Assembly: GCA_001513105.1 (NCBI GenBank)
Contig: LFSH01000001.1
Coordinates: 1-54,823, forward strand
Length of the DNA stretch: 54,823 nucleotides
From: Clostridiales bacterium DTU070
GTDB lineage: Bacteria; Bacillota; Clostridia; DSM-8532
Direction of reading: 5' to 3'
Shown here: piece by piece, positions 1 through 54,823 of the stretch
How positions within the stretch are numbered: the first letter of the stretch is position 1
How the letters are laid out: every line of letters begins with the position of its first letter
The notes under the pieces: generated by a model
Told to the model about the DNA's origin: nothing
The model's input: the letters and a program-made list of their open reading frames with translations, nothing else
Databases searched by the model: none
Position numbers and translations under genes: made by a program

Positions 1-725
1 GATTCAATATCAGGGGTGGTTTCATCACCGCATGGAACGGCAAAGACCGTGAAGGCTGGTCAATAATAGATACGATGATGAACCTGCCGTTACTGTACTG
101 GGCTTCGGAAGAAACAGGGTACAGCCGCTATCGCTTCATAGCTGAAGCCCATGCCGGAAAGACTGCTGAAAACGTAATCCGTCCCGACGGATCAGCCATT
201 CACATTATTGAATATGACCTTAATACCGGAGAGGTTGTCAGAACTTACGGCGGCCAGGGATACGGCATTGGTTCTTCGTGGTCGAGGGGGCAAAGCTGGG
301 CAATTTACGGTTTCGCACTGTCCTATTCCCATACCCGGAAGGAACAGTACCTGGATATTGCGAAAAAAGTCGCCCATTATTTTTCGTCCTGTATCCAGGA
401 CAGTTATATCCCGGCTGTGGACTTCAGAAGCCCCGATACGCCGGTATACATCGATACAACCGCCGGAGCCATTGCTGCAAGCGGGATGATTGAAATATCC
501 CGGCATGTTCCCTCTTTAGAAAAGAAGATTTATCTGGACACAGCACTGAAAATCCTGAAGTCGCTGGAGAAAGAACACTGTGACTGGACAAGCCATACCG
601 ATTCCATTTTGCAGAATGGCTCGGAATCATACAACAGCGGAATTCATAAAAGCATTATATACGGTGATTTCTTTTTCATAGAAGCCATCCTGAAAGTGAA
701 AGAAACAGGCATTTGCCTGTGGTAA
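1..725 (+). CDS. GH88 unsaturated glucuronyl hydrolase, 5'-truncated by the window edge
   Basis: The open frame runs from base 3 without a start codon before Met75, so the gene begins upstream and about 240 C-terminal residues are visible. GH88 enzymes remove the 4,5-unsaturated uronic acid that polysaccharide lyases leave at oligosaccharide ends, usually in the cytoplasm. Family signatures seen in order: IIDTMMNLPLLYWAS, whose Asp matches one of the two catalytic aspartates of the family; RPDGSAIH; GIGSSWSRGQSWAIYG; DTTAGAIAASGM; and a C-terminal NGSESYNSGIHKSIIYGD block. These favour GH88 over the related GH105. It ends with TAA just before a hairpin terminator. The neighbouring spoVT gene is convergent, so this gene belongs to a unit lying left of the window, plausibly for pectin, xylan or glycosaminoglycan use. 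Confidence 0.88.
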   Translation, partial: FNIRGGFITAWNGKDREGWSIIDTMMNLPLLYWASEETGYSRYRFIAEAHAGKTAENVIRPDGSAIHIIEYDLNTGEVVRTYGGQGYGIGSSWSRGQSWAIYGFALSYSHTRKEQYLDIAKKVAHYFSSCIQDSYIPAVDFRSPDTPVYIDTTAGAIAASGMIEISRHVPSLEKKIYLDTALKILKSLEKEHCDWTSHTDSILQNGSESYNSGIHKSIIYGDFFFIEAILKVKETGICLW

Positions 726-780
726 TAAAAGAAGTTTCCGAAGAGATTTGATTATCTGAAAGGTTTTCGGTTTTTTTAAA

Positions 781-804
781 GAGAGCCGGCAAGGCTCTCT
801 TTTT
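781..804 (+). terminator. Rho-independent terminator of the GH88 gene
   Basis: GAGAGCC (781-787) pairs perfectly with GGCTCTC (793-799) around a 5-base loop and is followed by TTTTT on the plus strand. On the minus strand only three T follow the stem, so it serves mainly the plus-strand gene. The spoVT stop codon lies inside the T tract. Confidence 0.8.
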
Positions 805-1354
805 ATTGTTCCATGTGTTTTCCAAGGAATGTTGCAGCCGACTGGGCCAGCTTTTCTTCCACATCACCCATCTTAGCGTTGGGATCGGTTGATAAAACCA
901 TTACGGCTCCGATAGGATCACCTTCTGAAATTATGGGTGTAATAACCTGGGATGTATATTTTTCGCTTGACTCATCACTAAGAATCGTAACTTTCGCAGA
1001 ATCGGCAGAAGGTGCTATAAATGTGGTTTTTGATTCTATAATCTTCTCAAGCTCACTGCTTAACGGCTTCTCAAGGAATTCCTTCTTTGATGCACCTGAT
1101 ACGGCAATGATTGAATCCCTGTCTGCAACACATACAATATGTCCGCTTGTATTATGCAGGGATTCAGCATATTCCGATGCAAAATCACCCAGTTCGCCAA
1201 TGGGGGAATATTTCTTCAGAATTACCTCGCCTTCGCGGTCGGTAAATATTTCCAAAGGATCGCCTTCACGAATTCTTAAAGTCCGCCTGATTTCCTTGGG
1301 AATTACAACGCGTCCCAAATCATCAATCCTTCTAACGATGCCAGTCGCCTTCAA
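803..1354 (-). CDS. spoVT: Stage V sporulation protein T (AbrB-family transcription regulator)
   Basis: 183 residues. An N-terminal AbrB/MazE-type swapped-hairpin DNA-binding domain (residues 1-50, with IVRRIDDLGRVVIPKEIRR) is followed by a GAF-like domain (about 55-180). This is the domain order and length of SpoVT, which tunes forespore sigma-G genes. The start is a TTG codon at 1354: an AAGGAGG ribosome-binding site lies 8 bases upstream and the protein begins exactly at the conserved MKATGIVRRID. It is last in the mfd-prsA-spoVT gene order but has its own sigma-G-like promoter (1395-1425). Confidence 0.95.
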   Translation of the reverse strand: MKATGIVRRIDDLGRVVIPKEIRRTLRIREGDPLEIFTDREGEVILKKYSPIGELGDFASEYAESLHNTSGHIVCVADRDSIIAVSGASKKEFLEKPLSSELEKIIESKTTFIAPSADSAKVTILSDESSEKYTSQVITPIISEGDPIGAVMVLSTDPNAKMGDVEEKLAQSAATFLGKHMEQ

Positions 1355-1394
1355 GGTCTATGCCTCCTTTCAACCTAAAGAAATCTTACGCTCT

Positions 1395-1425
1395 TATTAT
1401 GAATAGATCCTGTAGTTTTTATGCA
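1395..1425 (-). promoter_or_regulatory. Sigma-G-type promoter of spoVT
   Basis: Read on the minus strand: -35 TGCATA (1420-1425), 18-base spacer, -10 CATAATA (1395-1401), about 40 bases before the TTG start. The sigma-G consensus is about TGMATA / CATnnTA with 17-18 bases, so the match is close. In Bacillus subtilis spoVT is a sigma-G gene, which supports the call. Transcription itself is inferred. Confidence 0.75.
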
Positions 1426-1504
1426 GACATACCAAATATAAAAGACTTAAGGCAAAAGGTGGTTCAGTATGAAGTGTCCGGGTTGATGGAGGATATTTGA
1501 CAGG

Positions 1505-2542
1505 CTATTTTCCGAAGGTTTTCCTTGTAATTTTGCTAAGTACTTTTTCATTTTTGACCAGGTTAAAATCCGGATCGTTTAACCATTGCCTTACCTTATT
1601 CAGGTAATACTCGTTCAGTTTAGACGCTTTCAGCTCGCTTCTTGCAAGTTCTTTCTTGTCTTCAAAACTTGTCCTGTGTTCCAGCCTCATTATATGATAT
1701 CCAAATTGGGTTTCCACAATACCGGTATCCCCGACTTTTGCATTAAAAGCCCAGTCCTTGAACTCCTGGGCATAGGATTCCGAATATTTGAAGGTATATT
1801 CTCCGTTATTTTCCTTTGCAGCAGGGTCCTCGGAGTATTCCCCGACCAGTTCGGTCATGTTTTCACCCTGCTCAATTCTTCTTAACAACTCATCGGCAAG
1901 TTTTTCCTTTTCGGCTTTTTGCTCGCTGTTCATATTTTTATCGACTGAAATCAGAATATGCCTGACCGTTACATCATCCATGTTCTGCCTGTTCATGTCA
2001 TAGTATTCCCTTGCCTCTTCATCCGAAACATATACTTCATCCGCATTACTGTTCTTTTGCATAAAGTCGTAGGAAAACCTGCTTATAAGCTGAGACTTCA
2101 TCATTATGTCCTTAAACTGAGAAATGGTCAGGCCTATGCCGTTTGTTACGTAATTCCTGTTCTCTTCATTCTGCAGCCAGTTGTCCAGATACTGGTTAAT
2201 TTCCTTTTTTTCAGAATCGGTTAATTTGAATTTTGCCTGATCGGCCATAATCAGCTGCACTTTAAATTCCTTCGCGTTTTCAAGGGCCTGGTTCATAACT
2301 ATTGCCACGGGGTCCTCACCGTCAACGGTGGTCTCCCAAAGCTCCCTTATCTCCTGCTCACTTGTTACACCCGCTTCAGACTCGGTTACCTGTTTTTGAG
2401 TACGGAGAAAGAAAATATACTCATGGTTCCTGATTCTCTGGCCGCCGACCCTGGCGACATAACTTTGTGAATCCAGTATATAATATATAATTCCTGCCGC
2501 TATAACCGTTGCAATGATTACAATGGTCATTATCTTCTTCAT
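1505..2542 (-). CDS. PrsA/SurA-like membrane-anchored peptidyl-prolyl isomerase (parvulin foldase)
   Basis: 345 residues. A single N-terminal hydrophobic segment (about 4-24) lacks a lipobox cysteine, so the protein is probably anchored by an uncleaved helix instead of lipid as in classical PrsA. A SurA-N-like helical chaperone region (about 30-185) precedes a parvulin domain (about 190-295) beginning with VTVRHILISVD and ending with FGYHIMRLEHR. Such foldases help exported proteins fold outside the membrane. It lies 156 bases downstream of mfd and upstream of spoVT, the usual clostridial order. The ATG is preceded by AGGTGG. Confidence 0.85.
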   Translation of the reverse strand: MKKIMTIVIIATVIAAGIIYYILDSQSYVARVGGQRIRNHEYIFFLRTQKQVTESEAGVTSEQEIRELWETTVDGEDPVAIVMNQALENAKEFKVQLIMADQAKFKLTDSEKKEINQYLDNWLQNEENRNYVTNGIGLTISQFKDIMMKSQLISRFSYDFMQKNSNADEVYVSDEEAREYYDMNRQNMDDVTVRHILISVDKNMNSEQKAEKEKLADELLRRIEQGENMTELVGEYSEDPAAKENNGEYTFKYSESYAQEFKDWAFNAKVGDTGIVETQFGYHIMRLEHRTSFEDKKELARSELKASKLNEYYLNKVRQWLNDPDFNLVKNEKVLSKITRKTFGK

Positions 2543-2698
2543 TAATAATCCACCTTTAACAAATGTGGCTGAGTATTGCCCTTCTGTCCGGCAGAAAGCC
2601 GGATATTCCGGACAAGAGAAAGCAATATCAAAACTTATTCAGTTCTGCCAGCAATGTAGTTTTAACAGATACTGTTCAGATACTTTAATTATAATCAA

Positions 2699-5600
2699 TT
2701 ATTGTTCGGACTGCAATTTATGAACTATCTGTAACAAAATCTTAATATTGTCAAGTATTTCAGCCGGGCTTAAGCCTTCCACCCTGTATGACAGGTAGGG
2801 TGTTTTGCCCGCTGAAAACATAACTCTTCCTTTTTGATCCTGTATCAGTTTCGACAGCAGCGGCAGCGGAAGTGCGGCCTGTTCCCTGAAATACAGCAGC
2901 ACTACGCCGCCTTTCTGCTTGACAATACTGAAACCGCATTTCGCGGCAAGTTTTCTTACCAGGACGGTTTTAATAAGGTTCGACGCCGCCTCGGGAACAT
3001 CGCCGTACCTGTCTATAAGTTCATCATATACGTCCATGGCCTCATCATCGGTTTCAACGGCGGCTATGGTCTTATACATGTCCAGCCTTGCCTGTTCATC
3101 GGGTATATATCCTGAATCCAGGTACGCATCCACCCTGATATCAACAGTTACGTCAATATCTTCCTCTTTCACCGGTTCGCCCCTTAACTCCCTGACTGTT
3201 TCATCCAGGAGTTTCACATACGTGTCATAACCAACCGATTCCATGTGACCGTGCTGTTCGGGACCCAAAAGGTTACCTGCGCCCCTTATCTGCAAATCCC
3301 GCATTGCTATTTTGAAACCTGAGCCGAACTCGGTGAATTCACGGATGGCTTTAAGCCTTTTTTCCGCAATTTCATTTAGCACCTTGTCCTTTTTGTATGT
3401 CAGGTATGCATAAGCCAGGCGGTTTGAACGCCCCACCCGGCCCCTGAGCTGATATAACTGGGCAAGGCCAAGCCTGTCTGCATCCTCTACTATTATCGTG
3501 TTTACATTAGGCATGTCTATTCCCGACTCGATAATTGTGGTACATACAAGCACATCGAATTCCTTATTGATAAAAGATGTTATAATATTTTCAAGCTGCC
3601 GTTCACTCATCTGGCCATGGGCATAACCCACCCTTACCTGGCCCAGCATCTCCTGCAGCCTGGCTGCTTTTGCCTGTATCCCCTTCACGCGGTTGTACAG
3701 GTAAAACACCTGGCCGTCCCTTGAAATCTCTCTTCTGATTGCGTCTGCAACAACATCCTCACTGTATTCAAGTACATAGGTCTGAACCGGGTATCTTTGC
3801 TCCGGGGGCTGCTGTATTACGCTTATATCCCTTATGCCGGTCAGCGACATGTGCAGTGTCCTGGGTATCGGCGTGGCAGACAGCGTCAATATATCCACTT
3901 TAGGATACATGCTTTTTATTTTCTCCTTCTGCTCAACACCGAAACGGTGTTCTTCATCAATGACCAGAAGGCCAAGATCCTTAAAGCGCACTTCCTTGTT
4001 AAAAAGTTTGTGCGTACCGACAATAAGATCAATGCGTCCCGATTTCAGGTCCCTGATAATCTTCCTCTGCTCGCTGTCGGTACGAAACCGGCTTAACATT
4101 TCAACCGTTACCGGGAACTGTTCAAAACGTTTTTTAAAGTTCTCATAATGCTGTGATGCAAGAACGGTTGTAGGAACCAGGAAAGCCGACTGTTTTCCGT
4201 CCATTGCAGCTTTGAAAACAGCCCGCAGCGCCACCTCGGTCTTGCCGTAGCCCACATCTCCGCAAAGCAGGCGATCCATCGGTTTCTTCATTTCCATGTC
4301 TGCTTTAATCTCTTCGGTACATCTGAGCTGGTCCTCTGTCTCTTCCCACTCAAAGGCTTCTTCAAACTGTTTCTGCCAGACAGTATCCGGTGAAAACGCA
4401 TAACCTTCTATTGCGGCACGTTCGGCTTCGAGGCGGATTAAACTTTCGGCAAGCTGTTTCAGCGATTCCTTTACCCGTTTCTTCTGTTTTGCCCATTCGG
4501 TTCCGCCCAGTTTATTTATCCTGGGTGTTTTCCCTTCGGTTCCTATATACTTCTGAATAAGATCCATCTGGGTTGTGGGGATGTACAACAGGCCGCCGTC
4601 GCGGTATTCAATCTTTAAATATTCGTTTTTCGTACCGTCAACGGTAAGGGTTTCTATTCCCTTATAAACTCCTATTCCATGGGTCTGGTGAACAACAAAA
4701 TCCCCAACCGTCAGATCGGTGAACACCTTTATTTTCTTTCCGCCATGCATCTGCGGGCCGGCTTTTGATTTTTTGCCCGCGACAATATCACTTTCGCAAA
4801 GAACAGCCCATTTTATATCAGGATATACGAACCCTTTTCTCAACCGTCCGGTTTTTATCACAACGCAGGGTATGTCGCTTTCGGGATACTCTGACAGAAT
4901 ACGGATATTATCATCTTGCAGCAGGCTCTTCAGCCCGTCCCTCCTCTGATCCGAAAGCGCCTGTATTGTTACCTGGTACCCCTTGTCAACCCAGGCTCTC
5001 AGGTCCTTTTTCAGTTCTTCCATGTGTCCCCTGTACGGTTCAATGTTATATCCGCGCAGGGAATACATGTTTTTTACAGACGTAAGCGTCTCACTTTCAT
5101 CAAGGCTGTTAAGGTACACAGTCTGCTTTAAGGCAAGCTGTCCAGGGATGTCCCCGGGATCATGGTACATCAAAAAGGAACCGGGCAGGACCATTCCCTT
5201 ATCCATGAGGACTTCACACTGCCTGTGGTAGTCTTCAATAACATTTACAAGCCTCTGCCTCAGCCTTGGCACATCCTCGACAAACAGCAGTTCGTCCCCG
5301 TCTGTATAGTGCAGAATTGTATGCCTGTTTTCGTAAAAGTACGGGATAAACTTATCAATACCCGCAAAGTATTCACCGTTTTTCAGTTTCTCAACATATA
5401 CACCGAAGTTTTTCCTAAGTGTCCCGGCAAGTTCCTTATCCTTTATTCCGGATAAAACGCCGGATAGCTCACGCTCCACCCTGTCGGCTATCTTTGAGGC
5501 ATGATCCCTTGTAAAGATGAACTCCTTTGCCTGAAGGATATCAAACTGCGTAATGCTTTGAAAGGATCTCTGGCTTTCAGGATCAAACATGCGTATCGAA

Positions 5601-6193
5601 TCTATTTCAATATCAAACAGTTCAATTCTTACAGGATTTTCAAGCTGTATCGGAAAAATATCTATAATACCGCCCCTTATTGTAAACTGGCCAGGACCCT
5701 GTACCTCGTCCTCCCTCTCATAACCCATTCTGACCAGTTCGGATGTGAGCCTTTCGAGGTCTACCGTATCCCCTGTCTTCAGTGACAGCCTGCTTCCGGA
5801 AAAATCTGCGGGCGGCATGAAAATGTCCAGCAGTGATTCACAGGACAGAACAACAATATCGTAGTCCTTCCTCAGAATACGATCAAGAATCCCTATCCTT
5901 TGATGGGCACGATCATTGCTTTTCGCTTCCACATCATAGAGCATTGTTTCCCTGAACGGAAAAAGGAATACCCTTACGTCGGACAGGCTTTCAAAACTTC
6001 TGAATGCATCACGCGCCTGTAACTCATTTGCAGCGATATACAGTGCTTTTCTCCCGGTGCGGGCAATAACGGAATGGACCAGATGGTGCCTTTGGGCATC
6101 CATAAGGCCGATGATTGAAATACTGGAACCCTCCAGAATATCTTTATTAATTTCATAAAATTTATCCCAGTTATAAAACCTTCTATTATTCAT
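2699..6193 (-). CDS. mfd: Transcription-repair coupling factor
   Basis: 1164 residues, normal length for Mfd. It displaces RNA polymerase stalled at lesions and recruits UvrA. Domains in order: UvrB-like N-terminal domains (about 1-350); the CarD-like polymerase-interaction domain near residue 490 (VGDFVVHQTHGIGVYKG); a superfamily-2 translocase with Walker A CGDVGYGKTE near 643, DEEH near 746, LSATPIPRT and GRVGRS; and a C-terminal TRCF domain. It follows pth by 19 bases, so the two are likely cotranscribed. The ATG has only a weak GGGGTTG ribosome-binding site. Confidence 0.98.
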   Translation of the reverse strand: MNNRRFYNWDKFYEINKDILEGSSISIIGLMDAQRHHLVHSVIARTGRKALYIAANELQARDAFRSFESLSDVRVFLFPFRETMLYDVEAKSNDRAHQRIGILDRILRKDYDIVVLSCESLLDIFMPPADFSGSRLSLKTGDTVDLERLTSELVRMGYEREDEVQGPGQFTIRGGIIDIFPIQLENPVRIELFDIEIDSIRMFDPESQRSFQSITQFDILQAKEFIFTRDHASKIADRVERELSGVLSGIKDKELAGTLRKNFGVYVEKLKNGEYFAGIDKFIPYFYENRHTILHYTDGDELLFVEDVPRLRQRLVNVIEDYHRQCEVLMDKGMVLPGSFLMYHDPGDIPGQLALKQTVYLNSLDESETLTSVKNMYSLRGYNIEPYRGHMEELKKDLRAWVDKGYQVTIQALSDQRRDGLKSLLQDDNIRILSEYPESDIPCVVIKTGRLRKGFVYPDIKWAVLCESDIVAGKKSKAGPQMHGGKKIKVFTDLTVGDFVVHQTHGIGVYKGIETLTVDGTKNEYLKIEYRDGGLLYIPTTQMDLIQKYIGTEGKTPRINKLGGTEWAKQKKRVKESLKQLAESLIRLEAERAAIEGYAFSPDTVWQKQFEEAFEWEETEDQLRCTEEIKADMEMKKPMDRLLCGDVGYGKTEVALRAVFKAAMDGKQSAFLVPTTVLASQHYENFKKRFEQFPVTVEMLSRFRTDSEQRKIIRDLKSGRIDLIVGTHKLFNKEVRFKDLGLLVIDEEHRFGVEQKEKIKSMYPKVDILTLSATPIPRTLHMSLTGIRDISVIQQPPEQRYPVQTYVLEYSEDVVADAIRREISRDGQVFYLYNRVKGIQAKAARLQEMLGQVRVGYAHGQMSERQLENIITSFINKEFDVLVCTTIIESGIDMPNVNTIIVEDADRLGLAQLYQLRGRVGRSNRLAYAYLTYKKDKVLNEIAEKRLKAIREFTEFGSGFKIAMRDLQIRGAGNLLGPEQHGHMESVGYDTYVKLLDETVRELRGEPVKEEDIDVTVDIRVDAYLDSGYIPDEQARLDMYKTIAAVETDDEAMDVYDELIDRYGDVPEAASNLIKTVLVRKLAAKCGFSIVKQKGGVVLLYFREQAALPLPLLSKLIQDQKGRVMFSAGKTPYLSYRVEGLSPAEILDNIKILLQIVHKLQSEQ

Positions 6194-6212
6194 TGATACA
6201 ACCCCAGGATTA

Positions 6213-6776
6213 CTATTTTCCGTTGAACTTGCTCATAGCCTGTTCAATTCCGTGTGTAATTATTTCCTGGACAGACAGGGCCGCTTTTTTTATTGTTTCA
6301 GCCATTATCTTCCATTCCTCGTCATTCAGTCTGCCTAAAACAAAAGATACCAGATCCTGCGGAGGTTTAGGTCTGCCAATCCCAATCCTGATGCGGGGGA
6401 ACTCTTCCGACCTGATATGATAGAGAATAGAACGCATACCATTATGGGTGCCGGCGCTTCCCCGGGGACGGATCCGTATTGTCCCGAAATCAAGGTCAAC
6501 ATCGTCATATATTACTATAAGCCTGCTAAGATCCAGCCTGTAGAATTCTACAATGTCCCTCAGGGCTTCACCGCTGTTGTTCATATATGTCTGAGGCTTG
6601 ACCAGCAGAACTTTCTCATCCTGTATAAAACCTTCACCAAGAACAGACTGGAACTTCAATTTTCTAAAGGGTATATTATAAAACAGGGATATATAATCAA
6701 CGCATTCAAAGCCTATATTATGCCTGGTTCCCTCATATTGTCTGCCCGGATTGCCAAGACCTGCAATAACAAACAT
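6213..6776 (-). CDS. pth: Peptidyl-tRNA hydrolase
   Basis: 187 residues, the usual size. It recycles peptidyl-tRNA that drops off ribosomes. Seen: GLGNPGRQYEGTRHNIGFE at the N-terminus with the catalytic His of TRHNIGF, VKPQTYMNNSGEA, and IYDDVDLDFGTIRIRPRGSAGTHNG. An AAGGAGG sequence lies 7 bases before the ATG. It is upstream of mfd in the same orientation and separated from prs by a strong terminator, so a pth-mfd unit probably begins here. Confidence 0.98.
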   Translation of the reverse strand: MFVIAGLGNPGRQYEGTRHNIGFECVDYISLFYNIPFRKLKFQSVLGEGFIQDEKVLLVKPQTYMNNSGEALRDIVEFYRLDLSRLIVIYDDVDLDFGTIRIRPRGSAGTHNGMRSILYHIRSEEFPRIRIGIGRPKPPQDLVSFVLGRLNDEEWKIMAETIKKAALSVQEIITHGIEQAMSKFNGK

Positions 6777-6831
6777 TCATCTTCCTCCTTTTACAATATG
6801 AAGTATACCACAGCTTTTTATTTAATTACAT

Positions 6832-6866
6832 AAAAAATCAACGGGCATGTAAAACATACCCGTTGA
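6832..6866 (-). terminator. Rho-independent terminator of prs
   Basis: A 12-base-pair stem (6838-6849 with 6855-6866, one G-T pair) has a 5-base loop and is followed on the minus strand by six T (6832-6837). It lies 20 bases after the prs stop and separates the glmU-prs unit from pth-mfd. Confidence 0.88.
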
Positions 6867-6886
6867 CTTATTGCTTCAACGGTTTT

Positions 6887-7846
6887 TTATTGCTGCGTAA
6901 ACAGTGTTGATATGGAAATATCGCCATAAATGCGCTCAATCGCCTCCGCGAAAACATCGGCAACCGAAAGAACGGTAATCTTGTCTATCCTTTTTTCCTT
7001 ACTGAGGGGTATTGTATTCAGCATGACAAGTTCCTTGATGGGAGAGTTCTTGATACGTTCTATTGCCGGCCCTGACAAAACGCCATGGGTACAGCAGGCA
7101 TATACCTCTTTCGCGCCTATGTCGGCCAATGCATTTGCAGCACCAACTATTGTGCCTGCGGTATCTATTATGTCATCAACAAGTATTGCCCGTTTCTCCC
7201 GGACATCCCCGATTATGTTCATTATTTCGCAAACATTTGCTTTCGGGCGGCGTTTATCTATTATGGCAAGGGGAGCTTCAAGTTTCTCGGCAAATTTTCT
7301 CGAACGCGAAACGCTGCCGATATCAGGTGAAACAACAACAAGATCATCGGCATTGCCGAATTTCTCGTTTATATATTTAGCAAGGATGGGTGCCCCCAAA
7401 AGATGATCAAGGGGTATGTCAAAGAAACCCTGGAGCTGGGCTGCATGCAAATCCATTGTTAAAACCCTGTCTGCACCTGCGGTGGTTATAAGGTTGGCTA
7501 CAAGTTTTGCAGAAATGGGATCCCTTGCCTTGGCTTTCCTGTCCTGCCTTGCATACCCGAAGTACGGCATGACGGCGGTAATCCTGCCCGCTGAAGCCCT
7601 TCGCAGCGCATCAATCAGGATCAACAGCTCCACCAGGTTATCATTTACCGGCGTACAGGTTGACTGGATAATGAAAACATCTGAACCTCTCACCACTTCG
7701 TTGATGCTTATTGCTATTTCCCCGTCGCTGAAACGTCCTACATTTGAAGCACCAAGAGGCAAACCGATTTTTGCGGCAATTTCTTCAGCAAGTTCTATAT
7801 TCGAGTTGCCTGCGAATATTTTGATGTCTTTACCGTGTAAGTTCAT
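6887..7846 (-). CDS. prs: Ribose-phosphate pyrophosphokinase (PRPP synthetase)
   Basis: 319 residues, the class I size. It makes phosphoribosyl pyrophosphate from ribose-5-phosphate and ATP for nucleotide, His, Trp and NAD synthesis. Seen: [51 protein letters not shown], and the PRPP-binding [11 protein letters not shown] near residue 220. GGAGG lies upstream of the ATG. It follows glmU by 21 bases, so the two are probably one transcript. PRPP made here would also feed the pncB product at the right end of the window. Confidence 0.98.
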
Positions 7847-7867
7847 TTTATAACAACCTCCGTAAAA

Positions 7868-9259
7868 TTACTCTTCAGGTTTTTGCTCCCGCAGCCTTCC
7901 TTTACGTATTACCCAGTCATGAATAATGGTCTGACGGCTCCTGGCAATTGCAAGGGAATACTCGGGCACTTCTTCGGTTATTGTTGAGCCGGCCGCTATA
8001 AAAGAATTTGCCTTTACTTCCACCGGCGAGACCAGGTTTACGTTACAGCCGACAAAGCTGTTGTCTCCGACAATGGTCTTGTGTTTCTTCTGACCGTCAT
8101 AGTTAACCACAACAACACCGCAGCCTATATTTACATTTTTTCCGATTTCGGCATCGCCTATATATGTTAAATGTGATACTTTTGTATGGTCACCAATTAC
8201 CGATTTCTTAACCTCAACAAAATCGCCGATTTTAACATTCCTGCCTATACAGCTTCCTAGCCTCAGGTATGCAAAAGGCCCCACCTTTGTCTTGTCGCCG
8301 ATTGAGCTTTCGATGACTACTGAATTTAAAACCGTTACATTATCCCCGGTAATCGAGTCGGTAATCTTTGAGTTCGGGCCTATTACGCAGTCCCGGCCTA
8401 TTTTTGTATTCCCCTCAAGAATTGTCAGCGGATAAATTACAGTATCCCTTCCTATTTCCACGCCGTACTCGACAATGCAGCTGTCGGGATCAAGAAAGGT
8501 AACCCCGTTACGCATATGTTCCTCTATTATCCGCCTGTTCAGAATCTTCTGCGCCCAGGCAAGCTGGACTCGATCATTTATTCCCGCCGTTTCATCAGTG
8601 CAGCCCAAAGCTGTGGCACCAGCCCTGCCGCCATTCTTAACGATAAACGATACTGCATCGGTCAGGTAATATTCATTCTGATTATTCTGATTTGACAGGT
8701 TCTCAAGGGATTCCAGCAGCCATTCGGTTTCAAAGCAGAATATTCCAGTGTTGATTTCTTTTATCCGAAGCTGTTCCAAAGTGGCATCCCGGTGTTCAAC
8801 AATGCCGGTTACATTGCCAGAATCATCCCTGACTATCCTTCCATAGCCTTCAGGATCTTCGCAAATGGTCGTTAAAACTGTCATTGCCCTTTTGTTTTCG
8901 GTATGCTCATGAATGATTTGCTTTATTGTCCTGGACGTAATTAAAGGAGTATCTCCGCATAAAATGAGGCAGGTGCCCTTTTTACCCTGAAGCAGCGGTT
9001 TTGCCTGCATAACCGCATGCCCTGTTCCCAGTTGTTCAGGTTGGGAAACAAACTCCACATTTTCTGTTATACAGGCTCTGACCCGTTCCTCCTGGTGTCC
9101 TGTAACTACAATGATATTATCTATTCCCGCAGCCTTAACGGCATCTATTACCCAGTTAATCATAGGTTTTCCGCACAGTTCATGAATAACCTTGGCCCGG
9201 TCTGACTTCATCCGCGTTCCTGCTCCGGCAGCCAATATAACAGCATAAATATCTTTCAT
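7868..9259 (-). CDS. glmU: Bifunctional N-acetylglucosamine-1-phosphate uridyltransferase / glucosamine-1-phosphate acetyltransferase
   Basis: 463 residues, full length. It makes UDP-GlcNAc for peptidoglycan. The N-terminal pyrophosphorylase domain carries LAAGAGTRMKSDRAKVIH (residues 10-27), LGTGHAVMQA and CGDTPLI. The C-terminal half (about 250-445) is a left-handed beta-helix of hexapeptide repeats with the acetyltransferase site. A GGGAGGCG ribosome-binding site precedes the ATG. Upstream lie the two terminators of spoVG, so glmU-prs probably starts its own transcript in 9260-9440, where I do not see a convincing promoter. Confidence 0.98.
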   Translation of the reverse strand: MKDIYAVILAAGAGTRMKSDRAKVIHELCGKPMINWVIDAVKAAGIDNIIVVTGHQEERVRACITENVEFVSQPEQLGTGHAVMQAKPLLQGKKGTCLILCGDTPLITSRTIKQIIHEHTENKRAMTVLTTICEDPEGYGRIVRDDSGNVTGIVEHRDATLEQLRIKEINTGIFCFETEWLLESLENLSNQNNQNEYYLTDAVSFIVKNGGRAGATALGCTDETAGINDRVQLAWAQKILNRRIIEEHMRNGVTFLDPDSCIVEYGVEIGRDTVIYPLTILEGNTKIGRDCVIGPNSKITDSITGDNVTVLNSVVIESSIGDKTKVGPFAYLRLGSCIGRNVKIGDFVEVKKSVIGDHTKVSHLTYIGDAEIGKNVNIGCGVVVVNYDGQKKHKTIVGDNSFVGCNVNLVSPVEVKANSFIAAGSTITEEVPEYSLAIARSRQTIIHDWVIRKGRLREQKPEE

Positions 9260-9433
9260 GAGGATATAACGCCTCCCACCTGGTTAAACGCAAAATAAAC
9301 ACTTTGCAACACTATCATTCTCTCATTTTTATTTTATTTTTTCAACATGCAAAATAGACAAAAACAGTACAGGTTTTGCGCTCTTAAGGGTTAATAATGG
9401 GTGAATAAAGGAAGGTACCCGCATGAAAAATGA

Positions 9434-9472
9434 CTGAAAAAAATAAACCCGTTGCCTGTTACAGGCAGCGGG
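9434..9472 (-). terminator. Second (distal) terminator behind spoVG
   Basis: An 11-base-pair stem (9448-9458 with 9462-9472, one G-T pair) with a 3-base loop is followed on the minus strand by a T-rich tract (9436-9447). Together with the hairpin at 9508-9529 it forms a double stop between spoVG and glmU. Confidence 0.8.
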
Positions 9473-9507
9473 CCATTTTCAATCTCAGTTTCAAACCCAA
9501 AAATACG

Positions 9508-9536
9508 GGCACTTATATATGTAAGTGCCTTCTTTT
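9508..9536 (-). terminator. First (proximal) terminator behind spoVG
   Basis: GGCACTTA (9508-9515) pairs perfectly with TAAGTGCC (9522-9529). It lies 10 bases after the spoVG stop. Five T follow in the minus direction after a short CGTA, and a T-rich tract is also present on the plus side. Confidence 0.75.
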
Positions 9537-9538
9537 TA

Positions 9539-9856
9539 TTATTCTTCTTCTGCTTTTTCTTCTGTTTCAGAGCTGTTTGCGCCTTCACCTGCTTCTTCTT
9601 CTACCAGCATTGTCTGATACTTTTCAAGGATTGCTGTCTGAATCATCGCACGAGCTTCTGAATGAATGGGATGCGCAATATCCCTGAATTCGCCGCTGGG
9701 TGTCTTTCTGCTGGGCATTGCAATGAAAAGTCCATTTTGGCTTTCGATAATTTTAATATCGTGAACCACAAATGCATTGTCAAATGTTACTGACACAACA
9801 GCCTTCATTTTCCCTTCTGAATCAATTTTCCTGATTCGGATATCCGTAATCTCCAT
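9539..9856 (-). CDS. spoVG: Septation/sporulation regulator SpoVG
   Basis: 105 residues. An 85-residue SpoVG core ([19 protein letters not shown]..., [21 protein letters not shown]) is followed by a Glu-rich tail (about 86-105), as usual. It is a small nucleic-acid-binding regulator acting on septation and exoprotein genes. GGAAGGTGG precedes the ATG. It appears monocistronic: a sigma-H promoter lies about 80 bases upstream and two terminators follow. Confidence 0.97.
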
Positions 9857-9936
9857 TTCTGTACCACCTTCCGTATCCTAATGTTGTGGTTGGGAAATTA
9901 AACATAAATATTTGCTCAATTTCCCGTTTAAAGGTA

Positions 9937-9965
9937 TTATTCGCCACAAATTAAATAAATCCTTC
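9937..9965 (-). promoter_or_regulatory. Sigma-H promoter of spoVG
   Basis: Read on the minus strand: -35 GAAGGATTT (9957-9965), exact for RnAGGAwWW; 11-base spacer; -10 GGCGAATAA (9937-9945), exact for RnnGAATww. The B. subtilis spoVG promoter is a classical sigma-H promoter, so sequence and known biology agree. Confidence 0.88.
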
Positions 9966-10154
9966 TTTTTTTATGAAAATTATAGAAAATTTTTTCATTA
10001 ATTTTCCTAATGCAGTTAAGATATGCTTTTGTGAAAAATATAAGTCCATTTGCATATAATGTATATGGATTACTGAAGCTGAAAAGGTAAACCTGCGGCG
10101 GGCAGCATACGGCCATTTTACTGCAGGGGGACTCTTAAGCAAAACGTTGTTCTA

Positions 10155-10183
10155 TTGTGAACAGCAAAGATGTATAGTATAAT
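10155..10183 (+). promoter_or_regulatory. Sigma-A-type promoter upstream of murC
   Basis: -35 TTGTGA (10155-10160), 17-base spacer, -10 TATAAT (10178-10183). The predicted start leaves a leader of about 105 bases before murC. A second TATAAT (10234-10239) lies nearer the gene but lacks a -35 at proper distance. Confidence 0.6.
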
Positions 10184-10294
10184 TAAATCTGGTCCTTATT
10201 GCCTTAAGAAGTGTAATAAAGGGTTAACCGGGTTATAATTTATACGTGATTTTTTTTTAGAAAACCTCCACCGGTAAGTATTTGAGGTGTTGAT

Positions 10295-11698
10295 ATGAGT
10301 AATCTGTTACAGTGTTTGGCAGGCAGCACGATCCATATGGTTGGCATTGGCGGCATCAGCATGAGCGGCCTTTGCGAGATATTACTGAGTATGGGTATTA
10401 ATGTCACCGGCTCCGATGAAAAAAATTCTCCGAATGTTGAAAGGCTTAGGCTTAAAAATGTTCCTGTCTTTCTGAAGCAGGAACCTTCTAATATTACGGA
10501 CCAGAAACTTGTTGTTTATACTGCGGCAATGCCTGAAAATCATCCCGAGCTGGAAGAGGCCAGGCGAAAAGGCATTCCCGTGATCGACAGGGCAGCACTG
10601 CTTGGCGAAATCATGAATATGTACGAGAGAAGCATTGCGGTATCGGGAACACACGGCAAAACAACTACTACGTCAATGATTTCCTTCTGTTTAATGGAGG
10701 CAGGCATGGATCCCACCGTTCATGTGGGCGGAATCCTTGATGCCATCGGGGGCAATACGCGGATTGGTTCTTCCCTGTACTTTGTAACCGAAGCCTGCGA
10801 GTATAAGGACAGTTTCCTGAAGTTTAATCCGTATATGGGTATTATTCTTAACATAGAACCCGATCACCTGGATTATTTTCACGATATAAACCAGCTCACC
10901 GATTCCTTTTTGAATTTCGCATGCCATGTACCCCCTGAGGGTATTGTTGTCGGGAACGCCGATGATGAGCATGTTCTTAATATACTTGAAAAGCTGAACT
11001 GCAGAACGGTTACTTACGGCTTAACCTCTCCTAAATCTTTCTGGACAGCCAGAAACATAACTTTTGACGATAACGGGTTTCCGTCTTTCCATGTTGTTCG
11101 CGGAAAGAAAAGCGTACTGCGCATGAAGCTGAGCGTGCCCGGCCTGCACAACGTCAGCAACAGTCTTGCATGTTTTGCCGCCTGCAGTGCATTGAACATT
11201 CCTGCTGAAGTTATAAAGAACAGTCTGCGGAAATTCAAGGGAACCCATCGCCGTTTTGAGCATAAGGGTACCGTTGACGGAATAAAGGTTGTGGATGACT
11301 ACGCCCATCACCCGACCGAAGTTATTGCCACGTTAAAGTCTGCAAGAAGCTGTACAAGGGGCAAGGTATTATGCGTATTCCAGCCCCACACCTATACCCG
11401 TACAAGGCAGCTTATTGATGAATTCTCAAAGGCTTTCACCCTTGCAGACAAGGTTTATGTAACTGACATTTATGCCGCAAGGGAAAAGGATACCGGCCTG
11501 ATACATTCAACCGATCTTGTGAAAAGAATTAATGAGCACCTGAATAATGCCGTTTATATCCCTTCCTTTGAGGGCATAGTGGATTCCCTTATCCGCGACT
11601 CATCTGCGGGGGACCTGGTGCTGACAATGGGCGCCGGTGATGTTGACAAAGTGGGAGAGTTGTTCCTTGCAGAAAAAAAAATCATGGCAGTGGGTTAG
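10295..11698 (+). CDS. murC: UDP-N-acetylmuramate--L-alanine ligase
   Basis: 467 residues. It adds L-Ala to UDP-MurNAc, the first step of the peptide stem. Seen: the N-terminal Rossmann motif HMVGIGGISMSGL, the ATP loop GTHGKTTTTSM (about residues 116-126), EACEYKDSFL, and DDYAHHPTE in the C-terminal domain. GAGGTG precedes the ATG. It stands alone between its own promoter and a terminator, convergent with spoIIE. Confidence 0.97.
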   Translation: MSNLLQCLAGSTIHMVGIGGISMSGLCEILLSMGINVTGSDEKNSPNVERLRLKNVPVFLKQEPSNITDQKLVVYTAAMPENHPELEEARRKGIPVIDRAALLGEIMNMYERSIAVSGTHGKTTTTSMISFCLMEAGMDPTVHVGGILDAIGGNTRIGSSLYFVTEACEYKDSFLKFNPYMGIILNIEPDHLDYFHDINQLTDSFLNFACHVPPEGIVVGNADDEHVLNILEKLNCRTVTYGLTSPKSFWTARNITFDDNGFPSFHVVRGKKSVLRMKLSVPGLHNVSNSLACFAACSALNIPAEVIKNSLRKFKGTHRRFEHKGTVDGIKVVDDYAHHPTEVIATLKSARSCTRGKVLCVFQPHTYTRTRQLIDEFSKAFTLADKVYVTDIYAAREKDTGLIHSTDLVKRINEHLNNAVYIPSFEGIVDSLIRDSSAGDLVLTMGAGDVDKVGELFLAEKKIMAVG

Positions 11699-11704
11699 AA
11701 CCCG

Positions 11705-11734
11705 AACCTTACCTTAACAGGTAAGGTTCTTTTT
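11705..11734 (+). terminator. Rho-independent terminator of murC
   Basis: A perfect 10-base-pair stem (11705-11714 with 11719-11728), 4-base loop, then CTTTTT. It lies 7 bases after the murC stop. The minus side has no T tract. Confidence 0.9.
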
Positions 11735-11735
11735 A

Positions 11736-14111
11736 TCACCCAGCTTTTTTCCATATTTTCGCCACCAGGACAGTCATGTCGTCATCAATGTCCCAGGTAT
11801 TGCCGCATGCCTCTTTAAGCAGGTTATCCGCCATTTCCTGCGGGTTCAGCGTACTCTTTGAACCGGTTACCTTATCCAGGATTTTTCCGTCCATACCCTC
11901 ATTCAGTTTTTCATAAACCCCGTCGGTCATCATGATAAGAAATTCTCCGTCGGATAATTTTCTTCTTTCGCACTGGATAAAACCGTCCCGGTGGAGCCCT
12001 GCGGGCAGATTGTTTACCTGTATGTAATCAATATTATTGCCGCTCATGACAAGGCTTGGCATCGCACCCATCTTGAAAAATTCCGTTTCCCCCGTATACA
12101 AATCTATTGACGCTATGTCCATTGTTGCGTATTTTTCGGTGTTTTTTACCGAAATCAACATGTTAACAAGGTTCAGCGACATGCGAACCGAAATACCACA
12201 GCCAAGAAGCTGTTCAAGCAAACCAATCGCTGTTTCGCTGAGCCTGTTCGCTTCCCTTCCGCTGCCCATCCCGTCGCTCAGCGCAACAATATACTTTCCT
12301 TCGTCGGTTTTCAGAAATGAGAAACAGTCTCCCGAAACCCCGGCTTTGCTCTTTTTTGCCTTTGATATCCCGGTTATAACGCCAAGCGTTTCCTTTTCCC
12401 TGAGAAATACGGTACAATTCTCTCTTCCGCGGTTTTTGCAGTCTTCATCCTCAATTACCATGCCAACCCCCAGAACACCGCTCACAGTATTTTCTATCAG
12501 TTTGCGGCATGGTTTATTGCCATTGCAGCCGTCAAACCCGATGAATGCGTGAAACCTGCCGTTGCATTCCCGCCTTACTTCAGCCTTAACTACAGGCAAA
12601 TCATTTCTTTTCAGCATTGTTTCTATTTTTCTTTCTTCTTCAAGGAAAAATTCCACATCGTTCAGCACTTCTCCCGAAAGTTTTGCAAGGGTTTCAGATA
12701 TGCAGTAAATCTGTTCGGGTATCACGCTGCGGCTTTCATTAAGAATCTCCTGCCAGACCATGTCCACACGCTTTATTTCAATCACCCTGGATAATACATC
12801 CGTAACAAGACCTGATTTGACACAGAACAGCGTAAGTTCGCGTTCGGCATTGCCAACGGATTCTGTTTCGCCCGACTGCATCGAATCTATAAGGCCCAGC
12901 ATTACGTTATAGGTATAAAACAGCTTCATCTCCCAGCATACATTGGATTTGCCGCAGGAAATGCATACCTTTTGCGTCAGATGATCTATTATTGAATTGT
13001 AAAAATCCTCCCCGTTCAGTTCCGAGTCCCCTATCCGGCGTTCAAGGGTATGGCCGAGCTTGTACAAGGCTTTTGACATATCATTTATTCTCTCGGATGC
13101 AAGCCGTCGTATTCTTTCGGAATTATCCGGCTCACATCGTTCTTTTTCTATCCTGTTCCTGATCCACACTACCCTGCCCGTTCTCAGATCGGGGACAATA
13201 ATAAACAATACTGCAGGAATCAGCAAATCAGGAAAGCTCACCGGCAGGTCGGGAGACAATAGAGCAAATAGGAACTGCACCAGGAAGAAAACACTGCCTG
13301 CCGCCGCTTTTGAACCGTGAAGCAGGCCTGCAGTCATACCTGATATTCCGTACATACCCGCAAGGGATATGAATGACCCGGGCGAACCGGCAGATAACGC
13401 AAGGCCGGCGGCACAACCTGCACAGGCTCCAAAACCCGGACCGAAATGCCTGGCAAGCAGGAGCAGACCCAGACCTGCAATTATGCGATCAATATGAAAC
13501 CATGCGGCGCCCAGCCCCGATATGCCAAGCAGAAAAGCGCTGCCAAGCACCAGCAGGCCGAAATACCCGGTGTTTTTATGCCCGGCAAATCCATCTGGGA
13601 ATGATTCCTGCCCGTGAATTGTTGTTGAAAACACCATTGTAAGGATACATGAAAGTACTACCTCTATAGATACCGCAAGAAGTGACTCAAGTACCTGGTT
13701 GTTAATTATAAAGATGAATATGCCTGTTATCGCCGTGGCAGCCGAAGTAATCAGTGCATTTTTCAGGTAACCTATTCTTTCCCCGTTTCGCAAAAAGACT
13801 CTCCTGATCCATTCGTACAGGAAAATCACGGCTGTTTGCCTCAATGCAGCAAAAAGGTCTCCCCTGATGATGTTCCATGCAAAGATAAAGCCCGTCATCA
13901 GCACCTTAACCGTTGCATTGCCGGAATAAGCTGCATAGAATGACGGGCCGAAAGGTTTCATTATATTCAGCATTGTCCCCTGTGATATAATTCCGCAGAA
14001 AACAGATACCAGAAAATCTTTCAGGGTAAGATCCTTAAGTGCGCTCAGAAATGTATATATACCGCTGCCTTTTACTGAAACTCCCTGGCTGTACACCGAT
14101 GTACCTTTCAT
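11736..14111 (-). CDS. spoIIE: Stage II sporulation protein E (membrane PP2C phosphatase)
   Basis: 791 residues from the preferred start. In sporulation SpoIIE sits at the polar septum and dephosphorylates SpoIIAA, freeing sigma-F. The N-terminal half (about 20-310) holds about ten hydrophobic segments. A cytoplasmic linker with SpoIIE-type Cys residues (KVCISCGKSNVCWE) follows. The C-terminal PP2C domain has ALSDGMGSGREANRLSE near 605-622 and MMTDGVYE. I chose the ATG at 14111 (MKGTSVYSQG) over the one at 14135 because GGGAGGT lies 7 bases before it. A lone TATAAT lies about 60 bases upstream; a Spo0A box is not clear. Confidence 0.96.
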   Translation of the reverse strand: MKGTSVYSQGVSVKGSGIYTFLSALKDLTLKDFLVSVFCGIISQGTMLNIMKPFGPSFYAAYSGNATVKVLMTGFIFAWNIIRGDLFAALRQTAVIFLYEWIRRVFLRNGERIGYLKNALITSAATAITGIFIFIINNQVLESLLAVSIEVVLSCILTMVFSTTIHGQESFPDGFAGHKNTGYFGLLVLGSAFLLGISGLGAAWFHIDRIIAGLGLLLLARHFGPGFGACAGCAAGLALSAGSPGSFISLAGMYGISGMTAGLLHGSKAAAGSVFFLVQFLFALLSPDLPVSFPDLLIPAVLFIIVPDLRTGRVVWIRNRIEKERCEPDNSERIRRLASERINDMSKALYKLGHTLERRIGDSELNGEDFYNSIIDHLTQKVCISCGKSNVCWEMKLFYTYNVMLGLIDSMQSGETESVGNAERELTLFCVKSGLVTDVLSRVIEIKRVDMVWQEILNESRSVIPEQIYCISETLAKLSGEVLNDVEFFLEEERKIETMLKRNDLPVVKAEVRRECNGRFHAFIGFDGCNGNKPCRKLIENTVSGVLGVGMVIEDEDCKNRGRENCTVFLREKETLGVITGISKAKKSKAGVSGDCFSFLKTDEGKYIVALSDGMGSGREANRLSETAIGLLEQLLGCGISVRMSLNLVNMLISVKNTEKYATMDIASIDLYTGETEFFKMGAMPSLVMSGNNIDYIQVNNLPAGLHRDGFIQCERRKLSDGEFLIMMTDGVYEKLNEGMDGKILDKVTGSKSTLNPQEMADNLLKEACGNTWDIDDDMTVLVAKIWKKAG

Positions 14112-14218
14112 AAAACGACCTCCCGGTTTTATCATTAGTAATCCATATAATAACGATTATACGGATTGCCAATGTCTTTCGGTGTCGTTTTACAGCTTTT
14201 CCCGGATATTACCGGGGT

Positions 14219-14437
14219 TTATTCTTCAGCACCGACTAAGCCGAGGTTTGCAGCGACATTATCAAACGCATCAATCAAGCATCTGTTGCCCGACCAGTTT
14301 TTGCAGGTAACGCATGAAATGCCCTCTTCCTGGTACAATCCCATAACAACGCCGGAAGCACGCCTTTGCTGCTGATATTGACTGCAGTTTTTACCAATGT
14401 GCCTAAGTTCGTCAGGTGACACGGATTTACTCATCAT
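14219..14437 (-). CDS. Small cysteine-containing protein of unknown function
   Basis: 72 residues if translation starts at the ATG at 14437, which follows GGGAGGGG; a frame extending 27 bases further upstream has no ribosome-binding site. Four cysteines sit in a C-x23-C-x2-C-x7-C pattern (NCSQ, then SCVTCKNWSGNRC), compatible with a small metal site or redox motif. There is no signal peptide or membrane segment. It lies 107 bases upstream of spoIIE in the same direction and could be cotranscribed with it. I do not recognise the family. Confidence 0.7.
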   Translation of the reverse strand: MMSKSVSPDELRHIGKNCSQYQQQRRASGVVMGLYQEEGISCVTCKNWSGNRCLIDAFDNVAANLGLVGAEE

Positions 14438-14532
14438 AATCCCCTCCCATACTAAACTTAGCATTCCTTAAGAAGTATACCCACTGCAGAATTTAAATAT
14501 GTCATCAACGAAGGGAAGAGTCCCCCTCGTTT

Positions 14533-16734
14533 TTACAGCTGTTTCAGTTTAGCAAAGGATGCCATAAGCCTTTTCATGCCATGGGCGTCAAAGTATATTT
14601 CCAGCTTGTAATCCGAACCTTCGGGCTCTTTTTTTATTACCGTTCCTTCACCGAATTTTTTATGCAGCACACGGGTGCCTACTTCGATATTGCACGGCTC
14701 AATTTCCTGGGCCTGGGCAAAGGAAGCGGTACGCTGTTTCCACGTATCGGATTCGGTTACCGGGTTTATCGCCCTTACCATGCTGCTTTCGCCAAACGTC
14801 CCGTTCCGTTGGTAGTGCAGCAGCCCGGGCGGGATTTCATCAATAAACCTTGAAGGTCTGTTATAAGTAGTATTTCCGAACAGCATTCTTGATTTTGAGT
14901 ATGAAAGATACAGTTCTTCTTTAGCCCTTGTTATTCCTACATAGCAAAGCCTTCGCTCTTCTTCCATCTCGCCTTCCTCACCAAAGGAGCGACTGCTTGG
15001 AAACAATCCCTCCTCCATGCCGGCGAGAAAAACCACGGGGAATTCAAGGCCTTTCGCACTGTGCATTGTAAGAAGAACTACCCTGTCCGCTTCTTCTTCC
15101 ATGTCGTCAACATCTGCAATCAGGGAAATATGTGCCAGGAAATCCTCAAGGGAAGGCTCCTCTTCTTCGCTGTTCCTGACAAACTCCACTGCAACCGACT
15201 GAAACTCACGGATGTTTTCAATACGCGTTTTTGCTTCCACGGTGCCTTCCAGCTCAAGTTCCTTAATAATACCGCTTTCCTCTATTATCATTTTAACCCA
15301 TTCGGTCAGATTTGTACAGGAGAGCATTGTTCTGAACCTTGCAAGGGTGTCTGTGAATGCTTTCAGCTTATCCGCCGCACGGGAAAGGCCCGGGAAATTA
15401 TCGGGCTGAACGATTATTGAATATATGCTTACCCCGTTGCTTAATGCCAGTTGCTCGGCCTTCTCCATTGTTACCCTGCCGATTCCCCTTTTAGGCACAT
15501 TAATGATTCTTTTCAGGCTTATATCATCATTCGGATTCTGAATGACCCTGAGGTACGCAATAACATCCTTTATTTCCTTGCGATCATAGAATTTATGTCC
15601 TCCGACAATTTTGTATGGTATCCCGTTCTTCATGAACGCGTCTTCAAAAACACGGGACTGCGCATTGATTCTGTACAGAACGGCAAAATCACGGTAGTTT
15701 CGCTTTCCGGTTCTTACTTCGCTTTTGATTTTATTTGCGACATACCAGGCTTCATCCCTTTCATCCGATGCCTCAAAAACTTTTATCCTGTCGCCTTCCC
15801 CGTTATCGGTCCAGAGTGTTTTGGGTTTGCGGCCGTAATTATTTTTAATGACATTGTTTGCAGCATTCAGAATATTCGCCGTTGACCTGTAGTTCTGCTC
15901 AAGTTTAATAACCCTGCAGCCTTCAAAGTCTTTCTCAAACTCCAAGATATTGCGTATATTTGCCCCGCGCCAGCCGTATATTGACTGGTCGTCATCACCG
16001 ACAACGCAAATATTCCGGTGCTTCGCAGCCAGCATGCTTACCAGCATGTATTGGGCAGTATTGGTATCCTGGTATTCGTCCACAAGTATGTACCTGAATT
16101 TATTCCGGTAATATTCAAGAACCTCAGGATACTCGGTGAATATTTTTATTGTATGCATTATGATATCATCAAAGTCCAGCGCATTGTTTGCCTTCAGCCT
16201 TTTCTGGTACAGGCCGTACAGCTTTGCTATTCTGCTCAGCCTGAAATCAGAGCCTGCCATTAAACTGTAATCCTCGGGATATATCAGTTCATCCTTGGCC
16301 CTGCTGATCTCAGCCAGCACCATTTTCGGCGGATAGTTCTTTTCATTGTACTGCAGCTGGCTAAGGCAGTCCTTCATCAAGGTTTCCTGGTCTGAAGAAT
16401 CGTATATTACAAAGTTCCTATCAAAACCTATCCTGTCTATTTCCCTCCGCAGTATTCTCACGCAGCAGGCATGAAAGGTACCCGTCCATGTGTCAAGGGC
16501 CTTCGGGCCGATAATGGTTTCAATACGTTCCTTCATTTCTCTTGCGGCCTTGTTTGTAAAGGTTATTGCCAGTATGTTATATGGTGAAACTCCTCTTTCT
16601 TCAATCAAATAGGCTATCCGGTGCGTCAGGACCCTTGTTTTTCCTGAACCGGCACCTGCCAGCACCAAAAGAGGGCCTTCGGTATGAAGAACAGCCTCTT
16701 TCTGCTGTGGGTTCAAACCTTGAAAAATGTCCAT
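14533..16734 (-). CDS. pcrA: ATP-dependent DNA helicase PcrA/UvrD
   Basis: 733 residues, superfamily 1A helicase acting in repair and in clearing proteins from DNA. Seen: GAGSGKT (27-33), ILAITFTNKAAREMKER, LVDEYQDTN, VVGDDDQSIYGWRGA, LEQNYRS, LLTMHSAKGLEFPVVFL and YVGITRAKEELYL, the complete helicase motif set. A C-terminal Tudor-like stretch (GTRVLHKKFGEGTVI...) matches PcrA, where it contacts RNA polymerase. Divergent from the tagA-like gene. Confidence 0.97.
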   Translation of the reverse strand: MDIFQGLNPQQKEAVLHTEGPLLVLAGAGSGKTRVLTHRIAYLIEERGVSPYNILAITFTNKAAREMKERIETIIGPKALDTWTGTFHACCVRILRREIDRIGFDRNFVIYDSSDQETLMKDCLSQLQYNEKNYPPKMVLAEISRAKDELIYPEDYSLMAGSDFRLSRIAKLYGLYQKRLKANNALDFDDIIMHTIKIFTEYPEVLEYYRNKFRYILVDEYQDTNTAQYMLVSMLAAKHRNICVVGDDDQSIYGWRGANIRNILEFEKDFEGCRVIKLEQNYRSTANILNAANNVIKNNYGRKPKTLWTDNGEGDRIKVFEASDERDEAWYVANKIKSEVRTGKRNYRDFAVLYRINAQSRVFEDAFMKNGIPYKIVGGHKFYDRKEIKDVIAYLRVIQNPNDDISLKRIINVPKRGIGRVTMEKAEQLALSNGVSIYSIIVQPDNFPGLSRAADKLKAFTDTLARFRTMLSCTNLTEWVKMIIEESGIIKELELEGTVEAKTRIENIREFQSVAVEFVRNSEEEEPSLEDFLAHISLIADVDDMEEEADRVVLLTMHSAKGLEFPVVFLAGMEEGLFPSSRSFGEEGEMEEERRLCYVGITRAKEELYLSYSKSRMLFGNTTYNRPSRFIDEIPPGLLHYQRNGTFGESSMVRAINPVTESDTWKQRTASFAQAQEIEPCNIEVGTRVLHKKFGEGTVIKKEPEGSDYKLEIYFDAHGMKRLMASFAKLKQL

Positions 16735-16907
16735 TTCAAATCCTCCGAATTTATAATTCTATCTGAATCAAACCGACACATGTGTATTTTATTATACAGT
16801 TTTACAAGTACAATTTCAAACACATGTTCGTTCTTTGTTTGTATCTTTTCTGTGATAAAAAAATGATATATAATATATAGGCTATCAGCACGATGGAGGA
16901 TAGACAT

Positions 16908-17651
16908 ATGAATAAGACAGACATCCATGGTGTCAGGATTCATAATGTTACAATGAACGAGGCCGTTCAGCTAATACAGGGCTGGATAGAAGAGGATGAC
17001 TCTGTTCCAAGGGCTGTATATACACCTAACTCGGAAATAATAATGCAGGCCCAGAGGAACGTGGAATTCAAAAACATATTGAATACTGCCGACCTTTTAG
17101 TTCCCGACGGAGCAGGGGTTGTACTTGCTTCACGCATATTGAAAACACCCCTGAAGGAAAAGGTTTCGGGAATTGACCTTGTTAAGAACCTGTTCCGGGT
17201 GTTTTCGGGGAAAAACGTAAGTTTCTATATATTGGGCGGCCAGCCCGGCGTGGCTGAAATGGCTGCCGTGAACATAATTGCCGAATATAAGAAAATTAAA
17301 ATAGCAGGGTATGATCATGGATATTTCAAACCCGACGAAGAAGATGCGGTAATAGAGAGAATAAACAGCGCCGAACCTGATATCGTGCTTGTAGGCATGG
17401 GTGCTCCGAAACAGGAATTATGGATTAACAGTAACAGGTACCGTATCAAATGTAAAGTATTAATCGGCGTCGGCGGAAGCATAGATGTGTTCGCCGGCAG
17501 GGTGACGCTTACTCCCGAATTTATAAGAAAAGCAGGCTTTGAATGGCTGCACAGGCTTATCCGTGAACCAAGAAGAATCAAGCGAATGGTGGATCTTCCG
17601 CGGTTTATGATATTAACATGGAAAAAGAGACTTTTCAGGAAAGTGAGATAA
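16908..17651 (+). CDS. WecG/TagA/CpsF-family N-acetyl-mannosaminyl (or hexosaminyl) transferase
   Basis: 247 residues. Family members transfer a sugar such as ManNAc from UDP onto undecaprenyl-PP-GlcNAc at the inner membrane face, starting a wall teichoic acid or other secondary polymer. Seen: PNSEIIMQAQRN, LVPDGAGVVLASRILKTPL, the active-site region VSGIDLVKNL, FYILGGQPGVAEMA, and VGMGAPKQELWI. GGAGG lies 8 bases before the ATG at 16908, so the in-frame ATG at 16893 is not used. No other teichoic-acid genes are nearby. The next gene starts 2 bases after the stop, so they are cotranscribed. Confidence 0.9.
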   Translation: MNKTDIHGVRIHNVTMNEAVQLIQGWIEEDDSVPRAVYTPNSEIIMQAQRNVEFKNILNTADLLVPDGAGVVLASRILKTPLKEKVSGIDLVKNLFRVFSGKNVSFYILGGQPGVAEMAAVNIIAEYKKIKIAGYDHGYFKPDEEDAVIERINSAEPDIVLVGMGAPKQELWINSNRYRIKCKVLIGVGGSIDVFAGRVTLTPEFIRKAGFEWLHRLIREPRRIKRMVDLPRFMILTWKKRLFRKVR

Positions 17652-17653
17652 TA

Positions 17654-18784
17654 ATGCCGGGTAATATTTCAAAAAGGGATGGTATTGACAAAAAAAGGAT
17701 AATTGTTTTGTTTATTATATCAGCAGTGTTATTTTTACTGTCCCGTGCCGCAAAACTGGCAGGTTTATATTACCCCGACCTGGTTGAAAAGCATTTCTCA
17801 AGGGGTATTTATCCAGTTACATCCAGGTTCCAGACATCCGTTGCGAATATTTTCCCTTTTTCCCTTTACGAACTGGTCATTATAGCCCTTGTTGCATACG
17901 GAATATACAGGATAATAAGGCTTATCCGTTCGTTCATCAAAAAGGAGTTTACCCGGGAAATACTGAATTTCCTTGCAGTTCTTGTTTTTCTTGTCTCCAC
18001 AGGTGTTTTCCTTTTCCAGTTCCTGTGGAGTCTTAATAACTACCGCCTGCCCCTGAAGGATCAATTAGGGCTTGATGTAAAGGAATCATCGATAGAAGAC
18101 CTGGCCGCGACATATAAAGCGATAGTATTACGGGCAAATGATATACGAAGTGTATTGCAGTATGACCAGGATACCGGCACGGACAGGGCGAAAGTTAGAA
18201 ACGTTCTTGAAACAGCGTGGGAAGGCTATTCCGCCCTTGCGGAGGAATTTGATCTGTTTCATGCAAACAGGGTTCGGGTTAAAGGGCTCCTGTTTTCACG
18301 GATACAAACAATATCCGGGTACACGGGAGTATACAGCTTTATAACTGGAGAGCCGAACATTAACATTGAGCCACCGCTGATTACTCTGCCCCACACAGCA
18401 TGCCACGAAATTGCCCACCAGATGGGTGTTACCTTTGAAGACGAAGCGAATTATGCTGCCTTTCTGGCCTGCAAAAATCATCCCGATATATTGTTCCAGT
18501 ACTCCGGATATCTTTCGGCTTTAACATATGTCGGAAATGCATTGTACAGCCAGTCTCCGGAGCTGTACAGCGAGATTTCAAATCTTATAAGCGAAGATAT
18601 AAAAAGGGATCAGGCTGAAATAAGGGCATTCTGGAACAGGCGCCTTAAGGAAACGGCTTCAAAAATAGCCGACAAGGTAAATGAAACCTACCTTAAAAGC
18701 AATAATCAGCCTTCCGGTATGCAAAGCTACGGCAAGTTTGTGGACCTTCTTATTGCCCATTACCTTCAGAACAATTCAATATAG
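17654..18784 (+). CDS. DUF3810-type membrane protein with zinc-metallopeptidase motif
   Basis: 376 residues from the ATG at 17654, 2 bases after the preceding stop and behind a GGAAAGTGAG stretch; an upstream in-frame ATG at 17618 has no ribosome-binding site. Three hydrophobic segments lie in the first 135 residues, then a large domain with CHEIAHQMG followed by EDEANYAAFLAC. That is an HExxH zinc site with a downstream Glu, as in gluzincin-type peptidases. The pattern fits DUF3810, whose substrate is unknown. Coupling to a TagA-like transferase suggests, without proving, a role in envelope maturation. Confidence 0.75.
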   Translation: MPGNISKRDGIDKKRIIVLFIISAVLFLLSRAAKLAGLYYPDLVEKHFSRGIYPVTSRFQTSVANIFPFSLYELVIIALVAYGIYRIIRLIRSFIKKEFTREILNFLAVLVFLVSTGVFLFQFLWSLNNYRLPLKDQLGLDVKESSIEDLAATYKAIVLRANDIRSVLQYDQDTGTDRAKVRNVLETAWEGYSALAEEFDLFHANRVRVKGLLFSRIQTISGYTGVYSFITGEPNINIEPPLITLPHTACHEIAHQMGVTFEDEANYAAFLACKNHPDILFQYSGYLSALTYVGNALYSQSPELYSEISNLISEDIKRDQAEIRAFWNRRLKETASKIADKVNETYLKSNNQPSGMQSYGKFVDLLIAHYLQNNSI

Positions 18785-18789
18785 CAGGA

Positions 18790-18863
18790 GATATCGAGCA
18801 ATGTAAGGAAACTTTCAGCGGAATGAAAACACAGCAACTGTTTCCGGGCATTGGCACAATATC
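18790..18863. repeat. Palindromic repeat element A (74 bases)
   Basis: Ends are GATATCGAGC and GCACAATATC, imperfect inverted copies, each followed inward by an AATG/CATT match. The right flank ATATCTTTATCC nearly repeats that of element B. It could fold into one hairpin. Confidence 0.65.
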
Positions 18864-18879
18864 TTTATCCAAGTGTTTG

Positions 18880-19087
18880 AAGATATCGTGCAATGCGAAG
18901 AAGCTTTTAGCGAAGTGCAGCTTAGAGATGTGCGGTCAGAGCGAGGACCAGCAAGCCAACTGTTTGAGCAAAAATGCTTCATACTATATTCTTTCAAAAG
19001 TATTTTTGCGAGTTTTGGCTTGCCCGAGCTGAACCGCACAGCTCTTGCAAACGTAGCGACTGCTTCTGAGCATTCGCACGATATCTT
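18880..19087. repeat. Palindromic repeat element B (208 bases)
   Basis: A perfect 12-base terminal inverted repeat (AAGATATCGTGC, 18880-18891; copy at 19076-19087) bounds two arms of about 95 bases that match each other imperfectly in inverted orientation. Shared blocks are GTGCGGT, GCAAGCCAA and GCAAAAAT. The centre is a short AT-rich loop. It has no transposase frame and resembles a small non-autonomous inverted-repeat element or a long structured RNA hairpin. Confidence 0.75.
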
Positions 19088-19129
19088 TACCTTTTGAAAA
19101 GATGTAAGGATAATAAGCAGGATTCGCTA

Positions 19130-20968
19130 TCATTGCTGCAACGTATCAACAAGGTGCACTGTAAGAATATAAACACAATCCATTGTGACAGGAGATTCGG
19201 GCTTTATCCTCTGCATAATTTCGACAGGTACCAGGCCCTTTTCCTTTACAGTCTCATATGCATACCCGGTCTCGTACGGAATATCAAGGGTCTTCAGTAT
19301 AATTTCACAGGCTGTTTCCCCCGTGAGCAAATCATCGGTGGAATAAGGCCTGATTCGGTTGTCCAGCCTGAGAGAATATTTATCGGGTACCTTTTTAACA
19401 ATCAAATTTACGATTAACGTAACAAGGTTTTCCTGGTATGCTTCCATATCAAAAAGATAATCATTTTCCATGCCGCCCGCAACAAGGCCGTACTTTAGAA
19501 GTTCCTTTACTGCAGGCCATGCCCAGTGGCCTTCGTTTGGATTTTTTTCATCAAAATCCATAAGAGTTATACCCGACCTTCTCAGAAGTTTCTGCCAGTC
19601 CCTGATAACATTTTCATCGGCCTGGCTCAATTCCGCCGGGGTCATGTTATTAAGATAACAATACGCCGCAGTGACTCCCAAAGCTTGTCCGCCTGTAATG
19701 TTTACAGCCATTCTTCCTGCGCTTGTTGACGCCAGCGATGAAAAGGACGCTTTCTTTCCTGCCATCAACAGGTTGTCATAATTTTTTGAAATGTAGCATT
19801 CAAGGGGAATACTGTAAACAACGGGTTTTCCAAGTATGTATGAGTATTCCTCGGATATTTCTGCACTTATAAACTTCTCGGCATTGACCGGCCCGGATGC
19901 CATTATTACCTTGGTGGGGAAATTCCTGTTCTTGAGGATATCTTCAACGGATAAAGTATACCGGCCTTCGAAATGCCTGTATTCCGGGATATAAAAACTT
20001 GACGGGCCGGTTTTGAACACACAGTTTTCAAAAGGAACAAATGCAGTTTTCAAAAATGCAGTCAGCATTTTTGCCTCGGTCAGGGCATTGCTGAAATCTT
20101 CCGCGAACGTTGCACCGTTACCGACATTTACCTGGTGCACGCGTATGCCGCTTATGACAACCTCATCACCGGGCTGACCTATAAAGCTTATGTTTGAAAT
20201 TTTTGTTTTGCTGCTGACTTTCTGGTACTGACTCAGAACAAGCTGAAACTCGTACATGTTCTGACTGTGCTTCGAGATGCTCTGAATATCATCCCATGAA
20301 ACATTGGAAATAACGAAGTTAAACATTACCGGCATGTACGCATTCGGAACGTTTATATCTTCAGAGCCGAGGAAATACGGAACACCGCATAGCGACAAAA
20401 TATCCCCGTTTTCCGTGGCATCTATGAAATAAGGGGATTCTATCGTTTTTGTCTGTCCGTCGTGATGAACCGAAACAGATTTCACAATGTTTCTGTCGGT
20501 TTCAACAGATAAGTAATCGGCGTTATAAAAAACCGTAATATTGGGTTCTTCATCGAGCATATGTCTGACAGAACCGGTGTAATCCCTGTAGGAGAAATTT
20601 CCGCCCGTATCCCCGAACAACTCGGTATATATTCCTGTGTTCAGGTTTGTTTTTTCCTTGTTCAGAACCGCATAATCAGGTGAAGTGTATGAAATAAGTG
20701 CAGATTTTATGTAACTTCCGGGATCCGGGTCGCTGGTTAACAGTAACGTTTTAAGCCCCATTCTTGCTCCTGCGAGGGCTGCAGCAACTCCTTCAGGCTC
20801 ACTGCCGAAAACAACCAGCCCGAACTGGTTCTCACCTTCCGGCTGGTTTTCCCGCAGATACTTATCTTCAAACTCCCGCCCTGTAATTATCGGGAGAATC
20901 CCAAACCAGAATGTTAAAAAAAACAAAACGGCAACTATTAAATTCCTGATTATACGATTTTTATCCAT
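19130..20968 (-). CDS. Membrane-anchored FAD-dependent oxidoreductase with SLH-like C-terminus
   Basis: 612 residues from the ATG at 20968; TTG and GTG codons up to 18 bases upstream are possible and no start has a strong ribosome-binding site. Basic residues 1-8 and a hydrophobic helix (about 9-29) suggest an anchor with the body outside. A dinucleotide fold follows (LVVFGSEPEGVAAALAGARMG, about 51-71), where the GxxxxG form resembles the PF12831-type FAD oxidoreductases, then FIDATENGD and NLLMAGKKASFSSLASTSAGRM. Residues about 479-612 resemble two degenerate S-layer homology repeats (EGHWAWPAVKELLKYGLVAG; YETVKEKGLVPVEIMQ). Substrate unknown. It is 43 bases downstream of an exported coiled-coil gene and likely cotranscribed. 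Confidence 0.75.
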   Translation of the reverse strand: MDKNRIIRNLIVAVLFFLTFWFGILPIITGREFEDKYLRENQPEGENQFGLVVFGSEPEGVAAALAGARMGLKTLLLTSDPDPGSYIKSALISYTSPDYAVLNKEKTNLNTGIYTELFGDTGGNFSYRDYTGSVRHMLDEEPNITVFYNADYLSVETDRNIVKSVSVHHDGQTKTIESPYFIDATENGDILSLCGVPYFLGSEDINVPNAYMPVMFNFVISNVSWDDIQSISKHSQNMYEFQLVLSQYQKVSSKTKISNISFIGQPGDEVVISGIRVHQVNVGNGATFAEDFSNALTEAKMLTAFLKTAFVPFENCVFKTGPSSFYIPEYRHFEGRYTLSVEDILKNRNFPTKVIMASGPVNAEKFISAEISEEYSYILGKPVVYSIPLECYISKNYDNLLMAGKKASFSSLASTSAGRMAVNITGGQALGVTAAYCYLNNMTPAELSQADENVIRDWQKLLRRSGITLMDFDEKNPNEGHWAWPAVKELLKYGLVAGGMENDYLFDMEAYQENLVTLIVNLIVKKVPDKYSLRLDNRIRPYSTDDLLTGETACEIILKTLDIPYETGYAYETVKEKGLVPVEIMQRIKPESPVTMDCVYILTVHLVDTLQQ

Positions 20969-21011
20969 AGCAAACTGCACCAACAATTAATGCGCAAAGT
21001 CAGATTATATC

Positions 21012-21623
21012 CTACTGGATTGAATAACTTCCGCGGATCAGCATGTACGATATTTCTGAAACCACCTTTATGCCTCTTCCGTCATCCCTCGCGGATATCA
21101 GCAGGTGCTGGTTGGTTATTGTTTCACCGGTATTTAAATCCCTTCCTGCAGATACATCGGCAAGACCGCCATACATACCGGATATTGCCGTGGTTTCACC
21201 GCTTCTTACAATTATTTCGGAACCCGCCCCAAGCACAACTACCTGTCCTTTTGTGGCCTCAACAACCACGAACCCCTGTTCAAGGGTCTGCAGTTTCTGA
21301 ATAAGCTCCAGGTTTTGCTTTTCAAGGCTTTGGATTTTAATATAGGCATCAATTATCAGATTCGTAAGATCTCTTACATCGCTCCTGAGATTATCAACGA
21401 CCTGTTCGTCAACGCTTCCTGTTTTTGTGGAACTGCCGCCTGTTGATATGCCGCTTCCGATTTTCTCTGCCAGTTTCTGAATCTGTTCATCCACATAGCT
21501 CTTTGTCACCAGCGGATCAAATTCGCTTCCGGGCTGTGCAGATGACGCTGCATTTGCAATGATTACCGTAGAGAAAAGTACCAAAACCGCAACCACACGA
21601 TACAATCGGCCTTTCGTCTTCAT
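21012..21623 (-). CDS. Exported coiled-coil protein of unknown function
   Basis: 203 residues. A signal peptide (about 1-26, ANAASSAQ cleavage region) is followed by a Gly/Ser/Thr linker and a probable coiled coil (about 73-115, VDNLRSDVRDLTNLIIDAYI... LEKQNLELIQKLQTLEQ). A compact C-terminal domain rich in Val and Gly (VVLGAGSEIIVRSGETTAISG) ends in MLIRGSYSIQ. Such a layout suggests an oligomeric surface or wall-associated protein. It precedes the SLH-like flavoprotein in the same direction, so the two may work together at the cell surface. I cannot name a function. Confidence 0.7.
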   Translation of the reverse strand: MKTKGRLYRVVAVLVLFSTVIIANAASSAQPGSEFDPLVTKSYVDEQIQKLAEKIGSGISTGGSSTKTGSVDEQVVDNLRSDVRDLTNLIIDAYIKIQSLEKQNLELIQKLQTLEQGFVVVEATKGQVVVLGAGSEIIVRSGETTAISGMYGGLADVSAGRDLNTGETITNQHLLISARDDGRGIKVVSEISYMLIRGSYSIQ

Positions 21624-21678
21624 CTTTTGTTACCCCCTGAATCAACAAATTAAAACTATAACCCTTTACTTGTCCCAG

Positions 21679-21704
21679 GCCAAAGGTCCAAAAGGACCTT
21701 TGGC
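21679..21704. repeat. Perfect 11-bp inverted repeat (strong hairpin)
   Basis: GCCAAAGGTCC (21679-21689) and its exact complement (21694-21704) flank AAAA. CCC/GGG pairing outside it can extend the stem past a small bulge. It lies between the mazF stop and the exported-protein gene. No T tract follows in either direction, so it is a hairpin or operator candidate and not a standard terminator. Confidence 0.6.
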
Positions 21705-21783
21705 AGGGTCAATAGGTTTACCGCTGTGAACCGGCTGCCAGTGCCTGAAACCTGGCTGTAAACAACTGCTGCGGTATGTATCC

Positions 21784-22143
21784 TCACTGCATGTAGCTTG
21801 ACTGAAGGCCAAAACTGGTACTTAACGCTTCATTTACCTTCATCATAATGCTTTCATCCAAATGCCCTGTCTTTTCCCGCAGCCTTCTTTTATCTATGGT
21901 CCTAACCTGTTCCAATAATATAACTGAATCCTTGCTCAGTCCATACATTTCTCCGGGTATCTCTATGTGTGTCGGAAGTTTAGTCTTTGTGAGCCTTGAT
22001 GTTATTGCCGAAACAATTATGGTCGGGCTGTACTTATTGCCCACATCGTTTTGTATAACCAGAACAGGTCTTATACCTCCTTGTTCCGAACCTACTACAG
22101 GACTCAAATCCGCATAGAAGATATCCCCTCTTTTTATCTCCAT
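21784..22143 (-). CDS. MazF/PemK-type endoribonuclease toxin (EndoA-like)
   Basis: 119 residues. It closely follows the B. subtilis EndoA layout: [23 protein letters not shown], catalytic Arg25 in [12 protein letters not shown], Thr48 in SAITS, and VRTIDKRRL. Such toxins cut mRNA at short specific sites. The start at 22143 has GGAGGAG 7 bases upstream; a longer frame to 22221 is rejected because it would cover the promoter. Downstream of alr as in Bacillus, but the 210-base gap between them has no frame for the usual antitoxin. Confidence 0.9.
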
Positions 22144-22197
22144 ACAATCACTCCTCCGTGCTGGATTTGACCCCACTGGTATTCGATTTCCAATTTC

Positions 22198-22226
22198 ATT
22201 ATATTTTTTTTTGTAAACCACGTCAA
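22198..22226 (-). promoter_or_regulatory. Sigma-A promoter of mazF
   Basis: Read on the minus strand: -35 TTGACG (22221-22226), 17-base spacer containing an A tract, -10 TATAAT (22198-22203). It is one base off consensus and about 55 bases before the mazF ATG. Confidence 0.78.
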
Positions 22227-22353
22227 ATTAAATGTACATTACAGATTATCCAATTATAAGTATTACAATTTTTTCAGTGTTTCATACATTACCATATGAC
22301 AGAAAATGTACAAAGGTTATCATAAAAACCAGTGCGACCAATCTTTTATATGT

Positions 22354-23523
22354 TTAAATCAGGTAATTAACTACATTTACAACTTTTCCACCTCTCAGGT
22401 ATACCCGTGGGATCCTTTTTCCTATCAAACTTACAATTTCGTAATTTATTGTGCCGCAAAGCCGTGCTATTTCTTCCACGGTTATACTGTTACCGCCCTG
22501 AACACCGAAAATAACAGCCTCGTCACCTGTTTTTACTTCCTGTTTTATATCGGTCACATCAACCATGCACTGATCCATGCAGATATTGCCAATAATCGAG
22601 GCATATTCACCATGTATCAGTACCCTGCCCCGGTTTGAAAGAAGTCTCGAATAACCGTCTGCATATCCAATCGGCAATGTCGCTACGCGTGTTTTCCTCT
22701 TTGTTACAAAAGTCCTGCCATAGCTTACCGGTGTTCCTTCCTCCACTTCCTTCACAAGTACCACTTTGGCTTTCAGCTCCATGGCAGGCCTAATGTCAAT
22801 CAGGTTTTTATCCATGTATTCGGATGGATACAGCCCGTACAGAACTATGCCGGGGCGCACCATGTTCAGGTGCAGGTTCGGGTATTGAACTACTGCGGCA
22901 CTGTTTGCAATATGCTTAACAGGAATCAGTATGCCTATCCGGTTAAGCTCCTGTATTATGCTTTCAAAGCGCTCAAACTGAAGCATTGTAAACTCCGGTT
23001 CAGCCTCATCCGCGGAAGCAAAATGACTAAACAGGCCTTCTATTATAATACCCGGAAGTTCGCTTATTCTAACAACATCTTTTACGGCGCTGTAACCTGG
23101 CAAAAATCCCACTCTTGTCATTCCGGTGTCAATCTTGATATGAACCCTCGCCTGTTTTCCAAGCCTGACTGCCGCCTCCGACAAAGCCCTTGCAAGCTCG
23201 TGACTGAAAACGGTCTGGGTGATGTTATAGTTAATTATATCCTCAGCCCTTGAAGGCTCTGTATAGCCCAACACAAGTATCGGTACCTTTATGCCGAACT
23301 CCCTTAACTGGATTGCCTCATCAAGCATTGAAACGGCAAGCCTGTCCGCCCCGCTTTCTATCAGGGTGGGTACAGTTTCAAAAACCCCGTGGCCGTACGC
23401 GTCGGCCTTTACAACAGCCATTATCTCGGTCATTTTGCCCACCCTTTTGGCTACTTCCCTAACATTATGCTCTATATTATCAAGATTTATTTCGGCCCAT
23501 GCCCTGTTTATATTGCTGTTCAA
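22354..23523 (-). CDS. alr: Alanine racemase
   Basis: 389 residues, PLP-dependent, interconverting L- and D-Ala for peptidoglycan and supplying the Ddl substrate. The PLP lysine is K39 in AVVKADAYGHG. Seen also: KIDTGMTRVGF, HIANSAAV, MVRPGIVLYGLYPS, the SYGRTF and IGYADGYSR region, and GNICMDQCMVDVT. It lies 69 bases after nnrD/E and upstream of mazF, the usual Firmicutes order. Confidence 0.98.
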   Translation of the reverse strand: MNSNINRAWAEINLDNIEHNVREVAKRVGKMTEIMAVVKADAYGHGVFETVPTLIESGADRLAVSMLDEAIQLREFGIKVPILVLGYTEPSRAEDIINYNITQTVFSHELARALSEAAVRLGKQARVHIKIDTGMTRVGFLPGYSAVKDVVRISELPGIIIEGLFSHFASADEAEPEFTMLQFERFESIIQELNRIGILIPVKHIANSAAVVQYPNLHLNMVRPGIVLYGLYPSEYMDKNLIDIRPAMELKAKVVLVKEVEEGTPVSYGRTFVTKRKTRVATLPIGYADGYSRLLSNRGRVLIHGEYASIIGNICMDQCMVDVTDIKQEVKTGDEAVIFGVQGGNSITVEEIARLCGTINYEIVSLIGKRIPRVYLRGGKVVNVVNYLI

Positions 23524-23592
23524 AAACCGTCATCCCTTTCATCCCTGTTTGCCAGGTGTCCTTTAAGTAATCCCGCAGCCGGTGCACATTTT

Positions 23593-25137
23593 TCAATTCT
23601 GCACCAGGTTCCCGACCACCAAGGGTATTGCACTGCAAATCTCGCCCGCCGTGTAACCTGCCTGGCCGTTGCTTCTTTCTGCCAGTACTTCACCGCATTT
23701 GCCATGAATGAATACGCCTAAACACGAAGCCATTGCCGCAGGTACACGCTGCCCCAGAAGGGAACCTATTATACCTGACAGTACATCGCCCGAGCCTGCA
23801 ACTGCGAGGCAGTGGTGGCCGGAGGTGTTGATATAGTATTTCCCGTCGGGGCACGCTGTTACCGTTCCGGCTCCCTTCAGCACAACGACTGCATTGGTGT
23901 TTATGCTGAATTCAACCGCCTTTTGGATCCTGTTTTTCTGTACTTCTTCGGTTGTTAAGCCGCAAAGCCTTGCAAACTCGCCGGGATGCGGCGTAAGTAC
24001 CGTGGAAAGTTTTCGTTCCCGGAGAACCTGCAGGTTCAGCACATTCAGTGCATCAGCGTCAATTACCAGGGGAACCGGGCACTTTGCAACAAAGCCGTTT
24101 ACAAGCCTTTCCACCTGGGGATCTGTCGATAACCCCGGCCCGATAACCACGGCATTCATGGCTTTTGATTTATCAAGAAGAAAATCGGTTTCTTTGTCCG
24201 ATATTATCCCGTTTTCATCTTTCAGCGGAAATACTATTGCTTCGGGAACAGTGGTCCCGTATATTGCTGCAAGGGATTCGGGAACTGCAAGATACACAAG
24301 CCCGGTTCCCGTTTTGAATGCGGATAATGCGGCAAGCATCCCTGCTCCCGTCATTCCCTTTGAACCGGTAATAACCATCACCTTTCCAAATGTTCCCTTA
24401 TGCCCGTCTTCAGGCCTTTCGGGAAGATACCGGCGCATAAGTTCTGCATCTGCCAGTTCACCCATAAGTTTTACATTTTCCGTCGCTTCAGCCGGGATAC
24501 CGATGTCCGCAATTACAATATCGCCTGAATATTCCCTTCCGGGATACTGGTACAGCCCCGGCTTCGGGAGCGAAAACGTAACCGTTTTTTCGGCCTTTAC
24601 CGCAACGCCGCATATCTGACCCGTATCCCCGTTTATTCCCGACGGAATATCTATTGAAAGAACCCTTCTCCCGCTTTCATTTACAGCGGTTATCACTTCT
24701 TTATAAAATCCTTTTATCTCCCCATGAATCCCGGTTCCGAAAATGCCGTCGATGATAAGATCCGAACTTTTTATCACCGCACTGATTTCTTCAACCGAAC
24801 GGGAATCCGTGCAGTACCTTACACCGGCATCAAGATTTTCAAGGATATCAAGAAATACTTTTGCATCACCGGACACATTATCCCTTTCAGCAAGAGATAT
24901 TATTTCCACGCTGAACATCCGCATCAGGTGCCTTGCGGCAGCAAAGGCATCCCCTCCGTTATTTCCCTTTCCGGCTATTACGGCAATCCTTTTCGAAGTC
25001 TCCCCGTCAAGCATTCCTGTTGCCGCCTTTACAACATTAAGAGCGGCATTTTCCATAAGAATAATCCCGGGAATCTTATACCTGTTTATTGAAATCCAGT
25101 CTATTTCCTTCATTTGGCCAGGTGAAGCAAGTTTCAT
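23593..25137 (-). CDS. nnrD: Bifunctional NAD(P)H-hydrate epimerase / ADP-dependent dehydratase
   Basis: 514 residues, a fusion of two repair enzymes for damaged NAD(P)H. The N-terminal epimerase domain (about 1-215) has AGKGNNGGDAFAAARHL, DGIFGTG and SIDIPSGINGDTG. The C-terminal ribokinase-like dehydratase domain (about 225-505) has VVIGPGLST, LTPHPGEFARL and the nucleotide-binding VAGSGDVLSGIIGSLLGQ. The fused form is common in bacteria. Upstream of alr in the same direction. Confidence 0.95.
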   Translation of the reverse strand: MKLASPGQMKEIDWISINRYKIPGIILMENAALNVVKAATGMLDGETSKRIAVIAGKGNNGGDAFAAARHLMRMFSVEIISLAERDNVSGDAKVFLDILENLDAGVRYCTDSRSVEEISAVIKSSDLIIDGIFGTGIHGEIKGFYKEVITAVNESGRRVLSIDIPSGINGDTGQICGVAVKAEKTVTFSLPKPGLYQYPGREYSGDIVIADIGIPAEATENVKLMGELADAELMRRYLPERPEDGHKGTFGKVMVITGSKGMTGAGMLAALSAFKTGTGLVYLAVPESLAAIYGTTVPEAIVFPLKDENGIISDKETDFLLDKSKAMNAVVIGPGLSTDPQVERLVNGFVAKCPVPLVIDADALNVLNLQVLRERKLSTVLTPHPGEFARLCGLTTEEVQKNRIQKAVEFSINTNAVVVLKGAGTVTACPDGKYYINTSGHHCLAVAGSGDVLSGIIGSLLGQRVPAAMASCLGVFIHGKCGEVLAERSNGQAGYTAGEICSAIPLVVGNLVQN

Positions 25138-25378
25138 AATGTTCTGCCTCCGTACCTGTAAATTTGCATAAGCCGCGTAAATCAGAATTCATACTGCAGT
25201 ATCGGTCACGCTAATTTTAATTATACTAATGTGAATTCCCCAAATCAATTTATTCATAACCATTTTACTTTTTCAGGAAATATTATTTTTATATCCGGTA
25301 TATTGTTTAAATCCTTGGCTTACGGGTAAATATCAATATTAATAATAAAAATAAGTTACCAGAAGGAGTGTGTTAGGT

Positions 25379-25714
25379 ATGGCAAAACTGTTCAAATGCA
25401 GTGTATGCAGATTTGTTTATGAAGGAGAAGAAGCCCCTGAATTTTGCCCGAAGTGCGGAGCCCCCAGAGAAAAGTTCGAGGAACTGACTGAAGAGCAGGC
25501 AAACAAGATTTATTCTTCCGATCGTACCAATGACATACATATGGAAATTGTCCAGCTGGCGATGAGAATTATCGAGTTAGCCAAGGAAGGCATTGAAATC
25601 GACCTGGATCCTCCCTGCGTGGACCTGTTTAAAAAGGCAATAAAAGAAGCCTGGATAATTAAACAGCGCTCCAAGGCAGAACTTGAAGGCCATATGACCA
25701 AAGGAAAGTTTTAA
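25379..25714 (+). CDS. Rubredoxin-like (rubrerythrin C-terminal type) iron protein
   Basis: 111 residues. Residues 1-33 form a rubredoxin-type Fe(Cys)4 knuckle: FKCSVCRFVYEG then EFCPKCGAPREKF. The rest is an acidic helical domain without the diiron ligands of full rubrerythrins. AGAAGGAG lies 10 bases before the ATG at 25379; the GTG at 25370 is too close to it. Likely a small electron carrier or oxidative-stress protein. It stands alone, converging on the oppA gene. Confidence 0.8.
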   Translation: MAKLFKCSVCRFVYEGEEAPEFCPKCGAPREKFEELTEEQANKIYSSDRTNDIHMEIVQLAMRIIELAKEGIEIDLDPPCVDLFKKAIKEAWIIKQRSKAELEGHMTKGKF

Positions 25715-25828
25715 TTACGGCATTCTCCTGAAATTTTAAGGGGCTCCTTTTTTCATATAGTATTGTGAAACCTGCAGATACAGTGTGAAAATACTCGCTG
25801 TCAGGCTGGGGGCTCACTGCAAAATGCA

Positions 25829-25870
25829 AAAAGCAGGCTTGATTCCATATCAAACCTGCTTTTGTTTTGC
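25829..25870 (+). terminator. Bidirectional terminator between the rubredoxin-like gene and oppA
   Basis: AAAAGCAGG pairs with CCTGCTTTT and, past one mismatch, TTGAT with ATCAA (25829-25863). T-rich tracts follow on both strands. It is suitable for ending both convergent transcripts. Confidence 0.78.
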
Positions 25871-25991
25871 CTTTTTCTGAATAACCAGCCGGCCGGCTCT
25901 GTTCCGGCAGGATTTATTATTCCAAATCACCGTTCAAAACGGCGCGGGAGGGCTTTTTTTGATTTTAACGCAGCCGCTTTTAGCATTTTTT

Positions 25992-27614
25992 TCAGTCCTT
26001 AATCGTAGTATACATAAAGTACTTGTATCCAAGGGGTGAGGAATAGAAGCCGTCGAGCTTTTCACTTTTCAGGTATATGTCAACATAAAAGTAAATGGGA
26101 CAGAGAATCCATTCATCAAAAAGTATGTCCTCGGCCTGATGCATGAGCTTCATGCGTTCTTCCCTGCCCGATGAGGTTTTAATGCGCCTTATTAATTCGT
26201 CATATTCCTTGTTTGACCACTGGGCATCGTTGTTTCCGCCGCCGGTAATCCACATATCAAGAAAGCATATCGGATCATTGTAATCGGCCAGCCATCCGTT
26301 CCGTGCCATATAATACCCGCCTGTTTTGCGTGTGTTAAGGAAAGTGTTCCACTCCTGCGAAGAAAGGATTACATTTATTCCGATTTCCTTCCACATGGAC
26401 TGAAGGGCTTCGGCTATCAGCTGGTGACCCGTTCCTTCGTTATAAAGGTATTCAATTGCGGGTATTCCTTTTCCGTCAGGATACCCCGCATCGGAAAGCA
26501 GTTTCTTTGCCTCCCTCAGGTTTGCCTCATAAGCCTCCCGTGAAGGATCGTAATAATCTCCTCCGACTTCGCGGAACTCCTTTGCCGGATCGGCATCGGA
26601 AAAACCTGTGGGAACAAAAGCACCCGCAGGCTGCTGTCCGGCCCTGCCAATGTTTTTCACGATATAATCCCTGTCTACAGCAAGCACAAGAGCTTTTCTT
26701 ACCATTGGATTGTTCAGCGGCGGTTTCGTTACGTTGAAACTGATATAATACGTTCCAATCTGAGGCTGCAGGTTGAATTCAGGTTTGTCCTTCCATGCAT
26801 CGATTTCGTCGGTGGGCATTGAGTCAGCAAACAGGATCTCTCCGTTTCTGAATGCGGCAAGAATGGCATTGTCATCCGACATCAGCATAAACTTTATTGT
26901 ATCGGGTCCTGTTATTTTAGATGCGTTCCAATAATTTGGGTTCTTTTTTAAAAGAATGTATGAATCGTGCACCCATTCCTGAAGCATATACGGCCCGTTT
27001 CCGACATATGTCGACGGTTTCAGCGTCCATCCGTCAGGATTCGCCTCCACTATATCCTGCCTGACGGGAAAGAATACGGGAAAGGCACATAATTCAAGGA
27101 AATAAGGGGTTACCGCAATCAGCTTCACCACGATAGTCCTGTCGTCGGGAGCCGTTACATTCAGTTTCCCTTCATTATAACCTTCAATGGATTCGAACAT
27201 ATAAGCATAATCGGCGGCAGTCTCGGGGCTGATGGCCCTGTTCCACGAATAAACAAAGTCCTTGGCGGTCAAAGGCTTGCCGTCACTCCATTTAAGACCC
27301 TCGCGCAGTTTGAACGTGTATGTCAGCCCGTCATCGCTTACGGTGTGGGATTCCGCCTGGCCGTAAATCGGCGTTCCGTTCTCGTCAAGCGACATTAAGC
27401 CTTCAAAGGCATGAATCAGCATTGTGGCCACATCCGCAGCCGAATTCAGCGCCGGATCAATGGTATCGGGCTCAGAACCGACATGCACCGCAAGCTCCAC
27501 AGGTTTCGGAGCCGGTGTGGCGCCGCCGGGTCCGGGTTTGTTTTCGGGTGTGCAGGAGCAGATAATAATGCTCAATATAAGGATCATTGACAAAAGAAAT
27601 AAATTCTTCTTCAC
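25992..27614 (-). CDS. oppA: Extracellular oligopeptide/solute-binding lipoprotein (SBP family 5)
   Basis: 540 residues from the GTG at 27614; the GTG at 27626 abuts the AAGGAG ribosome-binding site and is less likely. A lipoprotein signal ends in IIICSC, placing the lipidated Cys at residue 21 and tethering the protein to the membrane. A Ser/Pro/Gly linker and a family-5 binding fold follow (EPDTIDPALNSAADV, LREGLKWSDGKPLTAKDFVYSW, YYISFNVTKPPLNNP, NGWLADYNDPICFLDMW). The fold matches OppA-type peptide binders, but family 5 also binds sugars and nickel. It is last in the cluster, separated from oppF by 535 bases, so it may have its own promoter. Confidence 0.9.
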   Translation of the reverse strand: MKKNLFLLSMILILSIIICSCTPENKPGPGGATPAPKPVELAVHVGSEPDTIDPALNSAADVATMLIHAFEGLMSLDENGTPIYGQAESHTVSDDGLTYTFKLREGLKWSDGKPLTAKDFVYSWNRAISPETAADYAYMFESIEGYNEGKLNVTAPDDRTIVVKLIAVTPYFLELCAFPVFFPVRQDIVEANPDGWTLKPSTYVGNGPYMLQEWVHDSYILLKKNPNYWNASKITGPDTIKFMLMSDDNAILAAFRNGEILFADSMPTDEIDAWKDKPEFNLQPQIGTYYISFNVTKPPLNNPMVRKALVLAVDRDYIVKNIGRAGQQPAGAFVPTGFSDADPAKEFREVGGDYYDPSREAYEANLREAKKLLSDAGYPDGKGIPAIEYLYNEGTGHQLIAEALQSMWKEIGINVILSSQEWNTFLNTRKTGGYYMARNGWLADYNDPICFLDMWITGGGNNDAQWSNKEYDELIRRIKTSSGREERMKLMHQAEDILFDEWILCPIYFYVDIYLKSEKLDGFYSSPLGYKYFMYTTIKD

Positions 27615-27768
27615 TAATTCCTTCACTCCTTTTTATCGGTTAATAACTAATCCTTTCAGGAAAATTGGAAGCCGCAAAATATCTCTTTCCCTTTCAGATA
27701 ATATCTCCAGTTTTCAGATGATTCATACAAATCATTTCCATATTGAAAAGCACGGGGACGACTCTTAA

Positions 27769-27793
27769 CCGGTATGGTTTTCATACATACCGG
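27769..27793. repeat. Perfect 8-bp inverted repeat upstream of oppA
   Basis: CCGGTATG (27769-27776) and CATACCGG (27786-27793) flank 9 bases. No T tract follows, so it could be an operator for oppA instead of a terminator. Confidence 0.5.
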
Positions 27794-28112
27794 ACGTGTA
27801 ACAAAAATTCTTATTCCTTGATTAGTATTTACATAATGCAAAAAGATGATGATTCTTTTGATATTGATAAAGGTTTTGGCTGACGGGGATACTGTGACTT
27901 TTACATGCAATAATGACCAGAAAGGCTGTTTTGAGTTGGCACCAGGCACAGCGGTTTCGAAGAATATAACAGGATTAATGAAAAATCAGATTTATATGAA
28001 ACTGCAGGTTCTGAATCTTACGCAAATAATGCAGATAATAGGGATGGTTCCCTGGTCCGGTTTGACGTTACGCAGTGAACCGGATAAAGAAACATCCCCT
28101 TTTTATATTGGT

Positions 28113-28137
28113 AACCGGGATAACCATCTCCCCGGTT
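28113..28137 (-). repeat. Hairpin just behind oppF
   Basis: AACCGGG (28113-28119) pairs with CCCGGTT (28131-28137), 12 bases after the oppF stop. There is no T tract on the minus strand, so it may attenuate or stabilise the oppBCDF transcript before oppA. Confidence 0.45.
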
Positions 28138-28149
28138 TTACGGTTCGGT

Positions 28150-29151
28150 TTAGTTTTCCCGGACCCTGTCCAGGTGATGGCATGCTGCATAATGGCCGTT
28201 GCTTACCCTGATAAGTTTCGGCTCTTCAGTTTTGCAGCGTTCGTCAGCATATGGGCAGCGGGTGCGGAAATGGCAGCCGCTTGGCGGGTCCAGGGGACTC
28301 GGGACATCCCCCTCAAGGACAATCCTTTTCCTCTTCCTGCCAGATTCAGGATCGGGTATCGGAACAGCAGATATCAATGATCTTGTATACGGATGCACGC
28401 TGTGAAACACAATTTCATTGCTTTCTGCAAGCTCAACCAGCCTGCCGAGGTACATTACGCCTATCCTGTTGCTTATATGCTTTACAACCGAAATATCATG
28501 GGCGATGAAAAGGTATGTGAGTCCCATTTTCTCCTGCAGTTCTTCAAACATATTCACTATCTGTGCCTGTATCGACACATCCAGTGCGGATATCGGCTCG
28601 TCACAGACAATAAACTCTGGATTGACTGCAAGGGCGCGTGCAATGCCTATGCGCTGCCTTTGTCCTCCCGAAAACTCGTGCGGGTAACGGTTGGCATGTT
28701 CACTGTTCAGCCCGACGCGCTGAAGCATCTCCATGATCATGTCGTTCCTTTCCTTTTTTGAACCTGCAAGATTGTTTATGTCAATGGGTTCCCCTATTAT
28801 ATCCCCCACCGTCATTCTCGGATCCAGCGATGCATACGGGTCCTGGAACACAATCTGCATTTTCTGCCTGTAGGGTTTCATATCAACCCTTGTTATATCG
28901 GTACCGTCATATATGATTCTACCGCCTGTGGGTTCATACAGGCGAAGAATGGACCTTCCCGCGGTCGTCTTTCCGCATCCCGACTCCCCTACAAGCCCCA
29001 ATGTTTCGCCTCTTTCGATATGGAAGGAAACACCGTCAACGGCCTTTACATATTTTTTTCTGAACAGGCCGTTATTTACAGGAAAATACTGCTTCAAATC
29101 CTGAACTTCAATCAGGGTATTTCTGTCTTTGCTTTTTTCTGTCACTATCAT
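28150..29151 (-). CDS. oppF: Oligopeptide ABC transporter ATPase, OppF type
   Basis: 333 residues. Seen: Walker [14 protein letters not shown], signature [15 protein letters not shown], Walker [13 protein letters not shown] and a downstream switch His in [10 protein letters not shown]. The C-terminal extension has the oligopeptide-transporter Cys pattern ([15 protein letters not shown]). Its ATG overlaps the oppD stop by 4 bases (ATGA), so the two are translationally coupled and probably form an OppD-OppF heterodimer under OppB/OppC. Confidence 0.95.
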
Positions 29152-30152
29152 TTTCCTTCCCTCCTTTTCTGTTCAAAGACTTCTTTCTGTAAAAGCCAGC
29201 ATGCGCTTTTATGGGTACTTGTAATCTGCGTAAACTCCGGCATCCTTCTGAGGCATATTTTCATGCATTTTTCGCATCTGGGAGCAAAGGGGCAGCCTTC
29301 CGGCGGGTTAAGCATGTCGACAGGAGTTCCGTCAATGGGCACCAGTTTCTCGTGCTTTTCTGAATTAATCCTTGGTATGCTGCGCAGAAGGCCTTTTGTG
29401 TACTCATGTTTCGGGTTGTAGAATATCTCGTCGGTTGTACCGGCTTCCACAACCTTGCCCGCGTACATAACCACGATTTTATTGCACATCGATGCAACTA
29501 TGCCAAGATCGTGCGTTATCATTATAATTGACATGTTTATCTTTCTTTTCAGCTCCATCATCAGTTCTATAATCTGGGCCTGGATGGTAACATCCAGTGC
29601 GGTTGTCGGTTCGTCGGCAATCAATAGCTTTGGTTCGCATGCCAGAGCTATCGCGATCATAACCCTTTGCCTCATACCGCCCGAAAGTTCGTGCGGGTAC
29701 TGTTTAAGCCGCCTTTCAGGCTCATTTATGCCCACCAGTTTCAACAGCTCGACAGAACGCTCGTAAGCCTGCTGTTTGTTCAAATCGGTGTGCAGGTATA
29801 TAACCTCACGGATCTGGTTGCCTATTGTATAAACCGGGTTCAATGAAGTTATTGGATCCTGGAATATCATGCTGACTTCCTTCCCGCGTATATTCCGCAT
29901 CTCCTTCTCCGACATTTCGTGTATCCTGTGCCCGTTAAATTCAATGGTCCCGCCGATTATTCTGCCCGGATGAGAAACAAGCCCCATAATCGAAGAAGCG
30001 GTAACCGACTTACCGCTGCCGCTCTCGCCTACAATGCCAAGCACGTCCCCTTCCTGCATGCTGACCGAAACGTCATTCAGAGCCTTTACCTCTCCCTGCG
30101 GCGTAAAGAATGAGAGTCTAAGGTTTTTTATATCCAGTAAAGTTTTACTCAC
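29148..30152 (-). CDS. oppD: Oligopeptide ABC transporter ATPase, OppD type
   Basis: 334 residues from a GTG at 30152, preceded by AGGGGGG; a longer frame to 30206 would overlap oppC and has no ribosome-binding site. Walker A GESGSGKS (42-49), [15 protein letters not shown], Walker [13 protein letters not shown], switch MITHDLGIV and the C-terminal Cys-rich segment ([15 protein letters not shown]) match OppD. It starts 10 bases after oppC. Confidence 0.95.
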
Positions 30153-30162
30153 GTTAACCCCC

Positions 30163-31212
30163 CTAATTCTTAAGTTTAGGATCAAAAGCGTCCCTGAGGC
30201 CGTCACCCAGCAGATTGAACGACAGAATAATCAGGCTTATCACAACGGCAGGTGCCATCAGCCTGTGAGGATAGGAACTGATACCGCCTATCGCCTGGGA
30301 TGCAAGCGAACCAAGGCTTGGCATCGGAGCAGATACGCCAAGGCCCAGAAAGCTCAGAAAGCTCTCTGTAAATATTGAAGAAGGTATCTGCAGCGTTGTG
30401 GTTACTATAAGAGTTCCTATACTGTTTGTCAAAAGGTGCTTTTTTATAATTCTGCTGTCAGATGCGCCCAATGCCTTTGCCGCAACCACATATTCCTGCT
30501 CCTTAAGCATAAGCACCTGGCTTCGCACAATCCTGGCCATTCCCACCCAATACAGCAGCGAAAAAACAACGAAGATGCTTATAAGACCGATTCCAACCGT
30601 ATTTATCCATTCAAACCCTGTAACATTATCCGCAAGCTCCTTCAGCGGGTATTTCAGGGTTACCGAAAGCAGTATAATAATCAGGATATCGGGTACGGTA
30701 TATATAATGTCCACAGCCCTCATCATAATCATGTCCACCTTGCCGCCGAAATAGCCGGCTATGGAGCCATAAGCCGAACCTATCACAAGAATTATTGCAC
30801 TTGCTATGATACCAACCAGCAGGGAGATTTTGCTCCCTACCATGATCCTGATCATCAAGTCCCGGCCAAGGCTGTCGGTTCCAAGCAGATGCGGAAACAC
30901 CTTTTCACCGGCTTCAATACGTTCCAGCTCGGATTCCGAGTACTCCATTATGCCCAGGTTCTCGCTTCCCCGAATCTGCTGTTCATAGGAGTACGGATAG
31001 AACGCAGGAATAATAAACGCTGAAATCATGATGACAATGATGACAAACAGCGAAGCCATCGCAAGTTTATTCTTGCGGAGCCTTCTGAATCCGTCCTTCC
31101 AAAAACTTACGCTTTCCCGCATGACGACCATTCCCTGTTTTTCGCTTTCCTCTGCGGGCAAAAAGTCCGACACATTCAGCTGAAAACTGAAAGGATTCTT
31201 TTTATTATTCAC
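30163..31212 (-). CDS. oppC: Oligopeptide ABC transporter permease, OppC type
   Basis: 349 residues from a GTG start behind GGAGGGATGG. A hydrophilic N-terminal 45 residues, a first membrane helix (about 52-73), a periplasmic-type loop with PHLLGTDSLGRDLMIRIMVGSKISL, then five helices with the permease-ATPase coupling motif EYVVAAKALGASDSRII. It starts 16 bases after oppB. Confidence 0.95.
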   Translation of the reverse strand: MNNKKNPFSFQLNVSDFLPAEESEKQGMVVMRESVSFWKDGFRRLRKNKLAMASLFVIIVIMISAFIIPAFYPYSYEQQIRGSENLGIMEYSESELERIEAGEKVFPHLLGTDSLGRDLMIRIMVGSKISLLVGIIASAIILVIGSAYGSIAGYFGGKVDMIMMRAVDIIYTVPDILIIILLSVTLKYPLKELADNVTGFEWINTVGIGLISIFVVFSLLYWVGMARIVRSQVLMLKEQEYVVAAKALGASDSRIIKKHLLTNSIGTLIVTTTLQIPSSIFTESFLSFLGLGVSAPMPSLGSLASQAIGGISSYPHRLMAPAVVISLIILSFNLLGDGLRDAFDPKLKN

Positions 31213-31227
31213 TTTCCATCCCTCCTC

Positions 31228-32145
31228 CTACTTCAGATTAATTCTTGGGTCTATTATTTTGTACGCTATGTCTACAATCACATTCATTGTAATGAGCAAA
31301 AAGGCAAGGAAAATTGTCGTACCCATTATCAGCGGATAATCCCTGTCGGTAATTGAGCCGACAAACTGGCTTCCCAGCCCCGGTATCGTAAATATTTTCT
31401 CAACGACAAAACTTCCGGTGAGAATTCCTGCGAGCATCGGCCCCAGGTAGGTTACAACGGGAAGAACGGCGTTACGCAGGGCATGTTTGAACAATGCCTT
31501 GAACTGGCCGAGACCTTTTGCCCTCGCAGTCCGCATGTAATCTTGTCCCAATACGTCGAGCATGCTTGAACGCATCAGCCTGGAAATATACGCTGTGGGA
31601 TAGAAGGCCAGCGCGGCAACAGGAAGTATATAATGCAGCGGCGACGTGAGCCCGAAGGTGGGCAGTATCTTCAGTCTGACGCCGAAAAAGAACATCAGTA
31701 CCGTTGACACAACAAAGCCCGGTATGGCTATGCCCATCGTTGATATCAGCATTATAAGCCTGTCAAACCACTTGCCCCGGTGTAATGCTGCTACAGAGCC
31801 CATCGGTATACCCACTGCAATAGCCAGTATCACCGCCATCAAACCTATTTTTGCCGAAACGGGAAACCTTGTTCTTATAATATCGTTGACTTCCTGGCCC
31901 CGCATTTTAAGAGAAGTACCCAAATCTCCGCGTATCAGTCTTTTCATATAGTTCAGGTACTGGATGCCCACCGGCTGATCCAGCCCATACTTTTCCTGCA
32001 AAGCCTTCAATGTCTGTTCGGAAGGTGCTTTCTCGGACAGAAACGGCCCTCCCGGAACCAGGTACATCAGGAAAAAGGTAAGCGTTGCAACCAGGAACAA
32101 TGTGACTATACCCGATATAATCCTTTTAATTATATATCCACCCAT
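31228..32145 (-). CDS. oppB: Oligopeptide ABC transporter permease, OppB type
   Basis: 305 residues from the ATG at 32145, which has AAGGGGTG six bases upstream; the GTG at 32154 overlaps that site. Six membrane helices, the N-terminal IIKRIISGIVTLFLVATLTFFLM, the loop PGGPFLSEKAPSEQTLKALQEKYGLDQP typical of OppB, and the coupling motif DYMRTARAKGLGQFK. It is first in the oppB-C-D-F-A cluster and follows a consensus promoter and a leader of about 185 bases. Confidence 0.95.
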   Translation of the reverse strand: MGGYIIKRIISGIVTLFLVATLTFFLMYLVPGGPFLSEKAPSEQTLKALQEKYGLDQPVGIQYLNYMKRLIRGDLGTSLKMRGQEVNDIIRTRFPVSAKIGLMAVILAIAVGIPMGSVAALHRGKWFDRLIMLISTMGIAIPGFVVSTVLMFFFGVRLKILPTFGLTSPLHYILPVAALAFYPTAYISRLMRSSMLDVLGQDYMRTARAKGLGQFKALFKHALRNAVLPVVTYLGPMLAGILTGSFVVEKIFTIPGLGSQFVGSITDRDYPLIMGTTIFLAFLLITMNVIVDIAYKIIDPRINLK

Positions 32146-32338
32146 CAGTGACACCCCTTAATAAAAAACAAACTTTTTTCTCCTGAAACAATGGCAAAAA
32201 AAACATGTCTTTAAAAGACACAGTCAGGGAATTACCTGTTTTTATACATTGCCAATCCACTGTTTTCAGGGATAGAATAGAAATTTAAACAGGCATTAAA
32301 TCAGTGTATATAACCAATATCTGATTTGTATGCTTTAA

Positions 32339-32367
32339 ATTATACTTTACATAACGTTTATTGTCAA
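32339..32367 (-). promoter_or_regulatory. Consensus sigma-A promoter of the opp operon
   Basis: Read on the minus strand: TTGACA (32362-32367), 17-base spacer, TATAAT (32339-32344), an exact sigma-A consensus. The predicted transcript start near 32332 gives a leader of about 185 bases before oppB. Confidence 0.85.
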
Positions 32368-32490
32368 TTTTTACAGGTAATATAATCCATTGTAATTTTT
32401 GTAATGCTGATTTACATATATTCTACCTGCTGTACGACAGTAAACCGAACGGCCGGGACTGAACAGGTATGCCTGCACGCCGGGATGCAT

Positions 32491-32530
32491 AAAAAAAGAG
32501 TTCGCATCAGAATCCTGTGCAAACTCTTTT
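32491..32530 (-). terminator. Rho-independent terminator of the GH4 gene
   Basis: AAAAGAGTTTGCA pairs with TGCGAACTCTTTT (minus strand, one G-T pair) around an 11-base loop, followed by seven T. It separates the GH4 unit from the opp promoter. Confidence 0.82.
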
Positions 32531-32539
32531 TAGCACACT

Positions 32540-32606
32540 CCCGCCTTCAGAGGCGGGGATATTATTTCAATTACTCCTGAAAACCACCGGCAAACCCACG
32601 GTGGTT
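32540..32606 (-). repeat. Pair of GC-rich hairpins behind GH4, possible IS200/IS605-type end relic
   Basis: CCCGCC/GGCGGG (32540-32545 with 32552-32557) and AACCACCG/CGGTGGTT (32582-32589 with 32599-32606) lie between the GH4 stop and its terminator. The minus-strand layout (a hairpin with a GGGTTTGCC loop, then a CCCCGCC...GGCGGG hairpin) resembles right ends of IS200/IS605-type elements from memory. No tnpA or tnpB is present. Confidence 0.4.
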
Positions 32607-32617
32607 CAGACTATCGT

Positions 32618-34033
32618 TTATTCCCTTCTTGCCGCTCCTTTATAGTCCTTTGTCGGAATCAACTTACCCGATGCCAGCCTTTCCTTAGCCTTTGCAATTG
32701 CTTCGGTGTACTGCGGGAGCCAGCGTTCCTGGGCAACCAGCAATTCATCCGTCATCTGCCATATTTCGGGAGGATTTAACACTGCACCTGTCAGGGGATC
32801 CATCATCATTGCCTGCCTCAGCAGTATATCATCGCCATGCACCGCGGCTTCAACAGCCAGCCTCTGGACCGAAATACTGGCATTGCATACCGCGGCACAA
32901 CCCAACGGAAGATCACCTACGACGGGGATACTTATACCGTTTGCGTCAACATAACCCGGAACTTCAACAACAGCGTCAGCAGGAAGATTCGTAATTACCC
33001 CGTTATTGACCACGTTAAAATGCCCCCTGTATGTCCTTCCGGTTTCAAGCGATTCAATTATGTATGTACCATGTTCTGAGCTTCTTTCGGCAGGATCAAA
33101 CTTTCTTGCTGGCTCTTCCATCCATTTCGGGAAATTGCTTTCAAACCAGTTCCTTTGCTCCGTGCACTCCCTGAGATACCCGCCTGTTTCGCCGTTTATC
33201 CAGATGCTGAGGTCAACCCAGTCCATGATTTCTTCAGGCCTTTTCCTGTACCATGGCACATACTCGCTCAAATGCCCGTTAGATTCGGTGCTGTAATACC
33301 CGAATCTTCTAAGCATATCTATACGAACCTTTTCGGTTTTGCTGTATACAGGGTGCCTTTCAAATGCTTCGAGGAGTTCCCCGGTCATATCCCTGCCCTT
33401 GTGTTTAACCTGTATATACCATGTCTGATGGTTGATTCCCGCGCAGATTATGTCAACTTCTTCCCTCTTCAGGCCCAACACTTCTGCTATTTGCTGATGC
33501 CCGTGCTGTACCCCGTGACATAACCCAATTGTTCTTACGCCGCCGTACTTATTGCAGGCCCATGTGATCATCGCATTCGGATTTGCATAATTCAATAATA
33601 TGCAGTCTTCCCGGGCTACCTCGCGTATGTCCCTGCAAAAATCCAGCACCACCGGGATCCCTCTCTGTCCGTACATAATACCGCCGGCGCAAAGGGTATC
33701 CCCCACGCACTGGTCAACTCCATATTTCAACGGGATCTCAATATCCAGTTTAAACGCATCAAGGCCGCCCACCCTGACCACATTGAATACATATTTTGCG
33801 TTTTCCAGCGCCCGTCTTCGATCGGTAGTTGACTGGATCCTGATATTCAGTTTGTTTTCATCGATATCCCTCTGACAAATCTGCGTAACCATTTCCAGGT
33901 TTTTCTCGCTGATGTCTGTGAAGGCAATTTCAATCCCCATTTCCCTGAATTCGGGAACAGACAGGAGATCGCTGAGAAACCTTCTTGTGAACCCGATGCT
34001 GCCTGCTCCAATAAAAGCAACCTTGAAAGACAT
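32618..34033 (-). CDS. Glycoside hydrolase family 4 (alpha-glucosidase/alpha-galacturonidase type)
   Basis: 471 residues. GH4 enzymes use NAD+ and a divalent metal and cleave by transient oxidation at C3. Seen: nucleotide motif FIGAGSIGFTRR (8-18), NYANPNAMITW, the metal-binding Cys172-His173 in GLCHGVQHGHQ, Asn201-His202 in AGINHQTWY, and GYYSTESNGHLSEYVPWYRK. It is cytoplasmic, with no signal. The CHGV motif and surrounding sugar-acid genes point to an alpha-glucoside or alpha-uronide; I cannot choose between them. GGGAGG precedes the ATG. It has its own promoter and terminator. Confidence 0.9.
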   Translation of the reverse strand: MSFKVAFIGAGSIGFTRRFLSDLLSVPEFREMGIEIAFTDISEKNLEMVTQICQRDIDENKLNIRIQSTTDRRRALENAKYVFNVVRVGGLDAFKLDIEIPLKYGVDQCVGDTLCAGGIMYGQRGIPVVLDFCRDIREVAREDCILLNYANPNAMITWACNKYGGVRTIGLCHGVQHGHQQIAEVLGLKREEVDIICAGINHQTWYIQVKHKGRDMTGELLEAFERHPVYSKTEKVRIDMLRRFGYYSTESNGHLSEYVPWYRKRPEEIMDWVDLSIWINGETGGYLRECTEQRNWFESNFPKWMEEPARKFDPAERSSEHGTYIIESLETGRTYRGHFNVVNNGVITNLPADAVVEVPGYVDANGISIPVVGDLPLGCAAVCNASISVQRLAVEAAVHGDDILLRQAMMMDPLTGAVLNPPEIWQMTDELLVAQERWLPQYTEAIAKAKERLASGKLIPTKDYKGAARRE

Positions 34034-34109
34034 ATTCCAACCTCCCTGATATTTGATGTTCTACCTGCAGCAGAAAAGCATGTTTCAGCATTCTGACCGG
34101 TTAATTACC

Positions 34110-34138
34110 ATTATACACTACTGAAGACAAGGTTTCAT
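34110..34138 (-). promoter_or_regulatory. Probable sigma-A promoter of the GH4 gene
   Basis: Read on the minus strand: -35 ATGAAA (34133-34138), 17-base spacer, -10 TATAAT (34110-34115), about 75 bases before the GH4 ATG. The -10 is perfect and the -35 is four of six. Confidence 0.55.
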
Positions 34139-34238
34139 TTCATTTCTTATATTACTTTTTTCGTATATGCCTTAGTATTCCGATGAATAAGCCGCGGAAG
34201 CGCCTTATATCGAAAAAAAGCCATGAATACTGCTTAAT

Positions 34239-34279
34239 ATAAAAAAAGAGCCTGCACTGAAATTCAGGCAAACTCTTTC
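34239..34279 (-). terminator. Rho-independent terminator of the LarA-like gene
   Basis: On the minus strand AAAGAG...CCTG pairs with CAGG CTCTTT with a small internal bulge and is followed by a run of T. It lies about 70 bases behind the stop codon. Confidence 0.7.
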
Positions 34280-34345
34280 ATTACCGGTTTATCATATATT
34301 CCGTTCATACTGAGCCTGTGTCTTCACCTGGCGGCAGGACAGGCA

Positions 34346-35620
34346 TTATTTCCCTTTAACCGCCCAAAGCCCCAGCGCAGGGTTTGAAATATAGAAATAG
34401 GTTTCTTCACCGCCTTCGAAATAACCGTCGGTAATACCTTCAGGCTTGTATTTCCTTTCGGCTTCTTCATAGGGCATATATTTGAACCCCACGCCTTCCA
34501 CCTCTTCACGGGTTAAATGTTTAACCGCATAAGTAATGGTAAACCTTCCGTCGCTTGAACCGTGAATCAGGTGAGCCGCTGCCGACGGGTTTTCCCTGAG
34601 ATCGGCATTTTCATTGTAATTTTTCAGGGTGTTTTCCCTGCCCTTGTATCCGTACTTCCTGATTAACTTATCAATGTCGTCGTCTTCCCCGAACTTTCTT
34701 ACACCAGGTGCCAGAATAACAAGCTCGCCGCCGTCGGCCATCGCCATGCGTGTGCGGTAAATGGCCTTGTTCCCGAGCCAGGTGCTTTTGAATTCTCTTG
34801 GGTCAAGGTATACAACAGCTTTTTTAATAGGCTCGTCAAGCCAGATCAGGTTCTTTTTGCGGCTTAATTCAACCGCTTCTTCAAAAACCCTCCTGCTGTT
34901 GCCTGCAAAAACACCCTCGATTGTTACTTCATCCTGCGAAGCGGTGGTTACTGTCAGTATATATACCAATGGGAGATTGTTCAGAAAATGCTCCTGGGCA
35001 TAGTCAAAAACCTTTCTGACAGGAGAATGATCCTTGCCCATGATGCGCTCCATTCCGAAAACAGCTCCGAGAATATGGCTGTGGTTAATGGTATCCTTAC
35101 CGCCGCAGCCAACCAGTATGTTCTTTGTGTAATTGGCCATTCCCACAACTTCATGCGGTACAACCTGGCCGATTGACAGGATAAGGTCATATGAAGGATC
35201 GATAATGCGCTTGTTTATTTCCACCGGTAACGGATTGTTAATAAGGCCCTCGGATACCTCGGATACGTAACTTGCAGGCACTTCACCAATCCGGACCACA
35301 TCCTCCCTCCAGTTGTGCGGGATTACCTTGTCGCGGGGTACCATACCTTCGAAAAAGGCGTCGATCTGCTCTTCGGTCATAGGATCATGGGTGCCCAGTG
35401 CCGGCATGATATCCACCTGGACCGTATCCTTAAGTTTTGAGTATATCATTGCAGTAATTTTTCCTGCCCCCGAATGCATACGGGTAAAGTCGGGAGGAAG
35501 CAGCAATATCTTTTTCAAAGGCTTACTCCCCGCTTCGTTTATTACTTCGTCAATGACAGACTGAAGTTCTTCATTTGTAATACCACTGTTTGCTCTTGCA
35601 AACTTTATAATGTCTTTCAT
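34346..35620 (-). CDS. LarA-like nickel-pincer (NPN) racemase/epimerase
   Basis: 424 residues from the ATG at 35620, which follows GAGG by 9 bases; an upstream ATG at 35635 lacks a site. LarA enzymes use a nickel-pincer nucleotide to move a hydride at the carbinol carbon of 2-hydroxy acids. The LarA residues are in place: His78 in ALGTHDPMTEEQ, His156 in VVPHEVVG, Lys166 in NYTKN (the cofactor-linked lysine), and His180/His182 in TINHSH. No larB, larC or larE cofactor genes are in the window. The gnd/kdgK context suggests a sugar acid as substrate instead of lactate; this is inference. Confidence 0.85.
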   Translation of the reverse strand: MKDIIKFARANSGITNEELQSVIDEVINEAGSKPLKKILLLPPDFTRMHSGAGKITAMIYSKLKDTVQVDIMPALGTHDPMTEEQIDAFFEGMVPRDKVIPHNWREDVVRIGEVPASYVSEVSEGLINNPLPVEINKRIIDPSYDLILSIGQVVPHEVVGMANYTKNILVGCGGKDTINHSHILGAVFGMERIMGKDHSPVRKVFDYAQEHFLNNLPLVYILTVTTASQDEVTIEGVFAGNSRRVFEEAVELSRKKNLIWLDEPIKKAVVYLDPREFKSTWLGNKAIYRTRMAMADGGELVILAPGVRKFGEDDDIDKLIRKYGYKGRENTLKNYNENADLRENPSAAAHLIHGSSDGRFTITYAVKHLTREEVEGVGFKYMPYEEAERKYKPEGITDGYFEGGEETYFYISNPALGLWAVKGK

Positions 35621-35641
35621 TGCAACCATCCTCATCTTAAC

Positions 35642-35677
35642 CGGCTGATCCGCAGAATCTGTTTCGAGGATCAGCCG
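35642..35677. repeat. Perfect 10-bp inverted repeat between gnd and the LarA-like gene
   Basis: CGGCTGATCC (35642-35651) and GGATCAGCCG (35668-35677) are separated by 16 bases, 22 bases before the LarA-like start. A T tract follows only on the plus strand, where no gene ends. On the minus strand it would form a leader hairpin or a regulator site. Confidence 0.6.
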
Positions 35678-35741
35678 TATTTTTATTCAAAGCAGCCGGA
35701 AAAACCGAGGAAGGCACACTATTCCACGCAACAGGCGCATG

Positions 35742-37193
35742 TTATACGTTATATGTTGAAGCAGACGTGGTTCCGCCCTCTCCGGTCCAGTTGGTATGGA
35801 AGAATTCACCCCTCGGTCTGTCAACCCTTTCATAGGTATGGGCGCCGAAATAGTCACGCTGAGCCTGTAACAGGTTGGCGGGCAGTCTTTCGCTTCTGTA
35901 ACCGTCGTAGTAGCACAATGCAGAGGTAAATGCCGGAACAGGGATACCGTTGGTCAGTGCGATTGATGTAACCCTTCTCCAGCTTTCCTGGGCCTTTTCA
36001 ACCCTTTCCCTGAAGAACGGATCCAGGAGGAGGTTTGTAAGATCGGGGTTTCTGTCAAAGGCTTCCTTGATCTTGCCAAGGAACTTGGAGCGGATGATAC
36101 AGCCACCGCGCCACATCAGCGCAATGCCGCCGTAATTCAGGTTCCATCCGTATGTTTGCGCTGCTGCACGCATCAAGGTATAACCTTGGGCGTAGGAAAC
36201 AATTTTTGATGCATAAAGGGCATTGCGTATGTCCTCTATCAGCTGTTTCCTGTCACCCGTATATTTCGGAACAGGACCCGAAAGCACCTTTGAAGCCGCT
36301 GTTCTTTCTTCCTTCATAGCAGACAGGCAGCGTGCGAAAACAGCCTCTCCGATCAGGGTCAAAGGTATGCCTTCATCCAGGGCTGCAATGGCTGTCCATT
36401 TTCCGGTACCCTTCTGTCCTGCGGTGTCCAGTATTTTGTCCACCAGCGGAGTTCCGTCTTCATCCTTGTATGCAAGAATATCGCGTGTAATTTCAATCAG
36501 ATAGCTGTCCAGTTCACCTTCGTTCCATTCCTTGAACACTTCGTGCATTTCGTCGGCAGACATGCCGAGCAGATCCTTCATTAAGTGATATGCTTCGCAG
36601 ATAAGCTGCATATCTCCATATTCAATGCCATTGTGCACCATTTTTACAAAATGGCCGGCACCATTCTCTCCAACCCAGTCACAGCACGGGGATCCATCTT
36701 CAACTTTTGCAGCTATGGCCTGGAAAATTTCCTTAACATGCGGCCATGCCTCAGGAGATCCTCCGGGCATCAGGCTCGGTCCCTTCAAAGCTCCCTCTTC
36801 TCCGCCCGATACTCCGGTACCGATAAACAGCAGGCCCTTTTCCTCAAGGTATTTTGTACGGCGTATTGTATCGGGGAAGTGGGAATTACCGCCGTCTATT
36901 ATTATGTCGCCCTTGTCAAGGTGAGGAATCAAAAGCTCAATGAAATCATCAACGGGCTTACCTGCCTTGACCATTAACATTATTTTTCTCGGCTTCTTCA
37001 AAGAATTTACCAGTTCCTCGACTGAAAAGGTGCCGATTATGTTCTTTCCCTTTGCACGCCCCTGAATGAAAGCGCTTACTTTTTCGGTAGAACGATTAAA
37101 CACCGCAACTGTAAAGCCCTTACTCTCCATATTCATTACCAGGTTTTCACCCATGACTGCAAGTCCGATTAAGCCTATATCCGCTTTGCTCAT
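35742..37193 (-). CDS. gnd: 6-phosphogluconate dehydrogenase, decarboxylating
   Basis: 483 residues from the ATG at 37193 (behind GGAGGG; the frame to 37226 is not used). It oxidises 6-phosphogluconate to ribulose-5-phosphate and CO2. Seen: GLIGLAVMGENLVMNMESKG, VFNRSTEKV, DGGNSHFPDT, GTGVSGGEEGALKGPSLMPGG, GHFVKMVHNGIEYGDMQL and the C-terminal DYFGAHTYERVD. It is the long, usually NADP-linked form. It follows kdgK by 37 bases, so the two are cotranscribed. Confidence 0.97.
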   Translation of the reverse strand: MSKADIGLIGLAVMGENLVMNMESKGFTVAVFNRSTEKVSAFIQGRAKGKNIIGTFSVEELVNSLKKPRKIMLMVKAGKPVDDFIELLIPHLDKGDIIIDGGNSHFPDTIRRTKYLEEKGLLFIGTGVSGGEEGALKGPSLMPGGSPEAWPHVKEIFQAIAAKVEDGSPCCDWVGENGAGHFVKMVHNGIEYGDMQLICEAYHLMKDLLGMSADEMHEVFKEWNEGELDSYLIEITRDILAYKDEDGTPLVDKILDTAGQKGTGKWTAIAALDEGIPLTLIGEAVFARCLSAMKEERTAASKVLSGPVPKYTGDRKQLIEDIRNALYASKIVSYAQGYTLMRAAAQTYGWNLNYGGIALMWRGGCIIRSKFLGKIKEAFDRNPDLTNLLLDPFFRERVEKAQESWRRVTSIALTNGIPVPAFTSALCYYDGYRSERLPANLLQAQRDYFGAHTYERVDRPRGEFFHTNWTGEGGTTSASTYNV

Positions 37194-37230
37194 AAAAAAT
37201 CCCTCCAACATTGATATTATTATCAATCAA

Positions 37231-38304
37231 TCATCTTTTTACGCGTGCGTTTCCTTCCCAGATGCTCCATACCTGTTCTTCATCGGCGGGCAGTGCATAA
37301 TCTGTAAGGAATGTTGTTGCCATAGCGCCTGTAGCCCATCCGAATTTTATCCATTTCTCAGGTTCCCAGCCCTTGAGAATTCCATACAGAAGACCTCCGA
37401 CAAATCCGTCGCCGCCGCCAATACGGTCAAGTACATGAATTTCACGGGGCTCTGCAACATGCCAGTTGTCGTTTTCCAGCATTATGGCTCCCCATAAGTG
37501 CTGATTGGTGCTGATTACTTCACGCAGGGTTGTGGCAAAAACCTTCACATTCGGGAATTTTGCCCTGACGCGGGTAATCATTTCCTTGAAACTGTCGATT
37601 TTTCCCAAAATATCCTTACCGCCTGCTTCAGGGCCTTCAACTCCGAGACAAAGCTGATAGTCCTCCTCGTTGCCGATGAGAATATCCGAAACGCTTACAA
37701 TTTCAGTGAATACATCCCTGAGTTCCTTTTCGCGGTCTTTCCAGAATGAAGCGCGGTAGTTCAGGTCGAAGGATATTTTTGTTCCGTATTTCTTTGCGGC
37801 TCTTGCCAGTTCAAGACAGAATGTGCTTGTTTCTGGAGACAGTGCGGCAATAAGACCCGACATGTGAATAATCTTAACACCGTCCTGGCCAAACAGCTTG
37901 TCAAGATCGAAATCCTTCACATTCAAAGTTCTTCCGACTTCACCGGCACGATCATTGTGCACTCTCGGACCCCTGGCGCCAAAGCCGGAATCTGCGATAT
38001 TGAACTGATGGCGATATCCCCATGGTCCACCCTGCGGAACTTCCTTCCCCTCGTATTCCATATGCCTGCTTGCCAGATCATCCTTAATGAATCTTGCAAT
38101 GGGGCTGTCCTTGACAAATGTGGTCAATACCTTAACTCTCAGACCCAGGCTGGATGATATGCTGGCTACATTGGACTCGGCACTTGTGGCCTGCATGAAA
38201 TACATGTTGCTGCAATGTACGGGCTGTGAATTGACAGGAGTTATCCTTACACCCATACTGGTTGGTACCACCAATGAATAAACAGCGTTCTCTTTAAGTT
38301 GCAT
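37231..38304 (-). CDS. kdgK: PfkB-family sugar kinase, probably 2-keto-3-deoxygluconate kinase
   Basis: 357 residues, ribokinase fold. Seen: the C-terminal signature DRIGGGDGFVGGLLYGIL with the catalytic Asp, DLNYRASFWKD typical of KDG kinases, and GNEEDYQLCLG. KdgK makes KDPG, split to pyruvate and glyceraldehyde-3-phosphate, the end of uronate and gluconate routes. A related hexose or fructose kinase is possible. GGAGGG precedes the ATG; a TATAAT (38339-38344) with a weak -35 lies about 35 bases upstream. First gene of kdgK-gnd and perhaps of kdgK-gnd-larA-like. Confidence 0.82.
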   Translation of the reverse strand: MQLKENAVYSLVVPTSMGVRITPVNSQPVHCSNMYFMQATSAESNVASISSSLGLRVKVLTTFVKDSPIARFIKDDLASRHMEYEGKEVPQGGPWGYRHQFNIADSGFGARGPRVHNDRAGEVGRTLNVKDFDLDKLFGQDGVKIIHMSGLIAALSPETSTFCLELARAAKKYGTKISFDLNYRASFWKDREKELRDVFTEIVSVSDILIGNEEDYQLCLGVEGPEAGGKDILGKIDSFKEMITRVRAKFPNVKVFATTLREVISTNQHLWGAIMLENDNWHVAEPREIHVLDRIGGGDGFVGGLLYGILKGWEPEKWIKFGWATGAMATTFLTDYALPADEEQVWSIWEGNARVKR

Positions 38305-38338
38305 TAGTTACCCTCCTCTGAAAATTTGATTCTTTATA

Positions 38339-38367
38339 ATTATAACCTATTTTATTTCATTTGGACA
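38339..38367 (-). promoter_or_regulatory. Possible sigma-A promoter of kdgK-gnd
   Basis: Read on the minus strand: -10 TATAAT (38339-38344), 17-base spacer, weak -35 TGTCCA (38362-38367), about 35 bases before kdgK. Confidence 0.5.
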
Positions 38368-38433
38368 GGATGTATATTCCAGCTGCAGTTATCTTACCGG
38401 CGGGGAACAGATTCAGCGGAGCAGCAGATTTAA

Positions 38434-39993
38434 TCATGTTGTTTCTATATTGTTGAATATTCCCTTTGACGCAAGAAATAAACACATGGCCGCAAATAAA
38501 TTCCACACTGCAATTGAGAAGGCGGAATACAGTTCGTTGCCCGTTATGCCCTGGACTATAAGCATTATGACAACACCAGGTATTACTACAAAAAGCGAAA
38601 CAAACATTTTTACAAAAATAAGCATGACCCTGCTGTGTATACTGCCGAAAAGGCGCCGGGACACAATATCCGCGTATATATACACCGCTCCGTACAGCGT
38701 ATAGTTCACTATGCACAGCAATATAACCGGAATACTTGTGCCATATATGAAATAGGCAACGGTAAACAAAAGCGTTCCGTCGAGCAGGTTTTTCAGGTTC
38801 TCGGTAAGGGTTGCATAAAAGAGTTTCTTTCCGTTTGATTCGGGCACAAGGAAAATATACGGCTTCTCAAGTTCAAGGGGCCATCTGCCCTGGACGATAA
38901 AGAAAAATAGCAGGTATGCACTTAGAAAAAGCGTAAAAAAGATGCTTGAAAACCCGTCAAGCATGAGGAATTTTGTTCCTACGCCTGTCAGAACGATAAG
39001 TACTGTTGTACTGTCGAAGAAAAGAAGGAAGCTCACTTTCCTGTACTCCAGCATATGCTTTTCGAAAATCGCCTTTGCGCCGCGGGAAGAGAACCCGCCC
39101 TTTACTTTCCGTGCTTCTCCTTTTCTAAGGCTTGCGTCCCGGCCTTCCCTCTTTGCTTTTATCCTTGACTCAAGCTCATCGGTGGCACTGAGCACATCTT
39201 CATAATACTCAAGGTTTGCATTGTATATAATTGCAACGAACAGGCCAATCAATACCAGAAGAACGGCAATGCTGACATAGAACATTAAGTCTATCCCATA
39301 AACGGCCGCCGATGCAATAGTTACAATCTGGCCTATTATCGGTATATAGGCGACGGCTTCGGAACCGAAAAAGGAAACAAAAGCCCCGGTAAATGAACCT
39401 GTCATTGCAATGGCCAAAACAAAAAACAGGACAACAAGAACTGCCGTTATGTCAAGTAAGCGCCTTGCAAGAACACGCCTTTCGTTGCTGCGGGACGAAA
39501 CACTGTAAACTACCATTCCAAGTATCGGTGATATGACGGAATAAAGCAGGACGGCCAGAAGAATAACCGGTACACCGTAATCGGTCAGTGCAAAATTGTT
39601 TTTGATATTCGATATCTGAAAAATCATAAAGAAAACAATGAACAGGGAAGTGCCTATATGCTTTATAAAGCCGTATAAAAGAACCTGGCTTGGCTTAAAG
39701 GGTGCTGTAAATACAAGGTTGACATCGGCAAAACGGAAATAGGTGCTTCCCTTCTCTATTCCCTGCCGTAACCCCAGGTATAAAGCTATGCAGGCAGTAG
39801 CCGCAACCCCCGCCCTGAATATTTCATTGTCAACCTTGCGTACCAGGCCTGACGGCATAATTAACGTTACTACAGCAACAAAAACCATCATGACGCCAAT
39901 CAGGATGTATCCGACAAGTGCAAGGGGTTTTTGAGCCAGGCCGCGGAATATGTTCATGAACTGTTTACGGATTACATAGAACAGCGAACTCAT
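38434..39993 (-). CDS. ABC exporter membrane subunit (ABC-2-like)
   Basis: 519 residues with about ten to twelve hydrophobic helices in two groups, separated by a basic cytoplasmic loop (about 265-310, RIKAKREGRDASLRKGEARKVKGG). The layout matches the 'putative ABC exporter' family paired with a CcmA-type ATPase. Its ATG overlaps the ATPase stop by 4 bases, so the two form one transporter. Cargo unknown; no peptide or immunity gene sits nearby. Confidence 0.82.
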   Translation of the reverse strand: MSSLFYVIRKQFMNIFRGLAQKPLALVGYILIGVMMVFVAVVTLIMPSGLVRKVDNEIFRAGVAATACIALYLGLRQGIEKGSTYFRFADVNLVFTAPFKPSQVLLYGFIKHIGTSLFIVFFMIFQISNIKNNFALTDYGVPVILLAVLLYSVISPILGMVVYSVSSRSNERRVLARRLLDITAVLVVLFFVLAIAMTGSFTGAFVSFFGSEAVAYIPIIGQIVTIASAAVYGIDLMFYVSIAVLLVLIGLFVAIIYNANLEYYEDVLSATDELESRIKAKREGRDASLRKGEARKVKGGFSSRGAKAIFEKHMLEYRKVSFLLFFDSTTVLIVLTGVGTKFLMLDGFSSIFFTLFLSAYLLFFFIVQGRWPLELEKPYIFLVPESNGKKLFYATLTENLKNLLDGTLLFTVAYFIYGTSIPVILLCIVNYTLYGAVYIYADIVSRRLFGSIHSRVMLIFVKMFVSLFVVIPGVVIMLIVQGITGNELYSAFSIAVWNLFAAMCLFLASKGIFNNIETT

Positions 39994-40700
39994 AAATCAG
40001 GTGCTCCTTCCGTATGCCTGAAAAATATATCCTCCAGTGACTCGGCTTTTTCCTCAAGTTCATCGCGGGTTCTTGACAGGACTACTTTGCCCTTGTTCAT
40101 AATAAGCACCTTATCCCATACTTCTTCAATGCTGTCGATGATATGCGTGCTTATCAGCACGGCGCAGCCTTCGTTTCTAAGCTCGGTAAAAATGCTTTTC
40201 AGCTCTTTTATTGCCTTCGGGTCAAGCCCCATCATGGGTTCATCAAACATAATCATCTTCGGATTTATTATCAGGGCGCAGCATATGCTGAGTTTCTGCT
40301 GCATACCCTTTGACAAATCCTTGCCCAGTTTGTCGGTCTTGTCGAAAAGGTCGAAACGTTTAAGAAGCTGATCGGCTTTTTCCCTGTATCCTTCGTCAAG
40401 TCGGTATGCCCGCGCTATAAATTCGATATGCTCGTTAACGGTAAGGTATTCATACACCGCCGCACTTTCAGGCACATAACCGAATACCTTTTTCGCTTCA
40501 GAGGTTTTATTCGGCAGTCCGTTTATAAGGATCCGGCCGTCGAACCTCAGAAGGCCTGCTATGGACTTTATGGTGGTACTTTTTCCTGCGCCGTTGGGTC
40601 CAAGCAATACTGCAATCTCTCCGCTTTTTACTTCAAAACTTACATCACTGACTGCAGGTACATTTCTGTATCTTTTTGTCAATCCCATAACCTGAAGCAT
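39990..40700 (-). CDS. ABC transporter ATPase (CcmA/drug-export type)
   Basis: 236 residues from the ATG at 40700, which follows GGAAGGGGC; a frame to 40760 is rejected. Walker A LLGPNGAGKSTT, Q-loop FGYVPESAAVYEYLTVNEHIEF, signature LSKGMQQKLSICCAL, Walker B MIMFDEPMMGLDP and switch His in LISTHIID. It pairs with the downstream membrane subunit. Confidence 0.92.
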   Translation of the reverse strand: MLQVMGLTKRYRNVPAVSDVSFEVKSGEIAVLLGPNGAGKSTTIKSIAGLLRFDGRILINGLPNKTSEAKKVFGYVPESAAVYEYLTVNEHIEFIARAYRLDEGYREKADQLLKRFDLFDKTDKLGKDLSKGMQQKLSICCALIINPKMIMFDEPMMGLDPKAIKELKSIFTELRNEGCAVLISTHIIDSIEEVWDKVLIMNKGKVVLSRTRDELEEKAESLEDIFFRHTEGAPDL

Positions 40701-40763
40701 ATTAATGCCCCTTCCTACCAATATCTGCATTATTATACAACTTGTCGCCGTATTATTCAAGCA

Positions 40764-40793
40764 ATAAAAAAAGAGTGATTGGGCTCACTCTTT
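40764..40793 (-). terminator. Rho-independent terminator of the SEC-C gene
   Basis: AAAGAGTGA (40770-40778) pairs with TCACTCTTT (40785-40793) and a T run follows on the minus strand. It begins directly after the stop codon. Confidence 0.88.
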
Positions 40794-41288
40794 CTATCTT
40801 CCGCAGCATTTTTTATATTTCTTCCCACTGCCGCACGGGCAGGGATCATTCCTGCCGATTTTTTCAACGGTAATACGGCTGTCCGCATGGAGTTTCAGAC
40901 GTATTTCCCTTCTCTTCTCACCGGAAAGCAGCTTGTCCCACTGGGGCAGTGTATACAGCCAGTCAGCCTTCGCTTTCAGCATGTTGTAATAGAGCTTTTC
41001 ATAGTCAATTGTCAGGGTGATTGCTGAATCCTCGTTCAGCTGTTCAAGGTCCAGTTCCTCTGACAGGCTTGTGTTAATCCCGTCAAGAAAGCCCATAAAG
41101 GTTACGGGATCCATGGAAAAGCCGTCCGCCAGTTCCTTAACGGTACCGGCCAGCTCTTTTTGCTCCTTTTCAAGAATTTCTTCATAGGCCTCCTTTTCCA
41201 GGCTGATATACGATTTAAAAAACTCACCGTATGTGCCTGTACTCTGTTGTTCCTCTATTTTTTTCGTCCATTCCCGGTATAAACTCAT
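40794..41288 (-). CDS. Helical protein with C-terminal SEC-C zinc motif
   Basis: 164 residues. A mostly helical acidic body (1-140) ends in [20 protein letters not shown], the SEC-C zinc-binding motif known from the SecA tail and many small proteins. GAAAGGAG precedes the ATG. It follows argS by about 50 bases in the same direction. The role is unknown; SEC-C tails often mediate protein or ribosome contacts. Confidence 0.8.
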
Positions 41289-41339
41289 AGCCCTTCTCCT
41301 TTCAGGTGTTTTAAGATCTTCTGCAATCCCGCCTGTTAA

Positions 41340-43031
41340 CTACATTTTCTCGGGAGCATCTATGCGAATCAGGTCCAGTACATTCTTTATAACAATCTTT
41401 GTACAGTGGATAAGAAACAGCCTGGCCTGCATCAAATCCTCCTCTTCGCCCTTGACCCTGCATGCATTGTAAAAGCTGTGGAAACCCGACGCCACATCCA
41501 TTACATAATGGGTCAGCCTGCTTGGTTCCAGTGTCTGCGCTGCCATTCTTATCTCTTCCGGATACTCGGCAAGTTTCTTGATCAGCGCCAGCTCCTCGGG
41601 CTGTGTCAGCAGGGCAAGGTTAACTTTTTCCGAAGGAACCCTTTCAATATTCTCTTCGGCAAGTTTTCTCAGAATGCTGCAAATCCTCGCATGGGCATAC
41701 TGGACATAAAAAACGGGATTGTTGTTTGACTTCTCAACGGCCAGATCCATATCAAAATCGAGGTGGCTGCCCGAAGTTTTCATGTTGAAGAAGAACCTTG
41801 CAGCATCCACACCCACGTCATCCAGCAAATCATCCAGCGATATGGTGCGGCCGGTCCGTTTTGACATCCTTGCAATCTCGCCGTTTTTGTAAAGGTGAAC
41901 AAGCTGGAACAGCACAATCCGGAGCCTGTCCTTTGAAACGCCTATGGCTTCCATTGCCGCCTTCATTCTTGCCACATGGCCGTGATGGTCGGCACCCCAC
42001 AGGTTTATAACCCTGTCAAAACCGCGCTTTATGAATTTGTTGCGGTGGTAGGCTATGTCGGCTGCCATATATGTCGGGAAGCCGTTCTGCCTTATCAGGA
42101 CTTCATCCTTTTCAAGGCCTGTTTTTTCACCGCTGAGCCACAGGGCACCGTCCTTCTCCACAATATATCCGCGCTCTTTCAGAAGGTTCATTGTTTCTTC
42201 AATTTCGCCGTCGTACAGAGAACTCTCCCTGAACCAGACATCATAGTTAATCCTGTACCTCACAAGCCCGTCATGGATTCTTTTCAGGTTTCTCGGCAGT
42301 GCGTAATCTATAAGGGCTTTCCTTCTTTCCTCAGGGCTTTTGTCAAGAAGATTACTACCGTATTCCCTGATATAGTCCTTAACATGATCAATTATATCTT
42401 CACCATGGTAACCGTCTTCGGGAAACGGTACACTGTCTTCTCCCATCAATTGCTGCAGGTACCTGGCTTCAAGGGATATTCCGAATTTCTCCATCTGGTT
42501 TCCGGCATCGTTTACATAGTATTCCCTTGTAACGTCGTAACCTGCCTTTTCAAGAACGCTTGCTATGCAGTCTCCAAGAGCACCGCCGCGTGCATTGCCC
42601 ATGTGCAGGGGACCTGTAGGGTTCGCGCTTACAAATTCCACCATGACCTTTTCGCCATTTCCGATATTCAGCTCGCCGTAGCGGTCCTGCTTTTCGTCAA
42701 TCAGTCTCAGGGTCCTGTACAGCCATTCGTTGTTGAGGTAGAAATTAATGAACCCGGGACCGGCAACATCAATCCTGCATATAAACGTACCATCAGTATC
42801 GATATGTTTCAGGATTGCCTGGGCTATTTGCCTTGGCGCCATTTTCGCCGGTTTTGCCATCTGCATCGCCAGGTTTGTTGATAAGTCGCCGAAGGTTTCC
42901 TCCCTCGGTTTTTCAAGCATTATGTCCGGTATGTCGGTCTCGGGAAGTTCTCCGGCCGACACCGCCTTTCTAATGGCATTGTTAACGGCTGTTTTTATTT
43001 GTTCGGTAATTTCTTCATAAATACTGTACAT
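41340..43031 (-). CDS. argS: Arginyl-tRNA synthetase
   Basis: 563 residues, class Ia. Seen: NPTGPLHMGNARGGALGD (HIGH-type motif), GADHHGHVARMKAAM, the RMSKRTGRTISLDDL loop in KMSK position, and a C-terminal anticodon-binding domain ending in LIRIDAPEKM. I chose the ATG at 43031 (MYSIYEEI), which follows GAAGG by about 10 bases. It starts 19 bases after the DUF1934 gene, the same pairing as ywiB-argS in Bacillus. Confidence 0.97.
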   Translation of the reverse strand: MYSIYEEITEQIKTAVNNAIRKAVSAGELPETDIPDIMLEKPREETFGDLSTNLAMQMAKPAKMAPRQIAQAILKHIDTDGTFICRIDVAGPGFINFYLNNEWLYRTLRLIDEKQDRYGELNIGNGEKVMVEFVSANPTGPLHMGNARGGALGDCIASVLEKAGYDVTREYYVNDAGNQMEKFGISLEARYLQQLMGEDSVPFPEDGYHGEDIIDHVKDYIREYGSNLLDKSPEERRKALIDYALPRNLKRIHDGLVRYRINYDVWFRESSLYDGEIEETMNLLKERGYIVEKDGALWLSGEKTGLEKDEVLIRQNGFPTYMAADIAYHRNKFIKRGFDRVINLWGADHHGHVARMKAAMEAIGVSKDRLRIVLFQLVHLYKNGEIARMSKRTGRTISLDDLLDDVGVDAARFFFNMKTSGSHLDFDMDLAVEKSNNNPVFYVQYAHARICSILRKLAEENIERVPSEKVNLALLTQPEELALIKKLAEYPEEIRMAAQTLEPSRLTHYVMDVASGFHSFYNACRVKGEEEDLMQARLFLIHCTKIVIKNVLDLIRIDAPEKM

Positions 43032-43050
43032 GAAAACCATCCTTCGTCTG

Positions 43051-43470
43051 TTACTGAACTTTTACATTAAGAGTGGTAAAGCTGGTCAGCTGGTTATTCA
43101 CTTCAATAATATATTCAACATTGATATTTCCGCCCAAATCATTCATGTCCACAGATACTTTCTGAGCCGTGACCCCGACTTCAATGGTACCGTATTCGGT
43201 GTTATACTCGGATGTATGCCTGCGGCCCTTTTGAAAAACCATAAGACTGCTTACATTACCGAGACGGATCAGTGTAACCGCATCGGGTTCCACCTTCAGG
43301 GTTGTGGTTGTTCCGTCCATACCCGTAATATTGCTCTCGGTGTAAGTGATGTAATAATTTCCGCCTTCCTTGTAATAGGTACCCTCGGTAACGAAATTAT
43401 AAACATCGGCATCATCCCTGTCAGGATGTTCCTGCTTGCTGTCAACCGTTATCATTACATCTTTTTTCAA
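43051..43470 (-). CDS. DUF1934 (YwiB-like) beta-barrel protein
   Basis: About 139 residues if it starts at the TTG at 43470, which follows GGGAG by 5 bases; another TTG at 43488 is possible. The sequence is rich in beta strands (GTYYKEGGNYYITYTESNITGMDGTTTTLKV, split by turns), the calycin-like pattern of DUF1934. Function unknown. A TATAAT (43512-43517) with a weak -35 overlaps the murI stop and may drive this gene and argS. Confidence 0.8.
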   Translation of the reverse strand: MKKDVMITVDSKQEHPDRDDADVYNFVTEGTYYKEGGNYYITYTESNITGMDGTTTTLKVEPDAVTLIRLGNVSSLMVFQKGRRHTSEYNTEYGTIEVGVTAQKVSVDMNDLGGNINVEYIIEVNNQLTSFTTLNVKVQ

Positions 43471-43535
43471 TTTTGCTCCCTCTCTCAATAGAAAAATGTT
43501 GTTTTTCTTAAATTATATTTTATATCATATTTATC

Positions 43536-44360
43536 CTACAATTTACAAGTTATTTGATCATAATTTTCCATATCTACACGTTCAATATCGGTAATTTCCT
43601 TCCCAAGTATCATTTTGCCCAGTTTCCTGAACTTTTCCACGCTGTCGCTTGTATAGAAACGGTATGCAGCCTCTCCATCCGCGCTTTCAAGTTTCTCTTT
43701 GTACAAAAGCTCCTTAAGGGTGATCGACAATTCTTCGGCGGAGCTTACAAGGGCAACTTCATCACCCATGACATCGCGAATGACGTCTGCAAGCAGCGGA
43801 TAATGGGTGCAGCCCAAAACAAGGGTGTCTATTTTTGCCTGTTTCAAATCCTTAAGGTATTCTTCGGCTATCATCCTTGTAATCCTATTATCCCACCAGC
43901 CCTCTTCAACAAGGTTTACAAAAAGCGGACATGCCTGTGAGAAAATCTGAACGTTCGGGTTCATGCTTTTTATTGCTTTAGGATATACACCGCTGCTGGT
44001 TGTTGCGGGGGTTGCTATTACTCCTATCCTGCCCTTTTTCGTTTTTTTCAGTGCGCTCCTGGCACCCGGTTCAATAACCTCAAGAACCGGTACTTTAACC
44101 GACGACCTCACCTCGGGAAGAGCCACGGCACTTACCGTATTGCATGCAACAACAACGAGCTTTACATCCATCGAAAGAAGGAATGCCAAATCCTGCCTGG
44201 TATACTTAATCACAGTTTCCCTGGATTTTGTTCCATAGGGTGTTCTGCCGTCATCTCCAAAATAGATGATGCTTTCATTCGGCAGCAGTTTCATAATCTC
44301 CTTTACCACGGTCAGCCCGCCCAGGCCGGAATCAAAAACTCCTATCGGTCTGTTATCCAT
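43536..44360 (-). CDS. murI: Glutamate racemase
   Basis: 274 residues. It makes D-Glu for peptidoglycan. Seen: PIGVFDSGLGGLTVVKEI, GDDGRTPYGTKS, the two catalytic cysteines in VVACNTVSA and LGCTHYPLL, and GARSAL. Its ATG overlaps the ddl stop by one base (TAATG), so ddl and murI are coupled. Confidence 0.97.
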   Translation of the reverse strand: MDNRPIGVFDSGLGGLTVVKEIMKLLPNESIIYFGDDGRTPYGTKSRETVIKYTRQDLAFLLSMDVKLVVVACNTVSAVALPEVRSSVKVPVLEVIEPGARSALKKTKKGRIGVIATPATTSSGVYPKAIKSMNPNVQIFSQACPLFVNLVEEGWWDNRITRMIAEEYLKDLKQAKIDTLVLGCTHYPLLADVIRDVMGDEVALVSSAEELSITLKELLYKEKLESADGEAAYRFYTSDSVEKFRKLGKMILGKEITDIERVDMENYDQITCKL

Positions 44361-45466
44361 TACAATTTCCTTTCATATGATCTCTGATATTCATTATAAC
44401 GCAAAAGCGAAAGATCTATCAGTTTTTCCAGCAATTCGCCGTAACTTATTCCGCATGCCTGCCATAGCTTGGGGTACATGCTTATGCTTGTGAACCCCGG
44501 CATTGTATTTATTTCATTGATAAATACCTTACGGGTCCTTTTTTCGACAAAGAAATCAACCCTCGCCAGTATGGCACAGTCCAGTGCTTTGAATGCGGTT
44601 ACCGCATCGGCACGCACAGTTTCAATTGTTTCCTCGTCCAAATCCGCTGGTATTACAATCTTAGAGTCTGATTTTATGTACTTGGCCTCATAATCGTAAA
44701 ACTCGTTGCACGGAATAACCTCGCCCACCGTTGACGCAACAGGCTCATCAAAACCCAATACAGCACATTCCACTTCCCTGCCGTCGATATATTCTTCAAT
44801 CAGAATCTTGCGGTCATATTCGGCCGCAATTTTCAGGGCTTTTAGGAGCTCTTCGGGCTGTCTTACCTTTGAAACACCAACCGAGGAACCGCAGTTTGAA
44901 GGCTTGACAAAACATGGGTACCCTACCAGCGACTGAACCTTTTCCAGGATTTCGGATATGTTTTTTTGGATATCCGGCCTTTTCACCACAATATACCTGC
45001 CCTGGTTAAGTCCTGCATGCTCAAAAAGGACCTTGCTGACTGCCTTATCCATTCCGACCGCCGAAGACAGTACATTGCAGCCCACGTAGGGGATCCCGGC
45101 AAGCTCAAATAACCCCTGGATAGTGCCGTCTTCACCGTTTGCCCCGTGCAGGACGGGAAAGACAATATCCACAGGACCTCCGCATACTCCGTAAAGATAA
45201 TCCTTTGCAGAAAAGGGCATTTTCGCGGGATCGGCATAATTCCTGTCAGAATCCCTCCTGGCTTCTTCCTCCCATTCACCGCTTGTTATGTATTTATATT
45301 CACCGCGGTAGGGAAGCCACTCTCCCTCTTTCGTAATTCCTACAGGCAGAATTTCATATTTATCCTGATCCAGGTTTTCCAGAACAGATCGAGCGGAAAC
45401 TCTTGACACTTCGTGCTCGGATGACTGCCCGCCGAAAAGAACGGCAACCCTGATTTTATCCTTCAT
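44360..45466 (-). CDS. ddl: D-alanine--D-alanine ligase
   Basis: 368 residues from the ATG at 45466 (MKDKIRVAVLFGG), which follows GGGGTG by 6 bases; the frame to 45505 is not used. ATP-grasp ligase joining two D-Ala. Seen: FGGQSSEHEVSRVSA, HGANGEDGTIQG, FVKPSNCGSSVGVSK, VECAVLGFDEP, and EINTMPGFTSISMYPKLW. With alr and murI in the window it completes D-amino-acid supply to the wall. Confidence 0.97.
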   Translation of the reverse strand: MKDKIRVAVLFGGQSSEHEVSRVSARSVLENLDQDKYEILPVGITKEGEWLPYRGEYKYITSGEWEEEARRDSDRNYADPAKMPFSAKDYLYGVCGGPVDIVFPVLHGANGEDGTIQGLFELAGIPYVGCNVLSSAVGMDKAVSKVLFEHAGLNQGRYIVVKRPDIQKNISEILEKVQSLVGYPCFVKPSNCGSSVGVSKVRQPEELLKALKIAAEYDRKILIEEYIDGREVECAVLGFDEPVASTVGEVIPCNEFYDYEAKYIKSDSKIVIPADLDEETIETVRADAVTAFKALDCAILARVDFFVEKRTRKVFINEINTMPGFTSISMYPKLWQACGISYGELLEKLIDLSLLRYNEYQRSYERKL

Positions 45467-45564
45467 AAACATCACCCCGCAATAATCAGCCCAAAGGACG
45501 GACACTGAAAAGTCTTTATTTCTGCTGTCGTCAAAAGGCTTCTTTGATTATACATGAAACTACC

Positions 45565-45617
45565 CGTCCATTACAAGACGGGTAAAGTAAACAATAACGG
45601 AAACTGCCTGGCAGTTT
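45565..45617. repeat. Two inverted repeats between ddl and the GerM-like gene
   Basis: ACCCGTC...GACGGGT (45570-45592 region) and AAACTGCC-T-GGCAGTTT (about 45601-45617). The second ends at the GerM-like stop and may serve as its terminator, though T tracts are poor on both strands. Confidence 0.4.
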
Positions 45618-45618
45618 A

Positions 45619-46338
45619 TTAATCCTCAAGTATATCATCGTCATATATCTCGTCCACGCTTGCCTCTTCGGCATTTTCGTCCTGCATTGTCACGCTGTCC
45701 CCGTCACCGGGCATTGAAGTATAACTCACCTTTCTGTCTATCAGCGCTTCATTCCTTGGAAACGCGTTATCGAAACGGAAATTGCCCTTGAATTCCTTCT
45801 GCTCCTTTCCGTTTATCAGAAACTTCACAGTCTCAATATCCTTAAGTTCGGTAAGCGTATTTACAACCGAGAATATTGTTATCTCTTCGGCATCCTTGCC
45901 TCCCTGGTGATTATCTACGAATTCTTTTGTCATATCTACTATTGCAGTACGTCCTTCAACCTTAACAGGCGACCTTAAAGAGGCACCCTCGGGTATTGTT
46001 GGTTTCAGTTCGCTGTTCGAAGGACCTTTTATCAGTTCCTTGACCAGTACCGAAGCAAGCTGCTCGGTTCCCTGCTTTGCTTCTTCGATGCTGATGTAGT
46101 GTATTTCATTAATCAGGCGGGTTCCTTCCTGGTTCGAAAAATAAAGTGTCACCGGCAGTTTTTCGTTCAGCTTTCGTGCCTCTTCCTCGGTTATAACAAT
46201 ACTGCTTGCCGGCCTTATCTCGTCCTCTTCAAGCTGTTTCAGCGCCTTATCCTGGCTTTTCATACAACCGGCAAACAACAGGATTGTGAACAAAAGGATT
46301 GCGAAAACAAAAACGGTTACAAGGATTGCTTTTTTCAT
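45619..46338 (-). CDS. GerM-like (GerMN-domain) lipoprotein
   Basis: 239 residues from the ATG at 46338; the frame to 46437 lacks a ribosome-binding site. A lipoprotein signal MKKAILVTVFVFAILLFT...LLFAGC places the lipidated Cys at 25. Residues about 70-190 form one GerMN domain (LPVTLYFSNQEGTRLINEIHYI, LVKELIKGPSN, AIVDMTKEFVDNHQGG, IFSVVNTLTEL). The acidic tail is low-complexity. In Bacillus GerM has two such domains and acts in sporulation and germination; this single-domain form may do so or be a general envelope lipoprotein. Confidence 0.82.
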   Translation of the reverse strand: MKKAILVTVFVFAILLFTILLFAGCMKSQDKALKQLEEDEIRPASSIVITEEEARKLNEKLPVTLYFSNQEGTRLINEIHYISIEEAKQGTEQLASVLVKELIKGPSNSELKPTIPEGASLRSPVKVEGRTAIVDMTKEFVDNHQGGKDAEEITIFSVVNTLTELKDIETVKFLINGKEQKEFKGNFRFDNAFPRNEALIDRKVSYTSMPGDGDSVTMQDENAEEASVDEIYDDDILED

Positions 46339-46452
46339 GCACCAAATACCCCTCTCGGATTTGTCTAAAATATACCTATGCCTTTCACCGGACAAATATA
46401 CACTGTGTTTTAGACAAATTTTCGGGCAAAAAAACAACCTGTAACCTTAATG

Positions 46453-46497
46453 ATAATATTGTGCGATGCAAAAAAATTTTTAACGGAGTGCAGCTTA
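46453..46497. repeat. Half copy of the palindromic repeat family (element C)
   Basis: ATATTGTGCGATGCAAAA and GAGTGCAGCTTA, spaced as in the left arm of element B near 18883-18925 (ATATCGTGC-AATGC ... AAGTGCAGCTTA). The TTA at its right end is the stop codon of the minus-strand reductase gene. No right arm is present. Confidence 0.5.
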
Positions 46498-47379
46498 ATC
46501 GCTCTTTTTCGCCAGGGCGCGTACATATTCGATCATGTTTTTGCCTGCAATTGCCCCCTGCCCAACTGCAACGGCTATCTGTTTGAAAACCCCAGTACAG
46601 TCTCCGGCTGCGTAAAGCCCGGGAATATTCGTTTCCTGGCTGCTGTTTGCAATAATCGACTGTTCTTTTGTCAATATCCCCATCTTTAGTGCAAAATTTA
46701 TGCTTGACGCGTTGCCATAGGCTACGAAAATTCCGTCAACGGGGGTTTCGGAGCCGTCCTCAAAAACTATTCTTTCAATGAATTCCTCACCTTCAAAGGC
46801 GGAAATTGGCTTTTCGTTTATTGCAAATTTACCGGCCGCCGATTTATCTGTAAAATCCGTTTTCTCCCCATTTGTAAAAATGGTAATGTCATTGGTGAAC
46901 TTAAGGAGTTCCTCGGCCTCGTGCAGAGCAAAATCCTTGAATCCAAGAACCCCGACCTTTTTTCCGCGGTAGAAAAACCCGTCACATGTGGTGCAGTAAC
47001 TGATACCCTTCCCCTCGAACTTTTTCAGATTACGTATTTTTATACTGACAGGTTTCTGGCCGGTTGCAATCAGCACAGTGTGCGCTGAATAGGTATTGTT
47101 CACAGTTTTTACGCGGAAAACATCTTCCTTTTCAATACCGATAACTTCCTCCCTCAGGATCACTCCTCCAAGCCGTTTCAGCTGTGCCTCTCCTTCGCTG
47201 AGAAGTTTTTCACCCGATACCGGCTCTGCAAAGCCATAATAATTTTCAACTTTTGATGCCTTTTTAAGAACACTGTCTCCAAGGCCGAAGACCAATGTTT
47301 TCATGTTTGCACGTATTGTATACAGGGCGGCAGATATTCCTGCCGGGCCGTCGCCGATAATAACCGCATCGTATATCAT
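46495..47379 (-). CDS. Thioredoxin-reductase-like flavoprotein with atypical NADPH site
   Basis: 294 residues from the ATG at 47379 (AAGGAG 10 bases upstream). FAD motif VIIGDGPAGISAAL (7-20), redox pair Cys129-Cys132 in SYCTTCDGFF, and C-terminal GLYAAGDCTGVFKQIAVAVGQGAIAG. Where thioredoxin reductases have GGGxSAxE and HRRxxxR, this one has GVLGFKDFALHEA (143-155) and IFTNGEK, so NADPH binding looks lost. This pattern fits the ferredoxin-linked flavin thioredoxin reductases described in clostridia. No thioredoxin gene adjoins it. Confidence 0.85.
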   Translation of the reverse strand: MIYDAVIIGDGPAGISAALYTIRANMKTLVFGLGDSVLKKASKVENYYGFAEPVSGEKLLSEGEAQLKRLGGVILREEVIGIEKEDVFRVKTVNNTYSAHTVLIATGQKPVSIKIRNLKKFEGKGISYCTTCDGFFYRGKKVGVLGFKDFALHEAEELLKFTNDITIFTNGEKTDFTDKSAAGKFAINEKPISAFEGEEFIERIVFEDGSETPVDGIFVAYGNASSINFALKMGILTKEQSIIANSSQETNIPGLYAAGDCTGVFKQIAVAVGQGAIAGKNMIEYVRALAKKSD

Positions 47380-47421
47380 ATCCAAATCACTCCTTCTTAT
47401 GGTATTTTACTGTTTATCTGT

Positions 47422-47449
47422 CACAAGAACAAGGCTTTGCGCATAAACT
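47422..47449 (+). promoter_or_regulatory. Possible mother-cell sigma (E/K) promoter for the small-gene operon
   Basis: CACA (47422-47425) and, 16 bases on, CATAAACT (47442-47449), near the sigma-K (mACm / CATAnnnTA) and sigma-E (-10 CATACAnT) patterns with one mismatch each. About 30 bases before the first small gene. Weak evidence. Confidence 0.35.
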
Positions 47450-47479
47450 GACACTGTAACATTTATCAGAGGTGATTTA

Positions 47480-47776
47480 ATGAGCGATATTTCAAATTAT
47501 TTGCATGGACAGATAACAAGGAAGAAGATAGAGAAAGGACTTGAAATGCTTCGGAATGAAAGCCCGCAGGAGCTGAAAAAAAGGCTTCAGAATGTAAACA
47601 TAGATGAAGCCATGAGAAAGCTCGATGAATATGATAAAAAACGCTTAAGGGAACTTGGCATCAACGTAAGTGAGTACAGGAACAGGATCACCGAGGCCGA
47701 TATCCAGAAAATCTACCAGGTCCTGGGCCGCGACGGTGACAAGGTTATCCGGAAAATACGTGAAATATTGAACTGA
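47480..47776 (+). CDS. Small helical protein of unknown function (operon gene 1)
   Basis: 98 residues, very rich in Lys, Arg and Glu and predicted almost all helical (ITRKKIEKGLEMLRNESPQELKKRL; LDEYDKKRLRELGINVSEYR). No signal or membrane segment. AGAGGTG precedes the ATG. It ends 53 bases before gene 2. I do not recognise the family. Confidence 0.75.
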   Translation: MSDISNYLHGQITRKKIEKGLEMLRNESPQELKKRLQNVNIDEAMRKLDEYDKKRLRELGINVSEYRNRITEADIQKIYQVLGRDGDKVIRKIREILN

Positions 47777-47829
47777 ACAGCAACAGACGATGAAAATGGA
47801 TTTGTTCTGTTAAAGGAGGTTGAAAATTC

Positions 47830-48213
47830 ATGGCCCAGGGTATGGAGGATAAAATACGCCAAATTTCGGATATGCTTAACAGCCCGGAAGCCCAGGAAGG
47901 TATCCGCCAGTTATTCAGCTCACTGAACAAGGCCCCTGATTATGGTACCGATTCGTACACCGGGGAATACGCGGAACAGGAACCTGCAGAAAATCCCGGG
48001 CAGCTTGCGCTGCGTGGTTCTGACTGGATCAGGAATATACAGCTCCTGCTGAACCAGGTTAACAGTATAGAGGATTCAAGAATTAATCTGCTTAACTCAA
48101 TACAGCCGTTTTTGAATTCGGCAAGAAGGGAACGCTGTACTACCTGCCTGAATATCCTGAAGATAGCAAGCATTATAAGGACTGTTTCGAACAATAGCGG
48201 GAGGTTGTTGTAA
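47830..48213 (+). CDS. Protein of unknown function (operon gene 2)
   Basis: 127 residues. A helical N-terminal part (MEDKIRQISDMLNSPEAQEGIRQLFSSL), an acidic Gly/Glu/Pro linker (about 37-60), and a second helical part with RRERCTTCLNILKIASIIR. The CTTC pair could be redox-active or bind metal. AAAGGAGG precedes the ATG. Its TAA overlaps the ATG of gene 3 (TAATG), so they are coupled. Confidence 0.8.
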   Translation: MAQGMEDKIRQISDMLNSPEAQEGIRQLFSSLNKAPDYGTDSYTGEYAEQEPAENPGQLALRGSDWIRNIQLLLNQVNSIEDSRINLLNSIQPFLNSARRERCTTCLNILKIASIIRTVSNNSGRLL

Positions 48214-48482
48214 TGTCTGAATGCAAAGAGCTATTAAACATTCCTTTGCCGACCGAAAAGGATAACGTTATGTACCCGCGTGCATCTTCGTCTTCTCCGG
48301 ATTATCATGGCGGATTTCCCGATATAAAAGGTTTGCTTAAAAAAATACAGCTTGACGATATTCTTTTGCTTGGTCTTATTATTTTAATTGCATCGGATGA
48401 TGACTGCGATAATTTTCTCCTGGTCCTTTTAATCTTCATTTTCATAGCCGGCCTTGACAAGCAGCTTTTCCCTTTTATCTGA
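48213..48482 (+). CDS. Small acidic hydrophobic protein of unknown function (operon gene 3)
   Basis: 89 residues. A polar first half (to about 45) leads into a hydrophobic hairpin-like end: LDDILLLGLIILIASDDDCDNFLLVLLIFIFIAG in pieces, that is two short apolar stretches split by an acidic DDDCD turn. It probably associates with a membrane or assembles with gene 2. It overlaps gene 2 by one base. Small proteins of this composition are common in spore formers, but I cannot assign a function. Confidence 0.75.
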   Translation: MSECKELLNIPLPTEKDNVMYPRASSSSPDYHGGFPDIKGLLKKIQLDDILLLGLIILIASDDDCDNFLLVLLIFIFIAGLDKQLFPFI

Positions 48483-48698
48483 CATATAAAAAGCAGTCAT
48501 CTTATTGATTTAAGCGAAAGTTTTACCGCTTCTTGCCAACGTCACGAAGAAGCGGATTTACTTTTATACAGGCCTGTTTTCCATTCATTGCATATACCGT
48601 TTCAGAATACTTTTCATTTTGGGTGCACAAAATCATATTAGCCGATGAATATGCAGAATGTACCGATAATAAATCAATAACCTGAAATGAGGGAGAAT

Positions 48699-49385
48699 AT
48701 GCGAAAAGTTAAGATAATAAGGATTCTTATTGCTGTTATTATTGCAGTACTCCTTTTATATCCTGTACTGACCGACGGAGCAAGGGATTTTTTCGGCTAC
48801 AGCCATGCAGTTCTTTCATACTACGGTTCAAGGGGAGCCGAGGTCACGAACATACAGAAAAAACTGAAACAATGGGGATACTATCACGGAAAAGTGGATG
48901 GTATTTTCGGATACCAGACCTACAAGGCAGTACGATATTTCCAGTACAAAAACGGACTTAAGGTTGACGGGGTTGTAGGTCCCGAAACTCTGTCGGCGCT
49001 GGGACTTCCCACGGGTGTTAAGCATACTGCAACAAGCAGGGACATTGATCTTCTTGCACACCTTGTGCACGGTGAAGCACGAGGGGAACCCTATATAGGG
49101 CAGGTTGCGGTTGCAGCGGTGGTTCTGAACCGTGTAAAAGACAGCAGATTTCCAAACACGATAGCAGGAGTAATCTATCAGCCGGGTGCTTTTGATGCGG
49201 TTTCAGATGGACAGATCAACCTTGAGCCCACTTCCCAGTCATATAAGGCCGCACGTGATGCAATGAACGGCTGGGATCCAACCTACGGCTGCATCTATTA
49301 TTACAATCCGCAGACTGCAACGAGCAAATGGATATGGACAAGACCGATTATGCTGACAATAGGAAAACACAATTTTGCCAAGTAA
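48699..49385 (+). CDS. sleB: Spore cortex-lytic enzyme SleB
   Basis: 228 residues from the ATG at 48699 (GAGGGAG just upstream; the ATG at 48687 is inside that site). A signal or anchor (about 5-25), a peptidoglycan-binding repeat (about 40-105, VTNIQKKLKQWGYYHGKVDGIFG), then a Hydrolase_2 lytic domain (about 115-228) with LLAHLVHGEARGEPYIGQVAVAAVVLNRV, where the Glu of HGEARGE is the expected catalytic residue. It cleaves spore cortex during germination. No ypeB partner follows, unlike in Bacillus. Confidence 0.93.
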   Translation: MRKVKIIRILIAVIIAVLLLYPVLTDGARDFFGYSHAVLSYYGSRGAEVTNIQKKLKQWGYYHGKVDGIFGYQTYKAVRYFQYKNGLKVDGVVGPETLSALGLPTGVKHTATSRDIDLLAHLVHGEARGEPYIGQVAVAAVVLNRVKDSRFPNTIAGVIYQPGAFDAVSDGQINLEPTSQSYKAARDAMNGWDPTYGCIYYYNPQTATSKWIWTRPIMLTIGKHNFAK

Positions 49386-49398
49386 TCCCGGCAACAAT

Positions 49399-49429
49399 AC
49401 AGGGATGCATGTTTCTTAAGCATCCCTGT
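49399..49429. terminator. Shared hairpin between convergent sleB and cwlD
   Basis: A perfect 10-base-pair stem (49399-49408 with 49420-49429) with an 11-base loop lies between the two stop codons. T tracts are short on both sides, so termination may be incomplete. Confidence 0.6.
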
Positions 49430-49452
49430 CCGCTGTTTCGTATTATCCCTTA

Positions 49453-50286
49453 TTAATCGTCCGGGTTTATAATTTCAAAACTTTCAGCCGCGTCAGCGTG
49501 TGTGTCTTCGGCACTGCTTCCGGCATCTGTATCATCGGTGCTCTTTTGCCCGGAATCGGCCGTATTCTGCTGGAGCAGGTAATAATTGTCAACTCCCTTT
49601 TTAATAGCTTTTGCAATCTTTTTCTGGTAGCTTTCGGTCCTTAGTTTCGCCTCTTCCTGTTCATTCGACAGGAAACCGCATTCCACAACTATCGTGGGTG
49701 TTTTAAGGTTGCGCAGTATAAGTATGGGAGTGCTTTTAACCAGGGCTTCCCGTTTGTTGGTCGGATCCACATCCTCTCTTAAAACCTTCTGTACACATTC
49801 TGCAAGAGCTTTGCTTTTCTCTGAATTGGGCGGATAAAAAACCTGGGCGCCGTAATACTTGCTCTGGCTGAAATCATTCAGGTGAATGCTGACAACTATA
49901 TCGGCACCGCCGTTATCCATGATTTCCTTCCTGCGCGTCAGGTCCTGCCTTCTTTTTTCGGTGATATCGGTGGTGCCTTCCTTGTATACCAGCTTGTCTT
50001 CCTCCCTTGTCATTATCACTTGATACCCTGCTGTTTTCAGTTCCTCTGCAAGAAATTTTGCAATCGCCAGGTTAATATCCTTTTCCTTTACTCCGGAATA
50101 GGAACTTACCTTGCCAGGATCTTCGCCGCCATGCCCTGCATCAACCACCACAGTTCCAAGGGTCGAAACCGAAGATGCCGGTGTTGCTTCAGCATCTCCT
50201 CCAAGGTTCAGACAATACAGTGCAACCGATAAAAGGAGAATAAGTGCTACGAGAGTTAAATTACTCTTTTTGACGAGTACGATCAT
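49453..50286 (-). CDS. cwlD: N-acetylmuramoyl-L-alanine amidase (Amidase_3), CwlD-like
   Basis: 277 residues from the ATG at 50286 behind GGGGTG. An N-terminal membrane signal (about 8-27), then an Amidase_3 domain with the zinc ligands in VVDAGHGGEDPGKV, Glu in GVKEKDINLAIAKFLAEEL, IVVSIHLNDFS, and VVECGFLSNEQEEAKL. The C-terminal tail is Asp/Ala/Ser-rich. CwlD removes stem peptides so that muramic-delta-lactam forms in the spore cortex. The sleB neighbour supports a spore role, but a vegetative amidase cannot be excluded. Confidence 0.82.
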   Translation of the reverse strand: MIVLVKKSNLTLVALILLLSVALYCLNLGGDAEATPASSVSTLGTVVVDAGHGGEDPGKVSSYSGVKEKDINLAIAKFLAEELKTAGYQVIMTREEDKLVYKEGTTDITEKRRQDLTRRKEIMDNGGADIVVSIHLNDFSQSKYYGAQVFYPPNSEKSKALAECVQKVLREDVDPTNKREALVKSTPILILRNLKTPTIVVECGFLSNEQEEAKLRTESYQKKIAKAIKKGVDNYYLLQQNTADSGQKSTDDTDAGSSAEDTHADAAESFEIINPDD

Positions 50287-50351
50287 ATTACACCCCGTCC
50301 TTGATTTCTTCTGTAATAACATATTCAGGGAGGGGTTGACCATATACTATT

Positions 50352-50936
50352 TTACTGATGTTTTTTAGCAGACAGGTTTTTATTGCCTTTCCTGTCGTCC
50401 TTGTTATTTTTCTTTTTATTGAATAATCCAAGCTTTTTCATAATGAAAAAGTCATAAAATCCAGCCATGTAGCCAAGACCGGCAATAACAGGTATGACCA
50501 GCAGCACCGCGTGGTATGCCCATTCATCGTGGGAAATCAGTTTGGCCAGCCAGTACAGCGGAGCCGTAAAAGCCTGGAGAACACGTCTTTTCATCGTCAG
50601 AAACTCTTCGGGGACACTAACCAGGTAGTAAATCAGCTGTACCAGTAAAATGGGCAGCGTACCTATCGCGCCGTATAGAAAACCTTTGTACGGCGGGGGA
50701 TTGATGTTATACTGCGGGCGTTTTTCCCTGAATGCCGTATCGCTCATACTTGTATACATCATTGAGAACATGAGCAGGAAAATGATAACTGAAAATATTG
50801 TTATTCCTGTCTCCAAGTTTTCTTTGAAGAAAGAAAACACAATTGATGAAAAAATTCCAAAAATTATCAGTGCAACAATATAATCCCCGGTTATTCTCAG
50901 ACCTCTTTTTATTTGTGACCAGACCTTATTATCCAA
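50352..50936 (-). CDS. Four-helix membrane protein of unknown function
   Basis: 194 residues with about four hydrophobic helices (about 18-38, 45-62, 86-108, 140-162) and a strongly basic Lys/Asn-rich tail (KKLGLFNKKKNNKDDRKG). It starts directly after the regulator gene stop, one base apart, and ends 65 bases before cwlD, so regulator, membrane protein and cwlD probably form one transcript. No family recognised. Confidence 0.78.
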   Translation of the reverse strand: MDNKVWSQIKRGLRITGDYIVALIIFGIFSSIVFSFFKENLETGITIFSVIIFLLMFSMMYTSMSDTAFREKRPQYNINPPPYKGFLYGAIGTLPILLVQLIYYLVSVPEEFLTMKRRVLQAFTAPLYWLAKLISHDEWAYHAVLLVIPVIAGLGYMAGFYDFFIMKKLGLFNKKKNNKDDRKGNKNLSAKKHQ

Positions 50937-51869
50937 TTAAATTCCTCTCCTGTCTTTCAAAAAGTTACTTCCATCAAGATTTTTAACGTACTTTTTAACC
51001 TCTGCGGCAACCTCGGCCAATTCAAGTGCATTCTCGTAATCCCTGTGCTCATTTGTCACCACCGCAAGAGAAATTGTCATAATCGGGAAATTCCTTACCT
51101 GCCCCAGGCGGTTCTTTGTGGTTATAAAACCTTTTTTCCTGTCCTCTTCATTATACAGATGAAGTATCTTATTATCAAATTCCTCTATAATTGTCTTACA
51201 AATATTATCACATTTATCCCATGAAGTTATTATAACAAAATCATCGCCGCCGATATGGCCGATAAAATCATCCCTGTTCCCTTCAAAATGCACCGCGTCG
51301 CGGATAATATCGGCAGTAAGCCTTATGGCTGAATCTCCCCTTGCAAACCCGTATGCATCATTGAAAGCCTTAAAATTGTCCAAATCGCAGTATATAACAG
51401 CTATTTTCCTCTTGTTTGCAAGCCGGTAATTCAGTTCCGACTGGATTTCTATGTTTCCGCACAAACCTGTGAGCGGGTTTGCGCGACGGTTTCGTTCAAT
51501 TCTTATAAGCGTGTTCCGAACTCTGCTTACAAGTTCACGGCTGTTGAAAGGTTTTATTATGTAATCATCCGCTCCGAGTTCAAGGCCAATCAGTTTATCA
51601 TCTTCGCTTACCTGGGCTGTCAGCATAATTATAGGAGTTAGGTTATTGCTTTCGTCTGCGCGGAGAATCCTACATACATCAAACCCGCTCATGCCTGGCA
51701 TCACTATGTCGAGTATAATCAGATCGGGCTTTATTTTGGAGATTTTGTCAAGACCTTCTTCGCCTGAATATGCAGAATATACTTCGTATCCTTCCTTCGT
51801 AAGAATATCCCGTATCATGCATTGCATAAATTCGGTGTCTTCAATAACCAGTATTTTTTTGCTAAACAT
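50937..51869 (-). CDS. Response regulator with REC and GGDEF-type output domain
   Basis: 310 residues. REC domain (3-120) with Asp11, phospho-acceptor Asp54 in LIILDIVMPG and Lys106 in IIKPF. GGDEF domain (about 135-300) with NPLTGLCGN, CDLDNFKAFND and a GGDDF signature (207-211) in place of GGDEF or GGEEF. No RxxD inhibitory site lies just before it. It may make cyclic di-GMP, bind GTP or be inactive. No histidine kinase is next to it. GAGGGAG precedes the ATG. Confidence 0.92.
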   Translation of the reverse strand: MFSKKILVIEDTEFMQCMIRDILTKEGYEVYSAYSGEEGLDKISKIKPDLIILDIVMPGMSGFDVCRILRADESNNLTPIIMLTAQVSEDDKLIGLELGADDYIIKPFNSRELVSRVRNTLIRIERNRRANPLTGLCGNIEIQSELNYRLANKRKIAVIYCDLDNFKAFNDAYGFARGDSAIRLTADIIRDAVHFEGNRDDFIGHIGGDDFVIITSWDKCDNICKTIIEEFDNKILHLYNEEDRKKGFITTKNRLGQVRNFPIMTISLAVVTNEHRDYENALELAEVAAEVKKYVKNLDGSNFLKDRRGI

Positions 51870-52092
51870 TTCTCCCTCATATGCCTTTCATAAAAATAAT
51901 ACTATAATTATATCTCTGTTTTTATCTGATGTGAATACCCAGCAAGATGTGTTTATGACGTAAAAAACCTTTCTATTGTAATTATAATCCTTATTTCAGA
52001 AAAAGTAAACGCTGCTTGCAAATTATGCTTACAAATCATTCCATAATCATTTTATCAAACTATTCCGTGATGTTATTAATTCATTTTATAAC

Positions 52093-52115
52093 AAAAAATA
52101 AGCCCTTGGGCTTAT
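52093..52115 (-). terminator. Rho-independent terminator of the YmaF-like gene
   Basis: ATAAGCCC (52098-52105) pairs with GGGCTTAT (52108-52115), followed by six T on the minus strand. Confidence 0.85.
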
Positions 52116-52144
52116 AAATTCAAGATCATTCCGGTCTTCCGGGC

Positions 52145-52492
52145 TCATCCGCGGGGTACTGTCAATGTAGCAAATTCGGCCTTGTGTTTGTGACCGTCAT
52201 CAAAAGACGTAACAGTATCCACGTAATGTATATGATGCCCGTCGGGCAACTCAATTTCAGGACCGGTTTTGCCTTTCAGCACATGGTAATGGTTCCCGGT
52301 GAAATCTGTATTGGTTCTGAACTCATGGATATGGTTTCCCTTTCCTATCGGGATTGCTTCGCCGGTAACGCCTGCAAACCGATGATTATGTCTCTCTTTT
52401 CCTTTTTCGGCAAACTGAGTGCTGCCCAGGAATTCGTGGTTATGGACCTGCTTTCCTTTTGAAGCGCTTATTATATTCATTGTTGTATACAT
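52145..52492 (-). CDS. YmaF-like histidine-rich protein
   Basis: 115 residues from the ATG at 52492, which follows AAGGAGGG; the frame to 52585 runs through a terminator and is rejected. Repeated His-x-His units (VHNHEF, RHNHRF, HIHEF, HYHV, HHIHYV, HKHKA) in a beta-rich frame match the YmaF family. The His pairs may bind metal. Function unknown. It is flanked by terminators on both sides, so it is monocistronic. Confidence 0.85.
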   Translation of the reverse strand: MYTTMNIISASKGKQVHNHEFLGSTQFAEKGKERHNHRFAGVTGEAIPIGKGNHIHEFRTNTDFTGNHYHVLKGKTGPEIELPDGHHIHYVDTVTSFDDGHKHKAEFATLTVPRG

Positions 52493-52555
52493 ATACCACC
52501 CTCCTTTTTTATTTCCGTCACTATAAATTATGTAATCCATTTGGCAATTGTTCAT

Positions 52556-52582
52556 AAAAAAATAAGCCCCTGCGGGCTTATT
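52556..52582 (-). terminator. Rho-independent terminator of the YkuK-like gene
   Basis: AATAAGCCC (52561-52569) pairs with GGGCTTATT (52574-52582), followed by T on the minus strand. Its core nearly equals the terminator at 52098-52115. Confidence 0.85.
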
Positions 52583-52630
52583 CATAATTTATGCAAATAC
52601 TTTTTTCAATAAATTAAATAGGGGCGTTTC

Positions 52631-53170
52631 TTATACGGCTTTCCTGTGATCTTTCTGATCCTTTTTAAAACTTTTGCTGCATCTGTCGGCGTAGCTGCTT
52701 GCCACAAAAGAATCGGGCTTAATCTTGGCGTCAACTCCCATGCCTTCAAAATATCCTACCATTTCCCGTATAAGTTTCCTTGTTTCGCCCTTTGTACCCA
52801 CATCTATATGGGCTTCTATCCTGCAGTCAAAATTCCTGTAGTTTTCGGTATAGGTACAAAGCGTATCTGTTAACATATCATTCAGTACCGACAGGAGCTC
52901 GTAGGTGATAACCGTCTCCTTTGAGATTTTCTCCCTCAGGTTGTTGTACTTTCTCTTTTCAACCCGTTTATGAACGCAGCACCAAGCCCCCTGGCCAACC
53001 CTGTGAATATGGATACCGGCTGCAAAACAGGTGTAGTTTCCTCTGACCTGCGAATCGGTTCCAACGGCAATCCGGTAATTCTGGTTAGGGTTCTGTGCGA
53101 TAAAACTCTTAATCTTTTCCACTACTGTTGCAAGGTCCATGTTCTTCTGAGTCGAGTTGAAAAATCTCAT
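52631..53170 (-). CDS. DUF458 (YkuK-like) RNase H-fold protein
   Basis: 179 residues. Seen: RIAVGTDSQVRGNYTCFAAGIHIH, IEAHIDVGTKGETRKLI and SFVASSYADRCSK, the conserved blocks of DUF458/YkuK, whose RNase H-like fold carries acidic residues (Asp of GTDSQ, Asp of HIDVG). Activity is not established. GGTGAGAGA precedes the ATG. Confidence 0.85.
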   Translation of the reverse strand: MRFFNSTQKNMDLATVVEKIKSFIAQNPNQNYRIAVGTDSQVRGNYTCFAAGIHIHRVGQGAWCCVHKRVEKRKYNNLREKISKETVITYELLSVLNDMLTDTLCTYTENYRNFDCRIEAHIDVGTKGETRKLIREMVGYFEGMGVDAKIKPDSFVASSYADRCSKSFKKDQKDHRKAV

Positions 53171-53279
53171 TCTCTCACCAGCTTTATTTAGACTTGTAGT
53201 AAGCTATACCCACCGTCCTCAAACCTGAAAAACTTCTATAATATAATATGTTAACACTCCCTTTTTCGCCATACAAGGG

Positions 53280-54737
53280 TTATTTTTCAATATTTTTCAA
53301 TTCTGAATACTCCTTCAGCAGTTTGTCCTTGATATCCCATAACGGCTTGGACAGGTCAACATAGTACCTGTGAGGGTTTTCAAACCTTGTAACCTCATCC
53401 CACAGCAGCTCTGTCTGAGCCTTGCAATACTCCTGTATTTCTTTAAGTGTCGGGCTTTTATATACGCATACGCCTTTGTCGAAAATTCTCACAAGAAGTT
53501 TTTTAGTCGTATAGTTCCTGACAGTCTTTCTTTTCCATGTATGATCAGGGTCGAACAACTCGTAGGGTTCGTTTTCATTTATTACTTCATCGTGAAGTGT
53601 TAACAAATCTGCTATTGCCTTGCCGCTTTCCCTGTCAAAGAACCTCCACACCTGTTTGAATGCAGGGTTTGTTATTTTCTCAACATTTTCACTGATCTTT
53701 ATTTTCGGTATTATCCTGCCGTTGTCCTCTATGGCTACGAGCTTGTACACCCCTCCGAAAACAGGTTCTGACCTTGATGTTATAAGCCTTTCCCCTACGC
53801 CGAACGAATCCACCCTGGCACCCTGTACAAGAATGTCACGTATTATAAACTCGTCAAGGGAGTTGGATGCAACAATCTGGCAGTCAGGGAAACCTGCTTC
53901 ATCAAGCATCTTCCTGGCCTGTTTCGACAGGTAGGTTATGTCGCCGCTGTCAATCCTTATTCCCCTGGGTCTGTACCCCTTTGGTATCAATACTTCGTTG
54001 AATACCTTTATTGCGTTTGGTACTCCGGACTTCAGAACATCATACGTATCCACGAGCAATACGCAGTTGTCCGGATACATGTTTGCATACGTACGAAAGG
54101 CTTCCAGTTCGCTCGGGAACATCTGCACCCAGCTGTGCGCCATTGTACCCATCGCGGGTATTCCGAATTCCCGTTCTACTATCGTACAGGCAGTTCCTGC
54201 ACAGCCGCCGATATATGCCGCGCGGGCTCCATATATTGCTCCGTCATAGCCCTGTGCCCGCCTTGAACCGAACTCCATCACAGCGCGTCCCTGCGCCGCC
54301 CTGACTATCCTGTTCGCTTTTGTGGCTATAAGGCTTTGGTGGTTTATTGTCAGCAACAGCATGGTCTCAATAAACTGTGCCTGAATGACCGGACCTCTTA
54401 CCGTAACAACGGGTTCATTCGGGAAAATCGGCGTACCTTCGGGCATAGCCCAGACATCACAGGAGAATTTGAAATTTTTCAGGTATTCCAGGAAACCTTC
54501 GCTGAAGATTTTCTTTCCCCTCAGGTATTCTATATCCTCATCGGTGAATTTAAGATTTTCCAGGTATTCAATTAACTGTTCTACTCCTGCCATAATAGCA
54601 TAGCCGCCATTGTCGGGTACCCTTCTGAAAAACATGTCAAAATATGCGATTTTGTCTTTCAGGCCGCTGTTAAAATACCCGTTTGCCATTGTCAGTTCAT
54701 AGAAATCGGTCAGCATCGTCAGATTCAGTCTGTCCAT
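53280..54737 (-). CDS. pncB: Nicotinate phosphoribosyltransferase
   Basis: 485 residues from the ATG at 54737, which has AAGGAG 8 bases upstream; an in-frame GTG at 54746 is too close. It makes nicotinate mononucleotide from nicotinate, PRPP and ATP in NAD salvage. Seen: MLTDFYELTMANGYF, FFRRVPDNGGYAIMAGVEQL, FGSRRAQGYDGAIYGARAAYIGG, GTMAHSWVQMF, VDTYDVLKSG and IRIDSGDITYLSK. The PRPP comes from prs in this window. The upstream promoter probably lies near the window edge; I cannot place it. Confidence 0.97.
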   Translation of the reverse strand: MDRLNLTMLTDFYELTMANGYFNSGLKDKIAYFDMFFRRVPDNGGYAIMAGVEQLIEYLENLKFTDEDIEYLRGKKIFSEGFLEYLKNFKFSCDVWAMPEGTPIFPNEPVVTVRGPVIQAQFIETMLLLTINHQSLIATKANRIVRAAQGRAVMEFGSRRAQGYDGAIYGARAAYIGGCAGTACTIVEREFGIPAMGTMAHSWVQMFPSELEAFRTYANMYPDNCVLLVDTYDVLKSGVPNAIKVFNEVLIPKGYRPRGIRIDSGDITYLSKQARKMLDEAGFPDCQIVASNSLDEFIIRDILVQGARVDSFGVGERLITSRSEPVFGGVYKLVAIEDNGRIIPKIKISENVEKITNPAFKQVWRFFDRESGKAIADLLTLHDEVINENEPYELFDPDHTWKRKTVRNYTTKKLLVRIFDKGVCVYKSPTLKEIQEYCKAQTELLWDEVTRFENPHRYYVDLSKPLWDIKDKLLKEYSELKNIEK

Positions 54738-54823
54738 ATAATTCACTCCTTACTGCTATTCCTGTTCTGTTAACTTAATAATAAAAATGAGACCTGAAAC
54801 GCCTCTGGTATAATGGAAATTGC

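Follow-up and report, generated by a model that had tools for sequence, protein, structure and literature searches.

Many bacterial genomes are full of palindromic repeats, and outside the REPs linked to RAYT genes, the spread of these repeats is mostly unexplained. Bacterial MITEs, including NEMIS/Correia, RUP, RU-1/ERIC and bcr1, are multicopy intergenic elements of 100–200 bp with terminal inverted repeats. The element described in this study shares with them its size class, its terminal inverted repeats, its multiple copies, its lack of an ORF and its intergenic placement; it differs from them in that no cognate insertion sequence was found for it and in that its arms are variable and its centre is conserved. 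Integron attC sites fold from a single strand into imperfect hairpins in which certain unpaired bases are conserved and the terminal structure is variable, and they follow each other in head-to-tail order. Our element is likened to them by resemblance alone, and, unlike attC sites, its units are not separated by gene cassettes.

BIMEs, REP elements and REPINs (PMC3733652; PMC3116915) are dispersed, non-coding, intergenic palindromic units that form inverted pairs and mosaic tandem arrays and retain a conserved hairpin, and all of these properties recur in the element described here. However, REP elements measure 20–40 bp, whereas the present units measure 74–208 bp; REP elements carry an unpaired GTAG/CGTC tag at the foot of the hairpin, whereas the ends observed here (GAGATATCG, GAACTATTG and AGATATTG) lack the tag; and in RAYT-dependent REPINs a RAYT (Y1_Tnp) gene is flanked by the repeat, whereas the host genome of this study has no Y1/RAYT gene. 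Two further differences from BIMEs and REPs are an orientation tied to replication and a core common to several families. According to Di Nocera et al. (PMC3733652), REPs are found mainly at unidirectional and convergent gene pairs; in contrast, the arrays of the host element occupy more divergent than convergent sites (10 vs. 3), in addition to co-directional pairs.

The insertion sequences of the IS200/IS605 group (IS608, ISDra2; PMC6006769) have single-stranded DNA hairpins in common with our element, and their insertion orientation is linked to replication, which would account for an orientation bias. IS608-type elements also provide a precedent for the targeting of the lagging-strand template (PMC6006769). 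The host shows an orientation tied to the fork in 39 of its 42 arrays; elsewhere, the tie is weak or absent. In contrast to this group, the element has neither a TnpA (Y1) nor a TnpB-like gene of its own, and no gene of the Y1 type was found in the host. The intrastrand-triplex repeats (PMC4666352) are likewise multicopy, intergenic, structure-forming DNA, but they are polypurine triplexes, whereas our element consists of duplex hairpins with bulges; that study describes its E. coli motif as free of strand bias. In the open-access literature, no published description of the family was found by its tip sequence, by the translation of the tip (SERSEF) or under clostridial palindromic repeats, and the repeat is apparently undescribed so far.

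Results

The locus lies in a window of 54,823 nt, which is the whole stretch of DNA analysed (contig LFSH01000001.1, positions 1 to 54,823, of Clostridiales bacterium DTU070, the host). An original prediction made from this window alone had described two palindromic elements, A and B, with common ends, filling the gap between two convergent genes. Both elements are present, and the genes on either side of the gap encode a DUF3810 protein and an FAD-dependent oxidoreductase. The features of the locus are as follows.

17618..18784, + strand: flanking gene, DUF3810 protein, with its stop codon 5 bp ahead of A
18790..18863, + strand: element A, a short unit with the ends GATATCGAGC...GCACAATATC, in which both outer arms of B are joined and most of the core is missing
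18864..18879, no strand: TTTATCCAAGTGTTTG, the spacer that separates A from B and has ends (TTTA.CC ... AAGTGTTTG) found again between the units of further arrays
18880..19087, + strand: element B, a full-length palindromic unit, AAGATATCGTGC...GCACGATATCTT, profile match 1–204
18880..18891, + strand: left arm of the perfect terminal inverted repeat of B, AAGATATCGTGC, from the repeat search
18909..19058, + strand: conserved family core in B, common to other genera and families (covariance model R1, match 1–150, 169.9 bits, E 1.8e-37)
18930..18936, + strand: left side of the covarying helix GTGCGGT/ACCGCAC (A1 columns 64–70 pairing with 174–180; both-side changes in 6 of 7 pairs)
18959..18969, + strand: 5′ side of the tip loop, ACTGTTTGAGC, near-invariant in A1 and the same as the tip of the remote homologs
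18970..19007, + strand: terminal hairpin extension, AAAAATGC...GTATTTTT, replacing the GNA triloop of the remote homologs
19008..19015, + strand: 3′ side of the tip loop, GCGAGTTT; the two sides are bridged by GNA in the remote homologs and by a longer hairpin here
19033..19039, + strand: right side of the covarying helix, from the A1 alignment
19076..19087, − strand: right arm of the perfect terminal inverted repeat of B, GCACGATATCTT, from the repeat search
19130..20986, − strand: flanking convergent gene, FAD-dependent oxidoreductase

The 12-base terminal inverted repeat of B is perfect, as had been predicted. The common ends of A and B exist as well, with the corrections that GATATCG of B begins at 18882 and that the downstream motif reads TTTATCC in A and TTTACC in B. 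In the profile alignment of element A, model positions 1–37 directly abut positions 165–204; by sequence comparison, its 3′ half matches B at 78%, and a 44-bp direct repeat (80% identical) found in the repeat search links this half with that of B. The suggestion that A is an internally deleted copy of B is therefore right in form, although the opposite derivation, in which B is A plus the core, is also possible. The folding energy of the 321-nt stretch comprising A and B is −116 kcal/mol, compared with −84 ± 5.5 kcal/mol in dinucleotide shuffles (z = −5.9), and none of the 100 shuffles folded as well. Elsewhere in the window, an imperfect 31-nt inverted repeat (71%) with 219 nt separating its arms occurs at 24050–24330.

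The host genome was searched as a draft assembly of 2.89 Mb in 107 contigs (99.95% complete). A BLAST search with the B unit gave 109 matches, of which about 20 exceed 200 bp at 85–91% identity, and a chance origin of A and B is excluded because the unit recurs this often in the genome. The profile search of the array regions resolved 42 arrays or loci containing 90 non-overlapping pieces, 35 of them full-length, with at most four full units per array. These arrays sit in gaps between genes, their units are often in tandem and head-to-tail, and the spacers between units have the conserved ends TTTACC ... CAAGTGTTTG. The arrays have eroded ends, frequently at the base of the core hairpin (near model position 145–173 on the left and 35–70 on the right). 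The arrays are mosaics of arms, core and arms, that is, intergenic alternations of palindromic units as in BIMEs.

Among 61 genomes, the unit is present in seven, which represent four genera and all belong to the family of the host (7 of 32 genomes of that family); two of the three host congeners examined, G001 and G003, are without it. The predicted family of repeats is thus borne out by both the host genome and its relatives. At the site orthologous to the window locus, G001 has no element and G002 has only a degraded remnant. The gap downstream of clpX contains elements in G000, G002 and G013, that of the host in the opposite orientation, and the simplest reading of this site is turnover or repeated insertion at the same gaps. 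Between genera, the core is approximately 80% identical, and the outer arms are wholly different (GATATCGTGCAATG, GAACTATTGTACAATA and AGATATTGTGCAATA) yet still complementary; within f115, the arms also differ completely between copies, and the core is retained. A and B are units of an interspersed, non-coding palindromic DNA repeat that is dispersed, intergenic and patchily distributed.

The original prediction turned on whether further copies exist and whether they keep the pairing of the arms, and both were found to be the case. In the 55-pair hairpin aligned over 57 full copies, 91.5% of the pairs are standard and 183 cells are changed on both sides, whereas controls in which the 3′ partners were slid gave only 15–46 such cells. 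The compensatory changes far outnumber those of the slid controls; therefore, the arm pairing is maintained, either by structural selection or by the copying of one arm onto the other. The mismatch cells of the family alignment comprise 68 G:T and 74 A:C, and this near equality is as expected for DNA. When the arms are aligned with each other, G:T and A:C number 16 and 29 in the host and 31 and 7 in f115/f183, and the wobble data of the host speak for DNA, whereas those of f115 speak for RNA. In 28 of 34 host copies, the + strand folds better as DNA, with a mean difference of approximately 2 kcal/mol of 43.

A covariance model of the core was run against 391 Clostridia genomes and matched in three other Clostridia families (best E values 5e-16, 2e-6 and 1e-4). 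These remote homologs share the left loop (TTAGAGAT.. ..GAGGA.AAG) and the right loop (CCCG.AG.GAGTT...CTCTTAG), and their tip is short, ACTGTTTGAGCGNAGCGAGTTT, in place of the longer hairpin that separates GAGC from GCGAG in the host family. As an exact pattern, this tip is found in 7 of 398 Bacillota genomes at up to 35 copies per genome, whereas the reversed control never occurs; the pattern is also found in two viral contigs and in the Ilyobacter polytropus plasmid pILYOP01 (Fusobacteriota). In these places, other Bacillota families and the Ilyobacter plasmid among them, the tip ACTGTYTGAGCGNAGCGAGTTT sits within palindromes. It contains GCGNAGC, and A, C, G and T all occur as N in the remote homologs. 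The sequence GCGNAGC is the GNA mini-hairpin, which is reported to be extraordinarily stable as DNA whatever the identity of N (PMC4686876; PMC6479982). Homology extends past the tip in the Clostridia hits and may do so in f115/f183 and Ilyobacter. The copies of pILYOP01 (L191–L198) are flanked by palindromes of the type GTTACTTTTC...GAAAAGTAAC, which are reminiscent of intrastrand-triplex repeats.

The GC skew in the 20 kb around each array was used as a proxy for the direction of replication in the draft assembly. The 39 host arrays mentioned above are oriented against the regional skew, with their + strand on the C-rich strand (two-sided p = 6e-9). This rule is followed by 9 of the 10 arrays at divergent sites and by all three at convergent sites, the window array among them (together 12/13, p = 0.003). 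Between co-directional genes of the host, the element has its + strand antisense in 21 of 22 cases (20 of 21 in another count). Because 12 of the 13 divergent and convergent sites obey the skew, the orientation tracks the fork rather than neighbouring transcription, and the latter was rejected as the cause of the bias. The composition of the element was also rejected as a cause, since its slightly G-rich + strand lies on the C-rich strand and the result is the same with the arrays masked. The C-rich strand is the leading-strand template, and it carries the strand of the element that folds more stably as DNA.

In other genomes, the proportion of arrays following the bias is 7/8 in G668, 5/6 in G007, 2/2 in G488, 7/12 in G432, 7/14 in G008 and 0/2 in G017. 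The host shows a strong orientation bias, several other genomes a weak one or none; hence, the bias is not universal. This link to replication is a new fact, beyond what the earlier reader could see, and it suggests a folded single strand at the replication fork as the form in which the element is spread or maintained. At L254 and L259 (G432) and L263 (G668), pairs of elements approximately 300–450 bp apart are opposed, one with the GC skew and one against it.

A search of the host genome for an enzyme gave no match to PF01797 (Y1) and none to PF00078 (reverse transcriptase, RVT_1), which in a draft of this completeness is good but imperfect evidence. When all ORFs close to some 150 loci were clustered, no transposase recurred near the copies; only the repeats and orthologous housekeeping neighbours recur. 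The element is also absent from the fetched flanks of the Y1 genes of G002, G008, G111, G397, G488 and others. RAYT-like Y1 proteins of about 250–265 aa are encoded in several Clostridia/Bacillota genomes, at L294 (G002), L295 (G008), L303, L305 and L311 (G111), L298 (G397) and L302 (G488). The inverted array pair at L049 was considered as a composite transposon and rejected, as it encloses acyl-ACP thioesterase and cupin genes. The repeat as a coding sequence was likewise rejected, with no Pfam or NCBIfam family assigned to it.

Discussion

According to our leading but still tentative reading, A and B may well be units of a non-coding, non-autonomous DNA repeat of the REPIN/BIME type that acts as folded single-stranded DNA. 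The orientation bias, the equal mismatch classes of the family alignment and the DNA mini-hairpin at the tip of the remote homologs together fit an action of folded single-stranded DNA at the fork. One strand of the element would be exposed by the fork and would fold into a long hairpin whose internal loops are conserved and whose tip is stable. A putative enzyme of the host or of a mobile element may then recognise the hairpin and copy or move the element, and insertions would thereby be fixed in orientation relative to the fork. Unequal recombination or slippage could lengthen or shorten the arrays and would yield A as a core-deleted unit. Furthermore, conversion among copies would hold the copies of a genome alike, both terminal arms included. 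A function for the host would not be required. Against the action of folded single-stranded DNA stand the enzyme that was not found in the host genome, the lack of a clear target-site duplication, the bias that is not general, and the excess of G:T in f115/f183. Moreover, the bias could stem from selection acting against one orientation instead of from insertion.

The original prediction had also offered a structured RNA family, and an RNA gene or element multiplied in the genome, the hairpin of which functions as RNA through its conserved internal loops, is unlikely but has several observations on its side. The covariation is real, the unpaired columns are strongly conserved, and f115/f183 show the G:T preference expected of this reading; in addition, the tip loop TGA-GC...GC-GAG could, from its sequence, form tandem sheared G.A pairs resembling a kink-turn. 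However, the wobble counts of the host and of the family alignment do not favour the same strand, and the strand that G:T would favour is the one lying antisense at 21 of the 22 co-directional host pairs. The arrays have no constant relation to a transcript and occur at divergent and co-directional pairs alike. Rfam (release 15, 4227 models) also gave no match, either for the window at the gathering threshold or for the element and its remote homologs at relaxed thresholds, where only chance-level hits appeared.

The label "MITE-like" given to the elements suits the terminal inverted repeats, the lack of an ORF and the multiple copies. In the strict sense, it would have the repeat arise by deletion from a DDE-transposase insertion sequence that has the same terminal inverted repeats and inserts as double-stranded DNA with target-site duplications, and we consider this origin quite unlikely. 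Intergenic dispersal and patchy occurrence agree with it, as do possible direct repeats seen by eye around two remote homologs (TTAAAATAA at L150 and ACTATAG at L152). However, the proposed check for a transposase with the same ends came out negative, and an ORF-bearing relative with these ends was seen neither in the host genome nor in the fetched loci of relatives. No clear target-site duplication was read, the host array ends being eroded and the intergenic DNA of the congeners too diverged for alignment. A MITE should keep its terminal inverted repeats best, whereas the arms of this repeat vary completely, between genera and within f115, as the core stays; an orientation linked to replication is also unexpected for a MITE.

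A further reading explains the bias by host selection: the repeat would encode direction on the chromosome in the manner of Chi or KOPS, would be used by a protein associated with the fork, and would have its orientation kept by selection. The agreement of the arrays with GC skew, even at sites where gene direction is uninformative, and the sequence conservation across genera are in keeping with such a signal. Nevertheless, we regard it as improbable, given that the repeat is missing from two of the three examined congeners and from most genomes of the family, that the bias is weak or absent in several relatives, and that approximately 42 loci of long, variable arrays differ from the short, dense motifs of known polar signals. 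There is equally little to be expected from counter-selection, by which insertion would occur both ways and the orientation with the stabler hairpin on the lagging-strand template would be deleted or harmful, leaving the bias as a by-product, for although the stabler + strand does lie on the leading-strand template, the mean folding difference is small and an equal difference in G008 accompanies no bias.

Returning to the folded single-stranded DNA repeat, the host genome, in which no Y1 transposase or reverse transcriptase is detectable, presents a repeat that reads out the direction of replication. If the orientation reflects insertion, a novel enzyme working on hairpins at forks is predicted; if it instead results from selection, the arrays serve as a natural readout of strand-specific hairpin toxicity. 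It is conceivable, though rather doubtful, that hairpin elements sharing the tip ACTGTYTGAGCGNAGCGAGTTT form a superfamily that extends over several families of Bacillota and one or more Fusobacteriota plasmids, and that folded single strands of these elements are moved at the replication fork by an enzyme of a type other than the Y1 transposases and reverse transcriptases. In this superfamily, the tip is an ultra-stable DNA mini-hairpin next to an asymmetric loop, and its conservation provides a simple search handle for a survey.

Several copies in relatives have a more elaborate architecture. In DTU069 (G008) and its congeners (L097, L102, L104 and other loci of G008, G013 and G017), a second long palindrome (CGCGGGTCCTGGCTCGGGTGTTTCG...GGGCGACAAAGC / GTCGCCCGTCGTCACCGAAA.CACCCGAGCCACCCGC) surrounds the core unit and alternates with it, which yields nested mosaics of several hundred bp. 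The copies of G006 (L037, L042 and L048) carry an extra insertion of approximately 70 nt, which includes two small hairpins and separates GGCTTG from the right-arm segment GAGCTGAAC. At L092 (G017), a tandem repeat of half a terminal arm (CTTATGAGATATTGTGCAATTTAAGCAATATGGGGTATTCTG) occupies positions 1–140 immediately ahead of a full unit.
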